Of a stretch of 64,000 bases of DNA, positions 1-64,000 are shown in pieces; the stretch's first letter is position 1, and every line of letters begins with the position of its first letter. The notes beneath the pieces are model-generated. The model saw only the letters and a list, made by a program, of their open reading frames with translations. It did not search any database and was not told the DNA's origin. The position numbers and the translations under genes were made by a program. Source of the DNA: Friedmanniella luteola (GTDB taxonomy: Bacteria; Actinomycetota; Actinomycetes; Propionibacteriales; Propionibacteriaceae); assembly GCF_900105065.1 (NCBI RefSeq), contig NZ_LT629749.1, forward strand, positions 62,001 to 126,000, given 5' to 3'.

Positions 1-96
1 ACCAGCGGTGGGCTGCTCGTCGTCGGGGAGATCCCGGGGGCGCCGGTCGTCGGCGAGGTGGTGGCCGCCGGGCCGCACCCGCTGGTCGTGCGCTGA
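1..96 (+). CDS. selD: C-terminal end of probable selenide, water dikinase (partial)
   Basis: Only the last 31 codons are in the window, in frame from base 1 to a TGA at 94-96. The peptide begins TSGGLLV and continues with GEVV about ten residues further on. TSGGLL followed by a short glycine and valine-rich tail is typical of the C-terminus of SelD in the AIR-synthase fold, which makes selenophosphate from selenide and ATP. Related PurM-fold proteins share parts of this motif, so the call is tentative. It is strengthened by the selenocysteine UGA in the formate dehydrogenase gene about 8 kb away, which needs SelD. Confidence 0.5.
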   Translation, partial: TSGGLLVVGEIPGAPVVGEVVAAGPHPLVVR

Positions 97-112
97 CCCG
101 GGGACGCCGAGC

Positions 113-922
113 GTGCCCGAGGGCCACACGCTGCACCGGCTCGCCGGTGAGCTGCAGGAGCTGGTGGGCGAGCGGGTGTCGGCCGCCTCACCGCAGGGCC
201 GGTTCCCGGCCGCGGCGGTCGACGGGGCGGTCGTCGCCGCCGTCGAGGCGTACGGCAAGCACCTGCTGGTGGACCTGGCGGAGCACCCCACGGTGCACGT
301 GCACCTCGGGATGCGGGGCAAGCTGCTGCGCTTCGCCCCCGTCACCGGGGCGCCGATGCCTCAGGTCCGGCTCCGGCTGGCCACGGCGGACGTGGCCTGG
401 GACCTGATCGCCCCCAGCACCTGCGAGCCGCTCGACGCGGCCGGCCGGGAGCGGCTGCTCGCCGGGCTGGGTCCCGACCCCCTGCGCGCCGGCCCCCTGC
501 ACCCCGACATCTTGCCCCGGGGCGCCGACGCGGCCGAGGCCCGCCGCCGGCTCCGGGCCTCCCGCGGGAGCGTCGGTGTCGCGCTGATGGACCAGTCGGT
601 GCTGGCCGGGGTGGGCAACGTCTTCCGGGCCGAGATCCTGCACGCGCTGCGGATCGCCCCCGAGCGGCCGGCGTCGCGGGTCAGCGACACGGAGTTCGAC
701 GCGCTCTGGTCCGGGCTGGCGGCGATGATGGGCCAGGCCGTCGAGGACGGCCGGATCATCACCGTGGACGTCCCCGCCGGTGAGGACCGGCTGGCCGTGC
801 CGGAGGCCGTCTCCCGCCGGGTCTACAGGCGCGACGCGTGCGCCGACTGCGGGACGCCGGTCGTCACCACGACCCTGCAGGGGCGGACGTCCTACGCCTG
901 CCCGCGCTGCCAGCCCGACTGA
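113..922 (+). CDS. nei2: Fpg/Nei family DNA glycosylase, Nei2-type endonuclease VIII
   Basis: A 269-residue base-excision repair glycosylase/AP lyase for oxidised bases. The GTG at 113 is chosen because, after processing, it puts the catalytic Pro and Glu of the PEGHT motif at the N-terminus, as the family requires; upstream in-frame sequence overlaps the previous gene. A conserved Lys lies in the GKHLL segment, the helix-two-turn-helix region includes GVGNVFRAEIL, and a C-terminal zinc finger carries four cysteines (CADC and CPRC). PEGHT rather than PELPE points to the Nei side of the family. It sits 16 nt after the selD-like gene. Confidence 0.9.
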   Translation: MPEGHTLHRLAGELQELVGERVSAASPQGRFPAAAVDGAVVAAVEAYGKHLLVDLAEHPTVHVHLGMRGKLLRFAPVTGAPMPQVRLRLATADVAWDLIAPSTCEPLDAAGRERLLAGLGPDPLRAGPLHPDILPRGADAAEARRRLRASRGSVGVALMDQSVLAGVGNVFRAEILHALRIAPERPASRVSDTEFDALWSGLAAMMGQAVEDGRIITVDVPAGEDRLAVPEAVSRRVYRRDACADCGTPVVTTTLQGRTSYACPRCQPD

Positions 923-958
923 GACCGTGACCCCGAGACCGCTCCACCGAGGACCGTG

Positions 959-1606
959 ATGCAGACCTTCGTCCCCTTCGTCGACTTCGTGGAGTCGGCG
1001 CGCGCGCTCGACACCAAGCGGCTGGGCAAGCAGCGCGTCGAGGTGATCCAGATCGTCCGGGCGCTGACCGTGCCCGGCTACGCCTGGAAGTCGCACCCGG
1101 CCGTGCTGATGTGGCAGGGCTACGAGGAGGCGCTCGGCCGGTACGGGCTCGCCATGTGCGAGGTGTGGCTCGAGCGCGGCTTCGGCGACACCTGCGCCGC
1201 GACGATCGCGGCCGACCTGGCCACCTTCGGCGTCCCGCACATCCGCTCGGAGGCGGAGCTGCGGGAGGCCGGCCTGCTGCCGCCGTGGCTGTTCGACGAC
1301 GCCGTCCGGGAGAGCCACCGGTCGGCGCTCGTCCGCAAGGAGCCGGCGTTCTACCGCGCCTCGTTCCCCGACGTGCGGCCCGACCTCGAGTACGTCTGGC
1401 CGGTCCGCTCGCCCGCCGTCGTCGAGCGCGAGGAGAAGCAGCGCCAGAACGCCCTCAAGCGCCGGGAGCGGGCGGAGCAGAAGATCCTCGCCGAGCTGGC
1501 CGCCGCCCAGCGGAAGCGCAGTGCCGCGGCCAAGAAGGCGGCCAGGACCCGCGCCGCCAACGCCGCGGCCAGGAAGCGCGCGGCAGCGTCCGAGCCGGAC
1601 GCCTGA
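959..1606 (+). CDS. MSMEG_6728 family / pyrimidine-dimer-glycosylase-like protein
   Basis: A 215-residue protein whose N-terminal 150 residues start MQTFVPFVDF and include LDTKRLGKQRVE and HPAVLMWQGY, the signature of the MSMEG_6728 family related to Pyr_excise (T4 endonuclease V-like) proteins. The biochemical role in actinobacteria is not settled. The last 60 residues are Lys, Arg and Ala-rich, probably helical and nucleic-acid binding. ATG 959 is preferred over the adjacent GTG 956 because GAGGA lies 6 nt upstream of the ATG. It follows nei2 closely, suggesting a shared DNA-repair context. Confidence 0.75.
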   Translation: MQTFVPFVDFVESARALDTKRLGKQRVEVIQIVRALTVPGYAWKSHPAVLMWQGYEEALGRYGLAMCEVWLERGFGDTCAATIAADLATFGVPHIRSEAELREAGLLPPWLFDDAVRESHRSALVRKEPAFYRASFPDVRPDLEYVWPVRSPAVVEREEKQRQNALKRRERAEQKILAELAAAQRKRSAAAKKAARTRAANAAARKRAAASEPDA

Positions 1607-1628
1607 GAACGCCGGATGCGCACGCCCC

Positions 1629-1670
1629 CCCGTGGCCCGAGCCGGTCTCCCGACCGGCTCAGGCCACGGG
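1629..1670. terminator. Bidirectional hairpin terminator between convergent genes
   Basis: A 17-bp stem with one C/A mismatch: CCCGTGGCC (1629-1637) pairs with GGCCACGGG (1662-1670), and GAGCCGGT pairs with ACCGGCTC around a CTCCCG loop. It lies between the stop codons of two convergent genes, where a shared terminator is expected. There is no clear U-tract, as is usual in high-GC actinobacteria. Confidence 0.75.
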
Positions 1671-1684
1671 CCATCCCCCGGCGG

Positions 1685-2998
1685 TCAGCGGCGCGAGGAG
1701 GCTCCCAGGCTGCCCTCGGAGGCGTCGGTCCGGGTCCGGGGCAGCCGGGTCACCAGCGGCAGCACGATCGCGACCAGCGCGATGATCCCGATGGTGGTGT
1801 AGGCGGTCGTGTAGTTCTTGTCCCCGCCGATGAGCGCAGCAGCGATCAGCGGCCCGACGACGCCGCCGAGGCTCCAGCCGATCAGCATCAGGCCGTAGAT
1901 GGCGCCGGCGTTCTTGACGCCGAAGAAGTCGCCCGCGGTGGCCGGCATGGTGCCGAAGGCGCCGCCGTAGCAGAGGTAGACGACGGCGCAGAGGACGAAG
2001 AACAGCAGCGCGTTGTGGACGTGCGGGATGAGCAGGAGGCAGACGCCCTCGAGGGCCAGGATCGCGATGAAGGTGGGCATCCGGCCGATCCGTCCGGAGA
2101 TGGCGGCCCAGAAGATCCGGCCCGCCCCGTTGAACAGCCCCAGGAAGCCCACGGCGCTGGCGGCAGCCAGGGCCGTGTACCCCGCGATGTCGGTGAAGCT
2201 GGCCGCGGCCTGGGAGATGAAGGAGATGCCGGCGAGCACGGCGAGGGTGAGGATGGCCGTCAGCGCGTACCACTGCCAGGTGCGCAGGGCCTCGCCCTGG
2301 GTGTAGTCCCGGCCGCTGTCGACGACCTTGCCGCTGGTGGCGGGCTCGTAGCCGGGCACGGTGTAGCCCTCGGGCGGGTTGCGGAAGAACAGGGCTCCGG
2401 CGACCGAGAACACCAGGTAGGCGATTCCCAGGGGCAGGAAGACCGAGGTCGGCTCGTCCGGGCTCCGCCGCACCAGCGCCTGCGCGATCGGGGCGGTGAT
2501 GACGGCGCCGAACCCGAAGCCGCCGACGGCGAGGCCGGTGATCAGCCCGCGCTTGTCGGGGAACCACTTCTGCAGCATGGCGATCGGCACGATGTAGGCC
2601 AGGCCGAGACCGAAGCCCGCCAGCACGCCGTAGCCGAGGACCAGCAGCCAGAGCTGGTCCGCGTCGCGGGCGAAGGACGCGACGATCACGCCCAGGCCGT
2701 AGACCACGGCGCCGATGACCGCGACGGTGCGCGGGCCGCGGCGGTCCTGGATGCGCCCGCCGAGGTAGGTGCCGATGAAGATCATCCCGATGGCGACCTC
2801 GAACGGGACGGTGGCCTCGGGCTTGCTCAGCTGCCAGGGCTCGGCCTTCTGCAGCGCGGAGCTGAAGACGCTCCAGGCGTAGACGGCGCCCAGCGACAGC
2901 TGCAGCAGCAGCGCGGCGATGACCAGCCCCCAGCGGCCCTTCGTGGGGTTGTCGCCGGCGGTGCCGGTCCTGGTTCCAGCGTTGGCGGCGGTGCTCAT
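1685..2998 (-). CDS. OFA-family MFS transporter (formate/oxalate-type)
   Basis: A 437-residue protein with about 12 membrane segments, recognisable as the oxalate/formate antiporter branch of the major facilitator superfamily: LGAVYAWSVF in TM1, FIGTYLGGRIQDRRGPR in the TM2-3 loop, and GFGLGLAYI followed by KWFPDKRGL. The start is the ATG at 2998 (MSTAANAG); frame further upstream runs into the neighbouring gene. It is the last gene of the formate dehydrogenase operon, 7 nt after the NrfD gene, so transport of formate or a related carboxylate is a reasonable inference. The substrate is not visible in the sequence. Confidence 0.85.
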   Translation of the reverse strand: MSTAANAGTRTGTAGDNPTKGRWGLVIAALLLQLSLGAVYAWSVFSSALQKAEPWQLSKPEATVPFEVAIGMIFIGTYLGGRIQDRRGPRTVAVIGAVVYGLGVIVASFARDADQLWLLVLGYGVLAGFGLGLAYIVPIAMLQKWFPDKRGLITGLAVGGFGFGAVITAPIAQALVRRSPDEPTSVFLPLGIAYLVFSVAGALFFRNPPEGYTVPGYEPATSGKVVDSGRDYTQGEALRTWQWYALTAILTLAVLAGISFISQAAASFTDIAGYTALAAASAVGFLGLFNGAGRIFWAAISGRIGRMPTFIAILALEGVCLLLIPHVHNALLFFVLCAVVYLCYGGAFGTMPATAGDFFGVKNAGAIYGLMLIGWSLGGVVGPLIAAALIGGDKNYTTAYTTIGIIALVAIVLPLVTRLPRTRTDASEGSLGASSRR

Positions 2999-3005
2999 GA
3001 AGCTC

Positions 3006-4316
3006 CTAGGTGGTGGGCGGGGCGGCGTCGGCGTCCCGGGCGGCGGCTTCCGCTGCCCGGCGCCGGTCGAGCCGCTCCCGCTGCGGGACGATCGTGTACT
3101 TGGGGTCGTGGACGGACGCGGGCCCGGCCTCGAAGACGCCGAACCGGGTGCAGGCCGAGGCGGCCAGCAGGGCCACACCCGAGAGGCCGGCACCGACCCG
3201 GCTCCGGCGACCGACCAGCAGCGCGCCGAGGGCGCCGGCGGCGGTCAGCACCTTGCTGGCGGTCATCAGCCGACCCGGGGTCCCGGTGTGCAGCACCTCG
3301 GCCGACAGCCCCATCGAGTGCTCCATCCGGTGCTCGACGGCCAGCTCGACCGCCGCGCCGGCGACGGCGAAGAGCCGGGCGGGCCCGGACTCCGACAGCG
3401 GGGACAGCAGCATGCCCAGCCCGCCGGACGCCGCGGCGGCGGAACCGACGAAGACGAAGGGGAGCTCGCGGTGCGCGTCGTGCCACGCCGGGGTGGAGGT
3501 GTTGGTCAGCAGCACGGCGGTGTAGGACGCCACCCCGGGCGCGAAGGCGGCGGCGGCCAGGCCGGCGGGGCGGGCGGCCCAGTCGAGCAGCGTGCTGAGG
3601 ATCCCGAAGCGGACCGGCAGCAGCTTGGCCACCTCGGCCGCCCCGGCGACGACGGCGCCCGGGCCGTAGGCGGTGAGGATCCAGGTGCCGACCGACATCG
3701 GCGACGTCGGCTTGAACACCCGGAGCATGTTGAGGAACCGCTCGGGCCGACCGAGGTCGGCCACCAGGGCGGCGAGGCTGACGCTGATCGCCCCGGTGGC
3801 ACTGATCCGGGCCGCGCGTCGCAGGGTCGGCCGTCCGGTCAGGTCCGCGCCGGCGGCCAGCAGCGACGAGCCGCCGGCGATGCCGCCCATGAAGAGGTAC
3901 AGCGGGATCGCCGTCTCCCAGGGGGCGGCCTTGACGACCGGGCGGCCGTAGTAGGAGGTGAAGGTCGCGTCCGGGACCATCTGCTCCTCGGCACGGCGCT
4001 TGCGTCGACCCCCGCCGCCGCGGCGCCGCGAGCCGTCGCCCGGCGGGGTCCCGCGGCCGGCGTCGCTGACCTGACCGGCCCCGTGCTCCTGGCCGCCCCG
4101 CAGGTGCTCGCCGACGCGCGGGCTCTGGCCGGGTCCGGCGCTGCCCCGGTCGCCGCCAGCGGTGCGCTCAGCCGTGGCGGCCGCGCTGGTCCCGCCGGCC
4201 GACCCCGGGATCGCACTGATGTCGTCGGCGGTGTTCTTCGGACCGTCCTCGTTGATGTCCGGGTTGGCGGCCGAGCCGACGGCCTGCTCGCCCTTCTCGT
4301 ACTCCCCGGTGCTCAT
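3006..4316 (-). CDS. nrfD: NrfD/PsrC-type membrane anchor subunit of formate dehydrogenase
   Basis: A 436-residue polytopic protein. Residues 1 to about 115 are a hydrophilic Gly, Arg and Glu-rich extension of low complexity. The NrfD (polysulfide reductase) domain then begins at TSYYGRPVVKAAPWE, with about eight membrane helices. The family passes electrons between an iron-sulfur partner and quinone. The start ATG overlaps the stop of the iron-sulfur subunit by 4 bp (ATGA), indicating translational coupling. The long N-terminal extension is unusual for the family. Confidence 0.88.
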   Translation of the reverse strand: MSTGEYEKGEQAVGSAANPDINEDGPKNTADDISAIPGSAGGTSAAATAERTAGGDRGSAGPGQSPRVGEHLRGGQEHGAGQVSDAGRGTPPGDGSRRRGGGGRRKRRAEEQMVPDATFTSYYGRPVVKAAPWETAIPLYLFMGGIAGGSSLLAAGADLTGRPTLRRAARISATGAISVSLAALVADLGRPERFLNMLRVFKPTSPMSVGTWILTAYGPGAVVAGAAEVAKLLPVRFGILSTLLDWAARPAGLAAAAFAPGVASYTAVLLTNTSTPAWHDAHRELPFVFVGSAAAASGGLGMLLSPLSESGPARLFAVAGAAVELAVEHRMEHSMGLSAEVLHTGTPGRLMTASKVLTAAGALGALLVGRRSRVGAGLSGVALLAASACTRFGVFEAGPASVHDPKYTIVPQRERLDRRRAAEAAARDADAAPPTT

Positions 4317-5467
4317 CGACGGGCCCCGGTGAAGGCGACGGCGGCCGCCGCCAGCAGCCCCAGGGCGGCCAGCCCGGCGTGCTTCCACATCCGCGGCAGG
4401 TCGGCGGTCGTGACGATGGGGTCGGGCGGGAAGCCGTAGACCTCGGGCTCGTCCAGCAGCAGGAAGAACGCCCCGGCCCCGCCGACGCCGCCTTCCGGGT
4501 CCTCGGCGTAGAGCTGGGCGTTCATGACCCCGGCGGCCTGCAGGTCCGCGACCCGCTTCTCGGCCCGCTCGCGGAGCTCGTCCACGTCGCCGAACTGGAT
4601 CGACTGGGTCGGGCACGCCTTGGCGCAGGCCGGGACCTGGTCGTCGAGCAGCCGGTCGTAGCACAGCGTACACTTCTGGGCGATGCCGGCGTTCTTCGTC
4701 GTCGGCTTGTCGGAGTGGCCGAACAGCGGGGCCTTCTCACCGATCCGCCGGTCGATGACGCCGAACGGGCAGCCCGCGACGCAGTAACCGCAGCCGTTGC
4801 AGATGTCGTCCTGCACGACGACGGTGCCGAACTCGGTGCGGAACAGCGCGCCCGTCGGGCAGACGTCGAGGCAGCCGGCGTTGGTGCAGTGCTTGCAGAC
4901 GTTGGACGCCATCAGCCAGCGGAAGTCGGTCCGCTCACCGGCGTCCGGGGAGGCGCTGGGCAGGTCGAACGCCGGCATCCCGAGGTCGACCATGCCCTGG
5001 GCGCCCTGCCCCGGGCCCTGGGCCAGCCGGAGGGCGTCCAGGGGGTTGCCCTCGACCATCTCCTTCAGCGACACGTCGGGCCCGAGCACCGTCTCCGGCA
5101 CGCCGATGGTGATGCCGTTGTCCTGGTTCCCCAGCGGCTTGCGCTGCTCGATGAACTCGACGTGGCGCCAGGTGCTCGCGCCCAGCGCGCCGGTGTTGTC
5201 GTAGGAGCTCCCGAGCAGCTCGTAGATGCCGTCCTGCGGCACCCCGTTCCACTCCTTGCAGGCCACCTCGCAGGCCTTGCAGCCGATGCAGATCGAGGTG
5301 TCGGTGAAGAAGCCCTTGCGCGGCGGCGGGGCCTCCCACCCGGCGTGCGCGGCCGGACCGGAGGGACCCGCCGAGGTGAAGGCCTGGTCGAGCCCGAGGT
5401 GCCCGTCGCCCGGGTCGGCGTGGCTGTGGCCGGTGCCCTGGTGGGCGGGATCGCCGTACGGGCTCAT
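4313..5467 (-). CDS. fdhB: Formate dehydrogenase iron-sulfur (ferredoxin-like) subunit
   Basis: A 384-residue electron-transfer subunit with four cysteine motifs for [4Fe-4S] clusters: CIGCKACEVAC, CKHCTNAGCLDVC, CNGCGYCVAGC and the split CTLC...CAKAC. The N-terminal 50 residues are His, Gly and Pro-rich. The end is hydrophobic (HAGLAALGLLAAAAVAF), giving a C-terminal membrane anchor as in FDH-N beta subunits. Its ATG overlaps the stop of the catalytic subunit by 4 bp and its stop overlaps the NrfD start by 4 bp. It carries electrons from the molybdenum/tungsten subunit to NrfD. Confidence 0.93.
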   Translation of the reverse strand: MSPYGDPAHQGTGHSHADPGDGHLGLDQAFTSAGPSGPAAHAGWEAPPPRKGFFTDTSICIGCKACEVACKEWNGVPQDGIYELLGSSYDNTGALGASTWRHVEFIEQRKPLGNQDNGITIGVPETVLGPDVSLKEMVEGNPLDALRLAQGPGQGAQGMVDLGMPAFDLPSASPDAGERTDFRWLMASNVCKHCTNAGCLDVCPTGALFRTEFGTVVVQDDICNGCGYCVAGCPFGVIDRRIGEKAPLFGHSDKPTTKNAGIAQKCTLCYDRLLDDQVPACAKACPTQSIQFGDVDELRERAEKRVADLQAAGVMNAQLYAEDPEGGVGGAGAFFLLLDEPEVYGFPPDPIVTTADLPRMWKHAGLAALGLLAAAAVAFTGARR

Positions 5468-8400
5468 GAGGTTCCGTCCTCGCTCTGGGGGTTCAGGTAC
5501 TGGCCGCTCGGGGCGTGACCTTCGGCGACCTGGCCCTGCGAGGAGTGGCCGTGGTCCCCGTCGCGGCTGGCGTGCTTGCCGTCCGCACCCTCGGGTGGCG
5601 TCCGCTGCTGGTTGCCGGTCGCAAGCGTGACGTGGGCCCGCTCCCGGTGGGCGGCGACGTAGTCCAGCAGCGCGGCGCCGCGGGGGCGCCGACCCGGCTG
5701 GATGTCGCAGGAACCGACCTTCGTCTCCTGGATGTGCACGTTCGGGTCGAGCGTGACGCCGAAGAGGTCGTTGGCGGAGTCCCCGGTGACCAGGGCGTCG
5801 CTCCCGACGCCCCAGTGGTACGGCAGCCCGATCTGGTGGATCGTCTTGCCGCCGGCCCGCAGCGGGGCCACCCGCTCGGTGACCAGCACCTTGGCCTCGA
5901 TCGCCGTCCGGGCGCTGATGATCGTCGCCCAGCCGTTGTTCACCAGGCCGCGCTCCCGGGCCAGCTCCGGGGAGACCTCGCAGAAGAACTCCGGTTGGAG
6001 CTCGGCCAGGTGGGACTGCCAGCGGCTCATGCCGCCCGCGGTGTGGTGCTCGGTCAACCGGTAGGTGGTGAACACGTAGGGGTAGAGCTCCGAGCCGGGC
6101 TCGTCCCCCGAGGGGTTCTGCAGGTTGTCCTGGCGCGGGAAGAGCTCGCGGGTCGGGTTGGACTGCTGCCGCGACATCGGGTTGCTGATGGGCGACTCCT
6201 GCGGCTCGTAGTGCACCGGCAGGGGGCCGTCGAGCAGCCCGCTGGGCGCGTAGAGCCAGCCCTTCCCGTCCGCCTGCATGATGAACGGGTCGTCCCCGGC
6301 CAGCCCGGCCGGACCGGACGCGCCCTTCGGCGGCCGGTAGGAGGGAGCCTTGCCGACCTCGAAGTCCGGGACGTCGTGCCCGGTCCACTTCTGCTGCTCC
6401 TCGTCCCACCAGACGTAGGCCTTGCGCTCGCTCCAGGGCTTGCCGTCCGGGTCCGCCGCCGCGCGGTTGTAGAGGATCCGGCGGTTCATCGGCCAGGCCC
6501 AGCCCCACTCGGGCGCGACCCAGGACTGCTCGCGGCCAGGCTTGCGCCGCATCGACTGGTTCACCCCGTCGGCGTAGACGCCGGTGTAGATCCAGCAACC
6601 GCCGCTGGTGGTGCCGTCCGGCTTCATCTCGTTGAAGGTGTTGAGCATCTGGCCGGCCTTCTCCCCGGCCAGGTGGTAGCCGTTGATCTCGCGCAGCACG
6701 GCGTCGGCCGAGATCTCCCCGGACTCGTCCAGCGGGTAGTCCCACGTCAGGTCGAGGATCGGGCGGTCGCGCTCGTCGGTCGAGCCGGCCAGCCGGGCAC
6801 GGATCTTCTGACCCAGCAGGTAGAAGAACTCCAGCTCGCTCTGCGCGTCACCGGGCGGGTCGACCGCCTTGTGGTGCCACTGCAGCATCCGCTGGGTCTG
6901 GGTGAACGTGCCGCCCTTCTCCACGTGCGCCGCCGCCGGGAAGAAGAAGACCTCGGTGTCGATCTCGTCGGTCTTCAGCTCGCCCGTCTCGATCTCCGGG
7001 CCGTCCTTCCAGAACGTCGCCGACTCGATCATGTTCAGGTCCCGGACCACCAGCCACTTCAGGTGGGACAGGCCCATCCGCTGCATCTTCCCGTGCGCCG
7101 AGCCGACGGCCGGGTTCTGGCCCAGCAGGAAGTAGCCGTCGATCTCGTCCCGCAGCATCGACATCACGGTCGCGTAGGTGCCGTGGTCGCCGGTCAGCTT
7201 CGGGATGTAGGAGAACGCGTAGTCGTTCTCCTCGGTCGCGGCGTCACCCCACCAGGCCTTGAGCAGGTTGACGGTGTAGGTCTTGGCGTTGACCCAGAAG
7301 CCCTTCTGGTCGGGGCTCGCGATCTCCGCGACGTACTCGTCGAGGGAGTCGTGCGGTCCGGCCTTCGGCATCGGCAGGTAGCCGGGCAGCAGGTTGAACA
7401 GGGTCGGGATGTCGGTCGAGCCCTGGATGCTGGCGTGGCCGCGCAGCGCGAGGATCCCGCCGCCCGGACGGCCCATGTTGCCCAGCAGCAGCTGGATGAT
7501 GGCCGAGCCGCGGATGTACTGCACACCCACGGTGTGGTGCGTCCAGCCGACCGAGTAGACCCACGTGGTGGTGCGCTCGCGGCCGCTGTTCTCGGTCACC
7601 GCCTCGCACACCTCGAGCAGCTGCTCGGGGCTGATGCCGCAGGTCTCCTGCACCATCTCCGGGGTGTAGCGGGCGTAGTGCCGCTTCAGCACCTGGAAGA
7701 CCGAGCGGGGGTGCTGCAGGGTCTCGTCCCGCTTGATGTTGCTCGGGTCCATGGCGGCACCGTGGCCGCCCAGCTCGTGGCCGGCGCCCCGGCTGCTCTC
7801 GGACTCCGTGCCCTCGTCACCCGCGCCGCTGCTGCTGTCGCTGGCCGTGGCGTCGTCCTGGCCCTCGTAGGACCAGCTGGTGGTGTCGTAGGTGCCGGTC
7901 TCGGGGTCGTAGCCGGAGAAGACGCCGTCGAGGTCGTCTGCGTCGACGAAGTCCTCGCTGACCAGCGTGGCCGCGTTCGTGTAGGCGAGCACGTACTCGT
8001 GGAAGTACTTCTCGTTGCTGAGGATGTAGTTGATGACGGCGCCGAGGAAGACGATGTCGCTGCCGGCCCGGATCGGGACGTGCGTGTCCGCCACGGCCGA
8101 CGTGCGCGTGAAGCGCGGGTCGATGTGGATGACCTTGGCCCCCCGGGCCTTCGCCTCCATCACCCACTGGAACCCCACGGGATGGCACTCGGCCATGTTG
8201 GAGCCCTGGATGACGATGCAGTCAGCCTTCTGGAGGTCCTGCAGGAAGCCGGTGGCGCCGCCACGGCCGAACGAGGCTCCCAGACTGGGAACCGTCGCAC
8301 TGTGTCAAATACGGGCCTGGTTCTCGATCTGTATGGCGCCCAGCGCGGTGAAGAGCTTCTTGATCAGGTAGTTCTCTTCGTTGTCCAGGGTCGCGCCGCC

Positions 8401-8874
8401 CAGGGCGGCGATCCCCATCGTCCGGCGCACCGGACGACCCTCGGCGTCGGTGTCCTGCCAGCGTTGGCGGCGGGACTCGACCATCCGGTCGGCGATCATG
8501 TCGGTGGCCTCGTCGACGCCGATCTTCTCCCAGGAGGTGCTTCGGGGGCGGCGGTAGAGCATCGTCGTGGCCCGGCCCGGGGCGTTCACGAGCTGCTCGC
8601 TGGCCGACCCCTTCGGGCACAGGCGCCCGCGGGAGACGGGCGAGTCCGGGTCGCCCTCGATCTGGACCACGTGCTCGTCCTTCACGAACACCCGCTGCCC
8701 GCAACCCACGGCGCAGTAGGGGCAGACGCTCTGCACGACGCGGTCAGCCGTCTTGGTGCGCGGCGTCAGGTTGCGGGTGCGCTCCGACTGCACGGCCGAG
8801 CCACGGCCGAGCGGGTCCTTGCCGGTGAGCTGCCGGAGCACCGGCCACTCGAGGAATGTCTTGCGGATGTCCAT
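5464..8874 (-). CDS. fdhA: Selenocysteine-containing formate dehydrogenase catalytic subunit (UGA = Sec190)
   Basis: The molybdopterin subunit that oxidises formate to CO2. It reads as one 1136-residue protein only if the in-frame TGA at 8305-8307 is decoded as selenocysteine: NQARI, then U, then HSATVPSLGASFGRG. That matches the FdnG-type active site, where Sec follows NQARI and is followed by His. The N-terminal [4Fe-4S] ligands are C51, C54, C58 and C86. Homology continues without shift to the C-terminus. The ATG at 8874 has GGAGG 6 nt upstream. No twin-arginine signal is visible, so the subunit may face the cytoplasm. Residues about 338-374 are a Ser, Gly and Asp-rich insertion. The operon continues with fdhB, nrfD and an OFA transporter. 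Confidence 0.95.
8272..8297 (-). promoter_or_regulatory. Bacterial SECIS-like hairpin downstream of the Sec UGA
   Basis: On the mRNA strand, 7 nt after the UGA, the sequence folds as CGA, a bulged C, GGUUCCC, loop AGUCU, GGGAGCC, UCG. The stem is 3 plus 7 bp with one U-G pair. The small apical loop contains GU, as in the E. coli fdhF SECIS recognised by SelB. The hairpin is also coding sequence, as in other bacterial SECIS elements. Its position and loop support recoding rather than termination. SelB binding is inferred. Confidence 0.8.
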
Positions 8875-8998
8875 TCTCGCCTCCAGGTGCACCTTAACCC
8901 CGCCTGAGCCCGGCGGGACGCCGGTGGCCCGGAGCGGCGCCGGACCCGCGTCGGGTGGGCTGCCGGGCCGGACCGGGGCGGTGCTGCATCATCGACGT

Positions 8999-9463
8999 GT
9001 GACCGAACCCGAGGGTCCCCGCCCGCCCGAGTCGTGGCCCGCTGTGCCCACCTGGAAGCCGCCCCGGCCGGCGGTCCCCGGCGCCCGGGTCGGCCGGGTC
9101 GAGGGGGCGACCACCCGGGTGGAGGGTCACGGCGCGAACGTGCGCAGCGAGTCGGTCCTCGGGTTCCGGCTCGTCGACCCGCAGTCCGGTGTGCCGACCG
9201 AGGTGGAGCTCCGCGGCACCAGCATCGCGGGCACCGTCCGGGACGGCGACTGGGTCGAGGTCGCGGGCGAGCCGGGCCGGTCCGGGCGCCTCGAGCCCTC
9301 GCGGGTGCACAACCTGACCACGCGCGCCGACGTCGTCGTCGCCGGCAGCGACCGCTCGCCGATGGCACGGATGGTGGCCCTGCTGATCATCGTGGTGTTC
9401 GTCATCGTCGCGGCCGTGATCATCGTCGGGGTCGTCCAGGTCTTCGGTGAGCCGGGCTTCTGA
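8999..9463 (+). CDS. Hypothetical single-pass membrane protein
   Basis: A 154-residue protein, divergent from the formate dehydrogenase operon. Residues about 30-115 contain a beta-rich segment with RVEGATTRVEGHGANVRSES and a GTVRDGDWVEVAGEP turn that resembles an OB-like or Hedgehog/NfeD-type small barrel. A single hydrophobic helix (LLIIVVFVIVAAVIIVGVVQ) sits near the C-terminus. The GTG at 8999 is chosen because upstream frame is antisense to fdhA. I do not recognise a named family; a tail-anchored protein with a cytoplasmic beta domain is the most that can be said. Confidence 0.7.
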   Translation: MTEPEGPRPPESWPAVPTWKPPRPAVPGARVGRVEGATTRVEGHGANVRSESVLGFRLVDPQSGVPTEVELRGTSIAGTVRDGDWVEVAGEPGRSGRLEPSRVHNLTTRADVVVAGSDRSPMARMVALLIIVVFVIVAAVIIVGVVQVFGEPGF

Positions 9464-9568
9464 CGTCGGGGGCCTGGCCGGGTGACGCCGTCGGGCCGGT
9501 GCGGGGGCTCCGGCCTGGCGTGACAGGGTGGTCCGGTGTCCGACCGGCGGACGCGGTGGGAGGACGAC

Positions 9569-9820
9569 GTGCTGATCTTCGGTCTGAGCAGCAAGCAGGT
9601 GCTCCTGGCGACGCTGTTCTACGTGTGCGAGGTGTGCGGCAACCAGGGCGCGCACCAGCTGGTCAAGCAGGTGCGCCGCTTCACGTTCTTCTTCATCCCG
9701 ATCTTCCCCGTCGGCACCCGGTACGTCGACACCTGCACCTTCTGCGGGCGGGCGATGGACGTCCCCCGCGACCGCGCCGAGGCCGCCGTGGCCGGCCAGG
9801 GTTCAGCCGAGCTGCAGTGA
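9569..9820 (+). CDS. Small zinc-ribbon protein
   Basis: An 83-residue protein with two CxxC knuckles (CEVCGNQG and CTFCGRA) about 33 residues apart, separated by an aromatic segment FTFFFIPIFPVGTRYVDTC. This is the common actinobacterial zinc-ribbon family whose members start near LIFG. The GTG at 9569 is favoured because GGGAGGA lies 4 nt upstream; a longer frame from GTG 9536 exists but has a poorer ribosome site. Function is unknown. Confidence 0.75.
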   Translation: MLIFGLSSKQVLLATLFYVCEVCGNQGAHQLVKQVRRFTFFFIPIFPVGTRYVDTCTFCGRAMDVPRDRAEAAVAGQGSAELQ

Positions 9821-9951
9821 CCTCGCGGCTGCGGTGATCTCCACTGCCGTGACCTCCGCGGCGCGGTGAGCCCCCAGGCCTGCGGCCTCCGGGAGCGCGA
9901 CCTCGCCGGAGGTCGTGCCGTACCTCCGCGTGTCCCGGGGTCGGGTACGTC

Positions 9952-10677
9952 TCAGAGCCGGCGCGTGTCCAGGCGGGTCTCGACAGCCGCCTCCTCCCCG
10001 GCCTCCACGTGGTAGGCGGCCTTGTCGTCCTCCTCGGTCAGCGCCTCGACCAGCTCGGTGCCGCGGTAGAGCAGTCCCACCCCGTCGTCGGTCGCGTAAC
10101 CCGTCGGCAGGGTGCCGTCCTGCACCAGGGACTGGAACAGCGGGCGCCGTTGCTCCTCGCTGTCGTAGTGCACGCCGTTGCTCCAGGGCAGCAGCCCCAG
10201 CCCGTTGGTGACGGGCTGCAGGTCCGGACCGAACGAGTCGGTGGTTCCGCCGCGGTGCCAGCAGATCGAGCCGGCCGACACCCCCGTCAGCACCACGCCC
10301 GCCCGCCACGCGCGTTCCAGTGCCCGGTCGTAGCCGTGCAGCCGCCACAGGGCCAGCAGCCCGGCCACGCTGCCCCCCAGCACCCAGATGACGTCCTGCT
10401 CGAGCAGGTGAGCCGCCGGGTCCTCGACGTTGGGCATCCCGAACGAGGTGAGGTGCGAGGCGTGCAGCCCCCGCAGCATCGCCGCCTCGTAGAGCCCGGT
10501 GATGGCCGTCGGGTTGTCCCCGGAGGCCGTGGCCAGGAAGCAGATCCGTGGGGCGCGATCGGAGACCCCGGCCAGCTCGAGCGCGTGCTCGGTCAGCTCG
10601 GAGAACTCCCAGCGGGTGCGCCGGCCGGGACGGATCCCGCCCGAGGTGGCCAGGATGGTGGGGCCGTCGGCAGTCAT
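9952..10677 (-). CDS. pepE: Peptidase E-like S51 family protein
   Basis: A 241-residue member of the class I glutamine-amidotransferase-like S51 family, which in characterised members cleaves Asp-X dipeptides. The nucleophile elbow is GVSAGSICW with the catalytic Ser; upstream are the conserved LATASGDNP and a VIWVLGGS segment. The ATG at 10677 (MTADGPTILATSGG) is chosen because it gives the family's standard N-terminal beta strand. It is probably cytoplasmic. Substrate may differ from true PepE, since actinobacterial members are mostly uncharacterised. Confidence 0.85.
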   Translation of the reverse strand: MTADGPTILATSGGIRPGRRTRWEFSELTEHALELAGVSDRAPRICFLATASGDNPTAITGLYEAAMLRGLHASHLTSFGMPNVEDPAAHLLEQDVIWVLGGSVAGLLALWRLHGYDRALERAWRAGVVLTGVSAGSICWHRGGTTDSFGPDLQPVTNGLGLLPWSNGVHYDSEEQRRPLFQSLVQDGTLPTGYATDDGVGLLYRGTELVEALTEEDDKAAYHVEAGEEAAVETRLDTRRL

Positions 10678-10702
10678 CCGGTGAGCGTAAGTCCGGGCTC
10701 GC

Positions 10703-12055
10703 TCACCGCCCGACCCGGACGGGACATCGTGAGCCGCGTGTTGCGCACCGGCGTCTGCGTGCGGTCGACGTGCCGCGGGGGATCCAGACGGGCAACCGGT
10801 CCTCACCGAGGCGGCAGGTCCAGCCCCGCGCGGCGAAGTTGTGGTGGTGGTAGCGGCAGAGCAGGGTCAGGTTGTCGAGGTTCGTGGGGCCGCCCTCGAG
10901 CCAGGGGACGATGTGGTGCCGTTCGCACCAGGGTGGTGGATGGTCACACCCCGGGAAGCTGCAGCCACCGTCGCGGGCGGCGAGGGCGAGGGTCTGGCTC
11001 CGGGAGGCGATCCGCCGTGTCCGGCCCAGCGTCAGGACCGCGCCCGACCGGTCCAGCACCGTCGGGATGACCTCCGCCTCCGCGGCCAGCTCGAGCAGCT
11101 GGGACGTCGAGATCAGCGCACCCTCGTCGGTGGTCCCGTAGCCGGTGCGCTGCAGGAGGCTGTCGTGGTCGATGGTCACCAGGACCGTGCTGGGAACCCC
11201 GCCGGACTCCGGCTGGTCGCCCCCGCGCAGCACGCGGTCGCAGATCTCCTCCAGAGCGTCGTGCATCCGCTGCCCGTGGGTGCGCGCGTCCGGCACCTCG
11301 ACCAGGCCGCCGCGCGGGCCGGCGACGACGTCGGTCCGCGGGCGCGTGAGCGGCAGCAGCACGGCGCGCAGCTTGGCCCCGAGCGGCCCGGTCAGCCGCA
11401 GCTCGCCGCGCCAGCTGCCGTCCCGCCCGCGGCGGAGCTCGACGTGGCGCCGGTCCTCGTTCAGCTGCTCCTGCGGTCGGCTGCCGTCGGGGTCCAGGTG
11501 CTCGACGAAGCGGTCGGTGCAGACCTGCAGGTCGCGCGGTCCCAGCAGGGCGGCCAGCTCCGTCAGGTCGTGCTCGCCCCGGATCAGGGCGGCGGGCTCG
11601 TAGCCCGGCAGGTCGACCCTGGCCAGCCCGCGGCAGACGATGTCGACCTGCTCGGGCGTGATCCGACCGGTCCGCTGCGCCGCCGCGAGCTCCGCCCGGA
11701 CCGGCGCCTGGTGCTCGCCGAGCCCGGTCACCCGGTCACCGACCTGCTCCGACGCCCGCACCCGGCGGTGCGCCTCGCCCGGGCTGATCCGCAGCGCCTG
11801 GGTCAGCAGCCGGGTGAGCCGGCCCTGGCCCAGCGTTCCGGCGACGTCACGCTGCGCGGCGTCGCGGAGGGCCCGGTGGTCGACCAGGGGCAGCCGGTTC
11901 CGCACCGCCTCAAGGTCCTGCAGGAAGCCGACCAGCCCCGTGGCGTCGAGGTGGTCCAGACCGCCGGCCTCGACCTCGTCCACCAGGAGGGTCAGGGCGT
12001 CCGCCAGCGCGGTCAGCCGCTGCCCCACCGGGGTCGTGCCGGGCTCCAGGTCCAT
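10703..12055 (-). CDS. DUF222 and HNH endonuclease domain protein (13E12 family)
   Basis: A 450-residue protein. Residues about 20-330 form the helical DUF222 region. An HNH nuclease domain follows, with CSFPGC, the ERHHIVPW core, NLTLLCRYHHH, and paired zinc cysteines. The family is multicopy in actinobacteria, and in Mycobacterium tuberculosis several 13E12 members belong to the LexA regulon. A LexA-like site lies just upstream here. Whether it is a mobile-element remnant or a cellular nuclease is unknown. It is followed by pepE on the same strand after 25 nt. Confidence 0.88.
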   Translation of the reverse strand: MDLEPGTTPVGQRLTALADALTLLVDEVEAGGLDHLDATGLVGFLQDLEAVRNRLPLVDHRALRDAAQRDVAGTLGQGRLTRLLTQALRISPGEAHRRVRASEQVGDRVTGLGEHQAPVRAELAAAQRTGRITPEQVDIVCRGLARVDLPGYEPAALIRGEHDLTELAALLGPRDLQVCTDRFVEHLDPDGSRPQEQLNEDRRHVELRRGRDGSWRGELRLTGPLGAKLRAVLLPLTRPRTDVVAGPRGGLVEVPDARTHGQRMHDALEEICDRVLRGGDQPESGGVPSTVLVTIDHDSLLQRTGYGTTDEGALISTSQLLELAAEAEVIPTVLDRSGAVLTLGRTRRIASRSQTLALAARDGGCSFPGCDHPPPWCERHHIVPWLEGGPTNLDNLTLLCRYHHHNFAARGWTCRLGEDRLPVWIPRGTSTARRRRCATRGSRCPVRVGR

Positions 12056-12068
12056 GGCGCCACGCTAG

Positions 12069-12084
12069 GAGAACGGGTGTTCGA
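12069..12084 (-). promoter_or_regulatory. SOS (LexA) box-like site upstream of the DUF222-HNH gene
   Basis: On the minus strand the site reads TCGAAC-ACCC-GTTCTC, matching the actinobacterial LexA consensus TCGAAC-N4-GTTCGA at 10 of 12 fixed positions. It ends 14 nt before the ATG at 12055, where a repressor would block transcription or initiation. Known regulation of 13E12 genes by LexA makes it credible; binding is inferred. Confidence 0.6.
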
Positions 12085-12136
12085 ATAGAAGGCCCTGGCC
12101 GGATCGGACAACACCCGCGCGAACCGGACAACACCG

Positions 12137-13111
12137 TCAGCGACGGACGACCAGCACCAGCTTGCCGAGGTGGTCGCCGGACTCGAGGTGGGCGTGCGCC
12201 GCCGACGCCTCGGCCAGGGGGAACGTGGTCTGGGGCGTCGGGGCGATCGTGCCGTCCACCAGCAGCGGCCAGACCCGTTCGACCACCCGCCGGCAGATCT
12301 CCGCCTTCTCCGCCGGCGGTCGTGGCCGCAGCGAGGTGGCCGTGACCAGCCCGCGCCGCGACAGCAGCGCCGCGAGGTCGAGGGTCGCCCGGGCGCCACC
12401 CTGCATCCCGATGACCACGAGCCGCCCCTCGGTCGCCATCAGCTGCTGGTGCGTCTCCAGGTAGCGGGCGCCGACGCTGTCGAGGACCAGGTCCACCCCC
12501 TCGGGCGCCAGCGAGCGCACCTGCGCCGCCCAGTCGTCCCGGTAGGAGAACGCGTGGTGCGCGCCGACCGAGCGGCAGTAGGCCACCTTCTCCGCAGCGC
12601 CCGCCGTGGCCAGGACGGTGGCGCCCAGGCTGCGGGCGTACTGGATCGCGAACGAGCCGATGCCACCCGCACCGCCGTGCACCAGGAACACCTCGCCCGC
12701 GCTGAGGTGGGCCAGGTCGAGGTTCGAGACCACCGTCGCGGCCACCTCGATGAGCCCGGCCGCCTCGACGAGGTCCATCCCCGGCGGGGGAGCGACGACC
12801 TGCCCGGCCGGCACCACCACCTGCTCGGCGTAGCCGCCTCCGGCGAGCAGGGCGACGCAGGCGTCGCCGACCGACCAGCCCTCGACCCCCGCCCCGACCA
12901 CCGCCACGTGGCCCGACACCTCGAGCCCGATCAGCGGGCTCGCCCCCGGCGGCGGGGGGTAGTGCCCCTGCCGCTGCAGGAGGTCGGCCCGGTTGACCCC
13001 CGCCGCCGTGACGTCCAGCAGCAGCTCGCCCGGACCGACCGTCAGGTCCTCGACCTCGACCAGCTCGAGCACCTCGGGTCCGCCCGCCTCACGGGCCACC
13101 ACAGCTCTCAT
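12137..13111 (-). CDS. NAD(P)H-quinone oxidoreductase, PIG3 family
   Basis: A 324-residue zinc-independent medium-chain dehydrogenase. It opens MRAVVAREAGGPEVL, has the GVNRADLLQRQGHYPPPPGAS signature of the PIG3/TP53I3 branch, a GLEVSGHV segment, and the nucleotide-binding VHGGAGGIGSFAIQYA. No zinc ligands are present, as expected for quinone oxidoreductases. The ATG at 13111 is chosen for this N-terminus. It probably reduces quinones with NADPH. It stands as a single gene, 25 nt downstream of no visible partner. Confidence 0.9.
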   Translation of the reverse strand: MRAVVAREAGGPEVLELVEVEDLTVGPGELLLDVTAAGVNRADLLQRQGHYPPPPGASPLIGLEVSGHVAVVGAGVEGWSVGDACVALLAGGGYAEQVVVPAGQVVAPPPGMDLVEAAGLIEVAATVVSNLDLAHLSAGEVFLVHGGAGGIGSFAIQYARSLGATVLATAGAAEKVAYCRSVGAHHAFSYRDDWAAQVRSLAPEGVDLVLDSVGARYLETHQQLMATEGRLVVIGMQGGARATLDLAALLSRRGLVTATSLRPRPPAEKAEICRRVVERVWPLLVDGTIAPTPQTTFPLAEASAAHAHLESGDHLGKLVLVVRR

Positions 13112-13185
13112 GACGCCGAGCCTGCCACGGGACCGGTCGGCTACGCTTCGGTGGTCCTGCGGCCGGGTCGTCGACGCCGCGCGCG

Positions 13186-13272
13186 GGCGAGGTCGCATAG
13201 TGGACTAGTGCAGGCGCCTTGAAAGCGCCCGAGCGGGAGACCGTTCCGTGGGTTCGAATCCCACCCTCGCCG
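13186..13272 (+). tRNA. tRNA-Ser (anticodon TGA)
   Basis: An 87-nt cloverleaf with acceptor GGCGAGG/CCTCGCC, anticodon stem GGCGC/GCGCC around CTTGAAA with anticodon TGA (13220-13222), a long variable arm typical of class II tRNA, and a T-loop GTTCGAATC. CCA is not encoded. It reads serine UCA codons. It is not tRNA-Sec, which would carry TCA. Confidence 0.95.
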
Positions 13273-13283
13273 CTCGCCCAGTC

Positions 13284-13305
13284 CCCCGGACCTCGCGTCC
13301 CGGGG
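13284..13305 (+). terminator. Possible short hairpin after tRNA-Ser(TGA)
   Basis: CCCCGG (13284-13289) pairs with CCGGGG (13300-13305) around a 10-nt loop, 12 nt after the tRNA. The stem is short and there is no U-tract. The area also carries a 12-bp direct repeat (GGACCTCGCGTC at 13288 and 13304). Confidence 0.35.
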
Positions 13306-13313
13306 ACCTCGCG

Positions 13314-13523
13314 TCAGTCGACGGCCTCTGCCTGACTGCCCCCGTCGCCGTGGTCGGCGGGTCCCAGCACGACCAGCGCGGCCGCCAGCACCGTCCAGCC
13401 CCGCCCCCGGCGCCGTCGCGCCCCCCGGCCGCCTCCGCCGGTGGGCGGCTGCGCCTCCAGCTGGTGCCGGAGGGTCCGGTTCTCCGCCTCCAGGCGGCCC
13501 TGCAGACCCACCCGGGTGCTCAT
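13314..13523 (-). CDS. Small hypothetical membrane-associated protein
   Basis: A 69-residue frame starting MSTRVGLQGRLEAENRTL, a short helix with coiled-coil character, then a Gly and Arg-rich linker and a hydrophobic segment WTVLAAALVVLG, ending in an acidic tail. Its ATG overlaps the stop of the upstream 100-residue gene by 4 bp, which supports coupled translation. No family is recognised. Confidence 0.55.
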   Translation of the reverse strand: MSTRVGLQGRLEAENRTLRHQLEAQPPTGGGGRGARRRRGRGWTVLAAALVVLGPADHGDGGSQAEAVD

Positions 13524-13822
13524 CCGGCGGCCTCCCGCCGGGGCAGCTCGTCCGACTTCTCGGCCGGGCAGTCGAGGCAGAAGCGGACCTGGTGGCCCGT
13601 GCGACGGATCCCGCTCTCGGTGAGCTCCAGACGCGGCCGGCGCTCGGACCACCGGTGCCCGGCGTAGGGCTCGGCCGGGAGCGGCTCGAGCCGGGCGTCC
13701 CGGCCGCCCTGACCGGAGGGGAACCCAGGCCCGCGGGGAGGACCCGCGAACAGGGTGGACCACAGCACGCCCGCGGCCAGGGCGACCGTGCTCACCACCA
13801 GGACCAGCGCGACGATCACCAC
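13520..13822 (-). CDS. Small hypothetical protein with N-terminal membrane helix
   Basis: A 100-residue frame from GTG 13822, preceded by GGAGGG about 9 nt upstream. It begins with a membrane segment VIVALVLVVSTVALAAGVLW, then a Gly, Pro and Arg-rich region, and carries an FCLDC pair near the C-terminus that could bind metal or form a disulfide. Its stop overlaps the start of the next small gene. No family is recognised. Confidence 0.55.
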   Translation of the reverse strand: MVIVALVLVVSTVALAAGVLWSTLFAGPPRGPGFPSGQGGRDARLEPLPAEPYAGHRWSERRPRLELTESGIRRTGHQVRFCLDCPAEKSDELPRREAAG

Positions 13823-14063
13823 GGCGTCACCCTCCTTCCCCCCACCAGCGCCCCGGCCGACACCGCGGAGCCGCAGTCCGGTCGGGCGCCCGCGTCGCCT
13901 GCTCGGTCATGCGACCCCCGCTCGTCGTCCCGCTGCACCCCGGAGCGAGCCCCCACCCTCATCAGCGGGAGCACCCGCACCCGCGTCGTCACGCAGAACA
14001 CGTGAAGATCGGCTCCGGGCGCGCGCAGGGGCGAGGAGGACGGTGGGTGGCTAGGGTTTCCCG

Positions 14064-14540
14064 GTGAGCCCGCACCCCACCGCCCGCCCGCCGGTCGAGC
14101 GCTTCGTCCTCGTCGCCACGCCGCCCGTCCGCGCGCTCGCCATCGCGGCGGGCGCCGAGGTGCTCGGCGCGCTGCTGCTGGTCGGCTGGCAGGCGCTGGA
14201 CCTGCCCCTGGTCGCCGCCGTCGCCGGGGCCCTGCTGCTCGCCTTCGGCACGGTGCTGCTCGCCGCCGCCGTCGTGCTCAGCGGCCGGCTGCGCACCGTG
14301 GTCGAGCTCACCGCCGACGCCGTCGGCGTCACCCGGGCGGGCCGGTCGCGGTCGGTGCCCTGGAGCGCCGTCACCGAGGTCACGCTCCAGCACCCCCAGC
14401 TCCGGGTCGTCACCGAGGACCCGGCCGACGGTCTCCTCATCACCAACCCGCGCGGTGCCGCCGACCCGCGCTTCGCCGCCCTGGTGGATGCCGTGCGGCA
14501 GCGGCTCGACACCGACCGCGGCTACCGCCCGCTGGAGTGA
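14064..14540 (+). CDS. PH-domain-like membrane protein
   Basis: A 158-residue protein from GTG 14064. Two hydrophobic helices occupy residues about 25-72, followed by a small beta domain with a VVELTADAVGVTRAGRSRSV strand pattern and the SVPWSAVTEV core seen in bacterial PH-domain (bPH) proteins of actinobacteria. It is likely an integral membrane protein with a cytoplasmic PH-like domain. Function unknown. It converges on the LCP gene 36 nt away. Confidence 0.7.
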   Translation: MSPHPTARPPVERFVLVATPPVRALAIAAGAEVLGALLLVGWQALDLPLVAAVAGALLLAFGTVLLAAAVVLSGRLRTVVELTADAVGVTRAGRSRSVPWSAVTEVTLQHPQLRVVTEDPADGLLITNPRGAADPRFAALVDAVRQRLDTDRGYRPLE

Positions 14541-14576
14541 ACGGGGCCGCGCGCTGAGCCGGCCCGTCGAGGCCGA

Positions 14577-16160
14577 TCAGCCCCGGTACGGCGTCGCGGT
14601 GGCGGCCATCTCCGGGTTGTAGGCGCACGAGTCGGTGACGTCCTCGCTCTCGGTCTTCTTCGGCTTCTTGGCGGCGGTGGCACCGCCCGAGGCGGACGGC
14701 TTCTTCGTCGTCGCGCCGCCCGAGGGACCCGTCGCCTTCGCCTCGCCGAGCGCGACCTTGACGCGCTGGCGCATCCGGTCGAAGTCCGGGTCGGGGCTGA
14801 GGAAGCCGTCCTCGCCGTGCTTGAAGACGATGCTCCGGACACTGCCGTCCTTCACGCGCAGGCTCAGGTCCACCATCAGCGGGAGGACCTCCTGCGGCAT
14901 GTCGGTGAGCACGATCTGCTTGCCCGCCTTGGCGACGTCCTCGTAGCGGGCCAGCATGTTCGCCGGGTTGGCCTGCTTGATGATCGCGTTGATCACGCAG
15001 CGCTGGCGGTCCATCCGGGCGAAGTCGTCGGAGCCGAAGCGGCCGCGGGCGTACCAGAGGGCGCCGCGGCCGTCGAGCTTGCGGTTCGGCCCGGGCTCCA
15101 GGAAGTCGTCGGGCGGGATGCCGAGGTCGGTGTTGCCGCCGATCGGGATGTAGCTGTTGATGTTGAGCGTGATGCCGCCGAGCGCGTTGATCATCTTGCT
15201 GAAGCCCTGCAGGTTGATCAGCACGTAGTAGTCCACCTCGAGCCCCAGCGCGGCGCCCACGGACAGCTTCAGGGCGTCGGCGCCGAGGTTGTCGGTCTCG
15301 CCGAGCACGTCCTTCGGGACCGCGTTCGGCACGTTGTCGTACATGGCGTTGAGGAAGTGCTCCGGGTCGTCGCCGTCGCCGTTGGTGAACCCGTCCGGGT
15401 AGTACTGGCTGAGCTTGGACTTCGCGGGGAACGGCATCCGACCGGTGTTGCGCGGCAGGCTGAACAGCGTCGTGTCCCCGGTCCGGGTGTCGATGCTGGC
15501 CAGGATGATCGTGTCGGTCCGGGTGCCCGTCCGGCCGGCCCCGGCGTCGCCGCCGAGCAGCAGCACGTTGAGCCGCGGTTTGTCCGCCCAGGGGTCAGCC
15601 TTGGCGGTGGCGCCCCTGCTGGGCTTGCCGCCCAGCGTCGGCCGCGTCGCGCTCCGGCTGTCGTCCTGGCTCTTGAACACGCCCTGCACCGAGGACGCGG
15701 TGTCGTAGCTGTAGCGGGCGGCCACGGCCATCGGCGCGGCCACCGCGAAGGCGAGGACGCCGACGAGCAGCCCGCCGGCCACCCGCTGGGTCCGCGTCGT
15801 CCGGCCGCGGAGGCTGAGGTGGCTGGCGACCACGACGCCCACCCAGACCAGCGCCAGCACCACGAGCACCGAGCTGGTGGCGTAGAGCACGGACGGCTTC
15901 ACGAACTGGGCCAGCAGGCCCTGCCAGTCGAGCGCCGCCCAGACGCCCAGGACCACCAGGGCGAGGGCGAAGACGCCCAGCACCACGCCCCCGACCACCC
16001 GGCGGCGGGCCGCGATCAGCCCGAGACCCGGCAGCACCGTCCCGGCGACCGTGAGGGCGGCGGTCCGGCCGAAGCTCCGCCCGGTGCGCGGCACCGCCGT
16101 CGCGGACGACGGGGGGAGGTCCCAGGTCCACGGGCCCTGCTCGGGCGGCTGGTCGGGCAT
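14577..16160 (-). CDS. LytR-CpsA-Psr (LCP) family cell-wall glycopolymer ligase
   Basis: A 527-residue protein. Residues about 25-185 contain four hydrophobic helices, more than the usual single anchor. The extracytoplasmic LCP domain starts at LNVLLLGGDAG and includes RTDTIILASID and LFSLPRNT, where Arg and Asp residues bind the polyprenyl-pyrophosphate substrate. Further on are YVLINLQGFSKMINALGGI and ARGRFGSDDFARMDRQ. LCP enzymes attach teichoic acid or arabinogalactan-type polymers to peptidoglycan. The ATG at 16160 has GGGAG 5 nt upstream. The C-terminus is Lys and Ser-rich. Confidence 0.92.
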   Translation of the reverse strand: MPDQPPEQGPWTWDLPPSSATAVPRTGRSFGRTAALTVAGTVLPGLGLIAARRRVVGGVVLGVFALALVVLGVWAALDWQGLLAQFVKPSVLYATSSVLVVLALVWVGVVVASHLSLRGRTTRTQRVAGGLLVGVLAFAVAAPMAVAARYSYDTASSVQGVFKSQDDSRSATRPTLGGKPSRGATAKADPWADKPRLNVLLLGGDAGAGRTGTRTDTIILASIDTRTGDTTLFSLPRNTGRMPFPAKSKLSQYYPDGFTNGDGDDPEHFLNAMYDNVPNAVPKDVLGETDNLGADALKLSVGAALGLEVDYYVLINLQGFSKMINALGGITLNINSYIPIGGNTDLGIPPDDFLEPGPNRKLDGRGALWYARGRFGSDDFARMDRQRCVINAIIKQANPANMLARYEDVAKAGKQIVLTDMPQEVLPLMVDLSLRVKDGSVRSIVFKHGEDGFLSPDPDFDRMRQRVKVALGEAKATGPSGGATTKKPSASGGATAAKKPKKTESEDVTDSCAYNPEMAATATPYRG

Positions 16161-16336
16161 GCGGGCTCCCACAAGGCGTTTCGGTGACAGGGCAGGGGGG
16201 ACGGGCGCTCCCCACTGTACGTGGCCGGCGGGCAGCCGGGAGGTTCTGCGGCGGCCTCTCCCGGAGCGGCTTTTGCCTCGCGGTGCGTGCGGTCGGTAGT
16301 CTTGCCGGGCGCTCGCCCCGGTGGGCGCTCAGTGTG

Positions 16337-16430
16337 GGAGGCGTCGCCTAGTCCGGTCTATGGCGCCCGCCTGCTAAGCGGGTTTGGGTCTTAAAGCCCA
16401 TCGCGAGTTCAAATCTCGCCGCCTCCGCCA
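16337..16430 (+). tRNA. tRNA-Ser (anticodon GCT), CCA encoded
   Basis: Class II tRNA with acceptor GGAGGCG/CGCCTCC, anticodon stem CCCGC/GCGGG and anticodon GCT at 16373-16375, a long variable arm and a TTCAAAT T-loop. CCA is encoded at 16428-16430. Reads AGC/AGU serine codons. Confidence 0.96.
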
Positions 16431-16448
16431 CACGAGCCAGCTGGTCAG

Positions 16449-16477
16449 ACCCCGTCCGACGCCTGTTCGGTCGGGGT
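16449..16477 (+). terminator. Intrinsic terminator after tRNA-Ser(GCT)
   Basis: CCCCG-T-CCGA pairs with TCGG-T-CGGGG, a nine-pair stem with one T/T mismatch and a CGCCTGT loop, followed by TTTCT. This is one of the few hairpins in the window with a T-rich tail. Confidence 0.75.
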
Positions 16478-16554
16478 TTCTCCATCCCCGGGGCGCGGAG
16501 GTCGTCGGCCCGCTCGCTACGCTGCGGGCCACCCTCACCCTCCGGGAGACGTCC

Positions 16555-16956
16555 ATGCGGCAGGTCTTCACCTCCGAGTCCGCGCCCCAGCCGCGCGGCA
16601 GCTACTCCCAGGTCATCCGCGCCGGTCAGCTGGTGTTCACCGCCGGCTTCGGCCCCGTCGACCCGGCCACCGACCAGAACGTCGGCGACACCATCGAGGA
16701 GCAGACCGCCCGGGTCCTCGACAACCTCGAGGCGGCGCTGGCCGCGGCGGGCTGCGGGCTGCGCGACGTCGTCAAGGTCACCACCCACCTGGCGGAGCTG
16801 AAGCGGGACTTCGCGGGCTACGACGCCGTCTACCGGAGCCGGATGGTCGCGCCCTTCCCGGTGCGCACGACCGTCGGCTCGCAGCTGATGGACATCCTCG
16901 TCGAGATCGACGTGGTCGCGGTGGTGCCTGACGACGAGCAGCCCGGGACCGTCTGA
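16555..16956 (+). CDS. ridA: RidA family enamine/imine deaminase
   Basis: A 133-residue YjgF/YER057c/UK114 protein. RidA hydrolyses reactive enamines and imines released by PLP dehydratases. Visible family features are GSYSQVIRAGQLVFTAG near the N-terminus, the DIEEQTARVLDNLEAALAAAG-like helix region, and the R in PVRTTVGSQL that binds the substrate carboxylate. The start is ATG 16555. It is directly followed, after one base, by a PLP enzyme of the D-serine dehydratase type, so detoxifying that enzyme's product is a sensible inference. Confidence 0.93.
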   Translation: MRQVFTSESAPQPRGSYSQVIRAGQLVFTAGFGPVDPATDQNVGDTIEEQTARVLDNLEAALAAAGCGLRDVVKVTTHLAELKRDFAGYDAVYRSRMVAPFPVRTTVGSQLMDILVEIDVVAVVPDDEQPGTV

Positions 16957-16957
16957 G

Positions 16958-18313
16958 GTGGGCGCCCGCCCCGACCCGGACGCCGGGCGGCCGGACCCGC
17001 ACGCGCTGCTGCGGACCTTCGTCGGCGCCCTGGCCGGCGAGCCGCTCGACTGGCGGCAGCAGGGGTTCGGCGGGCTCGAGGGCCGGCTCGCCGGGCGCGA
17101 CCTGGCAGCGGCCGGGCTGCGGCTGTCCGACCTGGGGTCCCCGCTGATGACCCTCGACGCCGGTGCCCTGCGGGACAACCTCTCCGCCATGGCCGCGTGG
17201 TGCGCCGAGCGCGGCGTCGGGCTCGCCCCGCACGGCAAGACCACCATGGCGCCCGCTCTGTGGCTGGCCCAGCTGGACGCCGGGGCCACCGCCATCACCG
17301 TCGCCAACGCCGCGCAGCTGCGGGCCGCCCACGCGTTCGGCGTCCGTGCGCTGGTGGTCGCGAACCAGCTGGTCGCCCCGGGCGAGCTCCGCTGGCTGGC
17401 GGCCGCGCGGGACGCCGATCCCGCCCTCGAGGTGCTGCACTGGGTCGACTCGGTCGCCGCCGTCGATCAGCTCGACGCGGCGCTGGCCGGGGCGCTCCCA
17501 CGCCGCCCGCTGACCGTCTGCGTCGAGCTCGGGTCACCCGGCGGCCGGACCGGTGCCCGGTCCGACGCGGAGGTCGTGGCGGTCGCCGAGCGGGTGCTCG
17601 CCTCGCCCGCCTGCGTGCTGGCCGGCGTCAGCGGCTACGAGGGCGCCGTCCCCGGCGCGGGCGGGACGGCGGAGGGGCTCGCGGCCGTCGGCGCGTTCCT
17701 GCAGCGCCTCGCCGCGGCCTACCGGCTGCTCGCCGACCGGTTCCAGACGCCTGTCGTCACCCTCACGGCGGGCGGCAGCGCCCACTTCGACGCCGTCGCC
17801 GACGTGCTGGGTCCGCTCGACGGGGAGGGCCGCGACCGGGGGCACCGGGTGGTCGTCGTCGTCCGGTCGGGGGCCTACGTCGTCCACGACGACGTCCACT
17901 ACGCTCGGCTGACGCCCAGCACCCGCGGCGGCGGCCCGGTCCTGCGACCGGCCATCCACGTCTGGGCGCAGGTGCTGTCCCGGCCCGAGCCCGGGCTCGT
18001 GGTCCTGGACGCCGGCAAGCGCGACCTGCCCTTCGACCTCGACCTGCCGGTCGTGCTCGCCGCGGTCCGCCGCGGCGGCCCGGGGACGACCCCCGAGCCG
18101 GTGGAGCCCGGCGCGACCACCGTCACCCGGTTGAACGACCAGCACGCCTACGTCGAGGTCGAACCCGCCAGCGCGCTGGCGGTCGGCGACGTCGTCCGGC
18201 TGGGGCTCTCGCACCCTTGCACCGCCTTCGACAAGTGGCGGACGATCGCGGTGGTGGCGTCCGCCCAGGACGTCGACCCGGTGGTGGTCGACGCCGTCCA
18301 CACCTTCTTCTGA
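16958..18313 (+). CDS. D-serine dehydratase/D-threonine aldolase-like PLP enzyme
   Basis: A 451-residue fold-type III PLP enzyme with an alanine-racemase-like N-terminal barrel. The PLP lysine lies in APHGKTTMAP. A C-terminal zinc site of the eukaryotic-type D-serine dehydratase is suggested by LSHPCTAFDKW, with His and Cys as ligands. These enzymes act on D-serine, D-threonine or other D-hydroxy amino acids. Start GTG 16958, one base after the ridA stop. Together with the downstream D-aminoacylase it points to D-amino-acid catabolism. The exact substrate cannot be read from sequence. Confidence 0.85.
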   Translation: MGARPDPDAGRPDPHALLRTFVGALAGEPLDWRQQGFGGLEGRLAGRDLAAAGLRLSDLGSPLMTLDAGALRDNLSAMAAWCAERGVGLAPHGKTTMAPALWLAQLDAGATAITVANAAQLRAAHAFGVRALVVANQLVAPGELRWLAAARDADPALEVLHWVDSVAAVDQLDAALAGALPRRPLTVCVELGSPGGRTGARSDAEVVAVAERVLASPACVLAGVSGYEGAVPGAGGTAEGLAAVGAFLQRLAAAYRLLADRFQTPVVTLTAGGSAHFDAVADVLGPLDGEGRDRGHRVVVVVRSGAYVVHDDVHYARLTPSTRGGGPVLRPAIHVWAQVLSRPEPGLVVLDAGKRDLPFDLDLPVVLAAVRRGGPGTTPEPVEPGATTVTRLNDQHAYVEVEPASALAVGDVVRLGLSHPCTAFDKWRTIAVVASAQDVDPVVVDAVHTFF

Positions 18314-18339
18314 CCTCGTCCGACCCGGGAGGGCCTCCG

Positions 18340-19119
18340 ATGCGTTTCGCCGAGCAGGTGGTGCTGATCACGGGCGCAGGGTCCGGCATCGGCCGGGCCA
18401 CCGCCGGGCTCTTCGCCGCCGAGGGGGCCCAGGTGGTGGTGCTCGACATCGACGGCGACCGCGCCGCCGAGACCGCCGAGGCGCTGGACGGGGCCGTCGC
18501 CCTGACGCTCGACATCCGGGACCTGGCCGCCGCCGCCACCGTCGTCGACCAGGTGCTGGCCGACTTCGGCCGGGTCGACGTGCTGGTCAACAACGCCATG
18601 CGCATCTCGGCCGGCGAGCTGGACGAGCGCGACGACGACGCCGACATGCTCGACGAGCTCGACGTCGACCTGCTCGGCGCGTTCCGGATGACCCGGGTCT
18701 GCCTCCCGGCCATGCGCCGCCAGCGGCGCGGGGCCATCGTCAACGTGGCGTCGGTCAACGGCCTCGGCTACTTCGGCAACGACGTGTACTCCGCCGCCAA
18801 GGCGGGCCTGGTGAGCCTGACCCGCTCGGTCGCCGCCCGGCACGGCCGGGACGGGGTCCGCTGCAACGCCGTCGCGCCCGGCACCATCGCCACCCCGACC
18901 TGGACCGAGCGGGCCGAGCTCGAGCCGGGCTTCCTCGAGCGGATGGGCAGCTACTACCCGCTCGGTCGGGTCGGCCGGCCCGAGGAGGTCGCCGAGGCCA
19001 TCGCCTTCCTCGCCTCCGACCAGGCCTCCTGGATCACCGGCGTGACCCTGCCCGTCGACGGGGGGCTGATGACGGGCCAGGTCGTGATGGCCCGCGACCT
19101 CACCGCGGGCGGCGCGTGA
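18340..19119 (+). CDS. Short-chain dehydrogenase/reductase (SDR)
   Basis: A 259-residue classical SDR. The cofactor motif is TGAGSGIG, followed by an acidic residue (VLDIDGD) that favours NAD; NNAM replaces the usual NNAG; catalytic Ser is in NVASVNG and Tyr-Lys in YSAAKAG. The C-terminus ITGVTLPVDGGL is standard. ATG 18340 follows GGAGGG. It sits between the D-serine dehydratase-like gene and the deacylase, with its stop overlapping the next start. It may oxidise a hydroxy or oxo product of that pathway. Confidence 0.9.
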   Translation: MRFAEQVVLITGAGSGIGRATAGLFAAEGAQVVVLDIDGDRAAETAEALDGAVALTLDIRDLAAAATVVDQVLADFGRVDVLVNNAMRISAGELDERDDDADMLDELDVDLLGAFRMTRVCLPAMRRQRRGAIVNVASVNGLGYFGNDVYSAAKAGLVSLTRSVAARHGRDGVRCNAVAPGTIATPTWTERAELEPGFLERMGSYYPLGRVGRPEEVAEAIAFLASDQASWITGVTLPVDGGLMTGQVVMARDLTAGGA

Positions 19120-20702
19120 CCGGGACCGCCGGGACCCGGGCCGCGCCGCCGACCAGGACCGCCCTGCGCGGCGGCACCCTGGTGGACGCCGACGGCTCCC
19201 GCCCGGGCGACCTGCTGCTCGAGGGCGACCGGGTCGTCGACGGCGACCCGGCCGGCGCCGGCACGGTCGTCGACTGCACGGGCCGGCTGGTGCTCCCGGG
19301 GCTGGTCGACGCCCACAGCCACGCCGACGCGGCCGTGTTCGAGCCCGAGGTGGCGCTCGCGCTGCTCCGCCAGGGCGTCACCACCGTCGTCGCCGGCCAG
19401 GACGGCGTCTCGTTCGCCCCCGGCGACGGCGCCTTCGCCAGCCGCTACTTCGCCGCCCTGAACGGCCGGCACCCGACCTACCGCGGCCCGGGCGTGGCCG
19501 CGCTGCTGGCGGCCTACGACGGCACGACGCCGGTCAACCTCGGCTACCTGGTGCCCGCCGGCACCGTCCGCGAGCAGGTCCGCGGGCTCCGGCCCGGGCC
19601 GGCGACGCCGGACGAGGTGGCCGCGATGCAGGACCTGGTCGCCGCGGGGCTCGCCGACGGGGCGCTCGGGCTCTCCACCGGGCTCGACTACGTCCCCGGC
19701 CTGTTCGCCGGCACCGACGAGATCACCGCGCTCTGCCGTCCCCTCGCCGCCGTCGACGCGCTCTACGTCACCCACATGCGCGGCGGTTACGAGGACAACG
19801 CGGCGGCAGGGCTGGACGAGGTCGTCGCCATCTGCCGGGCGGCCGGCGTCCGCGGGCACGTGTCCCACCTGCACGCCCGGTCCGCCCTGGTGCGCACGCT
19901 GGTGGACCGGGCCCGGGCGCAGGTCGACCTCACCTTCGACTCCTACCCGTACTCGCGCGGCTCGTCACTGCTGAGCATGCTGCTCCTCCCGCCCGAGCTG
20001 CTGCAGGCCGGGGTGGCGGCGTGCACGGCCGCGCTCGCCGACCCGGCCGTCCGCGCCGACGTCCTCGCGTCGTGGGTGCCGGTGCTGGCGGCCCGGGCGG
20101 ACATGGGCCCGCGCTGGGCCGACCAGGTCCGCTACGCCCACGTGGCCGCTCCCGGGTACGCCTGGTTGCCCGGGCTGAGCCTGGCGGAGGCGGCGGAGCG
20201 CGCCGGCACCTCGGCGGCGGAGCTGGGGCTCCGGGTGCTGGCGGCAGCCGACCTCGAGGTGGGCGTCGTGATGCAGACGCCGGTCGAGCGCGGCGACGCC
20301 GAGCTCGCCCTGGCCTTCACCCACCCGGCGCACGTCGGCGGTTCGGACGGCATCTACCGCGGGGCGGTCCCGCACCCGCGCGGCCACGGCACCTTCGCCC
20401 TCTACCTGCAGGTCTTCGTCGCAGAGCGCGGTGACCTCAGCTGGGCCGACGCGGTCCGGCACCACAGCACCTCACCGGCGCAGCGGTTCGGCCTGGCCGG
20501 CCGGGGGTCGCTGCGGCCCGGGTCCGCCGCGGACGTGGTGCTGCTGGACCCGGCGACGCTGCGCTCCCGTGCGACCTACGCCGACCCGCGCGCGCTGGCG
20601 GAGGGCGTCGACGACGTCTGGGTCAACGGGGCACGGGTGCTGCAGGACGGCGCGCTCACCGGGGTGACGTCGGGCCGGGGGCTGCGGCGCGGCGTCGGCT
20701 GA
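19116..20702 (+). CDS. N-acyl-D-amino-acid deacylase family amidohydrolase
   Basis: A 528-residue amidohydrolase of the D-aminoacylase group. Metal ligands are visible at DAHSHAD, THMRGG, GHVSHLHA and the late Asp in GGSDGIY. The usual Cys-containing NCG segment after GVTTVV is GQDG here, so the cysteine metal ligand of D-aminoacylase is absent; some related deacylases share this. It would release D-amino acids from N-acyl forms. GTG 19116 overlaps the SDR stop by 4 bp. It is the last gene of the ridA cluster. Confidence 0.87.
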   Translation: MTGTAGTRAAPPTRTALRGGTLVDADGSRPGDLLLEGDRVVDGDPAGAGTVVDCTGRLVLPGLVDAHSHADAAVFEPEVALALLRQGVTTVVAGQDGVSFAPGDGAFASRYFAALNGRHPTYRGPGVAALLAAYDGTTPVNLGYLVPAGTVREQVRGLRPGPATPDEVAAMQDLVAAGLADGALGLSTGLDYVPGLFAGTDEITALCRPLAAVDALYVTHMRGGYEDNAAAGLDEVVAICRAAGVRGHVSHLHARSALVRTLVDRARAQVDLTFDSYPYSRGSSLLSMLLLPPELLQAGVAACTAALADPAVRADVLASWVPVLAARADMGPRWADQVRYAHVAAPGYAWLPGLSLAEAAERAGTSAAELGLRVLAAADLEVGVVMQTPVERGDAELALAFTHPAHVGGSDGIYRGAVPHPRGHGTFALYLQVFVAERGDLSWADAVRHHSTSPAQRFGLAGRGSLRPGSAADVVLLDPATLRSRATYADPRALAEGVDDVWVNGARVLQDGALTGVTSGRGLRRGVG

Positions 20703-20738
20703 ACGTCGCGTCCGGGGCATCCCGGGTGCGCGGCCGGC

Positions 20739-20960
20739 TCAGTGGAACGGGGGGATGATCAGGTACAGCCCGAACAGGACGAGCAGCCCGGCCAGCCCCA
20801 GCAGGGCGTAACCGGTGGAGAGCGTCAGCGTCGCCCCGGCGGTCCGCCCGCGGGCGGTCACCACCAGCCGGATGCCGGCGGCCAGCAGGGTCACGAACAG
20901 CACCGACAGGGCGGTCGAGACGACCGCCACCAGCACCAGGGCCCACCAGTCGATGGTCAC
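20739..20960 (-). CDS. Small two-helix membrane protein, coupled to PiT
   Basis: A 73-residue protein with two hydrophobic helices (ALVLVAVVSTALSVLFVTLLAAG and ALLGLAGLLVLFGLYLIIP) joined by a short basic loop. The GTG at 20960 overlaps the PiT stop codon by 4 bp, so the two are translationally coupled. Small proteins in this position recur next to actinobacterial PiT genes; a role as a transporter accessory is inference. Confidence 0.75.
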   Translation of the reverse strand: MTIDWWALVLVAVVSTALSVLFVTLLAAGIRLVVTARGRTAGATLTLSTGYALLGLAGLLVLFGLYLIIPPFH

Positions 20961-22171
20961 CGCGAGCCCGCCCCCGTCCGCGAGGACGGCGAGCCGTGGT
21001 CGTGGTCGGCGTCGTCCCGCTGCCGGGCGGTGCTGTAGCTGCGCCCGCTGGCGCTCGCGAAGACCATCACCTCCGCGCTGTCGGTGACGTTCTGGTGGTC
21101 GATGCGGTGCCGGCGGGAGAAGCCGTAGATGACGGCGCAGGCGGCGGTCAGCAGGACCAGCAGGCCGACGACGCCGACGGTCCCCTGCTCGGCGACGAGG
21201 GCCGAGAGCCCGCCCACCAGGCCGGCGGCCGGGAGGGTCAGCAACCAGGCGAAGACCATCCGGCGGGCGACGCCCCAGCGCACCTCCGCGCCCTCGCGGC
21301 CGACGCCGGAGCCCAGGATGCTGCCGGTGCTGACGTGGGTGGTCGAGAGGCCGAAGCCGAGGTGGGAGGAGGCGAGGATCGTCGCGGCGGTGGCGGCGCC
21401 CGAGGCCGCCCCCTGCGGGGTCTCGATCTCGACGATGCCCTTGCCCATCGTCCGCATGATCCGCCAGCCGCCCGAGTAGGTGCCGAGCCCGATGGCCAGT
21501 CCGGCCGCGAGGACCACCCACCACTGCGGGCCGGTGTCGGCCTGCTGGAGGCCGGCGGCGATCAGCACCAGCGTGATCACGCCCATGGTCTTCTGGCCGT
21601 CGGAGGTGCCGTGCGCGAGGGCGACGAGCGACGCGGTGAAGGCCTGGCCGTACTTGAAACCGGCGTCGGTCTGCGCGCGGTCGGCCCCGCGGCTGATCCG
21701 GTAGGCGATCCGGGTGGCGGCGACGGCGGCCAGGCCCGCGACGAGGGGGGCCACCAGCGCGGGCAGCAGCACCTTGGAGACGATGACCCAGCCGTGCACC
21801 GTGCTCATCCCGGCGCCGACGACGACCGCGCCGATGAGCCCGCCGAAGAGGGCGTGCGAGGAGCTCGACGGCAGTCCGAGGAGCCAGGTGAGCAGGTTCC
21901 AGACGATCGCCCCGACCAGGCCCGCCAGGATGATCGGCGCGGTGATGAGCGACTCGTCGAAGAAGCCGCCGGAGATCGTCTTGGCCACCTCGGTGGACAG
22001 GCACGCGCCGACCAGGTTGAGCACCGCGGCGATGATCACGGCGGTCCGGGGGCGCAGCGCCCCGGTGGCGATGGGGCCCGCCATCGCGTTGGCGCTGTCG
22101 TGGAAGCCGTTGGTGAAGTCGAAGACCAGGGCGACGACGACGACGGCGATCACGACGAACAGCACGGTCAC
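20957..22171 (-). CDS. pit: PiT family inorganic phosphate transporter
   Basis: A 404-residue low-affinity phosphate permease. The PiT signature NGFHDSANAMA lies near the N-terminus and a related GLSTTHVSTGSI in the C-terminal half, reflecting the family's internal duplication. LPSSSSHALFGGLIGA is another hallmark. About ten membrane helices, with a hydrophilic C-terminal tail of 50 residues rich in Arg, Asp and Ser. GTG 22171 is chosen at VTVLFVV, with a GGGGAAG ribosome site; frame upstream is hydrophilic and unlike the family. Confidence 0.93.
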   Translation of the reverse strand: MTVLFVVIAVVVVALVFDFTNGFHDSANAMAGPIATGALRPRTAVIIAAVLNLVGACLSTEVAKTISGGFFDESLITAPIILAGLVGAIVWNLLTWLLGLPSSSSHALFGGLIGAVVVGAGMSTVHGWVIVSKVLLPALVAPLVAGLAAVAATRIAYRISRGADRAQTDAGFKYGQAFTASLVALAHGTSDGQKTMGVITLVLIAAGLQQADTGPQWWVVLAAGLAIGLGTYSGGWRIMRTMGKGIVEIETPQGAASGAATAATILASSHLGFGLSTTHVSTGSILGSGVGREGAEVRWGVARRMVFAWLLTLPAAGLVGGLSALVAEQGTVGVVGLLVLLTAACAVIYGFSRRHRIDHQNVTDSAEVMVFASASGRSYSTARQRDDADHDHGSPSSRTGAGSR

Positions 22172-22461
22172 GTCGCTCTTCCCCTCGGGGCCGGGGTGCT
22201 CCCAGGCACCTGGAGACGACGCACGGGCAGCCGTCGGATGAACTCTAGGAGAACGCCGGGTGATGTCAAACGGCTCCGCCGCCGCACCCGCTGACGTCTG
22301 CCCGGACCGGACGCGCTGCCGACCGTGCGCCGCCGACGTGCTCGCGCGCCGGCGCCGCGGGTGCCAGGAGGGTCCGAGCGAGGGCGAGCGGTCCGGTTCG
22401 CGTCCCCCGGCGGTGATGGGTATAGTGGTCAACCGTTGTCTGCGGCGTGCCGCAGCGACGA

Positions 22462-22537
22462 GCACCCGTAGCTCAACGGATAGAGCATCTGACTACGGAT
22501 CAGAAGGTTGGGAGTTCGAGTCTCTCCGGGTGCGCCA
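22462..22537 (+). tRNA. tRNA-Arg (anticodon ACG), CCA encoded
   Basis: A 76-nt tRNA including CCA. Acceptor GCACCCG/CGGGTGC, anticodon stem TCTGA/TCAGA with anticodon ACG at 22495-22497, T-loop TTCGAGT. Its 3' end is repeated 17 kb away, and it immediately precedes the conjugation gene cluster, so it is the likely attachment site of the island. Confidence 0.96.
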
Positions 22538-22546
22538 GCAAGATCC
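22522..22546 (+). repeat. Candidate attL: tRNA-Arg 3' end direct repeat
   Basis: Fifteen bases, CTCTCCGGGTGCGCC, are identical to 39514-39528. The match extends to 22 of 25 bases through 22546 and includes the T-arm, acceptor stem and CCA of the tRNA. Confidence 0.5.
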
Positions 22547-22652
22547 CTCGTGGAGCACGGCTCGGAACTGCTGCGGCGGGCCGGTCCTGGGGCACGACCT
22601 GCACGCGAGTCCCGCGGTCGAGGTCGTCTCACCGCCGCCTGGACCGGTTGGC

Positions 22653-23018
22653 TCAGCTGCCTCGGATCTCAGACCACACGTAGCGAGTTGGCCAGCACGT
22701 CGCGCGCGCCGGTCGCGCTGGCCGGTGCTCCTCGTCGATCGACAGCCAGGCCCACCACTGGTCCTCGCCCACGAGATGCACGTACCAGCCGCCGGCGTCC
22801 TCGAACGCCTCGGAGGCGATGCGCAGGTCGTAGGTCGACCCGCGTGAGTTGCGAACGGCGGCGCGCCGGCCGAACACCTCGCCCAAGTCCATGACCGCTG
22901 CCCAGGTGATCGGCGCCGGCGGTCCGAAGCTGACGAACTCGACCGGACCCGCGAGGTCGACGAGGCGGCCGTTCTCGTCGAAGGTCAGGTCCTCCCACTT
23001 GCTCTCGCGCTCGGTCAT
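22653..23018 (-). CDS. Hypothetical protein, last gene of the conjugation cluster
   Basis: A 121-residue soluble protein beginning MTERESKWEDLTFDENGRLV, rich in Trp and acidic residues, with WYVHLVGEDQWWAWLSID in the C-terminal half. The ATG overlaps the stop of the cell-wall hydrolase gene by 4 bp, so it belongs to the same transcript. No family is recognised. It is the gene nearest the tRNA; cluster genes expected after this point are missing. Confidence 0.65.
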   Translation of the reverse strand: MTERESKWEDLTFDENGRLVDLAGPVEFVSFGPPAPITWAAVMDLGEVFGRRAAVRNSRGSTYDLRIASEAFEDAGGWYVHLVGEDQWWAWLSIDEEHRPARPARATCWPTRYVWSEIRGS

Positions 23019-24535
23019 GCCGACACCCCGTGCGCCGACAGCCAGCGGTCCGGGTCGACGGGCGTGCCCTTGGTGCGGACCTCGAGGTGGAGGTGGGGAC
23101 CGGTGACGTTGCCCGTGGCTCCGACCCGGCCGATGACCTGTCCTGCCGTCACCACATCTCCCACCTCGACCGTTCTGCTCACCTGGTGCGCGTACCAGCT
23201 CTGGATCCCGTTGGCGTGCTGGATCTTCGTGAGGTTGCCGTAGGCCCCACCCCACTTCGTCCAGACCACCGTGCCACCCATGATCGCCCTGACCGGCGTG
23301 CCGGTGCTCGCGGCGAAGTCCAGCCCGGTGTGGCAGTTCGCCCAGTGCGACGAGCACTGCCCGAAGCGGGCGGTGAGGGTGTAGCGGTCGACGGGCCGGA
23401 CGATGGGCCCCGTCGGCCCGGTGGGATCGACCGCCGCCTGGTTCCCGAACACGGACACGTGGACGTGGTCCCGGTGGGCCGCGGTGTCGTCAGGGCCTGA
23501 GTAGCAGCTCCCACCGGCACCGCAGGACCGCCAGCCCTCCTTCTCCCGCTGCACGTTCCAGATCTTCGCGTTCCAGATGACGTACCGGACCCCCAAGCGG
23601 GCGTGGTTGGTGACCACCCAGTCGGCGATCCTCTGCCCCAGCCGACGGCCGGCAGGCGACTGGTAGTCCGGGATCATCGCGTCGATGGCCCGGCCCTCCT
23701 GGTGGTCCCGGTCGACGTTCGACGGCCGGTCACCGATCCCGCCGAAGCTGCTCAACGGCGACCAGCCACTCCGGAGGCACCGCAGCACCCGCAGCGCATC
23801 CGGGGTCAGCCCGGCCTCCATGGCCATCCCGGTGGGCGGGCACTGGGCGGCGTCCGCGTCCCCGCACATCGCCGACCCCATCGCCGCCGCGGCCTCCGGA
23901 CTGCCCGCCGGTGCCTTCGAGCGGAACAGGGCCACCAGACCCGTCGCCGGTTTCTCGTGCTTGGCGTAGGCCGTCGGGAAGGCCGAGATCTGCACCCGTT
24001 GCGCCGCGACGGTGACCGGCAGGTCGCGCCAGCCCTTCACCTTCTTCAGGGCGGCGTAGAACAGCTCCGACGACTTCGCCGGGTTCATCCGCACAGCCGC
24101 AGAACCCCAGCCGGCCCGCTGCTGGAAGAGGCCGACCGAGTCGCGGTCGCCGTGGTCGAGGTTGCGCAGGGTGGACTCCTGCAGCGCGGTGGCGATGCCC
24201 ACCACGGCCCCGCGGTCGCCGGTGCCCATCCGCTGGGCGACCTGCCAGATCGTCCGGGCGTTGGCGACCTGCTCGGTGGACATCGACCCGGCGGAGGCGT
24301 TGTCCGTCTCGATGGTGTCAGCCGCACCGCCGCAGGAGCCGGCGTCCGCGGTGGACAGCTGCTGCGCACGCTGCGCGGCCGTCATCTGCGCCGTCAGCAT
24401 CCACGGGCTGAAGATCAGCAGGACGTTCGTCGCCAGGGTCAGCAGCAGCAGGCCCACGACGAGGTAGCGCGTCCCCCGGTTCCGCACCAGGCTGACGCCG
24501 AGCTGCAACGCCATCCTGGCGGAGACGGGATCCAT
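23015..24535 (-). CDS. Conjugation-associated cell-wall hydrolase: lysozyme-like plus M23 peptidase
   Basis: A 506-residue membrane-anchored protein. A membrane helix at about 24-46 is followed by a lysozyme-like transglycosylase region (GIATALQESTLRNLDHG, then SVGLFQQR) at about 95-200. A region at about 255-365 resembles the ARB_07466-type C-terminal domain (GRAIDAMIPDYQSPAGR, HRDHVHVSVFG). The M23 domain follows at about 390-500 with HTGLDFAAS and GPHLHLEV as metal ligands. It plays the VirB1 role, opening peptidoglycan for the secretion channel. Three wall-active modules in one chain is notable. Confidence 0.88.
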   Translation of the reverse strand: MDPVSARMALQLGVSLVRNRGTRYLVVGLLLLTLATNVLLIFSPWMLTAQMTAAQRAQQLSTADAGSCGGAADTIETDNASAGSMSTEQVANARTIWQVAQRMGTGDRGAVVGIATALQESTLRNLDHGDRDSVGLFQQRAGWGSAAVRMNPAKSSELFYAALKKVKGWRDLPVTVAAQRVQISAFPTAYAKHEKPATGLVALFRSKAPAGSPEAAAAMGSAMCGDADAAQCPPTGMAMEAGLTPDALRVLRCLRSGWSPLSSFGGIGDRPSNVDRDHQEGRAIDAMIPDYQSPAGRRLGQRIADWVVTNHARLGVRYVIWNAKIWNVQREKEGWRSCGAGGSCYSGPDDTAAHRDHVHVSVFGNQAAVDPTGPTGPIVRPVDRYTLTARFGQCSSHWANCHTGLDFAASTGTPVRAIMGGTVVWTKWGGAYGNLTKIQHANGIQSWYAHQVSRTVEVGDVVTAGQVIGRVGATGNVTGPHLHLEVRTKGTPVDPDRWLSAHGVSA

Positions 24536-24539
24536 CGGC

Positions 24540-25112
24540 TCAGGCCTGTTCCACCGAGGTGGCCAACCACTGGTAGCGCGCGGCCGGGTCAGCCACCAGG
24601 TAGACCTCGATCGTCAGACCCGTGCTGAGGGCCTGCGTGAACTGCGAGCTGTACGTGGACGCGTCGACCAGCTCCGGCGCACCGCGCCGCGTGGCCTTCG
24701 GGATGTTCGCCGGGTCGGTGAGCATCAGCCCCTCGGCCAGAGCCGGGGCCGAGACTGCGGCCAGAGCCGCGGGACGGGTCTTCGGGTCCCGGTCCAACCA
24801 GGCGTCGACGAAGGCGACGGCCGCTCGCTCGCTGCCCTCGGGCGCAGCGGGAGCCTCGTCAGCGTCCGACCCCGTCGGCGGGGTGCTCACGCCGGGCCCC
24901 GGGGTGGACGGAGCCGCCGTCGCGGTCGCGATCGACGTCGACCCCGGTGCGGCCGGGGCAGCCTCAGGATCGCCGCCGCTGCGGACGACGCCGGCCACGA
25001 GCAGCGTCACCAGGCCGAGGACGGCGACGAGCACCACCAGGGGCAGCCACGGCACCGGGCCACGCGACGAGGAGTCACCGAGGTCGTAGGTCAGCTGGTC
25101 ACGCCGGGGCAC
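24540..25112 (-). CDS. VirB8-like conjugal transfer protein
   Basis: A 190-residue protein with a cytoplasmic N-terminus, one membrane helix (WLPLVVLVAVLGLVTLLVAGVV), a Pro, Ala and Thr-rich linker, and a C-terminal domain starting AVAFVDAWLDRD. That pattern fits the NTF2-like fold of VirB8/TcpC core proteins in Gram-positive conjugation systems. The fold call comes from architecture and position, not a clear motif. Its start overlaps the TrbL-like gene by 14 bp. Confidence 0.65.
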   Translation of the reverse strand: MPRRDQLTYDLGDSSSRGPVPWLPLVVLVAVLGLVTLLVAGVVRSGGDPEAAPAAPGSTSIATATAAPSTPGPGVSTPPTGSDADEAPAAPEGSERAAVAFVDAWLDRDPKTRPAALAAVSAPALAEGLMLTDPANIPKATRRGAPELVDASTYSSQFTQALSTGLTIEVYLVADPAARYQWLATSVEQA

Positions 25113-27210
25113 GCGACCGGCCCGCCTCGCTCGAGTAGGCGACCATCTCGTGCTCGCTGCCGTCCTCGGCGAGCTCGGCGTCCGGCAGGTTCAGGTACAC
25201 CTCGGACGGCTCCAGGTCGTCGGTGGTCGAGCGCTGGTAGAGCGGGTGCTCCTCGGCCGCCACGATGATCCCGGTGGGGAACACCACCTCGGTCCCCGCC
25301 TGGGCGGGCGCCACCGGCCGCGGGCGCTGCGCCCAGTCAGCGGTCGAGGGGTTCGACGCGGAGGCCGGCGAGGTCCCGACGACGGGACCGTCCACGACCG
25401 TGTCCTGGGACGAGGTGAGGACGAGGCCCGGCTGCCCGCCCCGGCTCGCGCTGCTGTCGTCGTCCAGCGGAGCTGCTCCCAGGCGCAGCGGGGCCGCCGG
25501 CAGGGCGGGACGGGCGGGTGCACCGCTCACCACTCCGGGCCAGGACTGCCCGCGAGACCAAGCCGTGGCGTTGGCCGCGCTGATCGGGGCCGCACTGGCG
25601 GCCGCGTCGGGGCCCGCCGTCTCCGTTCCCGCGGCCGGCGTCTGCGTCCAGATCGGGTCCGCGGTGGCGGCCGACGCCCACACCGGCTGGGGGAGTGCCG
25701 CCAGCGACTCGCTGGTGTCCGGGGACACCGACGGCACGGGGACGCGCGACCCCTCCTGGTCCTCGGCCGCCGCGAACGAGCTGCGGACGCCGGCGGCGGT
25801 CCCGTCCTCGGTGCCGATCCGCGCCCCGAAATAGCTGGCCACCCCCGACATCGCCGTCCGCAGGTAGGACTGGTTCGGGTCCAGTCCGGGCACGATCGTC
25901 TTGAAGCTGCGGATCGGTCGCGTCAGGAGCAGGGCCACCACGGTGGCCACCACCACCCAGAACAGCTTCGCGCCCGCCCCCAACGCGTCGTTCGACTGGA
26001 TGGCGGCGAGCACCAGCGCCATCACCCCGCCGGCGATCACGAACTTGGCCACCGCCACGATCGACGCGGTGAACAGGTCCCACAGCCGGGACAGCACCGA
26101 CGTGTGGGTCGGCAGCACCCCCAGCACCGCCGCCAGCGGTGCGGCCAGGGCCAGGCCCTGCATCATCACCCGGGCGATGAGGACCATCAGCATGGCCAGG
26201 CCGATGAACAGCCCCATGCAGACCACGACCAGCACCCCGAGCAGCGCCGGGGCGGTCCGCTCGCCGCGACCCGTGAAGGTCTCGTAAGCCGCCGGGTCGC
26301 GCGTCTCGAGGTCCTGGGCGACCGCCTTGAACTCCGCCGCCTTGGCGGTGTCGATCTGCTTCTTCGCCGCAGGGTCGGCGGACATGCGCTTCATGTCCGA
26401 CCACGTGTAGTGCGTCGCGCTCATCAGCCGCGGCCCCAGCTCCCGCGCCGCCGCGGAGTCCGGATCCGCGAAGTTGCCCGTGAGCCAGGTCCGGTACGCG
26501 CTCTCTCGGGTCACGGCGTCCGTCGCCGAGGCCGAGAACTGCTGGCCCGCCGCGTCCGCCACCGTGACGACCGCCTTGTCGACCGCCGACGAGGCCACCG
26601 CGGGGAAGACCAGCGCGAAGGTGGCCATCCCGACCGCCCCGACGATGATCAGCGCGGTGCGCAGGGTGTCGGAGTAGCTCGCCCGCTTCGCGCGGAACCC
26701 GATGATCAGCCCGACCCCCAGCATCGCCAGCGGCAGCCAGACCGCCAGCAGCGGACCCTTCAGCTTGTCGGCCACCCCGCTGACGACATCGGTCAGCCAG
26801 CCCAGCGACGACGTCTTGGCCATCTGCTCCAGGGAGCCCAGCCCGGCCAGGACCCCGCCCAGCACCGACATCACGACGTTGGCGCTCTGGGTGTTGGTCA
26901 CCGCCACCGGGTCGCGGAGGAAGTCGCTGCCGCACCCGAGGTCGAAGTTCGACCACTTCCAGTTGTAGCCGTAGACGTCCCCGATCGGGACGGCCGGATC
27001 CATGAACGGGTCCGGTGCGGCGTCCGGCACGTTCTCCGGCTGGTTCGTCAGCATGCCCGGCAGCCCCGACTTCGGCGCGATGGGCGCCGGCGCGTCCTGG
27101 CAGATGTCCGCCGCCGCAGGCCGGGCGGCCACCAGCCCGGCCACCAGCACCAGGCCGAGGACCAGCAGCAGCCGCACCAGCGGACGACGGAACTTGAGCG
27201 CCATGCTCAT
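25099..27210 (-). CDS. TrbL/VirB6-like polytopic conjugation membrane protein
   Basis: A 703-residue protein with a cleavable-looking signal (LLLVLGLVLVAGLVAARPAAA), an external segment, then seven or so membrane helices between about 125 and 450, including PLLAVWLPLAMLGVGLIIGF and ALVLAAIQSNDALGAGAKLF. The last 230 residues are Ala, Pro and Ser-rich and hydrophilic. Length and layout match TrbL/VirB6-type channel components of actinobacterial elements. The start ATG overlaps the VirB4-like stop by 4 bp. Confidence 0.8.
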   Translation of the reverse strand: MSMALKFRRPLVRLLLVLGLVLVAGLVAARPAAADICQDAPAPIAPKSGLPGMLTNQPENVPDAAPDPFMDPAVPIGDVYGYNWKWSNFDLGCGSDFLRDPVAVTNTQSANVVMSVLGGVLAGLGSLEQMAKTSSLGWLTDVVSGVADKLKGPLLAVWLPLAMLGVGLIIGFRAKRASYSDTLRTALIIVGAVGMATFALVFPAVASSAVDKAVVTVADAAGQQFSASATDAVTRESAYRTWLTGNFADPDSAAARELGPRLMSATHYTWSDMKRMSADPAAKKQIDTAKAAEFKAVAQDLETRDPAAYETFTGRGERTAPALLGVLVVVCMGLFIGLAMLMVLIARVMMQGLALAAPLAAVLGVLPTHTSVLSRLWDLFTASIVAVAKFVIAGGVMALVLAAIQSNDALGAGAKLFWVVVATVVALLLTRPIRSFKTIVPGLDPNQSYLRTAMSGVASYFGARIGTEDGTAAGVRSSFAAAEDQEGSRVPVPSVSPDTSESLAALPQPVWASAATADPIWTQTPAAGTETAGPDAAASAAPISAANATAWSRGQSWPGVVSGAPARPALPAAPLRLGAAPLDDDSSASRGGQPGLVLTSSQDTVVDGPVVGTSPASASNPSTADWAQRPRPVAPAQAGTEVVFPTGIIVAAEEHPLYQRSTTDDLEPSEVYLNLPDAELAEDGSEHEMVAYSSEAGRSRAPA

Positions 27211-30008
27211 GCGGCCACCTCGTGGTCGTCGATCGGGATGTGCGGCACCGACTCGAAGAGGTCCGGGTCGATGAACGGTGTCGGCTGCGGGGTCAGCCGC
27301 ACCGCCGGCCGCGTACGGCCCGGCGTGGTCTGCAGAGCGGCCCGCAGCGCCGGGTGCCAGTCCAGGTCGATCCGGATCTTCCCCAGCCGGCCCAGCGGGT
27401 CCAGCCAGACGAACTCGCCGGTCTCACCCGCCGTCTGGCCCTCGCGCGGTTTCGGTGACAGCGCCTGGATGACCGGTGCGTACGCCTCCGGGCACTGGAC
27501 CAGCTGGCAGGCCTCCACCGCCGTCGCCGCCTTGGTGAGCCGCCCCACGAACGCCGAACCCATCAGGGCGTCGACCCGGCCGATCGACAGGTGGTCCGCC
27601 GGGTGCTGGCTCGCCGCGCCGATCGCGGTGTTCCACTTCCGGGAGTCCCGCGACAGCCGGACGAAGAATGCCCGCCCCGACCCCCACTGACCCATCAGGT
27701 GGTTCTCGTCGAGGAACACGTTCTTGCGCACGTCACGGGCCCGGCCGTAGATGAACTTCGACGCGAAGAACGCCGCCAGGTGCAGCAACGGCTGGGTGTA
27801 GCGCTCCTCCGAGCCCCAGTACTCCCGCTCGACCGCCTCCGGGGGCGGCGACAGGCCCGGCATCGTCACGATGACGAGGGTCTTGTCCTCGACCTCCTCG
27901 TCGTCGATGGGGCCGCGGTGCGGCGGCATGATCAGCTCACCGAGCGGGAACTCCGCCGCTGCTCTGAGCTCGTCGACGATCTGACGGGCGAGCTCGCGCT
28001 GCTGCTCGGTCACTCCCGACTCCTGGAAGTTCTCCAGCTCCTCGATGATCCAGCGCGGGTTGGTGCGGGTGTCCCGCAGCCCACGGCTCCGCGTCCGCTC
28101 CGAGACCCGACGCAGGGCGTCCCGCAGCATCACGTCGGTTCCGGGCAGCCGCAGGGTGGTGGCCGGCAGCCACATCCGCAGGACGTCGAACATCAGCTGC
28201 TGTCGTTCGGCCGCGCCCCGCCGCTGCGCACGCTCGTACTCCAGCTGGTTGAAGACGTTCTCCTCGGTGTACGCCTCCCGCGTCGGCTCCGGCACCATCT
28301 GGTACGGCGACAACGTGCCCGCTTTCGACGCCGTCAGGTCCAGCACCCGCGAGAACGGCGCCAGCTCCGGCAGCGCCGCCAGCCGCGCCAGGGGTCCCGA
28401 CGGGTCGAAGATGATCGTCGGCTGACCCGCCCGCACCGCGTTGTAGGCCAGCGTCCCGATGAGCACGCTCTTCCCGCCGCCCGGCTCCGCCACGATCGGG
28501 AACAGCCCCGGCGTCTGCAGCACCTCCGGGCCGTAGTGCATGTCGAAGCGGGCAGCCCGCCGCGCGGACCCGATGCCGTACCCCAGGTAGGGGCCGGTCG
28601 GGGTGCCCAGCGCGCTGTCGACGTTCGGCAGCGCCGACGCGAGGTAGCGGACCGGCATCCGCCGCTGGAACCCGTGCTGGGCTCGGGGCTCGCCCGGGAT
28701 GAACTCCCGCAGCGCGCGAGCCTGCCCCCGGGTGTGCTGCAACGGCATGTTCAACCGCTCGCCGTACAGGTCGACCAGGTCGCGCGCCCGCTTGAGGGCC
28801 TCGTCCTCGGTCTGGCCGTAGACCGCCAGCCGGACGGTGCCCAGGAAGCGGGCCGACGTCCGGCTGTCACCCTCGGTGACCTCGTCCAGGTTCGCGGCCG
28901 CCGACCGGATCGCCCGGCCGACCGAGGGCGGGGGCGTGATCTGGTGCTCCTGGTAGTGCGCCGCGATCCCCGAGGCCCGGTTCTGCTCGAACTCGATCGC
29001 CCGGGTGAGCGTGCGCGCCGACATCAGCGTCCCCGACAGCGACCACTCCACCGGGAAGCCCAACCGGTTGGAGGCCAGCATCCACGGGTCGCGGCCGTCC
29101 TCGGGCCAGGTCCGATCGGGCATGATCCCCATCGTCAGCACCGCCACGGCGCGGCTGACCTGGCTGCCCTTGATCTCCGAGACCACCCGGACCGACGAGC
29201 CGTACGGCTCGCTCAGCCACACCCGGCGGTCGGTGAACTCGGCCAGGTCCTCGAGCTCCCAGCGGTCCCCGCCGACCCCGGCGTGCACGGGAGCCGGGAC
29301 GCCCATCGACAGGCTCCGGTGGAAGAGGAAAGCCATCTCCCGGGCGGTCGCCCGACGGGCGTCGAAGCCTGGACCCGTGACGACCTTCTCCACCTGGAGG
29401 ATCTGCTCGATGACCTGCACGGTCTCCCGCGACGGCGTCTCCGTGCCCTGGATCAGCTGCTCGCGGACCGCCGGCTTCGGGTTGGGACCGACCCAGACCC
29501 CGAGCGCGGTGATCTTCTGGTCCAGACCCGTCGACTGCAGCCGGCGCTGGCCGTGGCCGAGGTAGTCGTTCCACGACTCACCACCCGGCACCTGCGGGAG
29601 CGGGTTCGGCGTCTCCTCGTCCAGCGAGCGCGCGTACTCGAACGAGGGGTACGGGCGGGTCGAGACGCGCAGCCGGATCGGCCGGCCCTCCGGGCGGGAG
29701 GCCGCCAGCTGCCCGTAGCGGTAGGTCTGCTGGTCCCACAGCCGCCGGCGGTCGTCGAGCGTGCGGAAGTCCCACGACTGACCGCCCAGCACGAACCAGA
29801 CGAACATGCCGCCGCGGGTGAACTGCAGCGGCCCCGCCATCTCCTCCGTCGCGAGCGGGAAGACGACCTCTCGCTGCGAGGTGACCTGCCGGCGCAGCCA
29901 GCCCTGCGCGGCCCGACCCTGCCGGACGATCCGCGAACCGGGGTCGGGTGCCTCGTCGACCCCAGCCCGGTCGGCGACCGCCAGGTCCTCGCCCCGCCGC
30001 CGCCTCAT
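27207..30008 (-). CDS. VirB4-like T4SS ATPase
   Basis: A 933-residue cytoplasmic ATPase. The Walker A motif is in AEPGGGKSVLIG (about residue 508-518) and Walker B in NVFLDENHLM (about 763-772). The N-terminal half contains TQLTYRYGQLAASR-like beta structure and a DLYGERLNMPLQHTRGQA stretch typical of VirB4/TraE family N-domains. It powers pilus or channel assembly. ATG 30008 is chosen because GGAGGAG precedes it by 5 to 6 nt and it overlaps the upstream TGA by one base; a GTG one codon earlier is possible. Confidence 0.92.
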   Translation of the reverse strand: MRRRRGEDLAVADRAGVDEAPDPGSRIVRQGRAAQGWLRRQVTSQREVVFPLATEEMAGPLQFTRGGMFVWFVLGGQSWDFRTLDDRRRLWDQQTYRYGQLAASRPEGRPIRLRVSTRPYPSFEYARSLDEETPNPLPQVPGGESWNDYLGHGQRRLQSTGLDQKITALGVWVGPNPKPAVREQLIQGTETPSRETVQVIEQILQVEKVVTGPGFDARRATAREMAFLFHRSLSMGVPAPVHAGVGGDRWELEDLAEFTDRRVWLSEPYGSSVRVVSEIKGSQVSRAVAVLTMGIMPDRTWPEDGRDPWMLASNRLGFPVEWSLSGTLMSARTLTRAIEFEQNRASGIAAHYQEHQITPPPSVGRAIRSAAANLDEVTEGDSRTSARFLGTVRLAVYGQTEDEALKRARDLVDLYGERLNMPLQHTRGQARALREFIPGEPRAQHGFQRRMPVRYLASALPNVDSALGTPTGPYLGYGIGSARRAARFDMHYGPEVLQTPGLFPIVAEPGGGKSVLIGTLAYNAVRAGQPTIIFDPSGPLARLAALPELAPFSRVLDLTASKAGTLSPYQMVPEPTREAYTEENVFNQLEYERAQRRGAAERQQLMFDVLRMWLPATTLRLPGTDVMLRDALRRVSERTRSRGLRDTRTNPRWIIEELENFQESGVTEQQRELARQIVDELRAAAEFPLGELIMPPHRGPIDDEEVEDKTLVIVTMPGLSPPPEAVEREYWGSEERYTQPLLHLAAFFASKFIYGRARDVRKNVFLDENHLMGQWGSGRAFFVRLSRDSRKWNTAIGAASQHPADHLSIGRVDALMGSAFVGRLTKAATAVEACQLVQCPEAYAPVIQALSPKPREGQTAGETGEFVWLDPLGRLGKIRIDLDWHPALRAALQTTPGRTRPAVRLTPQPTPFIDPDLFESVPHIPIDDHEVAA

Positions 30009-30460
30009 CACTGCTCCTCCTGCTCACCCGAGAAGCGGCCGGCCAGCAGGTCCTGCGCGACCGCCGAGGGCTCGGTGATCTTCGGGAACGGCATCACCCA
30101 CTGGGTGACGCCCTCAGCGCGGTCGCGGGACCGACGCCCGAACTCCTCGCGGAACGTCGTCGTCTTGTAGCGCAGGGGTTCGTCGAACGTCACCCCACGC
30201 ATGAGCCGCACGGCCAGGTAGATCGCGAGCGGTGCACCGTAGATGAGACCGAACCAGAAGGTGAACCACGGAGCGTGACCGATGGTCACCAGCCCGCCCA
30301 GCGCGACCAGCAGGGCCACCAGGGCGATCCCCAGCGGGATCATCAGCAGCGTGACCGACCACTGCACGTAGGTCCACTCGAAGGGGAGCGTGGCACCCTT
30401 CGGGCCCAGCCAGACAGCGCGCAGCTTGCGCGGACCGTCGTCGGTGCGAAGCTCGGGCAC
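30008..30460 (-). CDS. PrgI/SCO6880-like small T4SS membrane protein
   Basis: A 150-residue protein with two membrane helices (TLLMIPLGIALVALLVALGGLV and FWFGLIYGAPLAIYLAVRL) and a basic cytoplasmic tail. Small two-helix proteins directly upstream of virB4, often called PrgI family, are the VirB3 equivalents in Gram-positive systems. GTG 30460 starts 5 nt after the pilin-like gene's stop. The assignment relies on layout and neighbours. Confidence 0.75.
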   Translation of the reverse strand: MPELRTDDGPRKLRAVWLGPKGATLPFEWTYVQWSVTLLMIPLGIALVALLVALGGLVTIGHAPWFTFWFGLIYGAPLAIYLAVRLMRGVTFDEPLRYKTTTFREEFGRRSRDRAEGVTQWVMPFPKITEPSAVAQDLLAGRFSGEQEEQ

Positions 30461-30465
30461 CCGTC

Positions 30466-30693
30466 TCAGCCGATGCCGAGAGCGGTCAGGATCCGGCGCC
30501 CGAAGGCCGCGAAGCCGATGGCGCCCATCCCGATGGCCACGATGACGATGGCGACCAGGGTGTTGAACCCGACCCGCGCCGTCTCGCTGTACTGCGCCTT
30601 CCGGGCGCCGGCCGCGAGCGCGATGCCCACGACGATGATCACGAGACCGAAGACGGCGAGCAGGAGCGTCTGAACTTTGCCCTCATCGAACAT
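30466..30693 (-). CDS. VirB2/TrbC-like pilin subunit candidate
   Basis: A 75-residue two-helix protein: VQTLLLAVFGLVIIVVGIALAAG and NTLVAIVIVAIGMGAIGFAAFG, separated by a short basic loop, ending ALGIG. This is the VirB2/TrbC pilin pattern, although no signal peptide is evident. ATG 30693 is preceded by GGAAGGA. It is the first gene of the six-gene secretion cluster read toward the tRNA. Confidence 0.7.
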   Translation of the reverse strand: MFDEGKVQTLLLAVFGLVIIVVGIALAAGARKAQYSETARVGFNTLVAIVIVAIGMGAIGFAAFGRRILTALGIG

Positions 30694-31288
30694 GAGAGTG
30701 GTCCTTCCAGGGGGATACGAGCAGATGGAGCGTGCAGGCGGGAGTTGTCGGGCCCATGAACCGGGAGCGACAGCGCGACGACGCTCGTCCATGAGCCAAG
30801 CGGAGAGGTCTGACAGCTCGGCTGGACCTCGGCCAGGGGTGGCAGGGGCGCAGTAGCCGCACAACCGGGGGAACTGGCACCACGAGGGCCCTTCGTCGTG
30901 CCCGTCCCGGTCCCCAGTCAGGTCGAGCGCACCAACAGCGACAACGATGACCAGGCCGGCTCCGAGCGCCGACCCGCTCCGGCCACGATCCCCACCGCGC
31001 CGAACGAGCAACCGGTCTTGGTCGTGGTCCTGAGAGCAGCCTAAGGGTCGCGTCACGCTGCACGTCAACGCATGACGGCCGTCGAGACGTCCGCGCGAGG
31101 CGCCCGCGCGCTCCAGTGGGTGCGTGGTCCCGCCGATCCCGTGTCAGCACCAGCAACGCGGCGGTGTGCCCCGGCACGAGCGGATCCACCCGGCGGGCCC
31201 AGACCGCGGAGTCGGGGGCGAAGATCGCAGCACCCTCGCATCCGGCAGAGCTCGTCCTGCGAGAGGTGACGAGAAGATCTCCGGGCGC
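30694..31288. other. Gene-poor spacer between divergent cluster and ECF42 operon
   Basis: About 600 bases with no convincing gene. The minus-strand frame of the pilin remains open to 31068 and includes a hydrophobic stretch (GLVIVVAVGAL), but lacks a good start context. The spacer must hold the promoter of the conjugation cluster; I see no clear consensus for it. Confidence 0.5.
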
Positions 31289-31313
31289 TGTCGATTCCGG
31301 CGTCGCTGTCCGA
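31289..31313 (+). promoter_or_regulatory. Predicted ECF42 promoter of the DGPF-sigma operon
   Basis: TGTCGA (31289-31294), a 16-bp spacer, then CGAC from 31311. ECF42 sigma factors are reported to use a TGTCGA -35 and a CGA-type -10 element upstream of their DGPF partner genes. It lies about 50 nt before the ATG of the DGPF gene, consistent with autoregulation. Confidence 0.6.
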
Positions 31314-31360
31314 CGGAGGGGTGTAGAGATCGATCCAGCCCTACCGGAAGGAGAGCCACC

Positions 31361-31717
31361 ATGGCTCAGTACGCCGTCCTCATCTACACCGACGACTCCG
31401 TCCACGCCCCCGACGCGACCGAGGCCGACACCGCAGCCGCCGACCAGCACGCCGAGGAGCTGGCGGGGTCCGGCTCGATGCTGCTGGCCTATGCGTTGAC
31501 CCCGCGCGACCTGGCGACCTCGATCCGCGCCGACGGGATGACCGACGGCCCCTTCGTCGACGCCAAGGAGGTCGTCGCGGGGTTCTACATCCTGGAGGCT
31601 CCCGACCTCGACGCCGCACTCGCCATCGCTGGTACCAACCCGGTCGTGCAGGCCGGCGGTGGGGTCGAGGTCCGGCCCGTGCACAGCGGTGGCGTCCTGG
31701 AGCAGCCGGCGGCGTGA
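31361..31717 (+). CDS. YciI/DGPF-domain protein, partner of an ECF42 sigma factor
   Basis: A 118-residue YCII-related protein with the diagnostic TDGPFVDAKEVVAGFYI. DGPF proteins are almost always encoded next to ECF42 sigma factors and are their usual regulatory targets; their activity is unknown. ATG 31361 has GGAAGGAGAG upstream. The stop overlaps the start of the sigma gene by 4 bp. It is possibly involved in a stress or antibiotic response, by analogy with other ECF42 systems. Confidence 0.92.
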   Translation: MAQYAVLIYTDDSVHAPDATEADTAAADQHAEELAGSGSMLLAYALTPRDLATSIRADGMTDGPFVDAKEVVAGFYILEAPDLDAALAIAGTNPVVQAGGGVEVRPVHSGGVLEQPAA

Positions 31718-32976
31718 CCGACCGGGCGCTGGTCGAGGCCGCCCTGGCGCAGGCGCACCGGGCCGAGTGGGCCTACGTGGTCGCCGCGACGCTTCGCACC
31801 GTCCGCGATCTCGATCTCGCGGAGGAGTGCGTCCAGGAGGCCTACACCGCCGCCCTCCAGTCCTGGCGTCGCGAGGGGATCCCCGCAAGCCCGGCCGCCT
31901 GGCTGACCACCACAGCGAGGCGGCGGGGGATCGACGCCGTCCGGCGGGACCAGACCTTGAAGGCGAAGCTGCCGCTGCTGGTCGAACCGCACCTGACGTC
32001 TCCGGAAGGGGAGGCCGACATGGAGCCACGGCTCCAGGACGAGACCACCGTGCCGGACGAACGGCTCCGGCTGGTCTTCCTGTGCTGCCACCCCGCCCTC
32101 GCGGTGGAGGCCCAGGTCGCGCTCACCCTGAGGTTGGTGTGCGGGGTCGACACCGTGGACATCGCTCGCGCATTCCTGGTACCGGCGACCACGATGGCCG
32201 CGCGGATCACCCGCGCCAAGAAGAAGATCACCGGCTCCCGCATCCCCTTCCGCCTCCCGAGCGCTGCCGAGCTGCCCGACCGGCTCGACGGTGTCCTCGG
32301 CGTCGTGCACCTGCTCTTCACCACCGGGTACACCGCCCCCACGGGCTCCTCCGTGGTCCGTGCCGATCTCGTCGACGCTGCCCTTCGTCTGGCCGAGACC
32401 CTGCGTGAGCTCCTGCCCGACGAACCCGAGGTCGCGGGGCTGCTCGCCCTGCTGCTGGCGGCCGACGCCCGACGGGCGGCCCGCACCGACGAACACGGCC
32501 AGCTGATCCAGCTGCGTGACCAGGACCCCACCCGCTGGGACCACCTCGCCCTCCGACGCGCCCACCAGCTGGTGATGGCTGCACTGCCTCACCCCCGCGC
32601 CGGCCGGCACACCCTCCAAGCCGCCATCGCCTGCCAGCACGCCGTCGCACGCGACGGCCGAACCACCGACTGGGCCCAGATCCTCGGCCTGTACGACGCT
32701 CTCCTCCAGGTGTGGCCCTCACCCGTGGTCGCCCTCAACCGCGCCGTCGCCCTCGCCGAGATCGCCGGGCCCGCAGCGGCCCTCGCTGAGGTGCGGACTC
32801 TCGACCAGGAAGGCCGACTGGCCGGCTACCACTACCTGCACGCCGTCGAAGCCGACCTCCTCCACCGCCTCGACCGCCCTGCCGAAGCCCGGGACGCCTA
32901 CCAACGGGCCCGCAGCCTCACCGACAACGCTGCGGAACAACGGTTCCTCGAACGCCAGATCGCAGCCCTCGAGTGA
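31714..32976 (+). CDS. ECF42-group RNA polymerase sigma factor
   Basis: A 420-residue sigma factor. Region 2 (about 10-80) carries DLDLAEECVQEAYTAAL and WLTTTARRRGIDAVRR; region 4 (about 110-170) includes VQVALTLRLVCGVDTVDIARAFLV. A 200-residue C-terminal extension with TPR-like helices ends GYHYLHAVEADLLHRLDRPAEA, the mark of ECF42, which lacks an anti-sigma factor and is controlled through this extension. GTG 31714 overlaps the DGPF stop. It probably activates its own operon from the TGTCGA promoter. Confidence 0.93.
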   Translation: MTDRALVEAALAQAHRAEWAYVVAATLRTVRDLDLAEECVQEAYTAALQSWRREGIPASPAAWLTTTARRRGIDAVRRDQTLKAKLPLLVEPHLTSPEGEADMEPRLQDETTVPDERLRLVFLCCHPALAVEAQVALTLRLVCGVDTVDIARAFLVPATTMAARITRAKKKITGSRIPFRLPSAAELPDRLDGVLGVVHLLFTTGYTAPTGSSVVRADLVDAALRLAETLRELLPDEPEVAGLLALLLAADARRAARTDEHGQLIQLRDQDPTRWDHLALRRAHQLVMAALPHPRAGRHTLQAAIACQHAVARDGRTTDWAQILGLYDALLQVWPSPVVALNRAVALAEIAGPAAALAEVRTLDQEGRLAGYHYLHAVEADLLHRLDRPAEARDAYQRARSLTDNAAEQRFLERQIAALE

Positions 32977-33998
32977 TCCGGTCCTGAGCGTCCCGCGAGT
33001 ACCCCGGTGTGGGACGCACGTCGTGGTCGACGCCCTCGGACCGGGCGGCAGCCTCGCGCGTCGACCTGAGGCCGAACCCCCGTCACCGTCCTGGGGGGTC
33101 GACGCCGCCGGCCACACCGCGGTGGACCAGAGCACCGCGTCCGGAGGGCGTACCCGGTCAGGGGGTGGGCGGTGTGGTGCGCCGCTGGTGACCGGTGACC
33201 GTGGCGTACCGGTCCCTGGAGACGAGGAGCAGTTGCTGCACCAGGGTGGGCTGGGGCCCGAGAACGTCCGCCGTCAGCGGTGTGCTGGCGAAGCGGTTGA
33301 AGCGGGTTCGGCCCGGGGGTGGATGGATGAGGAAGAGACCACGAGCAGAGCCTCATCCACGCCTCGATGACGAGTGTGACGCGACGGCGGGAAGCACTCA
33401 CCGCGTTGGGCCCCGTGAATTTCATCCCCTCATGAGCTCTGCCGGCGGGTCAGACGGTTGTCTCCAGCCGTGCTCGTGCGGCCGGCGAACTGACGAACTG
33501 GTCAGGCCGAGAGCCGGGGTTCGCGGGAGCTGATCCATCGCTGTTGCCCTGGGCAGCCCGGACGCGACGCCGGTACGACCCAGGCCCGTGGAACCACACC
33601 GCCCGCCGGGAGGTCGCGCCCGCAGCGGTCGTCCCAGGACCACGGGCGCAGGAGTGGACACTGCGCGAGCCTCGGCCTGCAAGCCGCGTCTCCGCCTCCG
33701 GGACCGCGCAGATCGCGCTGCGAACTCGTCGAGGAAACGCCTTCGAACGATGCATTGGTCGCACCTCCCATTTTGAGGGTGGGCGGCGTCCACGTCCGCC
33801 GAGATACTCCACTTGAAGGTTCATCTCAGGGCCGGGAAAGGAGCTGCCAGGTTCGTATCCCGACGCGTTCTGCGTGCGATGCGAGCCGCTGTGCCACCCG
33901 TGTCCTGGTCCTCCCGAAAGCCGCGGCACGGATCCATTCTTCGCACATCCGATCGTGCGAGGAATCACTCGCCTCTGCCTCTCGGCGGAGCCATCACG
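32977..33998. other. Gene-poor island stretch with a possible pseudogene fragment
   Basis: One kilobase without an intact gene. On the minus strand, 33158-33352 is an open stretch of 64 codons between stops that reads like real protein (RFNRFASTPLTADVLG, then LVQQLLLVSRDRYATV) but has no start codon, so it may be a remnant. Base composition toward 33700-34000 is visibly lower in GC than the flanks. No family is identified. Confidence 0.4.
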
Positions 33999-34535
33999 AT
34001 GGAGATCAGCGTGAAGTTCAAGAAGACCGTCTACGCGGCGCTCGCTGTGGCGATGCTGCCGTTGCTGGTACCGGGGGCCGCGCACGCCGACTCGCCGAAG
34101 GCTCGCGTCCTCGAACTGCGGGACGCCTGCGACAAGGCGAGCTGGGACGTGGAGTTCCCCGGCCTGTGCACCAGGTCCACCGGCAGCGTCACGCTGCCGG
34201 AGTTCCGGGAGGAACTGGCCGACGGTGGTGATGGCGCATGGTGGATCCGGCAGCGGGCCATCGGCCTCGACCAAGGTGATGCGATCGAGGCCACGAACGT
34301 GGGAGGGATCATCCACACCTTCACCGAGGTCGACACCTTCGGCAAGGGCTGTGTGGAGGAGTGGAACAAGGCCGTCACGGAGACGGTCGACAACTGCGAC
34401 TTCGGCAAGTTCCTCGGCACGCTGGTGCCGGCCGGCACCTCGTCCGCGGCTCAGCACCCCGCGGTCGGTGTCCACAAGTTCCAGTGCCTGGTCCACCCGT
34501 GGATGCGGACGACGGTCACCGTGAAGAAGTCGTGA
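33999..34535 (+). CDS. Secreted cupredoxin-like copper protein
   Basis: A 178-residue exported protein. After a basic start, LAVAMLPLLVPGAAHADS forms a signal peptide ending in an AHA cleavage site. The C-terminal domain has type 1 copper ligands: His in GGIIHTFTEV, then Cys, His and Met in QCLVHPWM. A second cysteine pair (FGKGC, DNC) may form a disulfide. ATG 33999 is used; GTG 34011 is an alternative. The stop overlaps the next gene's GTG, so it is co-expressed with the lipoprotein. It may bind copper or transfer electrons outside the cell. Confidence 0.8.
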   Translation: MEISVKFKKTVYAALAVAMLPLLVPGAAHADSPKARVLELRDACDKASWDVEFPGLCTRSTGSVTLPEFREELADGGDGAWWIRQRAIGLDQGDAIEATNVGGIIHTFTEVDTFGKGCVEEWNKAVTETVDNCDFGKFLGTLVPAGTSSAAQHPAVGVHKFQCLVHPWMRTTVTVKKS

Positions 34536-35182
34536 CCAACACCGCCTCTGCTGCGATGCGTCCCCGCAGACCCCTTCCGGGCCTGCGGGGCGCGTCGCTC
34601 GCCCTCCTGCTCACCCTCGCCGCGACAGGCTGCACCTCGGCGTCTGCCCGTCCTGCCGCGCCAGCCCCGGAGGCCGACGCGCACACGCACGGACACGCCG
34701 CACCCACCGCGCTGCCCGCTTCAGCGGACCTCGCCAGCTCCTGCACCCCAGCCGGCGCCGTCCCGAGAGGAGAAGCCGCCATCACCTCGGTCGACCTGAT
34801 GACGCAGGACGACCAGCTGGTGATCGGCTTCACCATGGCCACGACGATCTCCGCCGATCTGACGGTGCAGCTCACCGCGAGCCCGGGGACGAGGGTGACG
34901 GCGCACGACCAGCCTGCCCTGGTCATCACCGCCACGGTGCACGCCGCCGTCCCGGTCTCGCTCCAGCTCACAGCGCCGACCGGTTCGGGTTCAGCGAGCA
35001 ACGTCCAGGACCACCTCCACGTCATGGACGACCAGCTGCACATCGGCATCCCCAGCAGCCTCCTGGTGACCGTCGGGCCGCAGTGGCACTGGAGCGCGAC
35101 CGCCACCAGCGGCGAGGCCCGGGGACGCTGCCCGCTCAACGCTGGGAGCGCCGCCAGCGACAGCGCCGTGATCGTCGGCTGA
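34532..35182 (+). CDS. Putative lipoprotein with His-rich N-terminus, paired with cupredoxin
   Basis: A 216-residue protein from GTG 34532, overlapping the cupredoxin stop. The signal ends in a lipobox (LAATGC). A short HTHGHA stretch follows, then a beta-rich domain (about 75-200) with DLTVQLTASPG and a second His cluster DHLHVMDDQLHIG. The histidines suggest metal handling, fitting the copper protein next door. No named family is recognised. ATG 34556 would still leave a complete signal peptide. Confidence 0.7.
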   Translation: MTNTASAAMRPRRPLPGLRGASLALLLTLAATGCTSASARPAAPAPEADAHTHGHAAPTALPASADLASSCTPAGAVPRGEAAITSVDLMTQDDQLVIGFTMATTISADLTVQLTASPGTRVTAHDQPALVITATVHAAVPVSLQLTAPTGSGSASNVQDHLHVMDDQLHIGIPSSLLVTVGPQWHWSATATSGEARGRCPLNAGSAASDSAVIVG

Positions 35183-35212
35183 GACCGTGGACCAGCCGGT
35201 ACCGGCACGAAG

Positions 35213-35225
35213 CCCCCGCAGGGGG
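35213..35225 (+). terminator. Possible short GC hairpin after the lipoprotein gene
   Basis: CCCCC-GCA-GGGGG, 31 nt after the stop codon at 35182. A short stem and no T-tract make this weak. Confidence 0.3.
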
Positions 35226-35383
35226 TGCGGGGTGTTCGTCACCGTCGGAGACCCCGAGCCCCGCCCTCGACAGCTGTGGTGATCTCCGGGCTCCCGTCGG
35301 CCGGAGTTCCGTCGCTGGTGATCCCCTGATGTCCCCGACGGTTGCGGGTCCTGGAGGACGGCTGAGGTCTTAACCTCGCGGGT

Positions 35384-36028
35384 GTGGACAGTGACGCGTG
35401 GCCGTTGACCAGGATCACCCTGAGGACCCCTGACCTGCTGCTGCGGCCCACGACGGAAGCGGATCTCGACGCGATAGCAGCGACGCTCTCGGGTGAGGTC
35501 AGCGGCAACCCGAGCCTTCCCCGTTTCACCGGCCTGGACCAGCGCACGAGGAGCGCTGTCTCGGCCCGTCAGTCCTACTGGCAGGCGGTGGGGAACTGGT
35601 CGGTCGACGACTGGCGCCTCGACTTCGTCGTCGTGCTGGCCGGTCGCATCATCGGCGTGCAGTCGCTCGAGGGGGAAGACTTCCCCGTGCTGCGGACGGT
35701 CGACAGCGCTTCGCATCTCGCACCGGATGCTCGCGGGCGGGGCTGGGGGAAGCAGGCCCGGCGCGCGGTGTTGGCCTTCGCCTTCGGGCCGCTCGGTGCC
35801 GAGTACGCCGTCACGTCCGCATGGCATCACAACGCCGCTTCGCTCGGAGTGAGCCGCGCCGTCGGCTACGAGGACAACGGCGTGAGCCGCCACAGGACCG
35901 AGACCGGGCAGGGGGCGGACACGATGGTGCATCTGCGGTTGTCTCGCACCCGTTGGGAGGCCTCCCGTCAGCGGGAGACGGTCGAGATCGCCGGCTATGA
36001 GGGGTGCCGTCCGTTCTTCGGCCTGTAG
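35384..36028 (+). CDS. GNAT family N-acetyltransferase
   Basis: A 214-residue RimJ/RimL-type acetyltransferase. The acceptor strand LRTPDLLLRPTTEADLDAI opens the domain; the acetyl-CoA loop is LAPDARGRGWGKQARRAVLAFAF (RGRGWGK resembles RxxGxG/A); and SAWHHNAASLGVSRAVGYEDNG is the usual Asn-Ser and GY element. GTG 35384 gives a normal N-terminus. Target unknown. It is flanked by gene-poor DNA, as expected of island cargo. Confidence 0.87.
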   Translation: MDSDAWPLTRITLRTPDLLLRPTTEADLDAIAATLSGEVSGNPSLPRFTGLDQRTRSAVSARQSYWQAVGNWSVDDWRLDFVVVLAGRIIGVQSLEGEDFPVLRTVDSASHLAPDARGRGWGKQARRAVLAFAFGPLGAEYAVTSAWHHNAASLGVSRAVGYEDNGVSRHRTETGQGADTMVHLRLSRTRWEASRQRETVEIAGYEGCRPFFGL

Positions 36029-37103
36029 CTCACGCCCAGGGCGATCCTCCGGAACGGCACAGGACTCGGCTCGTCGGGCACGACCGCTCGGACGCGGTCG
36101 ACGAGCCCACCGGTGAGGCCGGCGACTCGAGCGCGCGGTCGTCCTCGTCATCCTCGCCGCGGCGCCCGCCCACCGATCGACCCGCGGTCGCGTCAGCCAG
36201 CCGGGAGCCTCCCGCGATGAGCGAGGGACGGCGCGGCTCAGCCCCGGCCGTGCGAAGACCAGGACACGTGGCACGGCCTCTCGACCGCGAGCAGGGCGGT
36301 CTGGACCGGCGCGTGGCTGGCGACCCTCGCCCCGACCGCGTTCGGCCGCGGTCTCCTCGGGGACGCCCAGCCCGTCGCCAGCTGGATCGCCGTCGCCGTC
36401 AACCCAGCGTTCTGGTCGCTCGGCAGACCCCGGTCGGTCGGGCGCATCGTCACCGGGTCGACGCTGCTGTCAGCGCGTCGTGGCCGCCGTCGCGTCCCAC
36501 CGCGAGGCCGGACTGCGTGAAGCCGGATCCGGTGGGTACGCGTTCGTCCGGGCCGGGGTTCTCTGGATCGAGACCGGTGGCCGGCGCGGTACGGGGGGCG
36601 GTGCAAGCGCCCCCCGCACCGCAGAGCCCCGATCATCCTCCACCTCCCCGACGAACTCAATGCTGGCGGTGAGGGGACCGGGGCGGTCGGACGATCACGA
36701 TCGCGCTACGGTGGGGACGCTGGTCGTCAGCCGGTCTGGGAACGGGGCCGCCGCGCAGCCGCGGCCTTGATGACGCTCGTGTCCACCGCCCAGAGCTACG
36801 CGCAGGCCCCGATCCCGAGGCGCATCTGGTGGTGTCACCCACGTCGCCGTTCTCGACGCCCGGCCACCCGCTGCCGACGGCCCGTCCTGGTCGTCGTCGT
36901 CGCTGGCTGCTGCTCCTCAGCGTGGCTCGACTCGACCGGCGCCCCGACCGCCGAGCGGGAGCCCGTTGCCGACGCGGGCCCGACGGCCCGTGGTGCCGAA
37001 GGCCCGGTCCCCGTCGCCACCCCCTCGCTGGGCTGGCCGGGGACCGTGTCCGTCGCCGACGAGAGGGGACGTCGACCGAGGTGCTGGGAGGCGGGTGGTC
37101 GTG
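36029..37103. other. Gene-poor island stretch with a membrane-protein-like remnant
   Basis: About 1.1 kb without an intact gene. Positions 36221-36520 on the plus strand form an open run of 99 codons between stops with no start codon. It reads like protein in the middle (AVWTGAWLATLAPTAFGRG, VASWIAVAVNPAFWSLG) and then breaks into Arg-rich noise. I take it as a possible decayed gene, unidentified. The rest shows nothing I can support. Confidence 0.4.
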
Positions 37104-37907
37104 ATGGCCGGAGGGCGGGAGAGCATGGGTGACTGGACGGCGAGGGGCGCTGGTCGGACGGATGAGCCGGTGGCCGACGGGCCTGCGCGCGAGGACGACG
37201 ACCTGCGGGCCGGTCTGGCGGGTCTGGCGAGGCTGGCCTCGGCCGATCTGGGCTTGGAGACCCTCTTGACCCGGGTGGCCGGGTTCGCGGTGAAGGCGAT
37301 CCCCGGTGCGGAGGGGGCCGGGCTGACGCTCCTGGAGGGCGGTCGGACGGCCATGGTCGTGGTCACCGCACCGTTCGTGCGCGAGGTCGACGACGTGCAG
37401 TACGGGATCGGGGAAGGGCCCTGCATCACCGCGGCCGCTGAGGCGAGGACGGTGGTCGCGGGGTCGCTGGGCTCAGACCTGCGGTGGCGCCGCTTCGGCC
37501 GCGAGGTGGTGCGGCTGGGGGTGCACAGCGTGGTGTCCCTACCCCTGGTCACCCCGGGCGGGGTGCTGGGGGCGATGAACGTGTACGCCCACTCGGAGGG
37601 CGTGTTCGACCAGCGGGCCGCAGAGCTGGGCGAGCTGTTCGCCGCGCCGGCCGCGGTGGCGGTGCAGAACGCCCACGTCCTGGCCCAGGCCCGCCGGCTG
37701 GTGGCCCAGCTGCAGGCCGCGCTGGACGGCCGGGTCGCCGTCGAGCGGGCGGTCGGGATCGTCATGAGCCGCGGCGGGGTCAGCGAGGGGCGGGCTCTGG
37801 AGCGGCTCCGCGCGCTCAGCCAGCACGAGGGCACCGACCTCGTCACCGTCGCCCTAAGCGTCGTGGACGAGGCGGTGCGGACTGCCCGGACACCGCGGCA
37901 CGGCTGA
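37104..37907 (+). CDS. GAF and ANTAR domain RNA-binding regulator
   Basis: A 267-residue protein. The GAF domain spans about 40-190 (YGIGEGPCITAAAEARTVV, SVVSLPLVTPGGVLGAMNVYA). A short helix leads into a C-terminal ANTAR three-helix bundle (LQAALDGRVAVERAVGIVM, then ALERLRALSQHEGTDLVTVA). ANTAR proteins bind tandem RNA stem-loops and prevent termination; GAF senses a ligand or redox state. ATG 37104 is used; ATG 37125 with GGGAG just before it is an alternative. It converges on a second GAF-ANTAR gene. Confidence 0.88.
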   Translation: MAGGRESMGDWTARGAGRTDEPVADGPAREDDDLRAGLAGLARLASADLGLETLLTRVAGFAVKAIPGAEGAGLTLLEGGRTAMVVVTAPFVREVDDVQYGIGEGPCITAAAEARTVVAGSLGSDLRWRRFGREVVRLGVHSVVSLPLVTPGGVLGAMNVYAHSEGVFDQRAAELGELFAAPAAVAVQNAHVLAQARRLVAQLQAALDGRVAVERAVGIVMSRGGVSEGRALERLRALSQHEGTDLVTVALSVVDEAVRTARTPRHG

Positions 37908-38054
37908 GACGGCCCATCCGGGAGCGCCGCCGCCCGAGGCGCCGGGTGGCGGCACGCTGACGGTGCACGGGTCCGGCTCCCGCCACCATCGCGGCGCGCG
38001 GCGGGTCGGTCCCCACGGGTGCGACGGATCCGCCGGGCGGCCCCGAACCGTGGG

Positions 38055-38774
38055 TCAGGGCGGGGTGAGGACGTCGTCGGTGGTCACGGTGTGCTGGAGG
38101 AGCAGGCGGGCGGCGGTGTCGAGGTCCAGGTCGCAGCTGAACGCGTAGCTGCGCAGCAGGGCGAGCGCGTCGTCGTAGGTGGCGTCTGCGGCCACCATCA
38201 GCATCCCGACCGCACTCCAGACGGCCATCCGGCGGCCGGCGGCGGGGTCGTGCTCCGGCTGCTCGGCCGGGCCGAGGAGCCAGTCGCGCTGTTCCAGGAG
38301 CACGGCCGTCGTCGCGGGGACGAGGGCGGCCTGGACCTCGGCCAGATCGTCGAACGGCCCCGACGGGTCGGTGGAGTACAGGTCGAGGGCGGCGAAGGCC
38401 CGGCCCGTGGGCCAGGTCAGCGGCAGGGAGGCGACCGAGCGGAACGGGGTGCGGCGGCGCAGCTCGTGGGCGTAGACGGGCCACCGGCGGCCGAGCCGGT
38501 CCGCGTCGACGGCGACCGGCCGAGCGCCGGCGGCTGCTTCGAGGCACGGTCCGTCCCCGAGGCTGACCTGCAGTCGTTCAGCTTCGGCTGCCGCGACGTT
38601 GCTGGCGCTCAAGGGGACCCGCAGCTCGCCCGTGAGGCTCAGACCGGCTCCGGCCACCGGCAGCACCTCCACGCACGCCAGGGTGAGGATCTGCGGCAAC
38701 GTCGCGGCCGCCCCGGGTCCATCGAGGTTCGAGCGCTGCAGCACGTCGCGGTAGCGCTGCCGCAACGGCAGCAT
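38055..38774 (-). CDS. GAF and ANTAR-like domain regulator
   Basis: A 239-residue protein convergent with the previous one. A GAF domain covers about 25-165 (VSLGDGPCLEAAAGARPVAVDAD, SVASLPLTWPTGRAFAALDLYS). The C-terminal 60 residues (AVWSAVGMLMVAADATYDDALALLRSYAFSCDLDLDTAA) match the ANTAR helix pattern. The start ATG 38774 gives MLPLRQRY. The two proteins share layout but differ in sequence, so they are not a recent duplication. The input signal is unknown. Confidence 0.85.
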   Translation of the reverse strand: MLPLRQRYRDVLQRSNLDGPGAAATLPQILTLACVEVLPVAGAGLSLTGELRVPLSASNVAAAEAERLQVSLGDGPCLEAAAGARPVAVDADRLGRRWPVYAHELRRRTPFRSVASLPLTWPTGRAFAALDLYSTDPSGPFDDLAEVQAALVPATTAVLLEQRDWLLGPAEQPEHDPAAGRRMAVWSAVGMLMVAADATYDDALALLRSYAFSCDLDLDTAARLLLQHTVTTDDVLTPP

Positions 38775-39154
38775 CACGCGCCACCGGAGGCGAGCAGAGC
38801 AGCATCCGGCGCCGGCGCCCGCAGGTGGTCCGGTGCAGACGGGCTCGACCTGGGACTCACGGCACCGTCCTCGACCTGCCGGCCATCGGCGTTCCACCGA
38901 AGACGACAAGGTGGGGAGACCCTGCTCGACGTACCCGCGGTAGCGCTGAGCGTATCGGGCCTCCCCGCGATCGGGCCGCGCCGGGAACTCGGCACGCCGC
39001 AGCGGACCACGGCGGCCGGGCACCGGAGCGCTGGACCGACGACGTGCGCCGGCGTCAGGCGTTCCAGAGGTGACCGCGAGACCTGGGCCGGAGGCGGTGC
39101 GCTCGTCCCCGCGTCCTCCGCCGACACCGCAGGGTCACCGCCCGGCGCCGGGCC
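38775..39154. other. Spacer without a recognisable gene
   Basis: About 380 bases between two minus-strand genes. Frames in all six directions are Arg and Pro-rich with no start context or motif I can support. Confidence 0.4.
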
Positions 39155-39379
39155 TCATCCCTGGTCGTCGCCGGGGCCCGGTGAGGTCGAGGCGTCCTCC
39201 CGGTGTTCGATCCACGCGTCCGGCCCCGGGAACACCACGGTCTCGTGCCCGTCGTCGTGACGGACGAGGTACGGCGGTGCGCCGTCCTTCCCGCGGCCCT
39301 CGACGACGACCGCGGTGTGCGCGTGCGTCCCGACCACCTTCCCCTCGAAGTGGATCCGGTCACCTTCGGCTGCTCGCAT
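39155..39379 (-). CDS. DUF1918 domain protein
   Basis: A 74-residue protein of the DUF1918 family, seen as a small SH3-like barrel: RAAEGDRIHFEGKVVG, then GAPPYLVRHDDGHETVVFPGPDA. GGGAGGAG lies 3 nt before the ATG at 39379. The family is common in actinobacteria and has no established function. It is the last gene before the candidate attR. Confidence 0.85.
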   Translation of the reverse strand: MRAAEGDRIHFEGKVVGTHAHTAVVVEGRGKDGAPPYLVRHDDGHETVVFPGPDAWIEHREDASTSPGPGDDQG

Positions 39380-39513
39380 GTGCTCCTCCCCTCCTCTCGC
39401 GACCCAGTCTGGCCTCAGGCCCGGCCGTGAGGAAGACCTCCGGCCGCGGGCGCCCGCCGGTCCCGGCCTCGCCTCCACCCCGACCTGCCGCCAGCAGGTC
39501 GCGCGGGCCTGGC

Positions 39514-39538
39514 CTCTCCGGGTGCGCCCGCACGGTCC
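39514..39538 (+). repeat. Candidate attR: imperfect copy of tRNA-Arg 3' end
   Basis: CTCTCCGGGTGCGCC followed by GCA and TCC at matching spacing, the same orientation as the tRNA, 22 of 25 identical. It lies in the spacer between the DUF1918 gene and the aquaporin gene, where backbone gene density resumes. Confidence 0.5.
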
Positions 39539-39676
39539 TCGACCAGGACGCCTCCGGCGGATCGGGACCGCCGTTCGGGCTCCGCGCGCGTCGCCGACGC
39601 GGGTGGGGTCGAGCCCGTCAGACCGTGACCCCGATGGGACGCGTCGACGACGGCTTCGAGGACGGCCAGGTCCGTC

Positions 39677-40462
39677 TCAGCCGGCGCGCGCGGTGCCGAG
39701 GTCGGGGTTGTTCGCGATCCCCTCGTCCACCGCCCCCGGCTCGTTCGCGCCGGTGATGAGGGCGTAGCTGGCGCCGGCGATGACGGCGCCGATGATCGGG
39801 GCGACGATGAACAACCAGACCTGGCTGAGGGCGTCGCCGCCGGCGAACCACGCGACGCCGAGCGAGCGGGCCGGGTTGACCGAGGTGTTGGTCACCGGGA
39901 TCGACACCAGGTGGATCAGGGTCAGGCCGAGGCCGATGGCGATCGGGGCGAAGCCCTTGGGCGCGCGGTCGTCGGTGGCGCCGAGGATGATGTAGAGGAA
40001 GACCGCGGTCAGCACGATCTCGGCGATCAGGGCCGACACCAGGCCGTAGCCGCCCGGGGAGCGGTCGCCGTAGCCGTTGGAGGCGAAGCCGCTCTCGACG
40101 GCGCTGAAGCCGGATCTCCCGGACGCGATGGCGAAGAGCACCGCACCGGCGACGGAGGCGGCCACGACCTGGGTGGCGATGTAGGGACCGACGCCCCTCC
40201 ACTCGAACCGCTTGGCGACCGCGAGCCCGATCGTGACCGCCGGGTTGAAGTGCCCGCCGGAGACGTGGCCGAAGGCGTAGGCGCCGGTGAGGACGGTGAG
40301 CCCGAAGGCGAGGGAGACGCCGACGAAGCCGATGCCCAGCTGGACGCCGTCCTCGGTGAGGAACGTGGCCGCGAGGACAGCGCTGCCGCAGCCGCCGAGG
40401 ACGAGCCAGAAGGTGCCGAGGAACTCGGCGCCGAGCCTGGCGCCGAGGGTGGGCTCACGCAT
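39677..40462 (-). CDS. aqpZ: Aquaporin Z-type water channel
   Basis: A 261-residue major intrinsic protein with six helices and two NPA half-helices, HFNPAVTIG and VNPARSLG. The Arg after the second NPA is the selectivity-filter arginine, and the preceding [12 protein letters not shown] matches AqpZ rather than GlpF-type glycerol channels. ATG 40462 gives [18 protein letters not shown]. The C-terminal 30 residues are hydrophilic and acidic. It is the first backbone gene after the island. Confidence 0.94.
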
Positions 40463-40632
40463 GCGGTGTCCTTTCGGGTCGCTCCGGGTCGGGCCGGGTC
40501 TGCGCTGGCCGCGCACCCGGAGCGGAGGTCGGGGTGAGCAGAACACTAGCGGTAGGAAATTCGCCCTGTAACCCTTCAGCGACGTGAATGCTGCGTGTCC
40601 TGACGGTGGACGGGACGGGGTCGGCGCCCGCC

Positions 40633-41487
40633 TCAGCCGGGCGAGCCCGCGGGGAACACCGACCGCACGACGGCGTGCGCGTCCTCGAGCCGGCCCCACT
40701 CGTCGGGGTCGGGGCCGTCGTGGACCAGGGCGAGCGGCCCTGCGTAGCCCGCGTCGGCGAGGATCGTCAGGCAGGTGCGGTACTCGGCCAGGTCCAGCCG
40801 GCCGTCGGCGTCGGTGCGCACCTTGGCCTGGCAGGTCTCGGCCACGCCGGCGACGGCCGCGAGCTGGGCGTGCCGGTCCGGGCCCTTCCAGTTGCCGAGG
40901 TCGACGAGGAAGCCGACCTGCCCCCCGGTCCGGTCCAGCAGCCCCGTCACGGCCGCGGCGTCGGGCAGCAGGGCGTGCCAGTTCTCCGTCACCAGCCGGA
41001 CCTCCGGGTGCCGGTCGGCCAGCTGCTGGAGCCGGCCGGCGCTCGCGGTCAACGTCTCCTCGGTCGGCGGCTGCTGGCCCGCGACCACACGGGCCCGGAC
41101 GGCGCCCAGGTCCCCGGCGGCCGTCAGCCAGGTGGAGACCCAGTCGCGCTGGGCGTCACCCTCGACCGGGTCGGCCAGGTCGCCGTCGTCGACCAGCAGG
41201 CACTCGAGGACCACCTCCGCCTCGGCGAACGCCGCGCGCACCTCCGCGAGGTAGGGCTGGTCCAGCCGGGGCAGGTAGAAGTGGCACAGCTGAGCGCTGC
41301 CGTAGCCGTGCCGGGCGAGCTCGGCGGGCAGGGCGAGCAGGTCGGGCGCCGGTCCTGGGGACTCGGGCAGCCCGCCCAGCGGCATCGAGCCGGGGGCGAC
41401 GTAGCGGTCGAGGGTGCGGAACAGCGACCAGGTGTGCAGGGCTTTGGTGGCGGGCGAGAGCGCGGCGGTGGGCATGCCGGTCATCAT
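40633..41487 (-). CDS. Sugar phosphate isomerase/epimerase-like TIM barrel protein
   Basis: A 284-residue AP-endonuclease-2-like barrel. Segments typical of the xylose-isomerase-like group are [38 protein letters not shown] and [13 protein letters not shown]. The usual Glu, Asp, His and Glu metal ligands are only partly evident, with E in TENWH and D in VDLGNW. Substrate unknown. Two adjacent ATG codons start the frame. A strong hairpin lies 2 nt upstream, separating it from the protease gene. Confidence 0.75.
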
Positions 41488-41488
41488 C

Positions 41489-41513
41489 GCCCCCGGCCGG
41501 GTTGGCCGGGGGC
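41489..41513 (-). terminator. Hairpin terminator after the S8 protease gene
   Basis: GCCCCCGGCC (41489-41498), loop GGGTT, GGCCGGGGGC (41504-41513): a perfect 10-bp stem. It follows the protease stop by 19 nt and ends 2 nt before the next gene's start on the same strand. Confidence 0.65.
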
Positions 41514-41532
41514 GCCGGGTGGGTGCTGCCGC

Positions 41533-44220
41533 TCAGCGTCCGACAGCCGCCACGGGGGCGGGCGCGGGGCGTTGCAGCGCCACCCGGTCCGCCTCCCGGC
41601 CGGCGGCGTCGTCCGGGGTGACGACGAGCCAGCCGGTGGCCGTCTGGGAGGGGAGCTGGGTCCGGTCGACGTGGGTCGGCACGTGCACCGTGGCGCCGGG
41701 GGCGACGGTGACGCTCGAGCCCTGGCTGAGCGCGGGCCGGAACGGCTGGAACCGCGCGGTGCCGGCCACGTCGTCCTGTCCGCTGTCGACGACGCTGAAG
41801 CCCTGCACGCCGATCCGCAGGCTGGGGCTGGCCGCGGTCACCCCGATGCTGCTCGCCAGCACGGGCAGCAGCACCGTCGAGCCGTTCGCCGGGGCGGAGG
41901 TGCGGCGCCGGTCCACCGGTGCGTCGCCCGGCCGGGCGTCGGCGGCGTAGGTGAAGGCGGTCAGGGTGCCGTCGGGGTAGCCCTCGTCGTGCAGGCCGGT
42001 GTCCTCGGTGAACACGTAGTAGTCGGGATCGCCGTCCGCGTCCACGTCGAGGCTGACGTCCACCTCACGGGTGCCGTGGGTCGACGTGCCCGTGGCCTGG
42101 CCTGCGGCGAAGACGAGCAGCCGGTCGTCGCCAGGTGCGGGCAGGGACTGCACGCCGAGGTCGGTGAGGTCGGCGACCTCGCCGTCGCCCGCGTCGCCCG
42201 TCGGGTCGGTCAGCAGCGCCTGGTAGACCGACGCCGTACCGGCGTGCGGTCCGCGGTTGGTGAGCGTGAGCGGTGCCGGGTCGCCGGCGCTCCCGGCGCT
42301 CACCGCTGGGGTCACCGCGACCGCGGACAGCGGCACGGGCACCGCGAGGAACGCGATCCGCAGGCCGGGGTGCGACGCCGTCGCCTTGGCCGGGGTGGCC
42401 ACGACCACCCCGTGCACCGTGCTGAGCGCCCCGTGGTCGGAGGCCGCCGCCCCGGGCAGCGCCGCGACCGCGGCCGCGCTGAGCGTCAACGTCGCCGTCA
42501 CGGTGGCCGACGTCCCGGCCTTCAGCGTCACCGACGACGGCGAGGTGGTGAGCGTCGCCCCCCGCCGAGCCGAGCTGAAGGTGGCGCCGAGCGCGTAGCG
42601 GGCCGTGCTGGAGGAGCGGTTGGTGAGGGCGAAGGAGCGTCGCTCGGTGTGGGCCCCGCCGAGCTGGTCCAGGCCGAAGCGCAGGCTGTCGAGCCCTCCG
42701 CCGGTGGAGGCGTAGGTCTGGCCCGACGCCGCCCGCCGGGCCTGCACCAACCCGGTGCCGAGGCGCCGGGAGTCGTAGCCGGCCACCGGCGTGGCCGAGG
42801 CGGTCGAGACCAGGACGGCCTTGACCTGCAGGGGGCTCCAGGTCGGGTGGGCCTGGCGGACCAGGGCGGCGACACCGGCGGCGTGCGGGGAGGCCATGGA
42901 GGTGCCGGACATCCGGGTGCTGCGGTTCCCCGTCCCGGACGCGACCGACGGCACGGAGACGCCGGGCGCCGCCAGGTCGGGCTTCTGGGCCGAGTCGAGA
43001 CGCCGCGGGCCGCCGGAGCTGAAGCTCGCGGTCCGGGCCGTGCCGACCAGCTCGGTGTCCACCGCGGCGACGGCCAGGGCGCTGTCCGCCGAGCCGGGGC
43101 TGCCCACCAGGTACGGGCCGGAGCCGTCGTTGCCCGCCGCCGCGACCACCAGCACACCGGCCGCGGTGGCGGCCTTGACGGCCTGGGTCTGCAGGTCGTC
43201 GTCCGTGCCCCACGAGGACCCGAAGGACAGGTTGACGACGTCCACGCCGTCGCGGACGGCCCGGTCGATGGCCTGGAGGATGACGTCGTCGCCGGCCCCA
43301 CCGGCGCAGCCGAAGACCCGGTAGGCCCGCAGGGTCGCCTGCGGTGCTGCGCCGGGGGCCACCGTGAAGGACTTCTTCAGAGCCGCCTCGGTGTAGGGGC
43401 CGGTGTAGGCCTTGCCGCCGCTGGTCACGCCGGCCCCCGCGGCGGTGCCGGCGACGTGCGAGCCGTGGCCGTCACAGTCCAGCGGGTCCTTGTCCGGCTT
43501 CGGCGTGGCGGCGCGACCGGTGGCGTCGGGGTCGTAGTCGTCGCCGACGAAGTCGTAGCCGCCGACCACCTTCCGGGTGGGGAAGGTGCCGCGCTCCACG
43601 GTGGCGCCGTCGTTGCGCTGGAAGGCGGCGCGGGTGCCGGGGCCGCCGAAGTCGGCGTGGGTGTAGTCGATGCCGGTGTCGATGACCCCGATCACCTGGC
43701 CGCGACCGGTCAGGTGCAGCCGGTCCCACACCTCGTCCGCGGTGGTGGCCCGGTCCGACCGCGCGTTCGTCAGGTGCACCACCCGCGAGACCTGGACGGT
43801 CCGCACGCCGGGCACGGCGGCCAGCCGGTCGAGGTCGCGGACCCGCGCCCGGACCTGGACGGCGTTCAGCACGGTGCTCAGCCGGCCCAGCACGTCGGCG
43901 CCCACCGCCTCGAGCCTCGGGACGGCCGTGGCCTGCAGGCGGGCGACCTGCCGGGTCGCCGTCGCGGTGCCGACGCCGGCCGTGCGGGTGCGCACGCTCA
44001 CCGGCGCGCCGTCCAGCTGGACCAGCGCGGTCACCACCGCGTCCCGGCGCAGGGCAGCGGGCAGGTCGGTGACCCGGCCGGTGCCGGCCGGGCCCACGGT
44101 CCGCTCGAAGCCGGGCGCCTCGGGCGGCGGGGTCGGGGCGGGCGGGGCCGCGGCGGCCGGCAGCACCAGGCCGGTGAGCAGGGCGGCGGTGAGGCCGCCG
44201 AGGGTGAGACGACGGCGCAC
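41533..44220 (-). CDS. Secreted S8 family subtilisin-like serine peptidase
   Basis: An 895-residue exported protease. A signal peptide covers about 1-25 (LTLGGLTAALLTGLVLPAAAA), an inhibitor-I9-like propeptide about 50-155, and the catalytic domain about 170-500. Catalytic residues are D181 in VIDTGIDYTHAD, H252 in DGHGSHVAG and S441 in GTSMASPHAAG, with N364 for the oxyanion hole. The remaining 390 residues are beta-rich, Fn3-like repeats. GTG 44220 has GGAG upstream. It is likely an extracellular degradative enzyme. Confidence 0.94.
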   Translation of the reverse strand: MRRRLTLGGLTAALLTGLVLPAAAAPPAPTPPPEAPGFERTVGPAGTGRVTDLPAALRRDAVVTALVQLDGAPVSVRTRTAGVGTATATRQVARLQATAVPRLEAVGADVLGRLSTVLNAVQVRARVRDLDRLAAVPGVRTVQVSRVVHLTNARSDRATTADEVWDRLHLTGRGQVIGVIDTGIDYTHADFGGPGTRAAFQRNDGATVERGTFPTRKVVGGYDFVGDDYDPDATGRAATPKPDKDPLDCDGHGSHVAGTAAGAGVTSGGKAYTGPYTEAALKKSFTVAPGAAPQATLRAYRVFGCAGGAGDDVILQAIDRAVRDGVDVVNLSFGSSWGTDDDLQTQAVKAATAAGVLVVAAAGNDGSGPYLVGSPGSADSALAVAAVDTELVGTARTASFSSGGPRRLDSAQKPDLAAPGVSVPSVASGTGNRSTRMSGTSMASPHAAGVAALVRQAHPTWSPLQVKAVLVSTASATPVAGYDSRRLGTGLVQARRAASGQTYASTGGGLDSLRFGLDQLGGAHTERRSFALTNRSSSTARYALGATFSSARRGATLTTSPSSVTLKAGTSATVTATLTLSAAAVAALPGAAASDHGALSTVHGVVVATPAKATASHPGLRIAFLAVPVPLSAVAVTPAVSAGSAGDPAPLTLTNRGPHAGTASVYQALLTDPTGDAGDGEVADLTDLGVQSLPAPGDDRLLVFAAGQATGTSTHGTREVDVSLDVDADGDPDYYVFTEDTGLHDEGYPDGTLTAFTYAADARPGDAPVDRRRTSAPANGSTVLLPVLASSIGVTAASPSLRIGVQGFSVVDSGQDDVAGTARFQPFRPALSQGSSVTVAPGATVHVPTHVDRTQLPSQTATGWLVVTPDDAAGREADRVALQRPAPAPVAAVGR

Positions 44221-44564
44221 GGGAACTCCTTCGGGGGACGACCCCGGCTCCGGCTGCGCCGACGTGCGAGGTCGCGAGGAGACTAGCGGCCGGTCACGTC
44301 CTGCCCGGCCCGCCGGAGAGCGGTCCGCACGGCTCCGGACGGGTCCGGGATCCGGCCCCGGGGTGCATCACCCCTGACCACGGCCGACATCACCGACCGC
44401 GGGGCGCCCTGTGGCCGGCCGGCGGCCCGGCCGCCGCCGGGCCATAACGATCTGGTACCGACCCCCGGCGCGGCCAGGTGCGCCGGGGTGTCGCACGCGG
44501 GACCGGGGCGCGAGCCGGTCGAAGATGGTCGCGCCCGCCTCCCCCGAGCACCCAAGGACGCCCC
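44221..44564. other. Divergent intergenic region
   Basis: About 340 bases between the leftward protease and the rightward secreted protein. It must hold both promoters; no confident consensus element is visible. CGGCCGCCGCCGGGCC-like GC runs occur near 44415-44445. Confidence 0.4.
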
Positions 44565-45107
44565 ATGGCCCGTCGTCGACGGCTCCGCGCGATCGTGACC
44601 CCGCTGCTGGCCCTCGCCGGACTGGTGGCCGGCGCCGGCGCGCTCCCTGCGGACGCGGCGGCCTGGGCCGGCGAGCCGCCGGCACGCTGCGTGAGCCGTG
44701 CGGCGCTGGAGGAGGTCCAGGTCGGCATGACGCTGGCCCAGGCCCGCGGGCTGCTGCACGGCCGGGCGGTCTGGTGGGGCCCGGAGCGCGGGGTCTGGTC
44801 GCAGTCCTACCCCCGGGCCTGCAGCAGCACCCGGGCGATGCTGATCCAGGCCGACGACGGCCGGATCACCTTCGTGGTCAACGCCGGTGAGCGGCGGGAC
44901 GCGACCTGCACGACCGCCGCGGAGTTCGACCAGCTGCGGGACGGGATGACCCGCGCCCGGGCCGACCACCTGCTGCGGGGCAAGCAGTTCGACCTCAAGC
45001 GCTCCGACGAGTGGCAGCCGGTGCCCTGCCAGGGCTGGAGCACCCAGCAGGTGACGTTCCGCGGCGGCCGCGTCGCCACGCACGTCCGGGGCTTCTACTT
45101 CGGCTGA
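44565..45107 (+). CDS. Secreted protein with two BLIP/SmpA-like repeats
   Basis: A 180-residue exported protein. A signal peptide (VTPLLALAGLVAGAGALPADAAA) is followed by two similar modules of about 65 residues: EEVQVGMTLAQARGLLHG and DQLRDGMTRARADHLLRG. Each ends in an aromatic-rich strand and contains two cysteines. The GMT..xA..LL helix turn is characteristic of BLIP and SmpA/OmlA-like folds. ATG 44565. Function unknown; protein binding or inhibition is inference from the fold. Confidence 0.65.
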   Translation: MARRRRLRAIVTPLLALAGLVAGAGALPADAAAWAGEPPARCVSRAALEEVQVGMTLAQARGLLHGRAVWWGPERGVWSQSYPRACSSTRAMLIQADDGRITFVVNAGERRDATCTTAAEFDQLRDGMTRARADHLLRGKQFDLKRSDEWQPVPCQGWSTQQVTFRGGRVATHVRGFYFG

Positions 45108-45258
45108 CCGCGGACCTGTGAAGGTCTTTCGTCCTCTTCCCCTCCGCCGTCCGGCATGCCTAGGCTGACCGCGGTCCTGGCTCTTCGGGGGCGGCGCGCC
45201 GTGCGGCGGGCCGAGAAGGCGGGACCTCCCCCTGCCCTGCCTCCCCCGAAGGACCCTC

Positions 45259-46197
45259 ATGCTCCCCCTGCCCCGTGCCCCGCGGGTCGCCGCGGCCCTG
45301 CTCACCGCGGCCGTCGCCGGTCTGACCGCCTTCCAGACCACCACCGCGGACGCCGCGCCGACCCGGCCGGTGCTCACCGCCGAGGCCAGAGCCGCCGGGG
45401 TGACGCCCGGCAACGCGACGATGGGCTGGCGCCAGCAGTCCCCGACGGCCGGCCGCAGCGCGGCCTCCACCCTGCCCTCCACCACGGCCCCCTCCGCCAC
45501 CACCCGGGTCGGCGCCGGCTCGGCCCTGGCCTCGGCCCGGACCGCGGCCGTCAAGAAGAAGGCCTTCGTGCCCAAGGGCGTCCTCGGCATCGACGTCTCG
45601 AGCTGGCAGCGCGACGTCAACTGGGACGCCCAGGTGAAGTCCGGCAAGGTCTTCGCCTACGTCAAGGCCACCGAGGGCACGGGCTACAAGAACCCGTACT
45701 TCCGCTCGCAGTACACCGGCTCGTACTACGCCGGGATGGTCCGCGGCGCCTACCACTTCGCCACCCCCAACACGAGCAGCGGCAAGAAGCAGGCGCAGGT
45801 CTTCGCCAAGAACGGCGGCGGCTGGTCGCCCGATGGCCGCACCCTGCCCGGCGTCCTCGACATCGAGTACAACCCGTACGGGTCGACCTGCTACGGCCTG
45901 AGCAAGGCCTCGATGGTGGCCTGGGTGAAGTCCTTCACCGCCGAGTACAAGCGGCTCACCACCCGCGACGCGGTCATCTACACGACCACGGACTGGTGGA
46001 CGCGGTGCACGGGGAACAGCAAGGCCCTCTCGGCGACCAACCCGCTGTGGCTCGCCCGCTACGCCACCACCCCCGGCACCCTGCCGGGCGGCTGGACCTG
46101 GGCGACCTTCTGGCAGTACACCAACACCCCGCTCGACCAGAACCGCTTCAGCTCGACCTACGCCCGCCTGGTCGTCCTCGCCACCGACGCCGGCTGA
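45259..46197 (+). CDS. Secreted GH25 lysozyme
   Basis: A 312-residue exported muramidase. After a signal peptide (about 1-33) and an Ala, Ser and Thr-rich linker, the GH25 domain begins GVLGIDVSSWQRDVNW at about residue 108. YVKATEGTGYKNPYF, GAYHFATP and the LDIEYNPYG acidic pair (Asp and Glu, catalytic) follow. It ends with WQYTNTP. It cleaves the glycan backbone of peptidoglycan. ATG 45259. Confidence 0.93.
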   Translation: MLPLPRAPRVAAALLTAAVAGLTAFQTTTADAAPTRPVLTAEARAAGVTPGNATMGWRQQSPTAGRSAASTLPSTTAPSATTRVGAGSALASARTAAVKKKAFVPKGVLGIDVSSWQRDVNWDAQVKSGKVFAYVKATEGTGYKNPYFRSQYTGSYYAGMVRGAYHFATPNTSSGKKQAQVFAKNGGGWSPDGRTLPGVLDIEYNPYGSTCYGLSKASMVAWVKSFTAEYKRLTTRDAVIYTTTDWWTRCTGNSKALSATNPLWLARYATTPGTLPGGWTWATFWQYTNTPLDQNRFSSTYARLVVLATDAG

Positions 46198-46208
46198 GGC
46201 CGGGCGTC
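46186..46208. terminator. Hairpin overlapping the ends of two convergent genes
   Basis: GACGCC-GGC, loop TGAG, GCC-GGGCGTC, one bulge. It covers the GH25 stop and the stop of the opposite small gene, so it could serve both. Confidence 0.45.
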
Positions 46209-46401
46209 AGCTGACGTCCTCGTCGGTCTCGTCGGCCCCGCCGGCGAGGTCGGCGGGGTTGACGGTGCCCTCCGGGTCGTCCTCCACCGACAGGCTGCCG
46301 TACTCGTCCGGGTCGGTGAGCCCGGAGCCCTCGGGCTCGGGCAGGGCGCCGGGGTCGACGCTCTCGTCGGCGCCGTCGGTGGGCACGTCCTGGTTCGACA
46401 T
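46207..46401 (-). CDS. Small acidic hypothetical protein
   Basis: A 64-residue, strongly acidic protein starting MSNQDVPTDGADESVDPGAL, with no hydrophobic core, so probably disordered. AGGAG lies 6 nt before the ATG at 46401. Similar short acidic proteins are widespread in actinobacteria without known function. Confidence 0.6.
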   Translation of the reverse strand: MSNQDVPTDGADESVDPGALPEPEGSGLTDPDEYGSLSVEDDPEGTVNPADLAGGADETDEDVS

Positions 46402-46499
46402 CGGAGCTCCTGACCTCGGGGACCGGCTCGCACGAGGCTGACCGGCTCTGGTCCGCCCATCGTAGGACGGGGGGCTGGCCGGCCGCGGGCCCCGGGCGC

Positions 46500-47285
46500 T
46501 CAGAAGCCGGGGAAGACCGCCCGCAGGTCGGCCAGCCGGCAGCCCTCGACCTGCACCTGGTCGGCGTGGGCGTCGTCGAGGCGGCCGTAGACCAGCCGGA
46601 TGAACGCCTCGGCCGGCAGCGTCGCCGTGGCCGGGGCGTCCCCGGGGCCCACCGTAAGCCGGGGCCCGTCGCCGTCGGCCTCCAGCACGAAGGCCGCCTC
46701 GGGACCGGTGGTGCGGATCGCCACCCGCAGCGGGACCTCGCTGCGCTGGCCGGCGCGGGACACCAGCTCGTCGAGCCCGGTCAGCAGGAGCGCCGTCGCG
46801 TCCGGCGCCAGGCGGGCGGCGGGGTCGCGGGCCACCAGGACGTCCCAGGTGTGGACGGCGTGCTCGCTCAGCCGCAGCAGCAGCAGGCCCAGCAGGTCCT
46901 GGCGGCCGTTGAACATGTCGACGGCGAAGGCGCCGCGCTGGGCGTCCGTCAGCCCGCCGAGCCGCTCCAGCAGGGCGGCGTTGGCGGCCACGGCGTCGGC
47001 GGCCTGGTCGTGGGGCGCCTTGGCGTTCCAGGTGGTCCAGATCGCGTCGAGCTCCTCGAACTCCGGCGCCTCCCGGCGGCCGAGGCCGGCGTCCAGGCTC
47101 AGCCCGGTGATCGCGGCTCCCGAGCCCAGGTGGGACAGGACGTCGGCGACGGTCCAGCCGGCGTCGTAGGACGGGCCGGTGAGCTCCTCGTCCGCGAGCA
47201 CGGAGACGGCGGCGGCCAGACGGTCCTGGGAGCGGTGCAGCGCAGCTTCGACCTCGGCGAGGGTCGGGGTGGGCGGTGTGGTCAC
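46500..47285 (-). CDS. Mycothiol-dependent maleylpyruvate isomerase family protein
   Basis: A 261-residue DinB/YfiT-like four-helix protein. The N-terminal region has WTVADVLSHLGSGA, whose His is one of the metal ligands, and a C-terminal SCP2-like segment ends AEAFIRLVYGRLDDA. This family includes mycothiol-dependent maleylpyruvate isomerase, but most members are uncharacterised. GTG 47285 is divergent from the GH13 gene. Confidence 0.82.
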   Translation of the reverse strand: MTTPPTPTLAEVEAALHRSQDRLAAAVSVLADEELTGPSYDAGWTVADVLSHLGSGAAITGLSLDAGLGRREAPEFEELDAIWTTWNAKAPHDQAADAVAANAALLERLGGLTDAQRGAFAVDMFNGRQDLLGLLLLRLSEHAVHTWDVLVARDPAARLAPDATALLLTGLDELVSRAGQRSEVPLRVAIRTTGPEAAFVLEADGDGPRLTVGPGDAPATATLPAEAFIRLVYGRLDDAHADQVQVEGCRLADLRAVFPGF

Positions 47286-47404
47286 GGGGCGACCCTACGT
47301 CCGCCCCGACGGCCGTCCCGAGGGTCGGACCGGGGCGCTGCGGCGTCGCCCCGGGGTACCTCTGCGATGCTGGGAGACCGGTCCCGGCAGGTGCGAGGAG
47401 AGTG

Positions 47405-48694
47405 GTGTCGATGAGTGCGTGGGTGGAGCACGTGATCTGGTGGCAGGTCTTCCCGCTCGGCTTCGTCGGCGCCGACAAGGAGCTGGCCGGCGCCCGGCCC
47501 GCCCCCCACCAGCTGTCGCGGCTGCAGGGCTGGCTGGACCACCTGGTGGCCCTCGGCGCCAACGGGCTCGCCCTCGGCCCGGTGTTCACCTCGCGCACGC
47601 ACGGCTACGACACGACCGACTACCTCGAGATCGACCCCCGCCTCGGTGACGGGACCGACTTCGACGCCCTCGTGGCCGCCTGCCGCGAGCGCGGGATCCG
47701 GGTGCTGCTGGACGGCGTCTTCAACCACGCCGGGCGGGACTTCCCGCCCGTCCGGGCGGCGCTGGAGGGCGGCGCGGGCTCCGAGGCCGGCCGCTGGATC
47801 CGCTGGAGCGACGGCCACCCCTACTACTTCGAGGGCCACGACCAGCTGGTGGCGCTCGACCACGGTTCCGTCGAGGTGCAGGACCACGTCGTCGAGGTGA
47901 TGACCTCCTGGCTGGAGCGCGGGATCGACGGCTGGCGGCTCGACGCGGCCTACGCCGTGCCGCCGGAGTTCTGGGCCGCGGTGCTGCCGCGGGTCCGGGA
48001 GCGCTTCCCCGACGCGTGGTTCGTCGGCGAGATGATCCACGGCGACTACCAGGACTACGTGCACCGTTCGGGCCTGGACTCGATCACGCAGTACGAGCTG
48101 TGGAAGGCGGTCTGGTCCTCGCTGCGGGAGCGGAACTTCTTCGAGCTCGAGTGGACGCTCGGTCGGCACCGAGACCTGGTGGCGGACCTGCTGCCGCTGA
48201 CCTTCGTGGGCAACCACGACGTGACCCGGATCGCCACCCAGGTCGCCGACCCGCGGCACGTCGCGCACGCCGTCGCCCTGCTCTTCTTCCTGCCCGGCGT
48301 GCCCAGCGTCTACTACGGCGACGAGTACGGGCTGCGCGCCCTCAAGGAGGACCGGGCCGGCGGCGACGACGCCATCCGGCCCGAGATGCCGGGCGCCCCG
48401 TCCGAGGTGGCCGACGCCGACGCCGGGACCTGGTCGGTCTACCAGCGGATGATCGGCCTGCGCCGCCGGCACCCGTGGCTCACCCGGGCCGAGACCGCCA
48501 CCTCCGGGGTGGCCAACGAGCAGCTGCGGGTGCACGCGTGGTCCGCCGCCGACGGGGGCCGGCTGACCCTGGCCCTCAACCTGGGGGACGCGCCCTCCCC
48601 GCTGCCCGAGGGTGCCGGCGCGGTGCTCGAGGCCGGCGCCCCCGTGCTGGCCGGGGCCGTCGCCCCGCACAGCTGGGCGGTCGTCGAGGGTTGA
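47405..48694 (+). CDS. GH13 alpha-amylase family glycoside hydrolase
   Basis: A 429-residue cytoplasmic enzyme with the four GH13 regions: DGVFNHAGR, GWRLDAAYAV (nucleophile Asp), VGEMIH (acid/base Glu) and FVGNHDVTR (His-Asp). The barrel is followed by a short C-terminal beta domain. No signal peptide, so it acts on internal alpha-glucans or imported oligosaccharides. GTG 47405 lies 5 nt after GGAG; the ATG two codons later is an alternative. Precise specificity (amylase, maltogenic, isomaltase-like) is not decidable. Confidence 0.9.
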   Translation: MSMSAWVEHVIWWQVFPLGFVGADKELAGARPAPHQLSRLQGWLDHLVALGANGLALGPVFTSRTHGYDTTDYLEIDPRLGDGTDFDALVAACRERGIRVLLDGVFNHAGRDFPPVRAALEGGAGSEAGRWIRWSDGHPYYFEGHDQLVALDHGSVEVQDHVVEVMTSWLERGIDGWRLDAAYAVPPEFWAAVLPRVRERFPDAWFVGEMIHGDYQDYVHRSGLDSITQYELWKAVWSSLRERNFFELEWTLGRHRDLVADLLPLTFVGNHDVTRIATQVADPRHVAHAVALLFFLPGVPSVYYGDEYGLRALKEDRAGGDDAIRPEMPGAPSEVADADAGTWSVYQRMIGLRRRHPWLTRAETATSGVANEQLRVHAWSAADGGRLTLALNLGDAPSPLPEGAGAVLEAGAPVLAGAVAPHSWAVVEG

Positions 48695-48711
48695 GCCGAC
48701 CCGTCCGTCCC

Positions 48712-49806
48712 TCAGTCCAGGTGCTCGGCGAAGAAGGCCGCGGTGCGCTCGATCGAGGTCTGCCACCGACCCTCGAAGGTGTGGCCCTCGCCGGCGTACA
48801 TCCGCAGGGTGACGTCGACGCCCTCGGCCTCGAGGGCCCGGACGGTCGCCCGCGCCCAGCGGGGCGGGCAGGTGTCGTCCTCGGTGCCGTGGTGCACCAG
48901 CACCGGTTCGGTGACCCGGTCGAACGCGGACCGGGCCGAGGCCGCCCGCCAGAACGCGGGGCTGTCGTCGGGCAGGCCGTAGGTGCGGTCGATCCGCCGG
49001 TTGGTCGCGGCCCGGTCGCCGTCGCCACGGTAGAACTGCTCCCAGTTCTCCGCGGCCAGCGAGCTGGTGGAGGCGTAGACCACGGCCGCGTCGACCAGCC
49101 CGGGCTGGGCCGCCAGCGCCCGCAGCGTCACCTCCCCGCCCATCGACCGGCCGAGCCAGCCGACGCGGTCGGCGTCGAGGTACCGCAGCCCCGACGACTT
49201 CACCGCCTTGACGGCGTTGATGGTGTCGACGGTGTAGGGCAGCCGGAGCTGGTGGTCGACGTCGTCGTCGCGGTCGGAGCCGGCGTGGTCGCGGTAGTCG
49301 GTGTGCAGCACGACGTAGCCCTGCCGGGCCAGGAAGTCCATCTCGCGCGGCATGCCCTGGCCCGGGAAGTACGTCCGCGGGTCGATGTAGCCGTGGTTCA
49401 GCACCAGGACCGGGAACGGTCCCTTCCCGTCCGGCACCGCCATGACGCCGGAGATCGTCAGGCCGTCCCCGCGGTAGCTGACGAGGAACCGCTCGTAGGG
49501 ACCGACGTCGCCGAGCGAGCGGCCCACCCGCAGGTCGCGCCCGTCGTAGCGGCGCTCGGCCAGAGCGGCCATCGAGATGGGGTGCGGTCTCGGCGTCGGC
49601 TCCGGCCGCGGCGTGGGGGTGGCCGGCGGGGTGCGCGGGGTGGGGGAGGGGGTGCCCGCCGGTGCTGCGGAGGGCGACGCGCCGGCGGGGCCGCCGGAGG
49701 CGGGAGCGCTCGACGACGTGACCGGGGCCGGGGCGCTGCCCGGCTCGGTCGTGCAGGCCGTCACGGCCAGCAGCAGGACCGCCAGCGCGCCGAGCGTGCG
49801 TCTCAT
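48712..49806 (-). CDS. Alpha/beta hydrolase lipoprotein, prolyl-oligopeptidase-like
   Basis: A 364-residue lipoprotein with lipobox LAVTACT, a 50-residue Pro, Ala, Ser and Thr-rich wall-spanning linker, and an alpha/beta hydrolase domain. The nucleophile is in LGRSMGGE, the acid in HHGTEDDTCPP and the base in GEGHTFEG. It resembles dipeptidyl/acylaminoacyl peptidase-type hydrolases. ATG 49806 overlaps the NUDIX stop by 4 bp, so the two are cotranscribed. Substrate unknown. Confidence 0.87.
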   Translation of the reverse strand: MRRTLGALAVLLLAVTACTTEPGSAPAPVTSSSAPASGGPAGASPSAAPAGTPSPTPRTPPATPTPRPEPTPRPHPISMAALAERRYDGRDLRVGRSLGDVGPYERFLVSYRGDGLTISGVMAVPDGKGPFPVLVLNHGYIDPRTYFPGQGMPREMDFLARQGYVVLHTDYRDHAGSDRDDDVDHQLRLPYTVDTINAVKAVKSSGLRYLDADRVGWLGRSMGGEVTLRALAAQPGLVDAAVVYASTSSLAAENWEQFYRGDGDRAATNRRIDRTYGLPDDSPAFWRAASARSAFDRVTEPVLVHHGTEDDTCPPRWARATVRALEAEGVDVTLRMYAGEGHTFEGRWQTSIERTAAFFAEHLD

Positions 49807-50255
49807 GGGCCGAGTCTGCCCTCCGCCGCGGTCCGGCGGGCGGCGAGCGCGGCCGCGATCCGGGCGACGAGGGGCCGGTCCGGGTCGAGCCAGGCCAGGT
49901 CGGCCACGTCGGCGGCCGTGGTCCAGCAGAGCGCGTCGTGGGCCACACCGGCCTGCGGCTCCCCGGTGGTCAGCTCGCACCACCACGCCCGCAGGACGAG
50001 CCCCGGCGTCAGCGGCCAGGTCCCGCCGTCGTCGGGCAGCAGCTCCGCGCCCAGCCGCACCTCGACACCGAGCTCCTCGGCCAGCTCGCGGTGCAGCGCG
50101 TCCTCGGGCCGCTCCCCGGGCTCGACCTTGCCGCCCGGCAGCTCCCAGCGGCCGGCCAGCGCCGGCGGGGCCGTCCGGCGGGCGGCCAGCACCCGCGACG
50201 GCCGGTCCAGACGGTCGACGAGGATCGCGCCGACGACCAGGCGGGGGAGCTCCAC
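49803..50255 (-). CDS. NUDIX hydrolase, MutT-like
   Basis: A 150-residue protein with a complete Nudix box: GGKVEPGERPEDALHREL followed by AEELGV. The N-terminal VVGAILVDR and WELPGGK agree with MutT-type (8-oxo-dGTP diphosphatase-like) members. GTG 50255. It is upstream of and overlapping the hydrolase lipoprotein gene. Confidence 0.9.
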   Translation of the reverse strand: MELPRLVVGAILVDRLDRPSRVLAARRTAPPALAGRWELPGGKVEPGERPEDALHRELAEELGVEVRLGAELLPDDGGTWPLTPGLVLRAWWCELTTGEPQAGVAHDALCWTTAADVADLAWLDPDRPLVARIAAALAARRTAAEGRLGP

Positions 50256-50508
50256 CCCGCCACGCTAGTCGGCGGAACAGATCGGTCCCGGCCGGTGTTC
50301 ACGCTGCCGTCGTGCGGTGGCGCAAAGCGCTTGCCCGGTCGCGGCCGGTGCTCCTAGCGTGGCCCGGTCCCCGCCCGGGCCACCCGCCGATGAGTTCGAC
50401 CGCCGGCCGGGGTCGGAGGGGTGGCGGTCCGCAGGGTGGCAGACCAGGCGGACGACCCCGGCACCGGCGCCGGCACACGAAGGCAGCGACGACGAGAACG
50501 GGTGGGCC

Positions 50509-52032
50509 ATGACGGCGATCGACAGAACCACGGAGACCGGGGCCGGCGACCGGACCGGTGACGGCCGGGGCGAGCGGCTGCCGGCCGCGCACCGGACCGT
50601 GATCATGACCCTGCTGGTGGCGACCTTCGTGGTCATCCTCAACGAGACGATCATGGGCGTCGCGCTGCCGCACCTGATGAGCGACCTCGGGGTCAGCGCG
50701 TCGACCGTGCAGTGGCTGTCGACGGCCTTCCTGCTCACCATGGGCGTGGTCATCCCCACCACCGGGTTCCTGCTGCAGCGGCTGGCGACCAGGACGGTCT
50801 TCATCCTGGCGATGAGCCTCTTCTCCACCGGCACCTTGCTGGCCGCGGTCTCCCAGGGGTTCTGGATGCTGCTGGCCGCCCGGGTCGTGCAGGCCTCCGG
50901 CACGGCGATCATGCTGCCGCTGCTGATGACGACGATCCTGACGCTGGTGCCCGTCGCCCGCCGCGGCCTCGTGATGGGCAACGTCAGCATCGCCATCTCG
51001 GTCGCGCCGGCCATCGGCCCGACGGTCTCGGGCATCATCCTGCAGTACCTGTCCTGGCGCTTCATGTTCGTGATCGTGCTGCCCATCGCCCTCGCGGCGC
51101 TGGTCCTCGGCGCGCGGCTGCTCGGCAACGTCAGCGAGCCGGGCCGGCAGCGGCTGGACGTCGTGTCGGTGCTGCTGTCGGTGCCGGCGTTCGGCGGCCT
51201 GGTCTACGGCCTCAGCCGGCTGGGCGAGAGCAGCGGCGAGGGCCTGAGCACGGCGCTCGTGTTCCTGGCCGTCGGCGTCCTGTGCCTGGTGGCCTTCGGC
51301 TGGCGGCAGCTGCGGCTGGCCCGCGGCGGCGACCCGCTGCTGGACCTGCGCGCCTTCCGCTTCCCGATGTTCAGCGTCAGCCTCACCATGCTCTGCATCG
51401 CCATGGTGGCGCTGTTCGGCGTGATCATCCTGCTGCCGATCTACCTGCAGAACGTCCGCGGCCTCGACTCCCTGCAGACCGGCCTGCTGCTCCTGCCGGG
51501 CGGCCTGCTGATGGGTCTGCTGGGCCCGGTCGTCGGCCGGCTGTTCGACCGCTGGGGTCCCCGGGGCCTGTCGACCTTCGGGTCGCTGCTGCTGGTGGCG
51601 ACGCTGTGGCGGCTCAGCACGGTCGACGCCGGCACCCCGGTCTGGCTGCTGGTGGGCTACCACCTGGTGATGTCGCTGGGGCTGGCCTGCCTGTTCACCC
51701 CGGCCTTCACCACCGCGCTGAACCCGCTCCCGCCGTCGCTGTACTCGCACGGCAGCGCGATCCTCTCCACCCTCCAGCAGGTCGCCGGCGCCGCCGGCAC
51801 CGCGCTGCTGGTCGGCATCATGGCCGGCCGGAGCGCGTCGCTGGCCGCGAGCGGCACCTCCGCCGTCGCCGCGCAGACCGAGGGTCTGCAGAGCGCCTTC
51901 ACGGTGGCCATGGTGGTCGGTCTCGGCGCCGTGGCGTGCGCGCTGTTCCTGCGCAACGACCGGCCCGCCGGCGCCGTCGAGCAGGGCGGCGAGCAGGGGG
52001 CCGGCACGGCGGACGCCGCCCGGGCGCACTGA
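50509..52032 (+). CDS. DHA2 family MFS multidrug exporter
   Basis: A 507-residue, 14-helix transporter of the EmrB/QacA group: LNETIMGVALPHL in TM1, WLSTAFLLTMGVVIPTTGFL in TM2, and the motif C-like segment VAPAIGPTVSGIIL. It likely expels drugs by proton antiport. ATG 50509 gives the normal 30-residue N-terminus. It converges on the LacI gene; a shared hairpin lies between them. Confidence 0.92.
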   Translation: MTAIDRTTETGAGDRTGDGRGERLPAAHRTVIMTLLVATFVVILNETIMGVALPHLMSDLGVSASTVQWLSTAFLLTMGVVIPTTGFLLQRLATRTVFILAMSLFSTGTLLAAVSQGFWMLLAARVVQASGTAIMLPLLMTTILTLVPVARRGLVMGNVSIAISVAPAIGPTVSGIILQYLSWRFMFVIVLPIALAALVLGARLLGNVSEPGRQRLDVVSVLLSVPAFGGLVYGLSRLGESSGEGLSTALVFLAVGVLCLVAFGWRQLRLARGGDPLLDLRAFRFPMFSVSLTMLCIAMVALFGVIILLPIYLQNVRGLDSLQTGLLLLPGGLLMGLLGPVVGRLFDRWGPRGLSTFGSLLLVATLWRLSTVDAGTPVWLLVGYHLVMSLGLACLFTPAFTTALNPLPPSLYSHGSAILSTLQQVAGAAGTALLVGIMAGRSASLAASGTSAVAAQTEGLQSAFTVAMVVGLGAVACALFLRNDRPAGAVEQGGEQGAGTADAARAH

Positions 52033-52043
52033 CCACCGGTCCG

Positions 52044-52068
52044 CCGGCGGGGGCTCAGCTCCCGCCGG
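52044..52068. terminator. Hairpin between convergent MFS and LacI genes
   Basis: CCGGCGGG (52044-52051) pairs with CCCGCCGG (52061-52068) around a 9-nt loop containing the LacI stop codon. It may terminate the exporter transcript and part of the LacI one. Confidence 0.5.
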
Positions 52069-53107
52069 TGGACTGCCGCACGACCAGCCGGTGGGGGACG
52101 ACGTACTGCCGCCCCGGCGTCCGGTCGCCGTCGATCCGGCGGAGCAGGGCGTCCAGCGTCAGGTCGGCCAGTGCGGGCAGGTCCGGGGCGACGGTGGTCA
52201 GGCTGGGCGTCACGTACTCGCCGTCGACGATGTTGTCCCAGCCCAGCACGGCCACGTCGTCGGGCACCCGCCGGCCGTGCCGCTGGAGGGCCCGGACGGC
52301 GCCGATCGCCATCAGGTCGCTGGCGCAGACGAGGGCGTCGACGTCCGGTGCGCGGGCCAGCACCTCCTGCACGCCGGCATCGCCCGACTCCCGGGTGAAG
52401 CGGACGCCCGGCGCGATCCCGCCGGCCGGCGGCCGCAGGCCGGACGCGGCCAGCGCGGCCGCGTAGCCGCCCCGCCGGACCTCGCCCAGCGCGCCCGGCT
52501 GACCCGGCTGGGCCCCCAGGAACCCGATCCGTCGACGGCCCTGCGCCACCAGGTGCTGCACGGCGTCGGCCGCGGAGCCGACGTTGTCGATGGCCACGTA
52601 GTCGGCGGTGCTGTCCGGCAGGAACTGGCCCAGCAGGACCATCGCGACGTCGTGGCTGCGCGCCGCCAGGTGCTCGGGGTTGAGGGCGAAGGGGCTGAAG
52701 ATGACCCCGTCGATCCCGTGGCCGGGGTAGCCGTTGGCCGCCTCCAGCTCCTGCTCCACCCGCCCGGACGTCTCGTCGATCAGCAGCCGGAGCCCCCGGG
52801 GGGTGGCCGCGGTGATCAGCGCGTGCGCCAGCCCGCCCAGGTAGGGCTCGTCGATCCGCGGCACCACCAGGGTGATCAGGTTGCTGCGACCGCTCTGCAG
52901 CTGACGGCCGGCCCGGGACGGCCGGTAGTCCAGCGCCGCGATCGCCGCCAGCACCCGGTCCCGGGTCTCCTGCTTCACGTAGGGCCGCTCGTGGACGACG
53001 TTGGTCACGGTCTTGAGCGAGACCCCGGCCATCGCCGCGACGTCCTTGATGCGGGCCGGCCGACCGGCTCCGGGGCGGTGCGCGGCAGGCGATCCGGTCA
53101 CGGGCAT
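52055..53107 (-). CDS. LacI family transcriptional regulator
   Basis: A 350-residue repressor. The helix-turn-helix is IKDVAAMAGVSLKTVTNVVH at about 20-39, followed by the hinge helix (DYRPSRAGRQLQSGRSN) and a periplasmic-binding-protein-like sensor domain. It is divergent from the sugar ABC operon, and a LacI-type palindrome overlaps that operon's promoter. It most likely represses the operon in the absence of its sugar. ATG 53107. Confidence 0.93.
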   Translation of the reverse strand: MPVTGSPAAHRPGAGRPARIKDVAAMAGVSLKTVTNVVHERPYVKQETRDRVLAAIAALDYRPSRAGRQLQSGRSNLITLVVPRIDEPYLGGLAHALITAATPRGLRLLIDETSGRVEQELEAANGYPGHGIDGVIFSPFALNPEHLAARSHDVAMVLLGQFLPDSTADYVAIDNVGSAADAVQHLVAQGRRRIGFLGAQPGQPGALGEVRRGGYAAALAASGLRPPAGGIAPGVRFTRESGDAGVQEVLARAPDVDALVCASDLMAIGAVRALQRHGRRVPDDVAVLGWDNIVDGEYVTPSLTTVAPDLPALADLTLDALLRRIDGDRTPGRQYVVPHRLVVRQSTGGS

Positions 53108-53128
53108 ACGACGTTCATACCCGAGTCC

Positions 53129-53173
53129 TTGACAATCCGACAGGTTCGGCGCGATCGTCTTCTAACGTTAGAA
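53129..53173 (+). promoter_or_regulatory. Promoter and LacI operator of the sugar ABC operon
   Basis: TTGACA (53129-53134) is a consensus -35; a -10 would fall near 53152-53158 but is not consensus. A perfect 14-bp palindrome TTCTAACGTTAGAA (53160-53173), centred on CG as LacI operators are, lies at the expected transcription start. Repression by the divergent LacI protein is inferred. Confidence 0.72.
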
Positions 53174-53288
53174 CCTGCGCGACCACGGAGCCCGCCGACG
53201 CACCCAGGGGCGGCGCCTCCGCGTCCTGGTCGCGCCCCGCCGCACCCTCCTCTCGCACGCCCTCCACACCTCTGACAAGGAAGTCACC

Positions 53289-54587
53289 GTGGCTGCACGC
53301 AGACCTCTGCTCCTGCTCGTCCCCGCCCTCGCGCTCACCCTGACCGCCTGCTTCGGCGGATCGCCCGCCGCCGAGGAGTCCACCGCCCCGCAGGTGTCCA
53401 GCGGACCGGTCGAGATCCGGTACCTCATCGGTCAGCCCGAGGACGCGGCCGACCTGAAGCTGATCAAGGAGGACATCGCCGCGTTCGAGGCCCAGAGCGG
53501 TGGCATCACCGTCAAGCTCGACGTGCTGCCCAGCGAGAGCATCCGCACCGTGCTGCAGACCCAGCTCCGCTCGGGCAACGCGCCCGACGTCTTCGGCTAC
53601 GACACCGGCCCCGGCTTCGCCGGCGCGCTGGCCAAGGCCGGCCTGGTGCACGACCTCACCGGCGCCTACGCGAAGTACCAGTGGCCGGTGTACGACTTCG
53701 CCAAGCAGCGCGTCACCTTCGACGGCAAGCTCGTCGGCATCCCGAGCCAGATGGAGGAGGTCGGGCTGTTCTACAACAAGGACCTCTTCGAGGAGAACGG
53801 GATCGCGGAGCCGCAGAACCTCGGCGACCTGATGGCCGGCGCCGCCAAGCTCAAGGAGGCGGGGGTCATCCCGATCGGCGTCAACGACAAGGACGGCTGG
53901 CAGGGCGGCCACCTGCTGAGCATGTCGTTGTCCAGCGAGGTCGGCAGCGAGGGCATGGACAAGCTGCTGTCGGGGGAGACGCCGTGGGACGACCCCAGCG
54001 TGGTCAACGCCCTCAAGGTGTGGTCGGACATGGCGCAGCAGGGCCTGCTGACCCCCTCGCCCACGGCGGTCAACTACGACAACGGCAACGCCCTGTTCTA
54101 CTCCGGCAAGGCCGCGATCAACCCGACCGGCAGCTGGCTCGCCCTGGACATCGAGCGCAACGTGAAGTTCGACGTCGGCTTCATCCCCTTCCCGTCCTCC
54201 AGCGGACCGGGCATCTTCAGCGGCGGCCTGGGGTCGGGCACCTTCATCGCGGCCAGCAGCAAGAAGATCGACGCCGCCGAGAAGTTCCTCGACTACGGGA
54301 TGACCGCCGAGCACGGCCGCTGGGCGGTGGAGAACCTGCAGGACATCCCCGCCTTCCCGGTCGACACCGCGGGCGTCAAGGCGTCCCCGCTGTTCACCCA
54401 GATCCTGGCCGACACCGCCAAGATCGCCGAGGGGACCGGCGACTTCGGCTACAACATCGACGTCCTCACCAACGACACGTTCAACAACGCGATGTGGAAG
54501 GGCATGCAGGGCCTGCTCACCGACCAGACCACCCCGGAGAAGGTCGCCGCGCAGCTGCAGAAGAACTACAAGAAGCCGGCCAGCTGA
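53289..54587 (+). CDS. Sugar ABC transporter substrate-binding lipoprotein
   Basis: A 432-residue family-1 extracellular solute-binding protein with lipobox LTLTACF. Typical elements are IAAFEAQSGGITVKLDVLPS, SGNAPDVFGYDTGPG and LVGIPSQMEEVGLFYNKDLFEENGI (split across the domain hinge). It delivers a sugar to the two permeases downstream. GTG 53289, preceded by AAGGAAG. Ligand unknown. Confidence 0.93.
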   Translation: MAARRPLLLLVPALALTLTACFGGSPAAEESTAPQVSSGPVEIRYLIGQPEDAADLKLIKEDIAAFEAQSGGITVKLDVLPSESIRTVLQTQLRSGNAPDVFGYDTGPGFAGALAKAGLVHDLTGAYAKYQWPVYDFAKQRVTFDGKLVGIPSQMEEVGLFYNKDLFEENGIAEPQNLGDLMAGAAKLKEAGVIPIGVNDKDGWQGGHLLSMSLSSEVGSEGMDKLLSGETPWDDPSVVNALKVWSDMAQQGLLTPSPTAVNYDNGNALFYSGKAAINPTGSWLALDIERNVKFDVGFIPFPSSSGPGIFSGGLGSGTFIAASSKKIDAAEKFLDYGMTAEHGRWAVENLQDIPAFPVDTAGVKASPLFTQILADTAKIAEGTGDFGYNIDVLTNDTFNNAMWKGMQGLLTDQTTPEKVAAQLQKNYKKPAS

Positions 54588-54588
54588 G

Positions 54589-55509
54589 GTGGCGACCCTG
54601 GTCTCCCACGCCCCGGCGGTGACCAGGAGGGCCCAGCGCCGGCTGGGCGTCCTCCTGGTGATCCCGGTGGCGGTGCTCACCGTCGCGTTCTTCCTGCTCC
54701 CGCTGGGGAACGCGCTGGTCTACTCCGTCGTCGACTTCGACGGGGTCAGCTCGAACCCGCCCTTCGTCGGCCTCGCGAACTTCCGCGAGATGTTCGCCGA
54801 CGACGAGGTCTGGCACGCGCTGTCCAACAACGCGATCTGGATCGTGATCGGCACGATCGCGCCCATCACGATCGGTCTGCTGCTGGCCCTGCTGCTGTGG
54901 GGGGTGGAGCGCGGCAGCGTGCTCTACCGGCTCTGCTTCTTCCTGCCCGTCGTGCTGCCGGGGGTGGCCATCGGCATCGTCTGGGGCTGGATCTACGACC
55001 CGGTCCAGGGGCTGCTCAACCAGCTCCTCGCCGCCGTCGGGCTGGGGTCGCTGGCCCGCGGCTGGCTGGGTGACCCCGACTGGGCGCTCTACGCCGTCCT
55101 GGTGACCGCGATCTGGGGGGCGACCGGGTTCGCCGTGGTCATCTTCGTCTCGGCCCTGCGCAACGTCGACGTCGAGCTGGTGGACGCCAGCCGGATCGAC
55201 GGGGCCGCGGCACCGGCCCGGCTCTGGTACGTGATCCTGCCGCAGATCATGCCGGTGTTCCTGATGGTGCTGACCCTCACCCTGGTGGGCGGCTTCAGCG
55301 TGTTCGACATCATCTTCATCATGACCGGCGGCGGGCCGGCCGACGCCACCAACGTCATCGGCACCTACGCCTACGCGCAGGCCTTCCAGATGAGCCGGAT
55401 CGGCTACGGGACGACGCTGGCGCTGCTGATCACCGTGCTGTCGGTGCCGTTCGCCGTGGCGATCAACCGGCTGCAGCGCAAGCTCTCGCTGCAGGGGACG
55501 GGCGCCTGA
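54589..55509 (+). CDS. Sugar ABC transporter permease 1 (MalF type)
   Basis: A 306-residue permease with six helices. The cytoplasmic EAA loop is VELVDASRIDGAAAPARLWY, which docks the ATPase. GTG 54589 begins one base after the binding-protein stop. It pairs with the next permease. No ATPase gene is in the operon, so a shared MsmK-type ATPase elsewhere must power it, as is common for actinobacterial sugar importers. Confidence 0.93.
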   Translation: MATLVSHAPAVTRRAQRRLGVLLVIPVAVLTVAFFLLPLGNALVYSVVDFDGVSSNPPFVGLANFREMFADDEVWHALSNNAIWIVIGTIAPITIGLLLALLLWGVERGSVLYRLCFFLPVVLPGVAIGIVWGWIYDPVQGLLNQLLAAVGLGSLARGWLGDPDWALYAVLVTAIWGATGFAVVIFVSALRNVDVELVDASRIDGAAAPARLWYVILPQIMPVFLMVLTLTLVGGFSVFDIIFIMTGGGPADATNVIGTYAYAQAFQMSRIGYGTTLALLITVLSVPFAVAINRLQRKLSLQGTGA

Positions 55510-56414
55510 TGGCCACGACGACCGAACCGGCGCCGCTGCTGCCCGCGCTCCCGCCGGCCGTGCGCGGCGCGGGGACCACCCGGGCGTCGAGCCGCCGCCG
55601 GACCGGGCTCGTGGTGCGGCACCTGGTGCTGATCGTCCTCGCGGTGACGACGATCATCCCGGTGCTGCTCGTGATCTCGACGGCCCTCAAGACCCAGGCC
55701 GAAGCCAGGGTCGACCCGTTCGGGCTCTTCACCGACTTCTCGATGGAGTCGATCGTCAGCGCCTGGACCGACGGGCAGTTCAGCGACTACCTGCTGAACA
55801 GCGTGCTGCTCTCGGTCCCCAGCACGCTGCTCATCCTCGTGATCTCCACCATGGCGGGCTACACGTTCGCCCGGCTGCCGTTCCCGGGCCGGACCGTGAT
55901 CTTCTACGTCGTGGTCCTCGGGCTGCTCGTCCCGTTCTTCACGTACATGATCCCGCTGTACTTCCAGCTGCGCTCGATGGGCCTGCTGGACACGTTGACG
56001 GGCACCGTCCTCGTGCTGACCTCGACCGGTACCTCGTTCGGCACCTTCTTCATGCGGGCCTTCTTCTCCGAGCTCCCCGAGGAGCTCGAGCAGGCGGCCC
56101 GGATCGACGGCTGCTCGGAGTGGCGGATCTTCACCTCGGTGATGCTGCCGCTGGTCAGCTCCGGGATCGGCGCGCTGGCGGTCTTCACCTTCATCAGCAC
56201 CTGGAACAACTTCCTCGTGCCGCTGCTCTACCTGCCCACCGGCGGCTACCGCCCCCTCACGACTGCGCTGTACGTCTTCACCGGCGGCCGCTCCGTCGAC
56301 GTCGCCCCGCTCGCGGCCGGCACCTTGATCACGATCCTGCCGATCATCGTGCTCTTCGTCGTCCTGCAGAAGCAGGTGACCGCCGGCTTCATCTCCGGCG
56401 CCGTCAAGGGGTAG
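55509..56414 (+). CDS. Sugar ABC transporter permease 2 (MalG type)
   Basis: A 301-residue permease. The EAA loop is ELEQAARIDGCSEWRIFTSV. The N-terminal 35 residues are Thr, Pro and Arg-rich before the first helix LVLIVLAVTTIIPVLLVIS. ATG 55509 overlaps the previous stop by one base. Confidence 0.93.
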   Translation: MATTTEPAPLLPALPPAVRGAGTTRASSRRRTGLVVRHLVLIVLAVTTIIPVLLVISTALKTQAEARVDPFGLFTDFSMESIVSAWTDGQFSDYLLNSVLLSVPSTLLILVISTMAGYTFARLPFPGRTVIFYVVVLGLLVPFFTYMIPLYFQLRSMGLLDTLTGTVLVLTSTGTSFGTFFMRAFFSELPEELEQAARIDGCSEWRIFTSVMLPLVSSGIGALAVFTFISTWNNFLVPLLYLPTGGYRPLTTALYVFTGGRSVDVAPLAAGTLITILPIIVLFVVLQKQVTAGFISGAVKG

Positions 56415-56486
56415 TCCGAGGAAGAGCCGCCCCGTCCCGACCCCCGTTCGACCATCAGCACCAGAACCCAGGAAGAGAGCCCCCGC

Positions 56487-57545
56487 ATGCCCGCCGTCAT
56501 CCGCTTCACCTCCCCGCACGAGTCCGAGGTGGTCGAGGAGCCGCTCGGTCCGCTCGGACCGGACGAGGTCCGGCTCCGCACCCTCTACTCGGGCATCTCC
56601 GCGGGCACCGAGCTGACCGCCTACCGGGGCAGCAACCCCTACCTGACGAAGCGGTGGGACGACGACGCCCGGCTGTTCGTCGACGGCTCGACCAGCTTCT
56701 CCTACCCCGTCGACGGCTGGGGCTACGAGGAGGTCGGCGAGGTCGTCGAGGTGGGGGCGGAGGCGAGCGGGCTGGCCGTGGGGGACCGGGTCTGGGGGAC
56801 CTGGGGCCACCGCGCCGCCACCGTGCAGAAGGCGGAGCGCGCGGCCCAGCGGGTGCTCGACCCGGCTGCCGACCCCCGTGTCGGGATCTTCTCCCAGATC
56901 GGCGCCATCGGGCTCAACGTCGTGCTGGACGCCGACATCCACATCGGCGAGACCGTCGCCGTCTTCGGGCTCGGCGTGCCCGGCCAGATCGCCGCGCAGC
57001 TGGCCCGGCTCAACGGGGCGCGGGTGATCGGCGTCGACAACCTGCCGTCCCGGCGCGCGCTGGCGCTCGAGCTCGGGGCCGACACCGTCCTCGACGCGAC
57101 GGAGGGCGGTGTCGCGGAGCGGATCCGCGACCTGACCGGGGGCCGCGGGGCGGACGTCTGCCTGGAGGTGACCGGCAGCTACCGGGCGCTGCACGAGGCC
57201 ATCCGCTCGGTGGCCTACAGCTCGCGGGTCTGCGCCGCCGGCTTCATGCAGGGCGACGGGATGGGCCTGCGGCTCGGCGAGGAGTTCCACCACAACCGCG
57301 TGCAGCTCGTCTGCTCGCAGATCTCCGGCGTCGCGCCGGCCCTGCAGCACCGGTGGGACGGCTACCGGCTGGCCCGGACGGCGGTGGACCTGGCGGTGTC
57401 GGGCCGGCTGCGGCTGACCGAGCTGATCACCCACACCCTGCCGATGGCGGAGGCCCCCACGGCCTTCCGGCTGCTCGACGAGCACCCGGAGCAGGCCCTG
57501 CAGGTCGTCCTCAGCTTCGACGCCGCGCTCGAGGCGGCCGCGTGA
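56487..57545 (+). CDS. MDR-superfamily dehydrogenase (zinc-ligand-poor)
   Basis: A 352-residue medium-chain dehydrogenase/reductase. The Rossmann motif is VFGLGVPGQIAAQLA, and the acidic VIGVDN favours NAD. Where zinc alcohol dehydrogenases have CGTDxH this one has SGISAGTELTAYRG, and the structural four-cysteine lobe is missing, so it may be zinc-free. It lies in the sugar operon, 72 nt after the permease, preceded by GGAAGAG, and overlaps the next gene by 4 bp. It probably oxidises an imported sugar or polyol. Confidence 0.85.
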   Translation: MPAVIRFTSPHESEVVEEPLGPLGPDEVRLRTLYSGISAGTELTAYRGSNPYLTKRWDDDARLFVDGSTSFSYPVDGWGYEEVGEVVEVGAEASGLAVGDRVWGTWGHRAATVQKAERAAQRVLDPAADPRVGIFSQIGAIGLNVVLDADIHIGETVAVFGLGVPGQIAAQLARLNGARVIGVDNLPSRRALALELGADTVLDATEGGVAERIRDLTGGRGADVCLEVTGSYRALHEAIRSVAYSSRVCAAGFMQGDGMGLRLGEEFHHNRVQLVCSQISGVAPALQHRWDGYRLARTAVDLAVSGRLRLTELITHTLPMAEAPTAFRLLDEHPEQALQVVLSFDAALEAAA

Positions 57546-58336
57546 TCCGGCTGGCGGCCCAGGAGGCCACCCTGCCGGGCGCCCGGCTGGAGGAGCAGTT
57601 CCAGTTCGCCCTCGACTGCGGCTTCGACGGCATCGAGCTCTCCGGTCGGGGTGACGGCGTCTTCGGGGCGCGGGCCGCGGAGCTGCGCCGGGCCCGCGAC
57701 GCCGGGGTGCAGATGTGCTCGGCGGTGATGCACACCCCGACCTTCCTCGGCAGCTTCGAGCCGGAGGCCCGGGCGACGGCGATCGCCGACCTGAAGGTGC
57801 TGCTGAGCACCATCGTCGAGGCGGGCGGGCTCGGCATCGTCAGCCCCAACGCGTTCGGGGTGTTCAGCCGCAAGCTGCCCCCGTTCACCCCGCCGCGCAG
57901 TCAGGAGGAGTCCCGCCGGCTGCTCGTCGAGGCGCTGGTCGAGCTGGGCGAGCACGCCGTCCGGGAGGGCTCGACGCTGTTCCTGGAGCCGCTCAACCGG
58001 TACGAGGACTACCTGGTCAACACCCTGGCCGACGCCGTCTCCGTCGTGGAGGAGGTCGGCTCGCCGGGGGTCGCCGTCATCGCGGACACCTACCACATGT
58101 CGATCGAGGAGGCCGACTGCGCGGCGTCCATCGAGGCGGCCGGTGCGCACATCCAGCACGTCCAGCTGGGCGACAGCAACCGGCTGGAGCCGGGCGCCGG
58201 GCACTACGACTGGCCGGCCACCCTGGCCGCGCTGGACCGGATCGGCTTCGACGGCTGGCTGGCCATGGAGTGCGGCCTCAGCGGCCCGACGGGCGACGTG
58301 CTGCCCGGCGTGGCGGAGATCCTCCGCGCCCGCTGA
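57542..58336 (+). CDS. Sugar phosphate isomerase/epimerase (xylose-isomerase-like TIM barrel)
   Basis: A 264-residue barrel with the metal-binding pattern of D-tagatose 3-epimerase-like enzymes: Glu in [12 protein letters not shown], Asp and His in IADTYHMS, His in [11 protein letters not shown], and Glu in AMECGL. GTG 57542 overlaps the dehydrogenase stop by 4 bp. With the dehydrogenase it forms a likely oxidise-then-isomerise route for the imported sugar. It is the last gene of the operon and is followed by a strong hairpin. Confidence 0.88.
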
Positions 58337-58360
58337 CCCGCGTCCCGGGACCGAGGACGG

Positions 58361-58398
58361 TGCTGCGCCGTGCCGGGTACTCACGGCACGGCGCAGCA
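58361..58398 (+). terminator. Strong hairpin terminator of the sugar operon
   Basis: TGCTGCGCCGTGCCG (58361-58375) pairs perfectly with CGGCACGGCGCAGCA (58384-58398) around an 8-nt loop: a 15-bp stem, 24 nt after the last stop codon. No T-tract. Confidence 0.8.
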
Positions 58399-58422
58399 GG
58401 GTCCGCGTGGGAGGCTGGCGCC

Positions 58423-59166
58423 GTGGACGCACAGGTGGCCGTCGTGACGGGAGCGGGCAGCGGGATCGGGGCGGCGACGGCGACCGCGCTGGTCGACGCC
58501 GGCTGGCGGGTGGTGCTGGCCGGACGTCGGCCCGAGGCCCTCGCCGAGGTCGCGGCGCTCCGCCCCGAGCGGCTGCACCCCCTGGTCACCGACGTCACCG
58601 ACGAGGCGTCGGTGCGGGCCCTGTTCGCCTCCACGGTCGCCGAGCACGGCCGCGTCGACCTGCTGTTCAACAACGCCGGCCGCGGCTCCTTCGAGCAGAG
58701 CCTCGACGAGATCTCGCTCGAGGACTGGCGGGCCGTCGTCGACGTCAACCTGACCGGGGCCTTCCTGTGCACCCGGGAGGCGTTCCGGGTCATGCGCGCC
58801 CAGGACCCGCGCGGCGGCCGGGTCATCAACAACGGGTCGATCTCGGCGACGACCCCGCGGCCGCGCTCCGCGCCCTACGCGGCGACGAAGCACGCGCTCA
58901 CGGGGTTGACCAAGGCGACGGCGCTGGACGGCCGGCCGTTCGACATCGCCTGCGGGCAGATCGACATCGGCAACGCCGCGACCGAGCTGACCGCGCTGAT
59001 GGCCGACGGCATCCTCCAGCCCGACGGCAGCCGCCGGCCGGAGCCCCGGATGGACGTCGCCGACGTCGCCCGCGCCGTGGTCTACATGGCCTCGCTGCCG
59101 CTGGCGGCCAACGTCCCGCAGATGACCGTGATGGCCACCACGATGCCCTTCCTGGGCCGGGGCTGA
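58423..59166 (+). CDS. Short-chain dehydrogenase/reductase (SDR)
   Basis: A 247-residue classical [11 protein letters not shown] cofactor motif, LAGRRPE (Arg suggests NADP), NNAG, Ser in NGSISATTP, and Tyr-Lys in YAATKHAL. The C-terminus lacks the usual GG turn and ends [13 protein letters not shown], like the SDR subgroup of NAD(P)-dependent oxidoreductases near sugar operons. GTG 58423 lies 25 nt after the operon terminator, so it is probably transcribed separately. Confidence 0.88.
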
Positions 59167-59294
59167 GAGCGGTCCGCGGCCGGCCTCCCGGGGTCCGGCC
59201 CGGGTGTACTTTCGGCTCATGATCCACCCGCAGGACCCGAGGCCGGTCACCGCCGCCGCGTGCGACGCCGACGGGTTCTGACCCCGGACCCGTC

Positions 59295-60200
59295 GTGCCC
59301 GCCCCCCACCCGCCGCCCCAGGACCGGCTGCCCGCCCTGCTGGCCGGCGCCGTCCCCGAGCCCGCCCGGGCCGGTCGCTGGCTGACCCGGGGCACCCTCG
59401 TCAGCGCCGTGAGCGGCTTCGGCCTGCTGGTCACCGACGCCGCCGTCGGCGCGGGGGGTGACCCGTTCGGGGCGGCCGGCGGCGTGCTCCTCGTCGCCGC
59501 GCTGGGCGCCGGCGTCGGGGCCCTCGTCGTCCGGACGAGTGCGCCCGGCTACCCGCACCTGGGCCGGTTCCGGGCCCAGTGGCAGGCCGCCGGGGCCACC
59601 CCGCACCAGCTCGCGATCCTCGACGAGGCGCACCGGCTGCGCGCCGCCACCCCGCCGGTCGGCTACCGGGACCGGCGGACGACGGTCCACCCGCTGGCCG
59701 ACGCCTACGCCATCTTCACCTCACCCGCCTGGCGCGACCCCTGGCTCGCCGACCACCAGCTGCTGATCGACCCGATCGCCGAGGCCGCCGAGATCCTCGA
59801 CCACCTGCACAAGGTCACGGGGCTGCTGAGCGAGGTCCGGGGTCACCGGCGGGAGCTGCCGCCGGGGTCCGCCGCGGCCCGGACCTACGCGGGCTACGAG
59901 CACGCCCTGCTCGGGGCGCTCGACGACGGCCTCCGGCGCGCCAAGGCGCTGACGGCCTACCAGGCCGAGGTGCGCCGGCTCGAGTCGGTGCTGCGGGTCT
60001 CGCGGGCGCTGCCCGAGGCGGAGGCCTTCGGCGACCGGGTCCTCGACGTCGTCTCGCAGTCGGCGCGGCACGAGCTGGCCGCGCAGCAGCTGGACGACAG
60101 CCGCGAGCAGCTGCGGATGGTGGAGCACGGGCTGCGCGAGATCACCGACCTGCTGGGCTCCGCGCCGGTCCTGCCGGCCCGCCCGCGACCCGCCGGCTGA
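59295..60200 (+). CDS. Hypothetical protein with two membrane helices and coiled coil
   Basis: A 301-residue protein from GTG 59295. Two hydrophobic helices (LVSAVSGFGLLVTDAAVG, GVLLVAALGAGVGALVV) lie at about 35-80, followed by a long helical cytoplasmic region (about 95-290) with heptad-like stretches including LDDSREQLRMVEHGLREITDLLG. No family is recognised. A 20-codon frame (59219-59281) just upstream could be a leader peptide but is unsupported. Confidence 0.65.
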   Translation: MPAPHPPPQDRLPALLAGAVPEPARAGRWLTRGTLVSAVSGFGLLVTDAAVGAGGDPFGAAGGVLLVAALGAGVGALVVRTSAPGYPHLGRFRAQWQAAGATPHQLAILDEAHRLRAATPPVGYRDRRTTVHPLADAYAIFTSPAWRDPWLADHQLLIDPIAEAAEILDHLHKVTGLLSEVRGHRRELPPGSAAARTYAGYEHALLGALDDGLRRAKALTAYQAEVRRLESVLRVSRALPEAEAFGDRVLDVVSQSARHELAAQQLDDSREQLRMVEHGLREITDLLGSAPVLPARPRPAG

Positions 60201-60227
60201 CGGGGAGCCGCTCCCTACACTGGCGAG

Positions 60228-60806
60228 GTGGCGTTGGACTTCCTGGCCGGCTGGCCGTACCCGCTGGCCCTCGCCACGCTGTTCGTGATCGTGCTGCTGC
60301 GCGCCGGCGCCACCTACGCGCTGGGTCGCGGGGCGCACGCCGGGGCCGAGCACTCCCGGCTGGCCCGGCTGGTCCGGCGGCCGGGGTTCCGCCGGGCCGA
60401 GCGGCTGGTCGCCCGCTGGGGCGCCCCGGTGGTGACCGTCTCGTTCCTCACCGTCGGGGTGCAGACGCTGGTCAACCTCGCGGCGGGGCTGGCCCGGATG
60501 CCCCTGCGGCGCTACCTCCCGGCCCTGGTCGTCGGCGGCGCCCTCTGGGCGTTCATCTACGCCACCGTCTCCTCCGCCGGGCTCGCCGCGTGGCGGTTGC
60601 TCTGGGAACTGTCACCGGTCGCTGCCATGGTGGTGCTCGTGGCGCTGGCTCTCGCCCTGGGGGGCTACGTCGCCTGGCAGGTCCGACGACGAGCGGAGGA
60701 ACCCGATGGAGCCCCAGGAGCCGGGGAGGGTGAGCTGGCAGCTCACGATCGACGCGCACGACCCGCACGCGCAGGCCGACTTCTGGGCCGCCGCGCTGGG
60801 CGGTGA
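60228..60806 (+). CDS. DedA/VTT-family membrane protein
   Basis: A 192-residue membrane protein. Helices at about 10-27, a hallmark region RLVARWGAPVVTVSFLTVGVQTLVNLAAGLARMPLRRYLPAL (shown in parts as RWGAPVVTVSF and GLARMPLRRYLPAL), and GGALWAFIYATV match the DedA/VTT fold, in which the RxxP-type loop and Gly-rich reentrant segments move lipids. GTG 60228. Its last 100 nt overlap the following gene in another frame, so the hydrophilic tail is unusual. Confidence 0.78.
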   Translation: MALDFLAGWPYPLALATLFVIVLLRAGATYALGRGAHAGAEHSRLARLVRRPGFRRAERLVARWGAPVVTVSFLTVGVQTLVNLAAGLARMPLRRYLPALVVGGALWAFIYATVSSAGLAAWRLLWELSPVAAMVVLVALALALGGYVAWQVRRRAEEPDGAPGAGEGELAAHDRRARPARAGRLLGRRAGR

Positions 60807-61137
60807 GCTGGAGGACAACTCCCAGCTGATCGCGACCGTCCTCGAGAAGGGCTGGGCGCAGGAGTCCGACACCCTGGTCCACGACGGCCGCCGCTACTGG
60901 CGCGACCTGGTCGCGGTCCGCGGGGCCGGTCCGCGGCTGCTGTTCCAGCGGGTCCCGGAGGAGAAGACGGTGAAGAACCGCCTGCACCTGGACCTGCACG
61001 TGGGCGAGGAGCGGATCCGGCCGGAGGTCCAGCGGCTGGTCGCGCTCGGCGCGCTGGAGGGCCGGGAGTGGCGGGAGGTCGGCGGCCACTGGATCGCGAT
61101 GACCGACCCCGAGGGCAACGAGTTCGACGTCGAGTAG
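60706..61137 (+). CDS. VOC family (glyoxalase-like) protein
   Basis: A 143-residue protein with vicinal-oxygen-chelate repeats: WQLTIDAHDPHAQADFWAAAL at the start, then RLLFQRVPEEK, RLHLDLHV and WIAMTDPEGNEFDV, the standard end. These folds bind a metal and act in detoxification or resistance. GGAGGAA precedes the ATG at 60706 by 5 nt, so this start is secure although it lies inside the DedA gene. Confidence 0.87.
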   Translation: MEPQEPGRVSWQLTIDAHDPHAQADFWAAALGGELEDNSQLIATVLEKGWAQESDTLVHDGRRYWRDLVAVRGAGPRLLFQRVPEEKTVKNRLHLDLHVGEERIRPEVQRLVALGALEGREWREVGGHWIAMTDPEGNEFDVE

Positions 61138-61157
61138 GCGCGGGCTACGGTGAGCCG

Positions 61158-62069
<912 letters not shown>

Positions 62070-62189
62070 GGGCCCGGAGCCGGCCGCTCCGGCCGCTCCG
62101 GCGCGCGGTCGTCCGGGCCACTCCCCGGGCCGCCCTGCGGCCGCCCTCCGCCCGCCAGGGCGCCTGACCACCCCCGGGGCGGAGCCCCG

Positions 62190-62269
62190 CCCCCACTTCA
62201 CACCCCTGCTGTGCACTTCACACCCCGTGCAAGGGGTGCGCGGACCACCGCAGGGGTGTGAAGTGGGGG
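62190..62269. repeat. Perfect 20-bp inverted repeat with nested hairpin
   Basis: The arms at 62190-62209 and 62250-62269 are exact reverse complements (20 bp) separated by 40 nt. Inside, CACTTCACACCCC (62214-62226) repeats the left arm directly, and CACCCC-GTGCAA-GGGGTG forms a smaller hairpin. It sits in the 311-base spacer between convergent menB and upp. It may be a bidirectional terminator or a dispersed intergenic repeat. Confidence 0.75.
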
Positions 62270-62380
62270 ACCGGGCTGGGCCCGGGTCGCCGGGCTGGCC
62301 CCGGGCGTCGGCTCACTGCGGGGAGGCGGGGCCCCGTCGGGCAGGGGCCGGGCGTCCGCCCGGTCAGCCGGCCGCGGCGG

Positions 62381-63022
62381 TCAGTCGACGACGCCGTACA
62401 GCCGGTCGCCCGCGTCGCCGAGCCCGGGCACGATGTAGCCGACCTCGTTGAGCTTCTCGTCCATCCCCGCGAGGACGACCGTGCACGGCACGCCCAGCCC
62501 GTCGAGCAGCCCGCGCAGCCGTTCGACGCCCTCCGGGGCGGCGATCAGGCAGATGCAGGTGATGTGGTCCGCGCCCCGCTTCGCCAGGAACTGGACCGCC
62601 GCGGCCAGCGTGCCCCCGGTCGCCAGCATGGGGTCCAGCACGTAGCACTGGCGGCCCGAGAGGTCGTCCGGCAGGCGCTCGGCGTAGGTGGCCGCCTCCA
62701 GCGTCTCCTCGTTGCGGACCATGCCGAGGAAGCCGACCTCGGCCGTCGGGATCAGCCGGGTCATCCCCTCGAGCATGCCCAGGCCGGCGCGCAGGATGGG
62801 CACCACCAGGGGCCGCGGCGTCGACAGCCGGACGCCGACGGTGGTGGCCAGCGGCGTCTGCACCGCCTGCGGCGTGACCCGGACCTCCCGGGTCGCCTCG
62901 TAGGCCAGCAGGGTCACCAGCTCCTCGGTGAGCCGCCGGAACGTCGGCGAGTCCGTCGCCTGGTCGCGGAGCACGGTGAGCTTGTGAGAGACGAGGGGGT
63001 GCTCGACGATGCGGAGGTCCAC
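62381..63022 (-). CDS. upp: Uracil phosphoribosyltransferase
   Basis: A 213-residue pyrimidine salvage enzyme making UMP from uracil and [20 protein letters not shown]-type sequence and the PRPP loop [16 protein letters not shown] are present, with the C-terminal uracil-binding [18 protein letters not shown] 63022 is the only in-frame start that gives the family's N-terminus ([11 protein letters not shown]). It is divergent from the tRNA-deaminase-associated gene, the usual actinobacterial arrangement. Confidence 0.96.
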
Positions 63023-63143
63023 GGGGTGAACGTTAGCGCTCCGGAACCGGTCGGGGATCGGTGTCGTACCCCGGCCTGATGTCTGACACCATGGGGCGGT
63101 CGGCCCGACGGCCGCCGGTGGACGAGCGTGATGGAGGGGCGGC

Positions 63144-63782
63144 GTGTCGGACTTCGACGACGACGAGTACGAGTCGTTCGACCTGGACGGACCCGCTCCC
63201 GACTCCCGGCCGGGGACGGCCCCCGCCGCGACGACCGCGGCCCCCGACGTCGACGACGACGACGACGAGGATGACGACGACGACGACCTCGAGGACGCCG
63301 CCGACGACGAGATCGACTTCGTCATCTCGGCGTACCGCGAGGAGGGCCAGCTGGTGGTCCAGGCCATGGACAACGACCTAGCCAACGACCTCGAGGAGCT
63401 GATCGCGCAGCTGCGGCGGCTCCCGGGCGACGCCGGTGCGCTGGGGTTCGTCAGCCTCGTCGAAGAGGTCTTCGTGGTGGCGCGGGTGCGCGGCCAGCAC
63501 GTGCAGGTGCTGCTGAGCGACGGCGCCTCGGCCGGGGACTGGCCGATCGCCCACGACGTCGCCGACTTCCTGGACGAGGACATCCCCGACCCCGACGAGG
63601 ACGACAGCGAGCCGATGGGTGACCTCGGGATCGTCGCCGACCTCGGCATGAGCGACTTCGACATGGCCGCGCTGATCGAGGACCTCGACCTGGGCAGCGA
63701 CCAGATGCTCGTGGAGATCGCCGAGAAGATCAAGCTCAACCCGCAGTTCCGCAAGGTCGCCGAGGCGGCCGCGCACTCCTGA
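63144..63782 (+). CDS. tRNA adenosine deaminase-associated protein
   Basis: A 212-residue protein of the family always found next to tadA in actinobacteria. The N-terminal 55 residues are disordered and Asp-rich with a near-pure acidic tract. The conserved domain starts [14 protein letters not shown] and includes [23 protein letters not shown] and [11 protein letters not shown]; the C-terminus is helical ([19 protein letters not shown]). GTG 63144. Function unproven; an accessory of TadA is inferred from synteny. Confidence 0.9.
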
Positions 63783-63793
63783 GCGGCCCGCCC

Positions 63794-64000
63794 GTGCCCG
63801 CGCCCGCAGGCGGCTGGTCGACGTCGATGCGTCTGGCCCTCGAGCACGCCCGCTCCGCGCAGGTGCACGGGGACGTCCCGGTCGGCGCCGTCGTGCTGGG
63901 TCCGGACGGCACCCTGCTCGCCTCGGCCGGCAACGAGCGCGAGCTCACCGGCGACCCGACGGCCCACGCCGAGGTGCTGGCCCTGCGCCGGGCCGCGGCG
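63794..64000 (+). CDS. tadA: tRNA-specific adenosine deaminase TadA (partial)
   Basis: The first 69 codons of TadA, which deaminates A34 to inosine in tRNA-Arg(ACG); that tRNA is encoded at 22462 in this window. [20 protein letters not shown] and the zinc-binding [14 protein letters not shown] are present; the PCxxC part is beyond the edge. GTG 63794 is 11 nt after the associated protein's stop; an internal ATG at 63827 also exists. Confidence 0.93.

Follow-up and report, generated by a model that had tools for sequence, protein, structure and literature searches.

Does the TGA that lies in frame within a formate dehydrogenase gene of this actinobacterium end translation, or does it specify selenocysteine (Sec)? 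The DNA analysed here (the window) is a stretch of 64,000 nucleotides, C1:62001–126000 of a host genome that consists of one contig of 4.72 Mb. The evidence argues for Sec: with a probability of about 0.97, judged from sequence, the gene, fdhA, encodes a catalytic subunit that contains selenocysteine and belongs to a membrane-bound formate dehydrogenase (FDH).

The fdhA Gene and its In-Frame TGA

On the minus strand, fdhA forms a single frame of 1136 codons plus stop, from the ATG at 8874–8872 to the final stop at 5466–5464, with the TGA at 8307–8305 as its sole interruption (Table 1). The read-through translation scored 1956.1 bits with the NCBIfam model NF041513 (formate_DH_Act, a formate dehydrogenase model of the library type 'exception'), whose cut-off is 1400. 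The best stretch spans the TGA and covers model positions 2–1067 of 1067, and no essential difference from this family was seen. TIGR01553 (formate dehydrogenase-N alpha) was likewise matched above its cut-off (964.9 vs. 814.2). The translation carries near its N-terminus the motif CPYCAVGC, which we take to be an iron-sulphur ligand motif. The proposal of the first-pass annotation that two apparently separate reading frames are one gene is thus borne out by the 1136-codon frame and by a family match unbroken across the TGA.

When PDB sequences were searched with FdhA using phmmer, the best matches were 1H0H and 1KQF, the latter being FdnG of E. coli. FdhA residues 45–340 and 380–1045 align with FdnG, and the TGA residue coincides with the non-standard residue X of both 1h0h_A (ARIXHSATV) and 1kqf_A (ARVXHGPTV), which places it at the Sec position of FdnG, as had been claimed.

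Table 1. Features of the fdh locus and of the adjoining sel cluster (positions without prefix are those of the window; scores are followed by the curated cut-off).
Feature	Position	Strand	Basis
fdhA, putative selenocysteine formate dehydrogenase alpha subunit	5464..8874	-	translation; NF041513 match; 1H0H/1KQF alignment
TGA probably read as selenocysteine, residue 190, NQARI-U-H	8305..8307	-	translation, structure-sequence alignment, relatives
SECIS hairpin, 7-bp stem, 5-nt loop AGUCU	8275..8293	-	fold, covariation, model search
fdhB, iron-sulphur beta subunit	4313..5467	-	FDH-beta and Fer4 matches, junction, hydropathy
NrfD-like membrane subunit gene	3006..4316	-	PF03916, 70 bits, cut-off 25.8; junction
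selB	C1:57734-59524	-	266.2, cut-off 242.25
selA	C1:59525-60871	-	411.9, cut-off 267.9
tRNA-Sec (selC), anticodon UCA	C1:60965-61060	-	Rfam model and ARAGORN
selD	C1:61098-62096; 3' end = window 1..96	+	394.5, cut-off 125

The SECIS Hairpin Downstream of the TGA

A hairpin of the SECIS type, GGUUCCC-AGUCU-GGGAGCC, begins 11 nt past the TGA. Within a 38-nt stretch its fold has an energy of -17.2 kcal/mol (z -2.75), equalled by 5 of 200 shuffles; in a 50-nt stretch its stability did not exceed that of shuffles (z -0.97; 25 of 200 as good). Evolutionary evidence was drawn from an alignment of 66 distinct sequences out of 110, from which identical ones had been dropped and in which the host gene and five copies with TAG were kept. 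Pairing holds in 93.1% of 462 cells; shuffles give 88.6, and sliding the partner gives no more than 64.5. Cells changed on both sides number 26 (8.7 in shuffles), pairs with two-sided change number 3 (1.9 in shuffles, with 7 of 500 as high) and the covariation score was matched by none of 500 shuffles, although these counts come from sequences related to one another and are not probabilities. Further pair types, of which there are 6, are unremarkable, since 402 of 500 shuffles reach this figure.

The two-sided changes fall in columns 15/33, 18/30 and 21/27, each of which is a third codon position, so that such coupling would not be expected from protein conservation alone. Columns 18/30, for instance, hold CG in 41 sequences, UA in 20, UG in 3 and GU in 2. 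Failures concern the outermost pair 15/33, broken in 30 of the 66 sequences, and 17/31, broken in 2. Of 46 further copies, 33 retain the full set of seven pairs and 13 retain six of them. A covariance model (R1) built from the 66 sequences, and specific to this FDH gene family, gave one significant match in the host genome, the fdhA hairpin; the next match had an E-value of 1.23 (150 of 8724 first-look candidates scored). Since the model is family-specific and part of the candidates were scored, the host genome may hold further selenoproteins. Rfam at its gathering thresholds returned three ordinary tRNAs in the window and no SECIS.

Selenocysteine Machinery Beside the Window

The first-pass annotation had named absence of selA, selB and tRNA-Sec from the genome as grounds against Sec. 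All of these and selD were found, above their curated cut-offs, in one block at C1:57734–62096 that ends at window base 96 and adjoins the fdh operon. The winged-helix domain PF09107 of SelB was also matched, and SelD is of the Cys type, with the motif GGGCACK and no in-frame TGA. Across 14 control genomes the same cut-offs were passed by selA in 2, selB in 2, selD in 2 and tRNA-Sec in 5. At 81.6 bits the tRNA-Sec match exceeded the gathering score (47), and two other matches in the genome fell below that score (150 of 1143 candidates scored). Because that gathering score is passed in 5 of the 14 controls, the Rfam match is weak by itself, and the tRNA assignment therefore also leans on the anticodon found by ARAGORN and on the position within the cluster. 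After selD, an open reading frame at window positions 8–922 (plus strand) has matches to Fpg/Nei-type DNA glycosylases, all below curated cut-offs.

Distribution of TGA-Bearing Formate Dehydrogenases

The order was sampled evenly with 391 genomes, set beside the 14 controls. NF041513 passed its cut-off in 77 of the former and in none of the latter; 76 copies contain exactly one TGA and one contains no stop. Inspection of the site in each of the 76 copies (30 in loci L018–L047, one in genome G295 and 45 in L138–L182) always showed the TGA at the same codon, so it is neither chance nor the sequencing error that had been raised as a possibility. Partial FDH copies in G101 and G358 likewise have TGA at the Sec codon.

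SelA was counted at an E-value of 1e-30 or better, which gave 81 of 391 genomes; looser limits gave 121 (E ≤ 0.001) or 118 (over the Pfam cut-off), and these weaker matches were left out because they are probably other PLP enzymes. Strong SelA occurs in 75 of the 76 TGA-bearing genomes. The exception is G295, which gave no SelA match although its listed completeness is 100% (about 330 contigs, contamination 4). Conversely, six SelA genomes have no over-cut-off TGA copy, namely G101 and G358 with their partial copies, and G018, G102, G031 and G269, where FDH gene, Sec motif and SECIS were not found within 17–19 kb around selA. SelB adjoins strong SelA in three of these last four (L130, L131, L132, L133). 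Within the host genus (19 genomes sampled, the host included), the TGA gene is found in 14 and strong SelA likewise in 14. With the TGA gene in 14 of 19 and 76 of 391 genomes, the sparseness of selenoproteins that had been stated for this part of the actinobacteria is not upheld. According to the part of PMC1794560 available to us, Actinobacteria are one of three selenoprotein-rich phyla.

The stop-free copy (G377) has TGC, i.e., Cys, at the Sec codon, and SelA has no match in that genome. A remnant hairpin there (L128:5612–5659) scores 43.1 bits, compared with 66.5 in the host gene, with two of seven pairs broken and the loop changed, perhaps reflecting a change from Sec to Cys. Cys homologues with remnant SECIS have been described, and every selenoproteome is stated to hold FdhA or SelD, in the accessible portion of PMC1794560.

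The Sec-site motif was matched in 109 of 110 FDH loci (L018–L127), and not in L054, a copy from a Frankiales MAG. The codon is TGA in 101 of these, the host gene (L036) among them, and TAG in 8. Named relatives were taken from the 80 top-ranking stretches among 590 confirmed. The TAG loci (L058, L060, L062, L063, L064, L065, L069, L109) belong to Modestobacter, Geodermatophilus and Klenkia, in line with the UAG-selenocysteine formate dehydrogenases known in Geodermatophilaceae from the part of PMC5330540 consulted. A recoded stop is common to those enzymes and to the host, which uses UGA with anticodon UCA. In all eight TAG loci the codon lies near 10556–10568 and is followed by a hairpin of the same kind. 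Five of them were scanned with ARAGORN, which detected no tRNA there. Among the matches listed, where very near records may be omitted, Microlunatus endophyticus has the named copy closest to FdhA (76% over its best segment), so that the host probably belongs to that genus or lies near it.

Alternative Readings of the TGA

Here the UGA aligned with Sec/Cys homologues, the SECIS downstream and selA, selB, selC and selD in the genome, by which bacterial selenoproteins are recognised, occur together. Alternatively, an ordinary Trp or Cys tRNA could decode the UGA, giving a full-length FdhA without selenium. The sequence is compatible with such a minor product at low selenium, but the presence of tRNA-Sec (UCA), SelA, SelB, SelD and a covarying SECIS, together with the co-occurrence of TGA gene and SelA in 75 of 76 genomes, makes this reading very improbable. 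That the TGA is a real stop, through which a nonsense mutation or an error of sequencing has turned a Cys/Sec enzyme into a pseudogene, would fit the standard code and a list of open reading frames that shows two pieces, but is scarcely credible for a codon kept in 76 of 77 over-cut-off copies from 391 genomes, across genera, in a frame intact over its other codons and beside sel genes and a SECIS. All these readings were rejected, each on the grounds given for it.

The Operon and its Predicted Membrane Complex

The genes fdhA, fdhB and the NrfD-like gene follow each other with ATGA overlaps, in which the stop of fdhA meets the start of fdhB and the stop of fdhB meets the start of the third gene. 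Both partner genes are present in 38 of 41 named loci of at least 23 kb among the matches listed, with selA in 28, selB in 28 and selD in 24. A simple hydropathy scan predicted one C-terminal membrane helix in FdhB and gave only two strong hydrophobic segments in the NrfD-like protein, fewer than expected for a multi-pass subunit, so that its membrane role is assigned from the Pfam match. PF03916 is the sole Pfam match of the third gene at E ≤ 0.001, and the feature of an FdnI-type cytochrome b was not found in it.

E. coli FdnG bears a Tat signal, and the gamma subunit FdnI is a b-type cytochrome. In FdhA, by contrast, RR is absent from the first 60 residues and from the codons upstream as far as the in-frame stop 39 codons back. 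The Tat-like pattern [ST]RRxF[LI] occurred in none of 102 loci with a readable N-terminus (the host locus not excluded), in a pattern search rather than with a signal-peptide predictor. Since no Tat-type signal was found and the membrane subunit resembles NrfD, the complex differs from FdnGHI in its overall composition. The label 'FdnG-type' given in the first-pass annotation stands for the catalytic subunit and does not extend to export or to the membrane partner. The absent Tat-type signal suggests that the catalytic subunit is probably cytoplasmic. It is possible, at somewhat less than even odds, that the complex works as a cytoplasm-facing formate:menaquinone oxidoreductase, wired unlike E. 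coli FdnGHI and perhaps acting as a CO2 reductase, with the sel machinery kept for maybe one protein.

Proposed Route of Selenium and Electrons

The roles of SelA to SelD and of SECIS are established. On the selenocysteine reading, selenophosphate would be made by SelD, Ser-tRNA-Sec would be converted to Sec-tRNA-Sec by SelA, and SelB would bring the latter to the ribosome, where the SECIS just past the UGA would mark the codon for Sec. Once incorporated in this cell, as appears probable, Sec would be a ligand of molybdenum (or tungsten) in the bis-MGD cofactor. Formate would be oxidised to CO2, the presumed direction of catalysis. The iron-sulphur clusters of FdhA and then FdhB would conduct the electrons to the NrfD-like subunit, from which they would most likely reach menaquinone as the presumptive quinone acceptor.

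Relation to Known Systems and Significance

A comparable case comes from A. chiangmaiensis DSM 45062, which we assume to be an Actinomycetospora. Its FDH1, in the accessible text of PMC7176365, is membrane-bound, with a Sec-containing FdhA of 1078 residues, FdhB and FdhC, and with SelA and SelB in the same cluster. The same text reports three Sec-FDH systems in that genome and a selenium-dependent removal of formate. In the host, one SECIS of this kind was found among the candidates scored; the two systems are likened by description. PMC5029168, a survey of 2016 and the only match in a literature search on selenoproteins in Microlunatus, names Microlunatus phosphovorus NM-1 as a Sec-trait donor to an Arthrobacter. 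In most such donors and recipients, according to the survey, FDH alpha is the sole selenoprotein gene and lies close to the key genes or in one operon with them. Microlunatus phosphovorus is probably a near relative of the host.

The enzyme is of an already known kind, common among related bacteria: the family model NF041513 exists, the gene occurs in most sampled genomes of the genus, and the Sec trait is known in Microlunatus phosphovorus. The case of fdhA raises no new question on selenocysteine decoding. Its value lies in annotation, where fdhA, its Sec codon and the sel cluster can be treated as one selenoprotein system. For the organism, selenium supply would decide formate oxidation via FdhA, as in the other actinobacterium described in the consulted part of PMC7176365.
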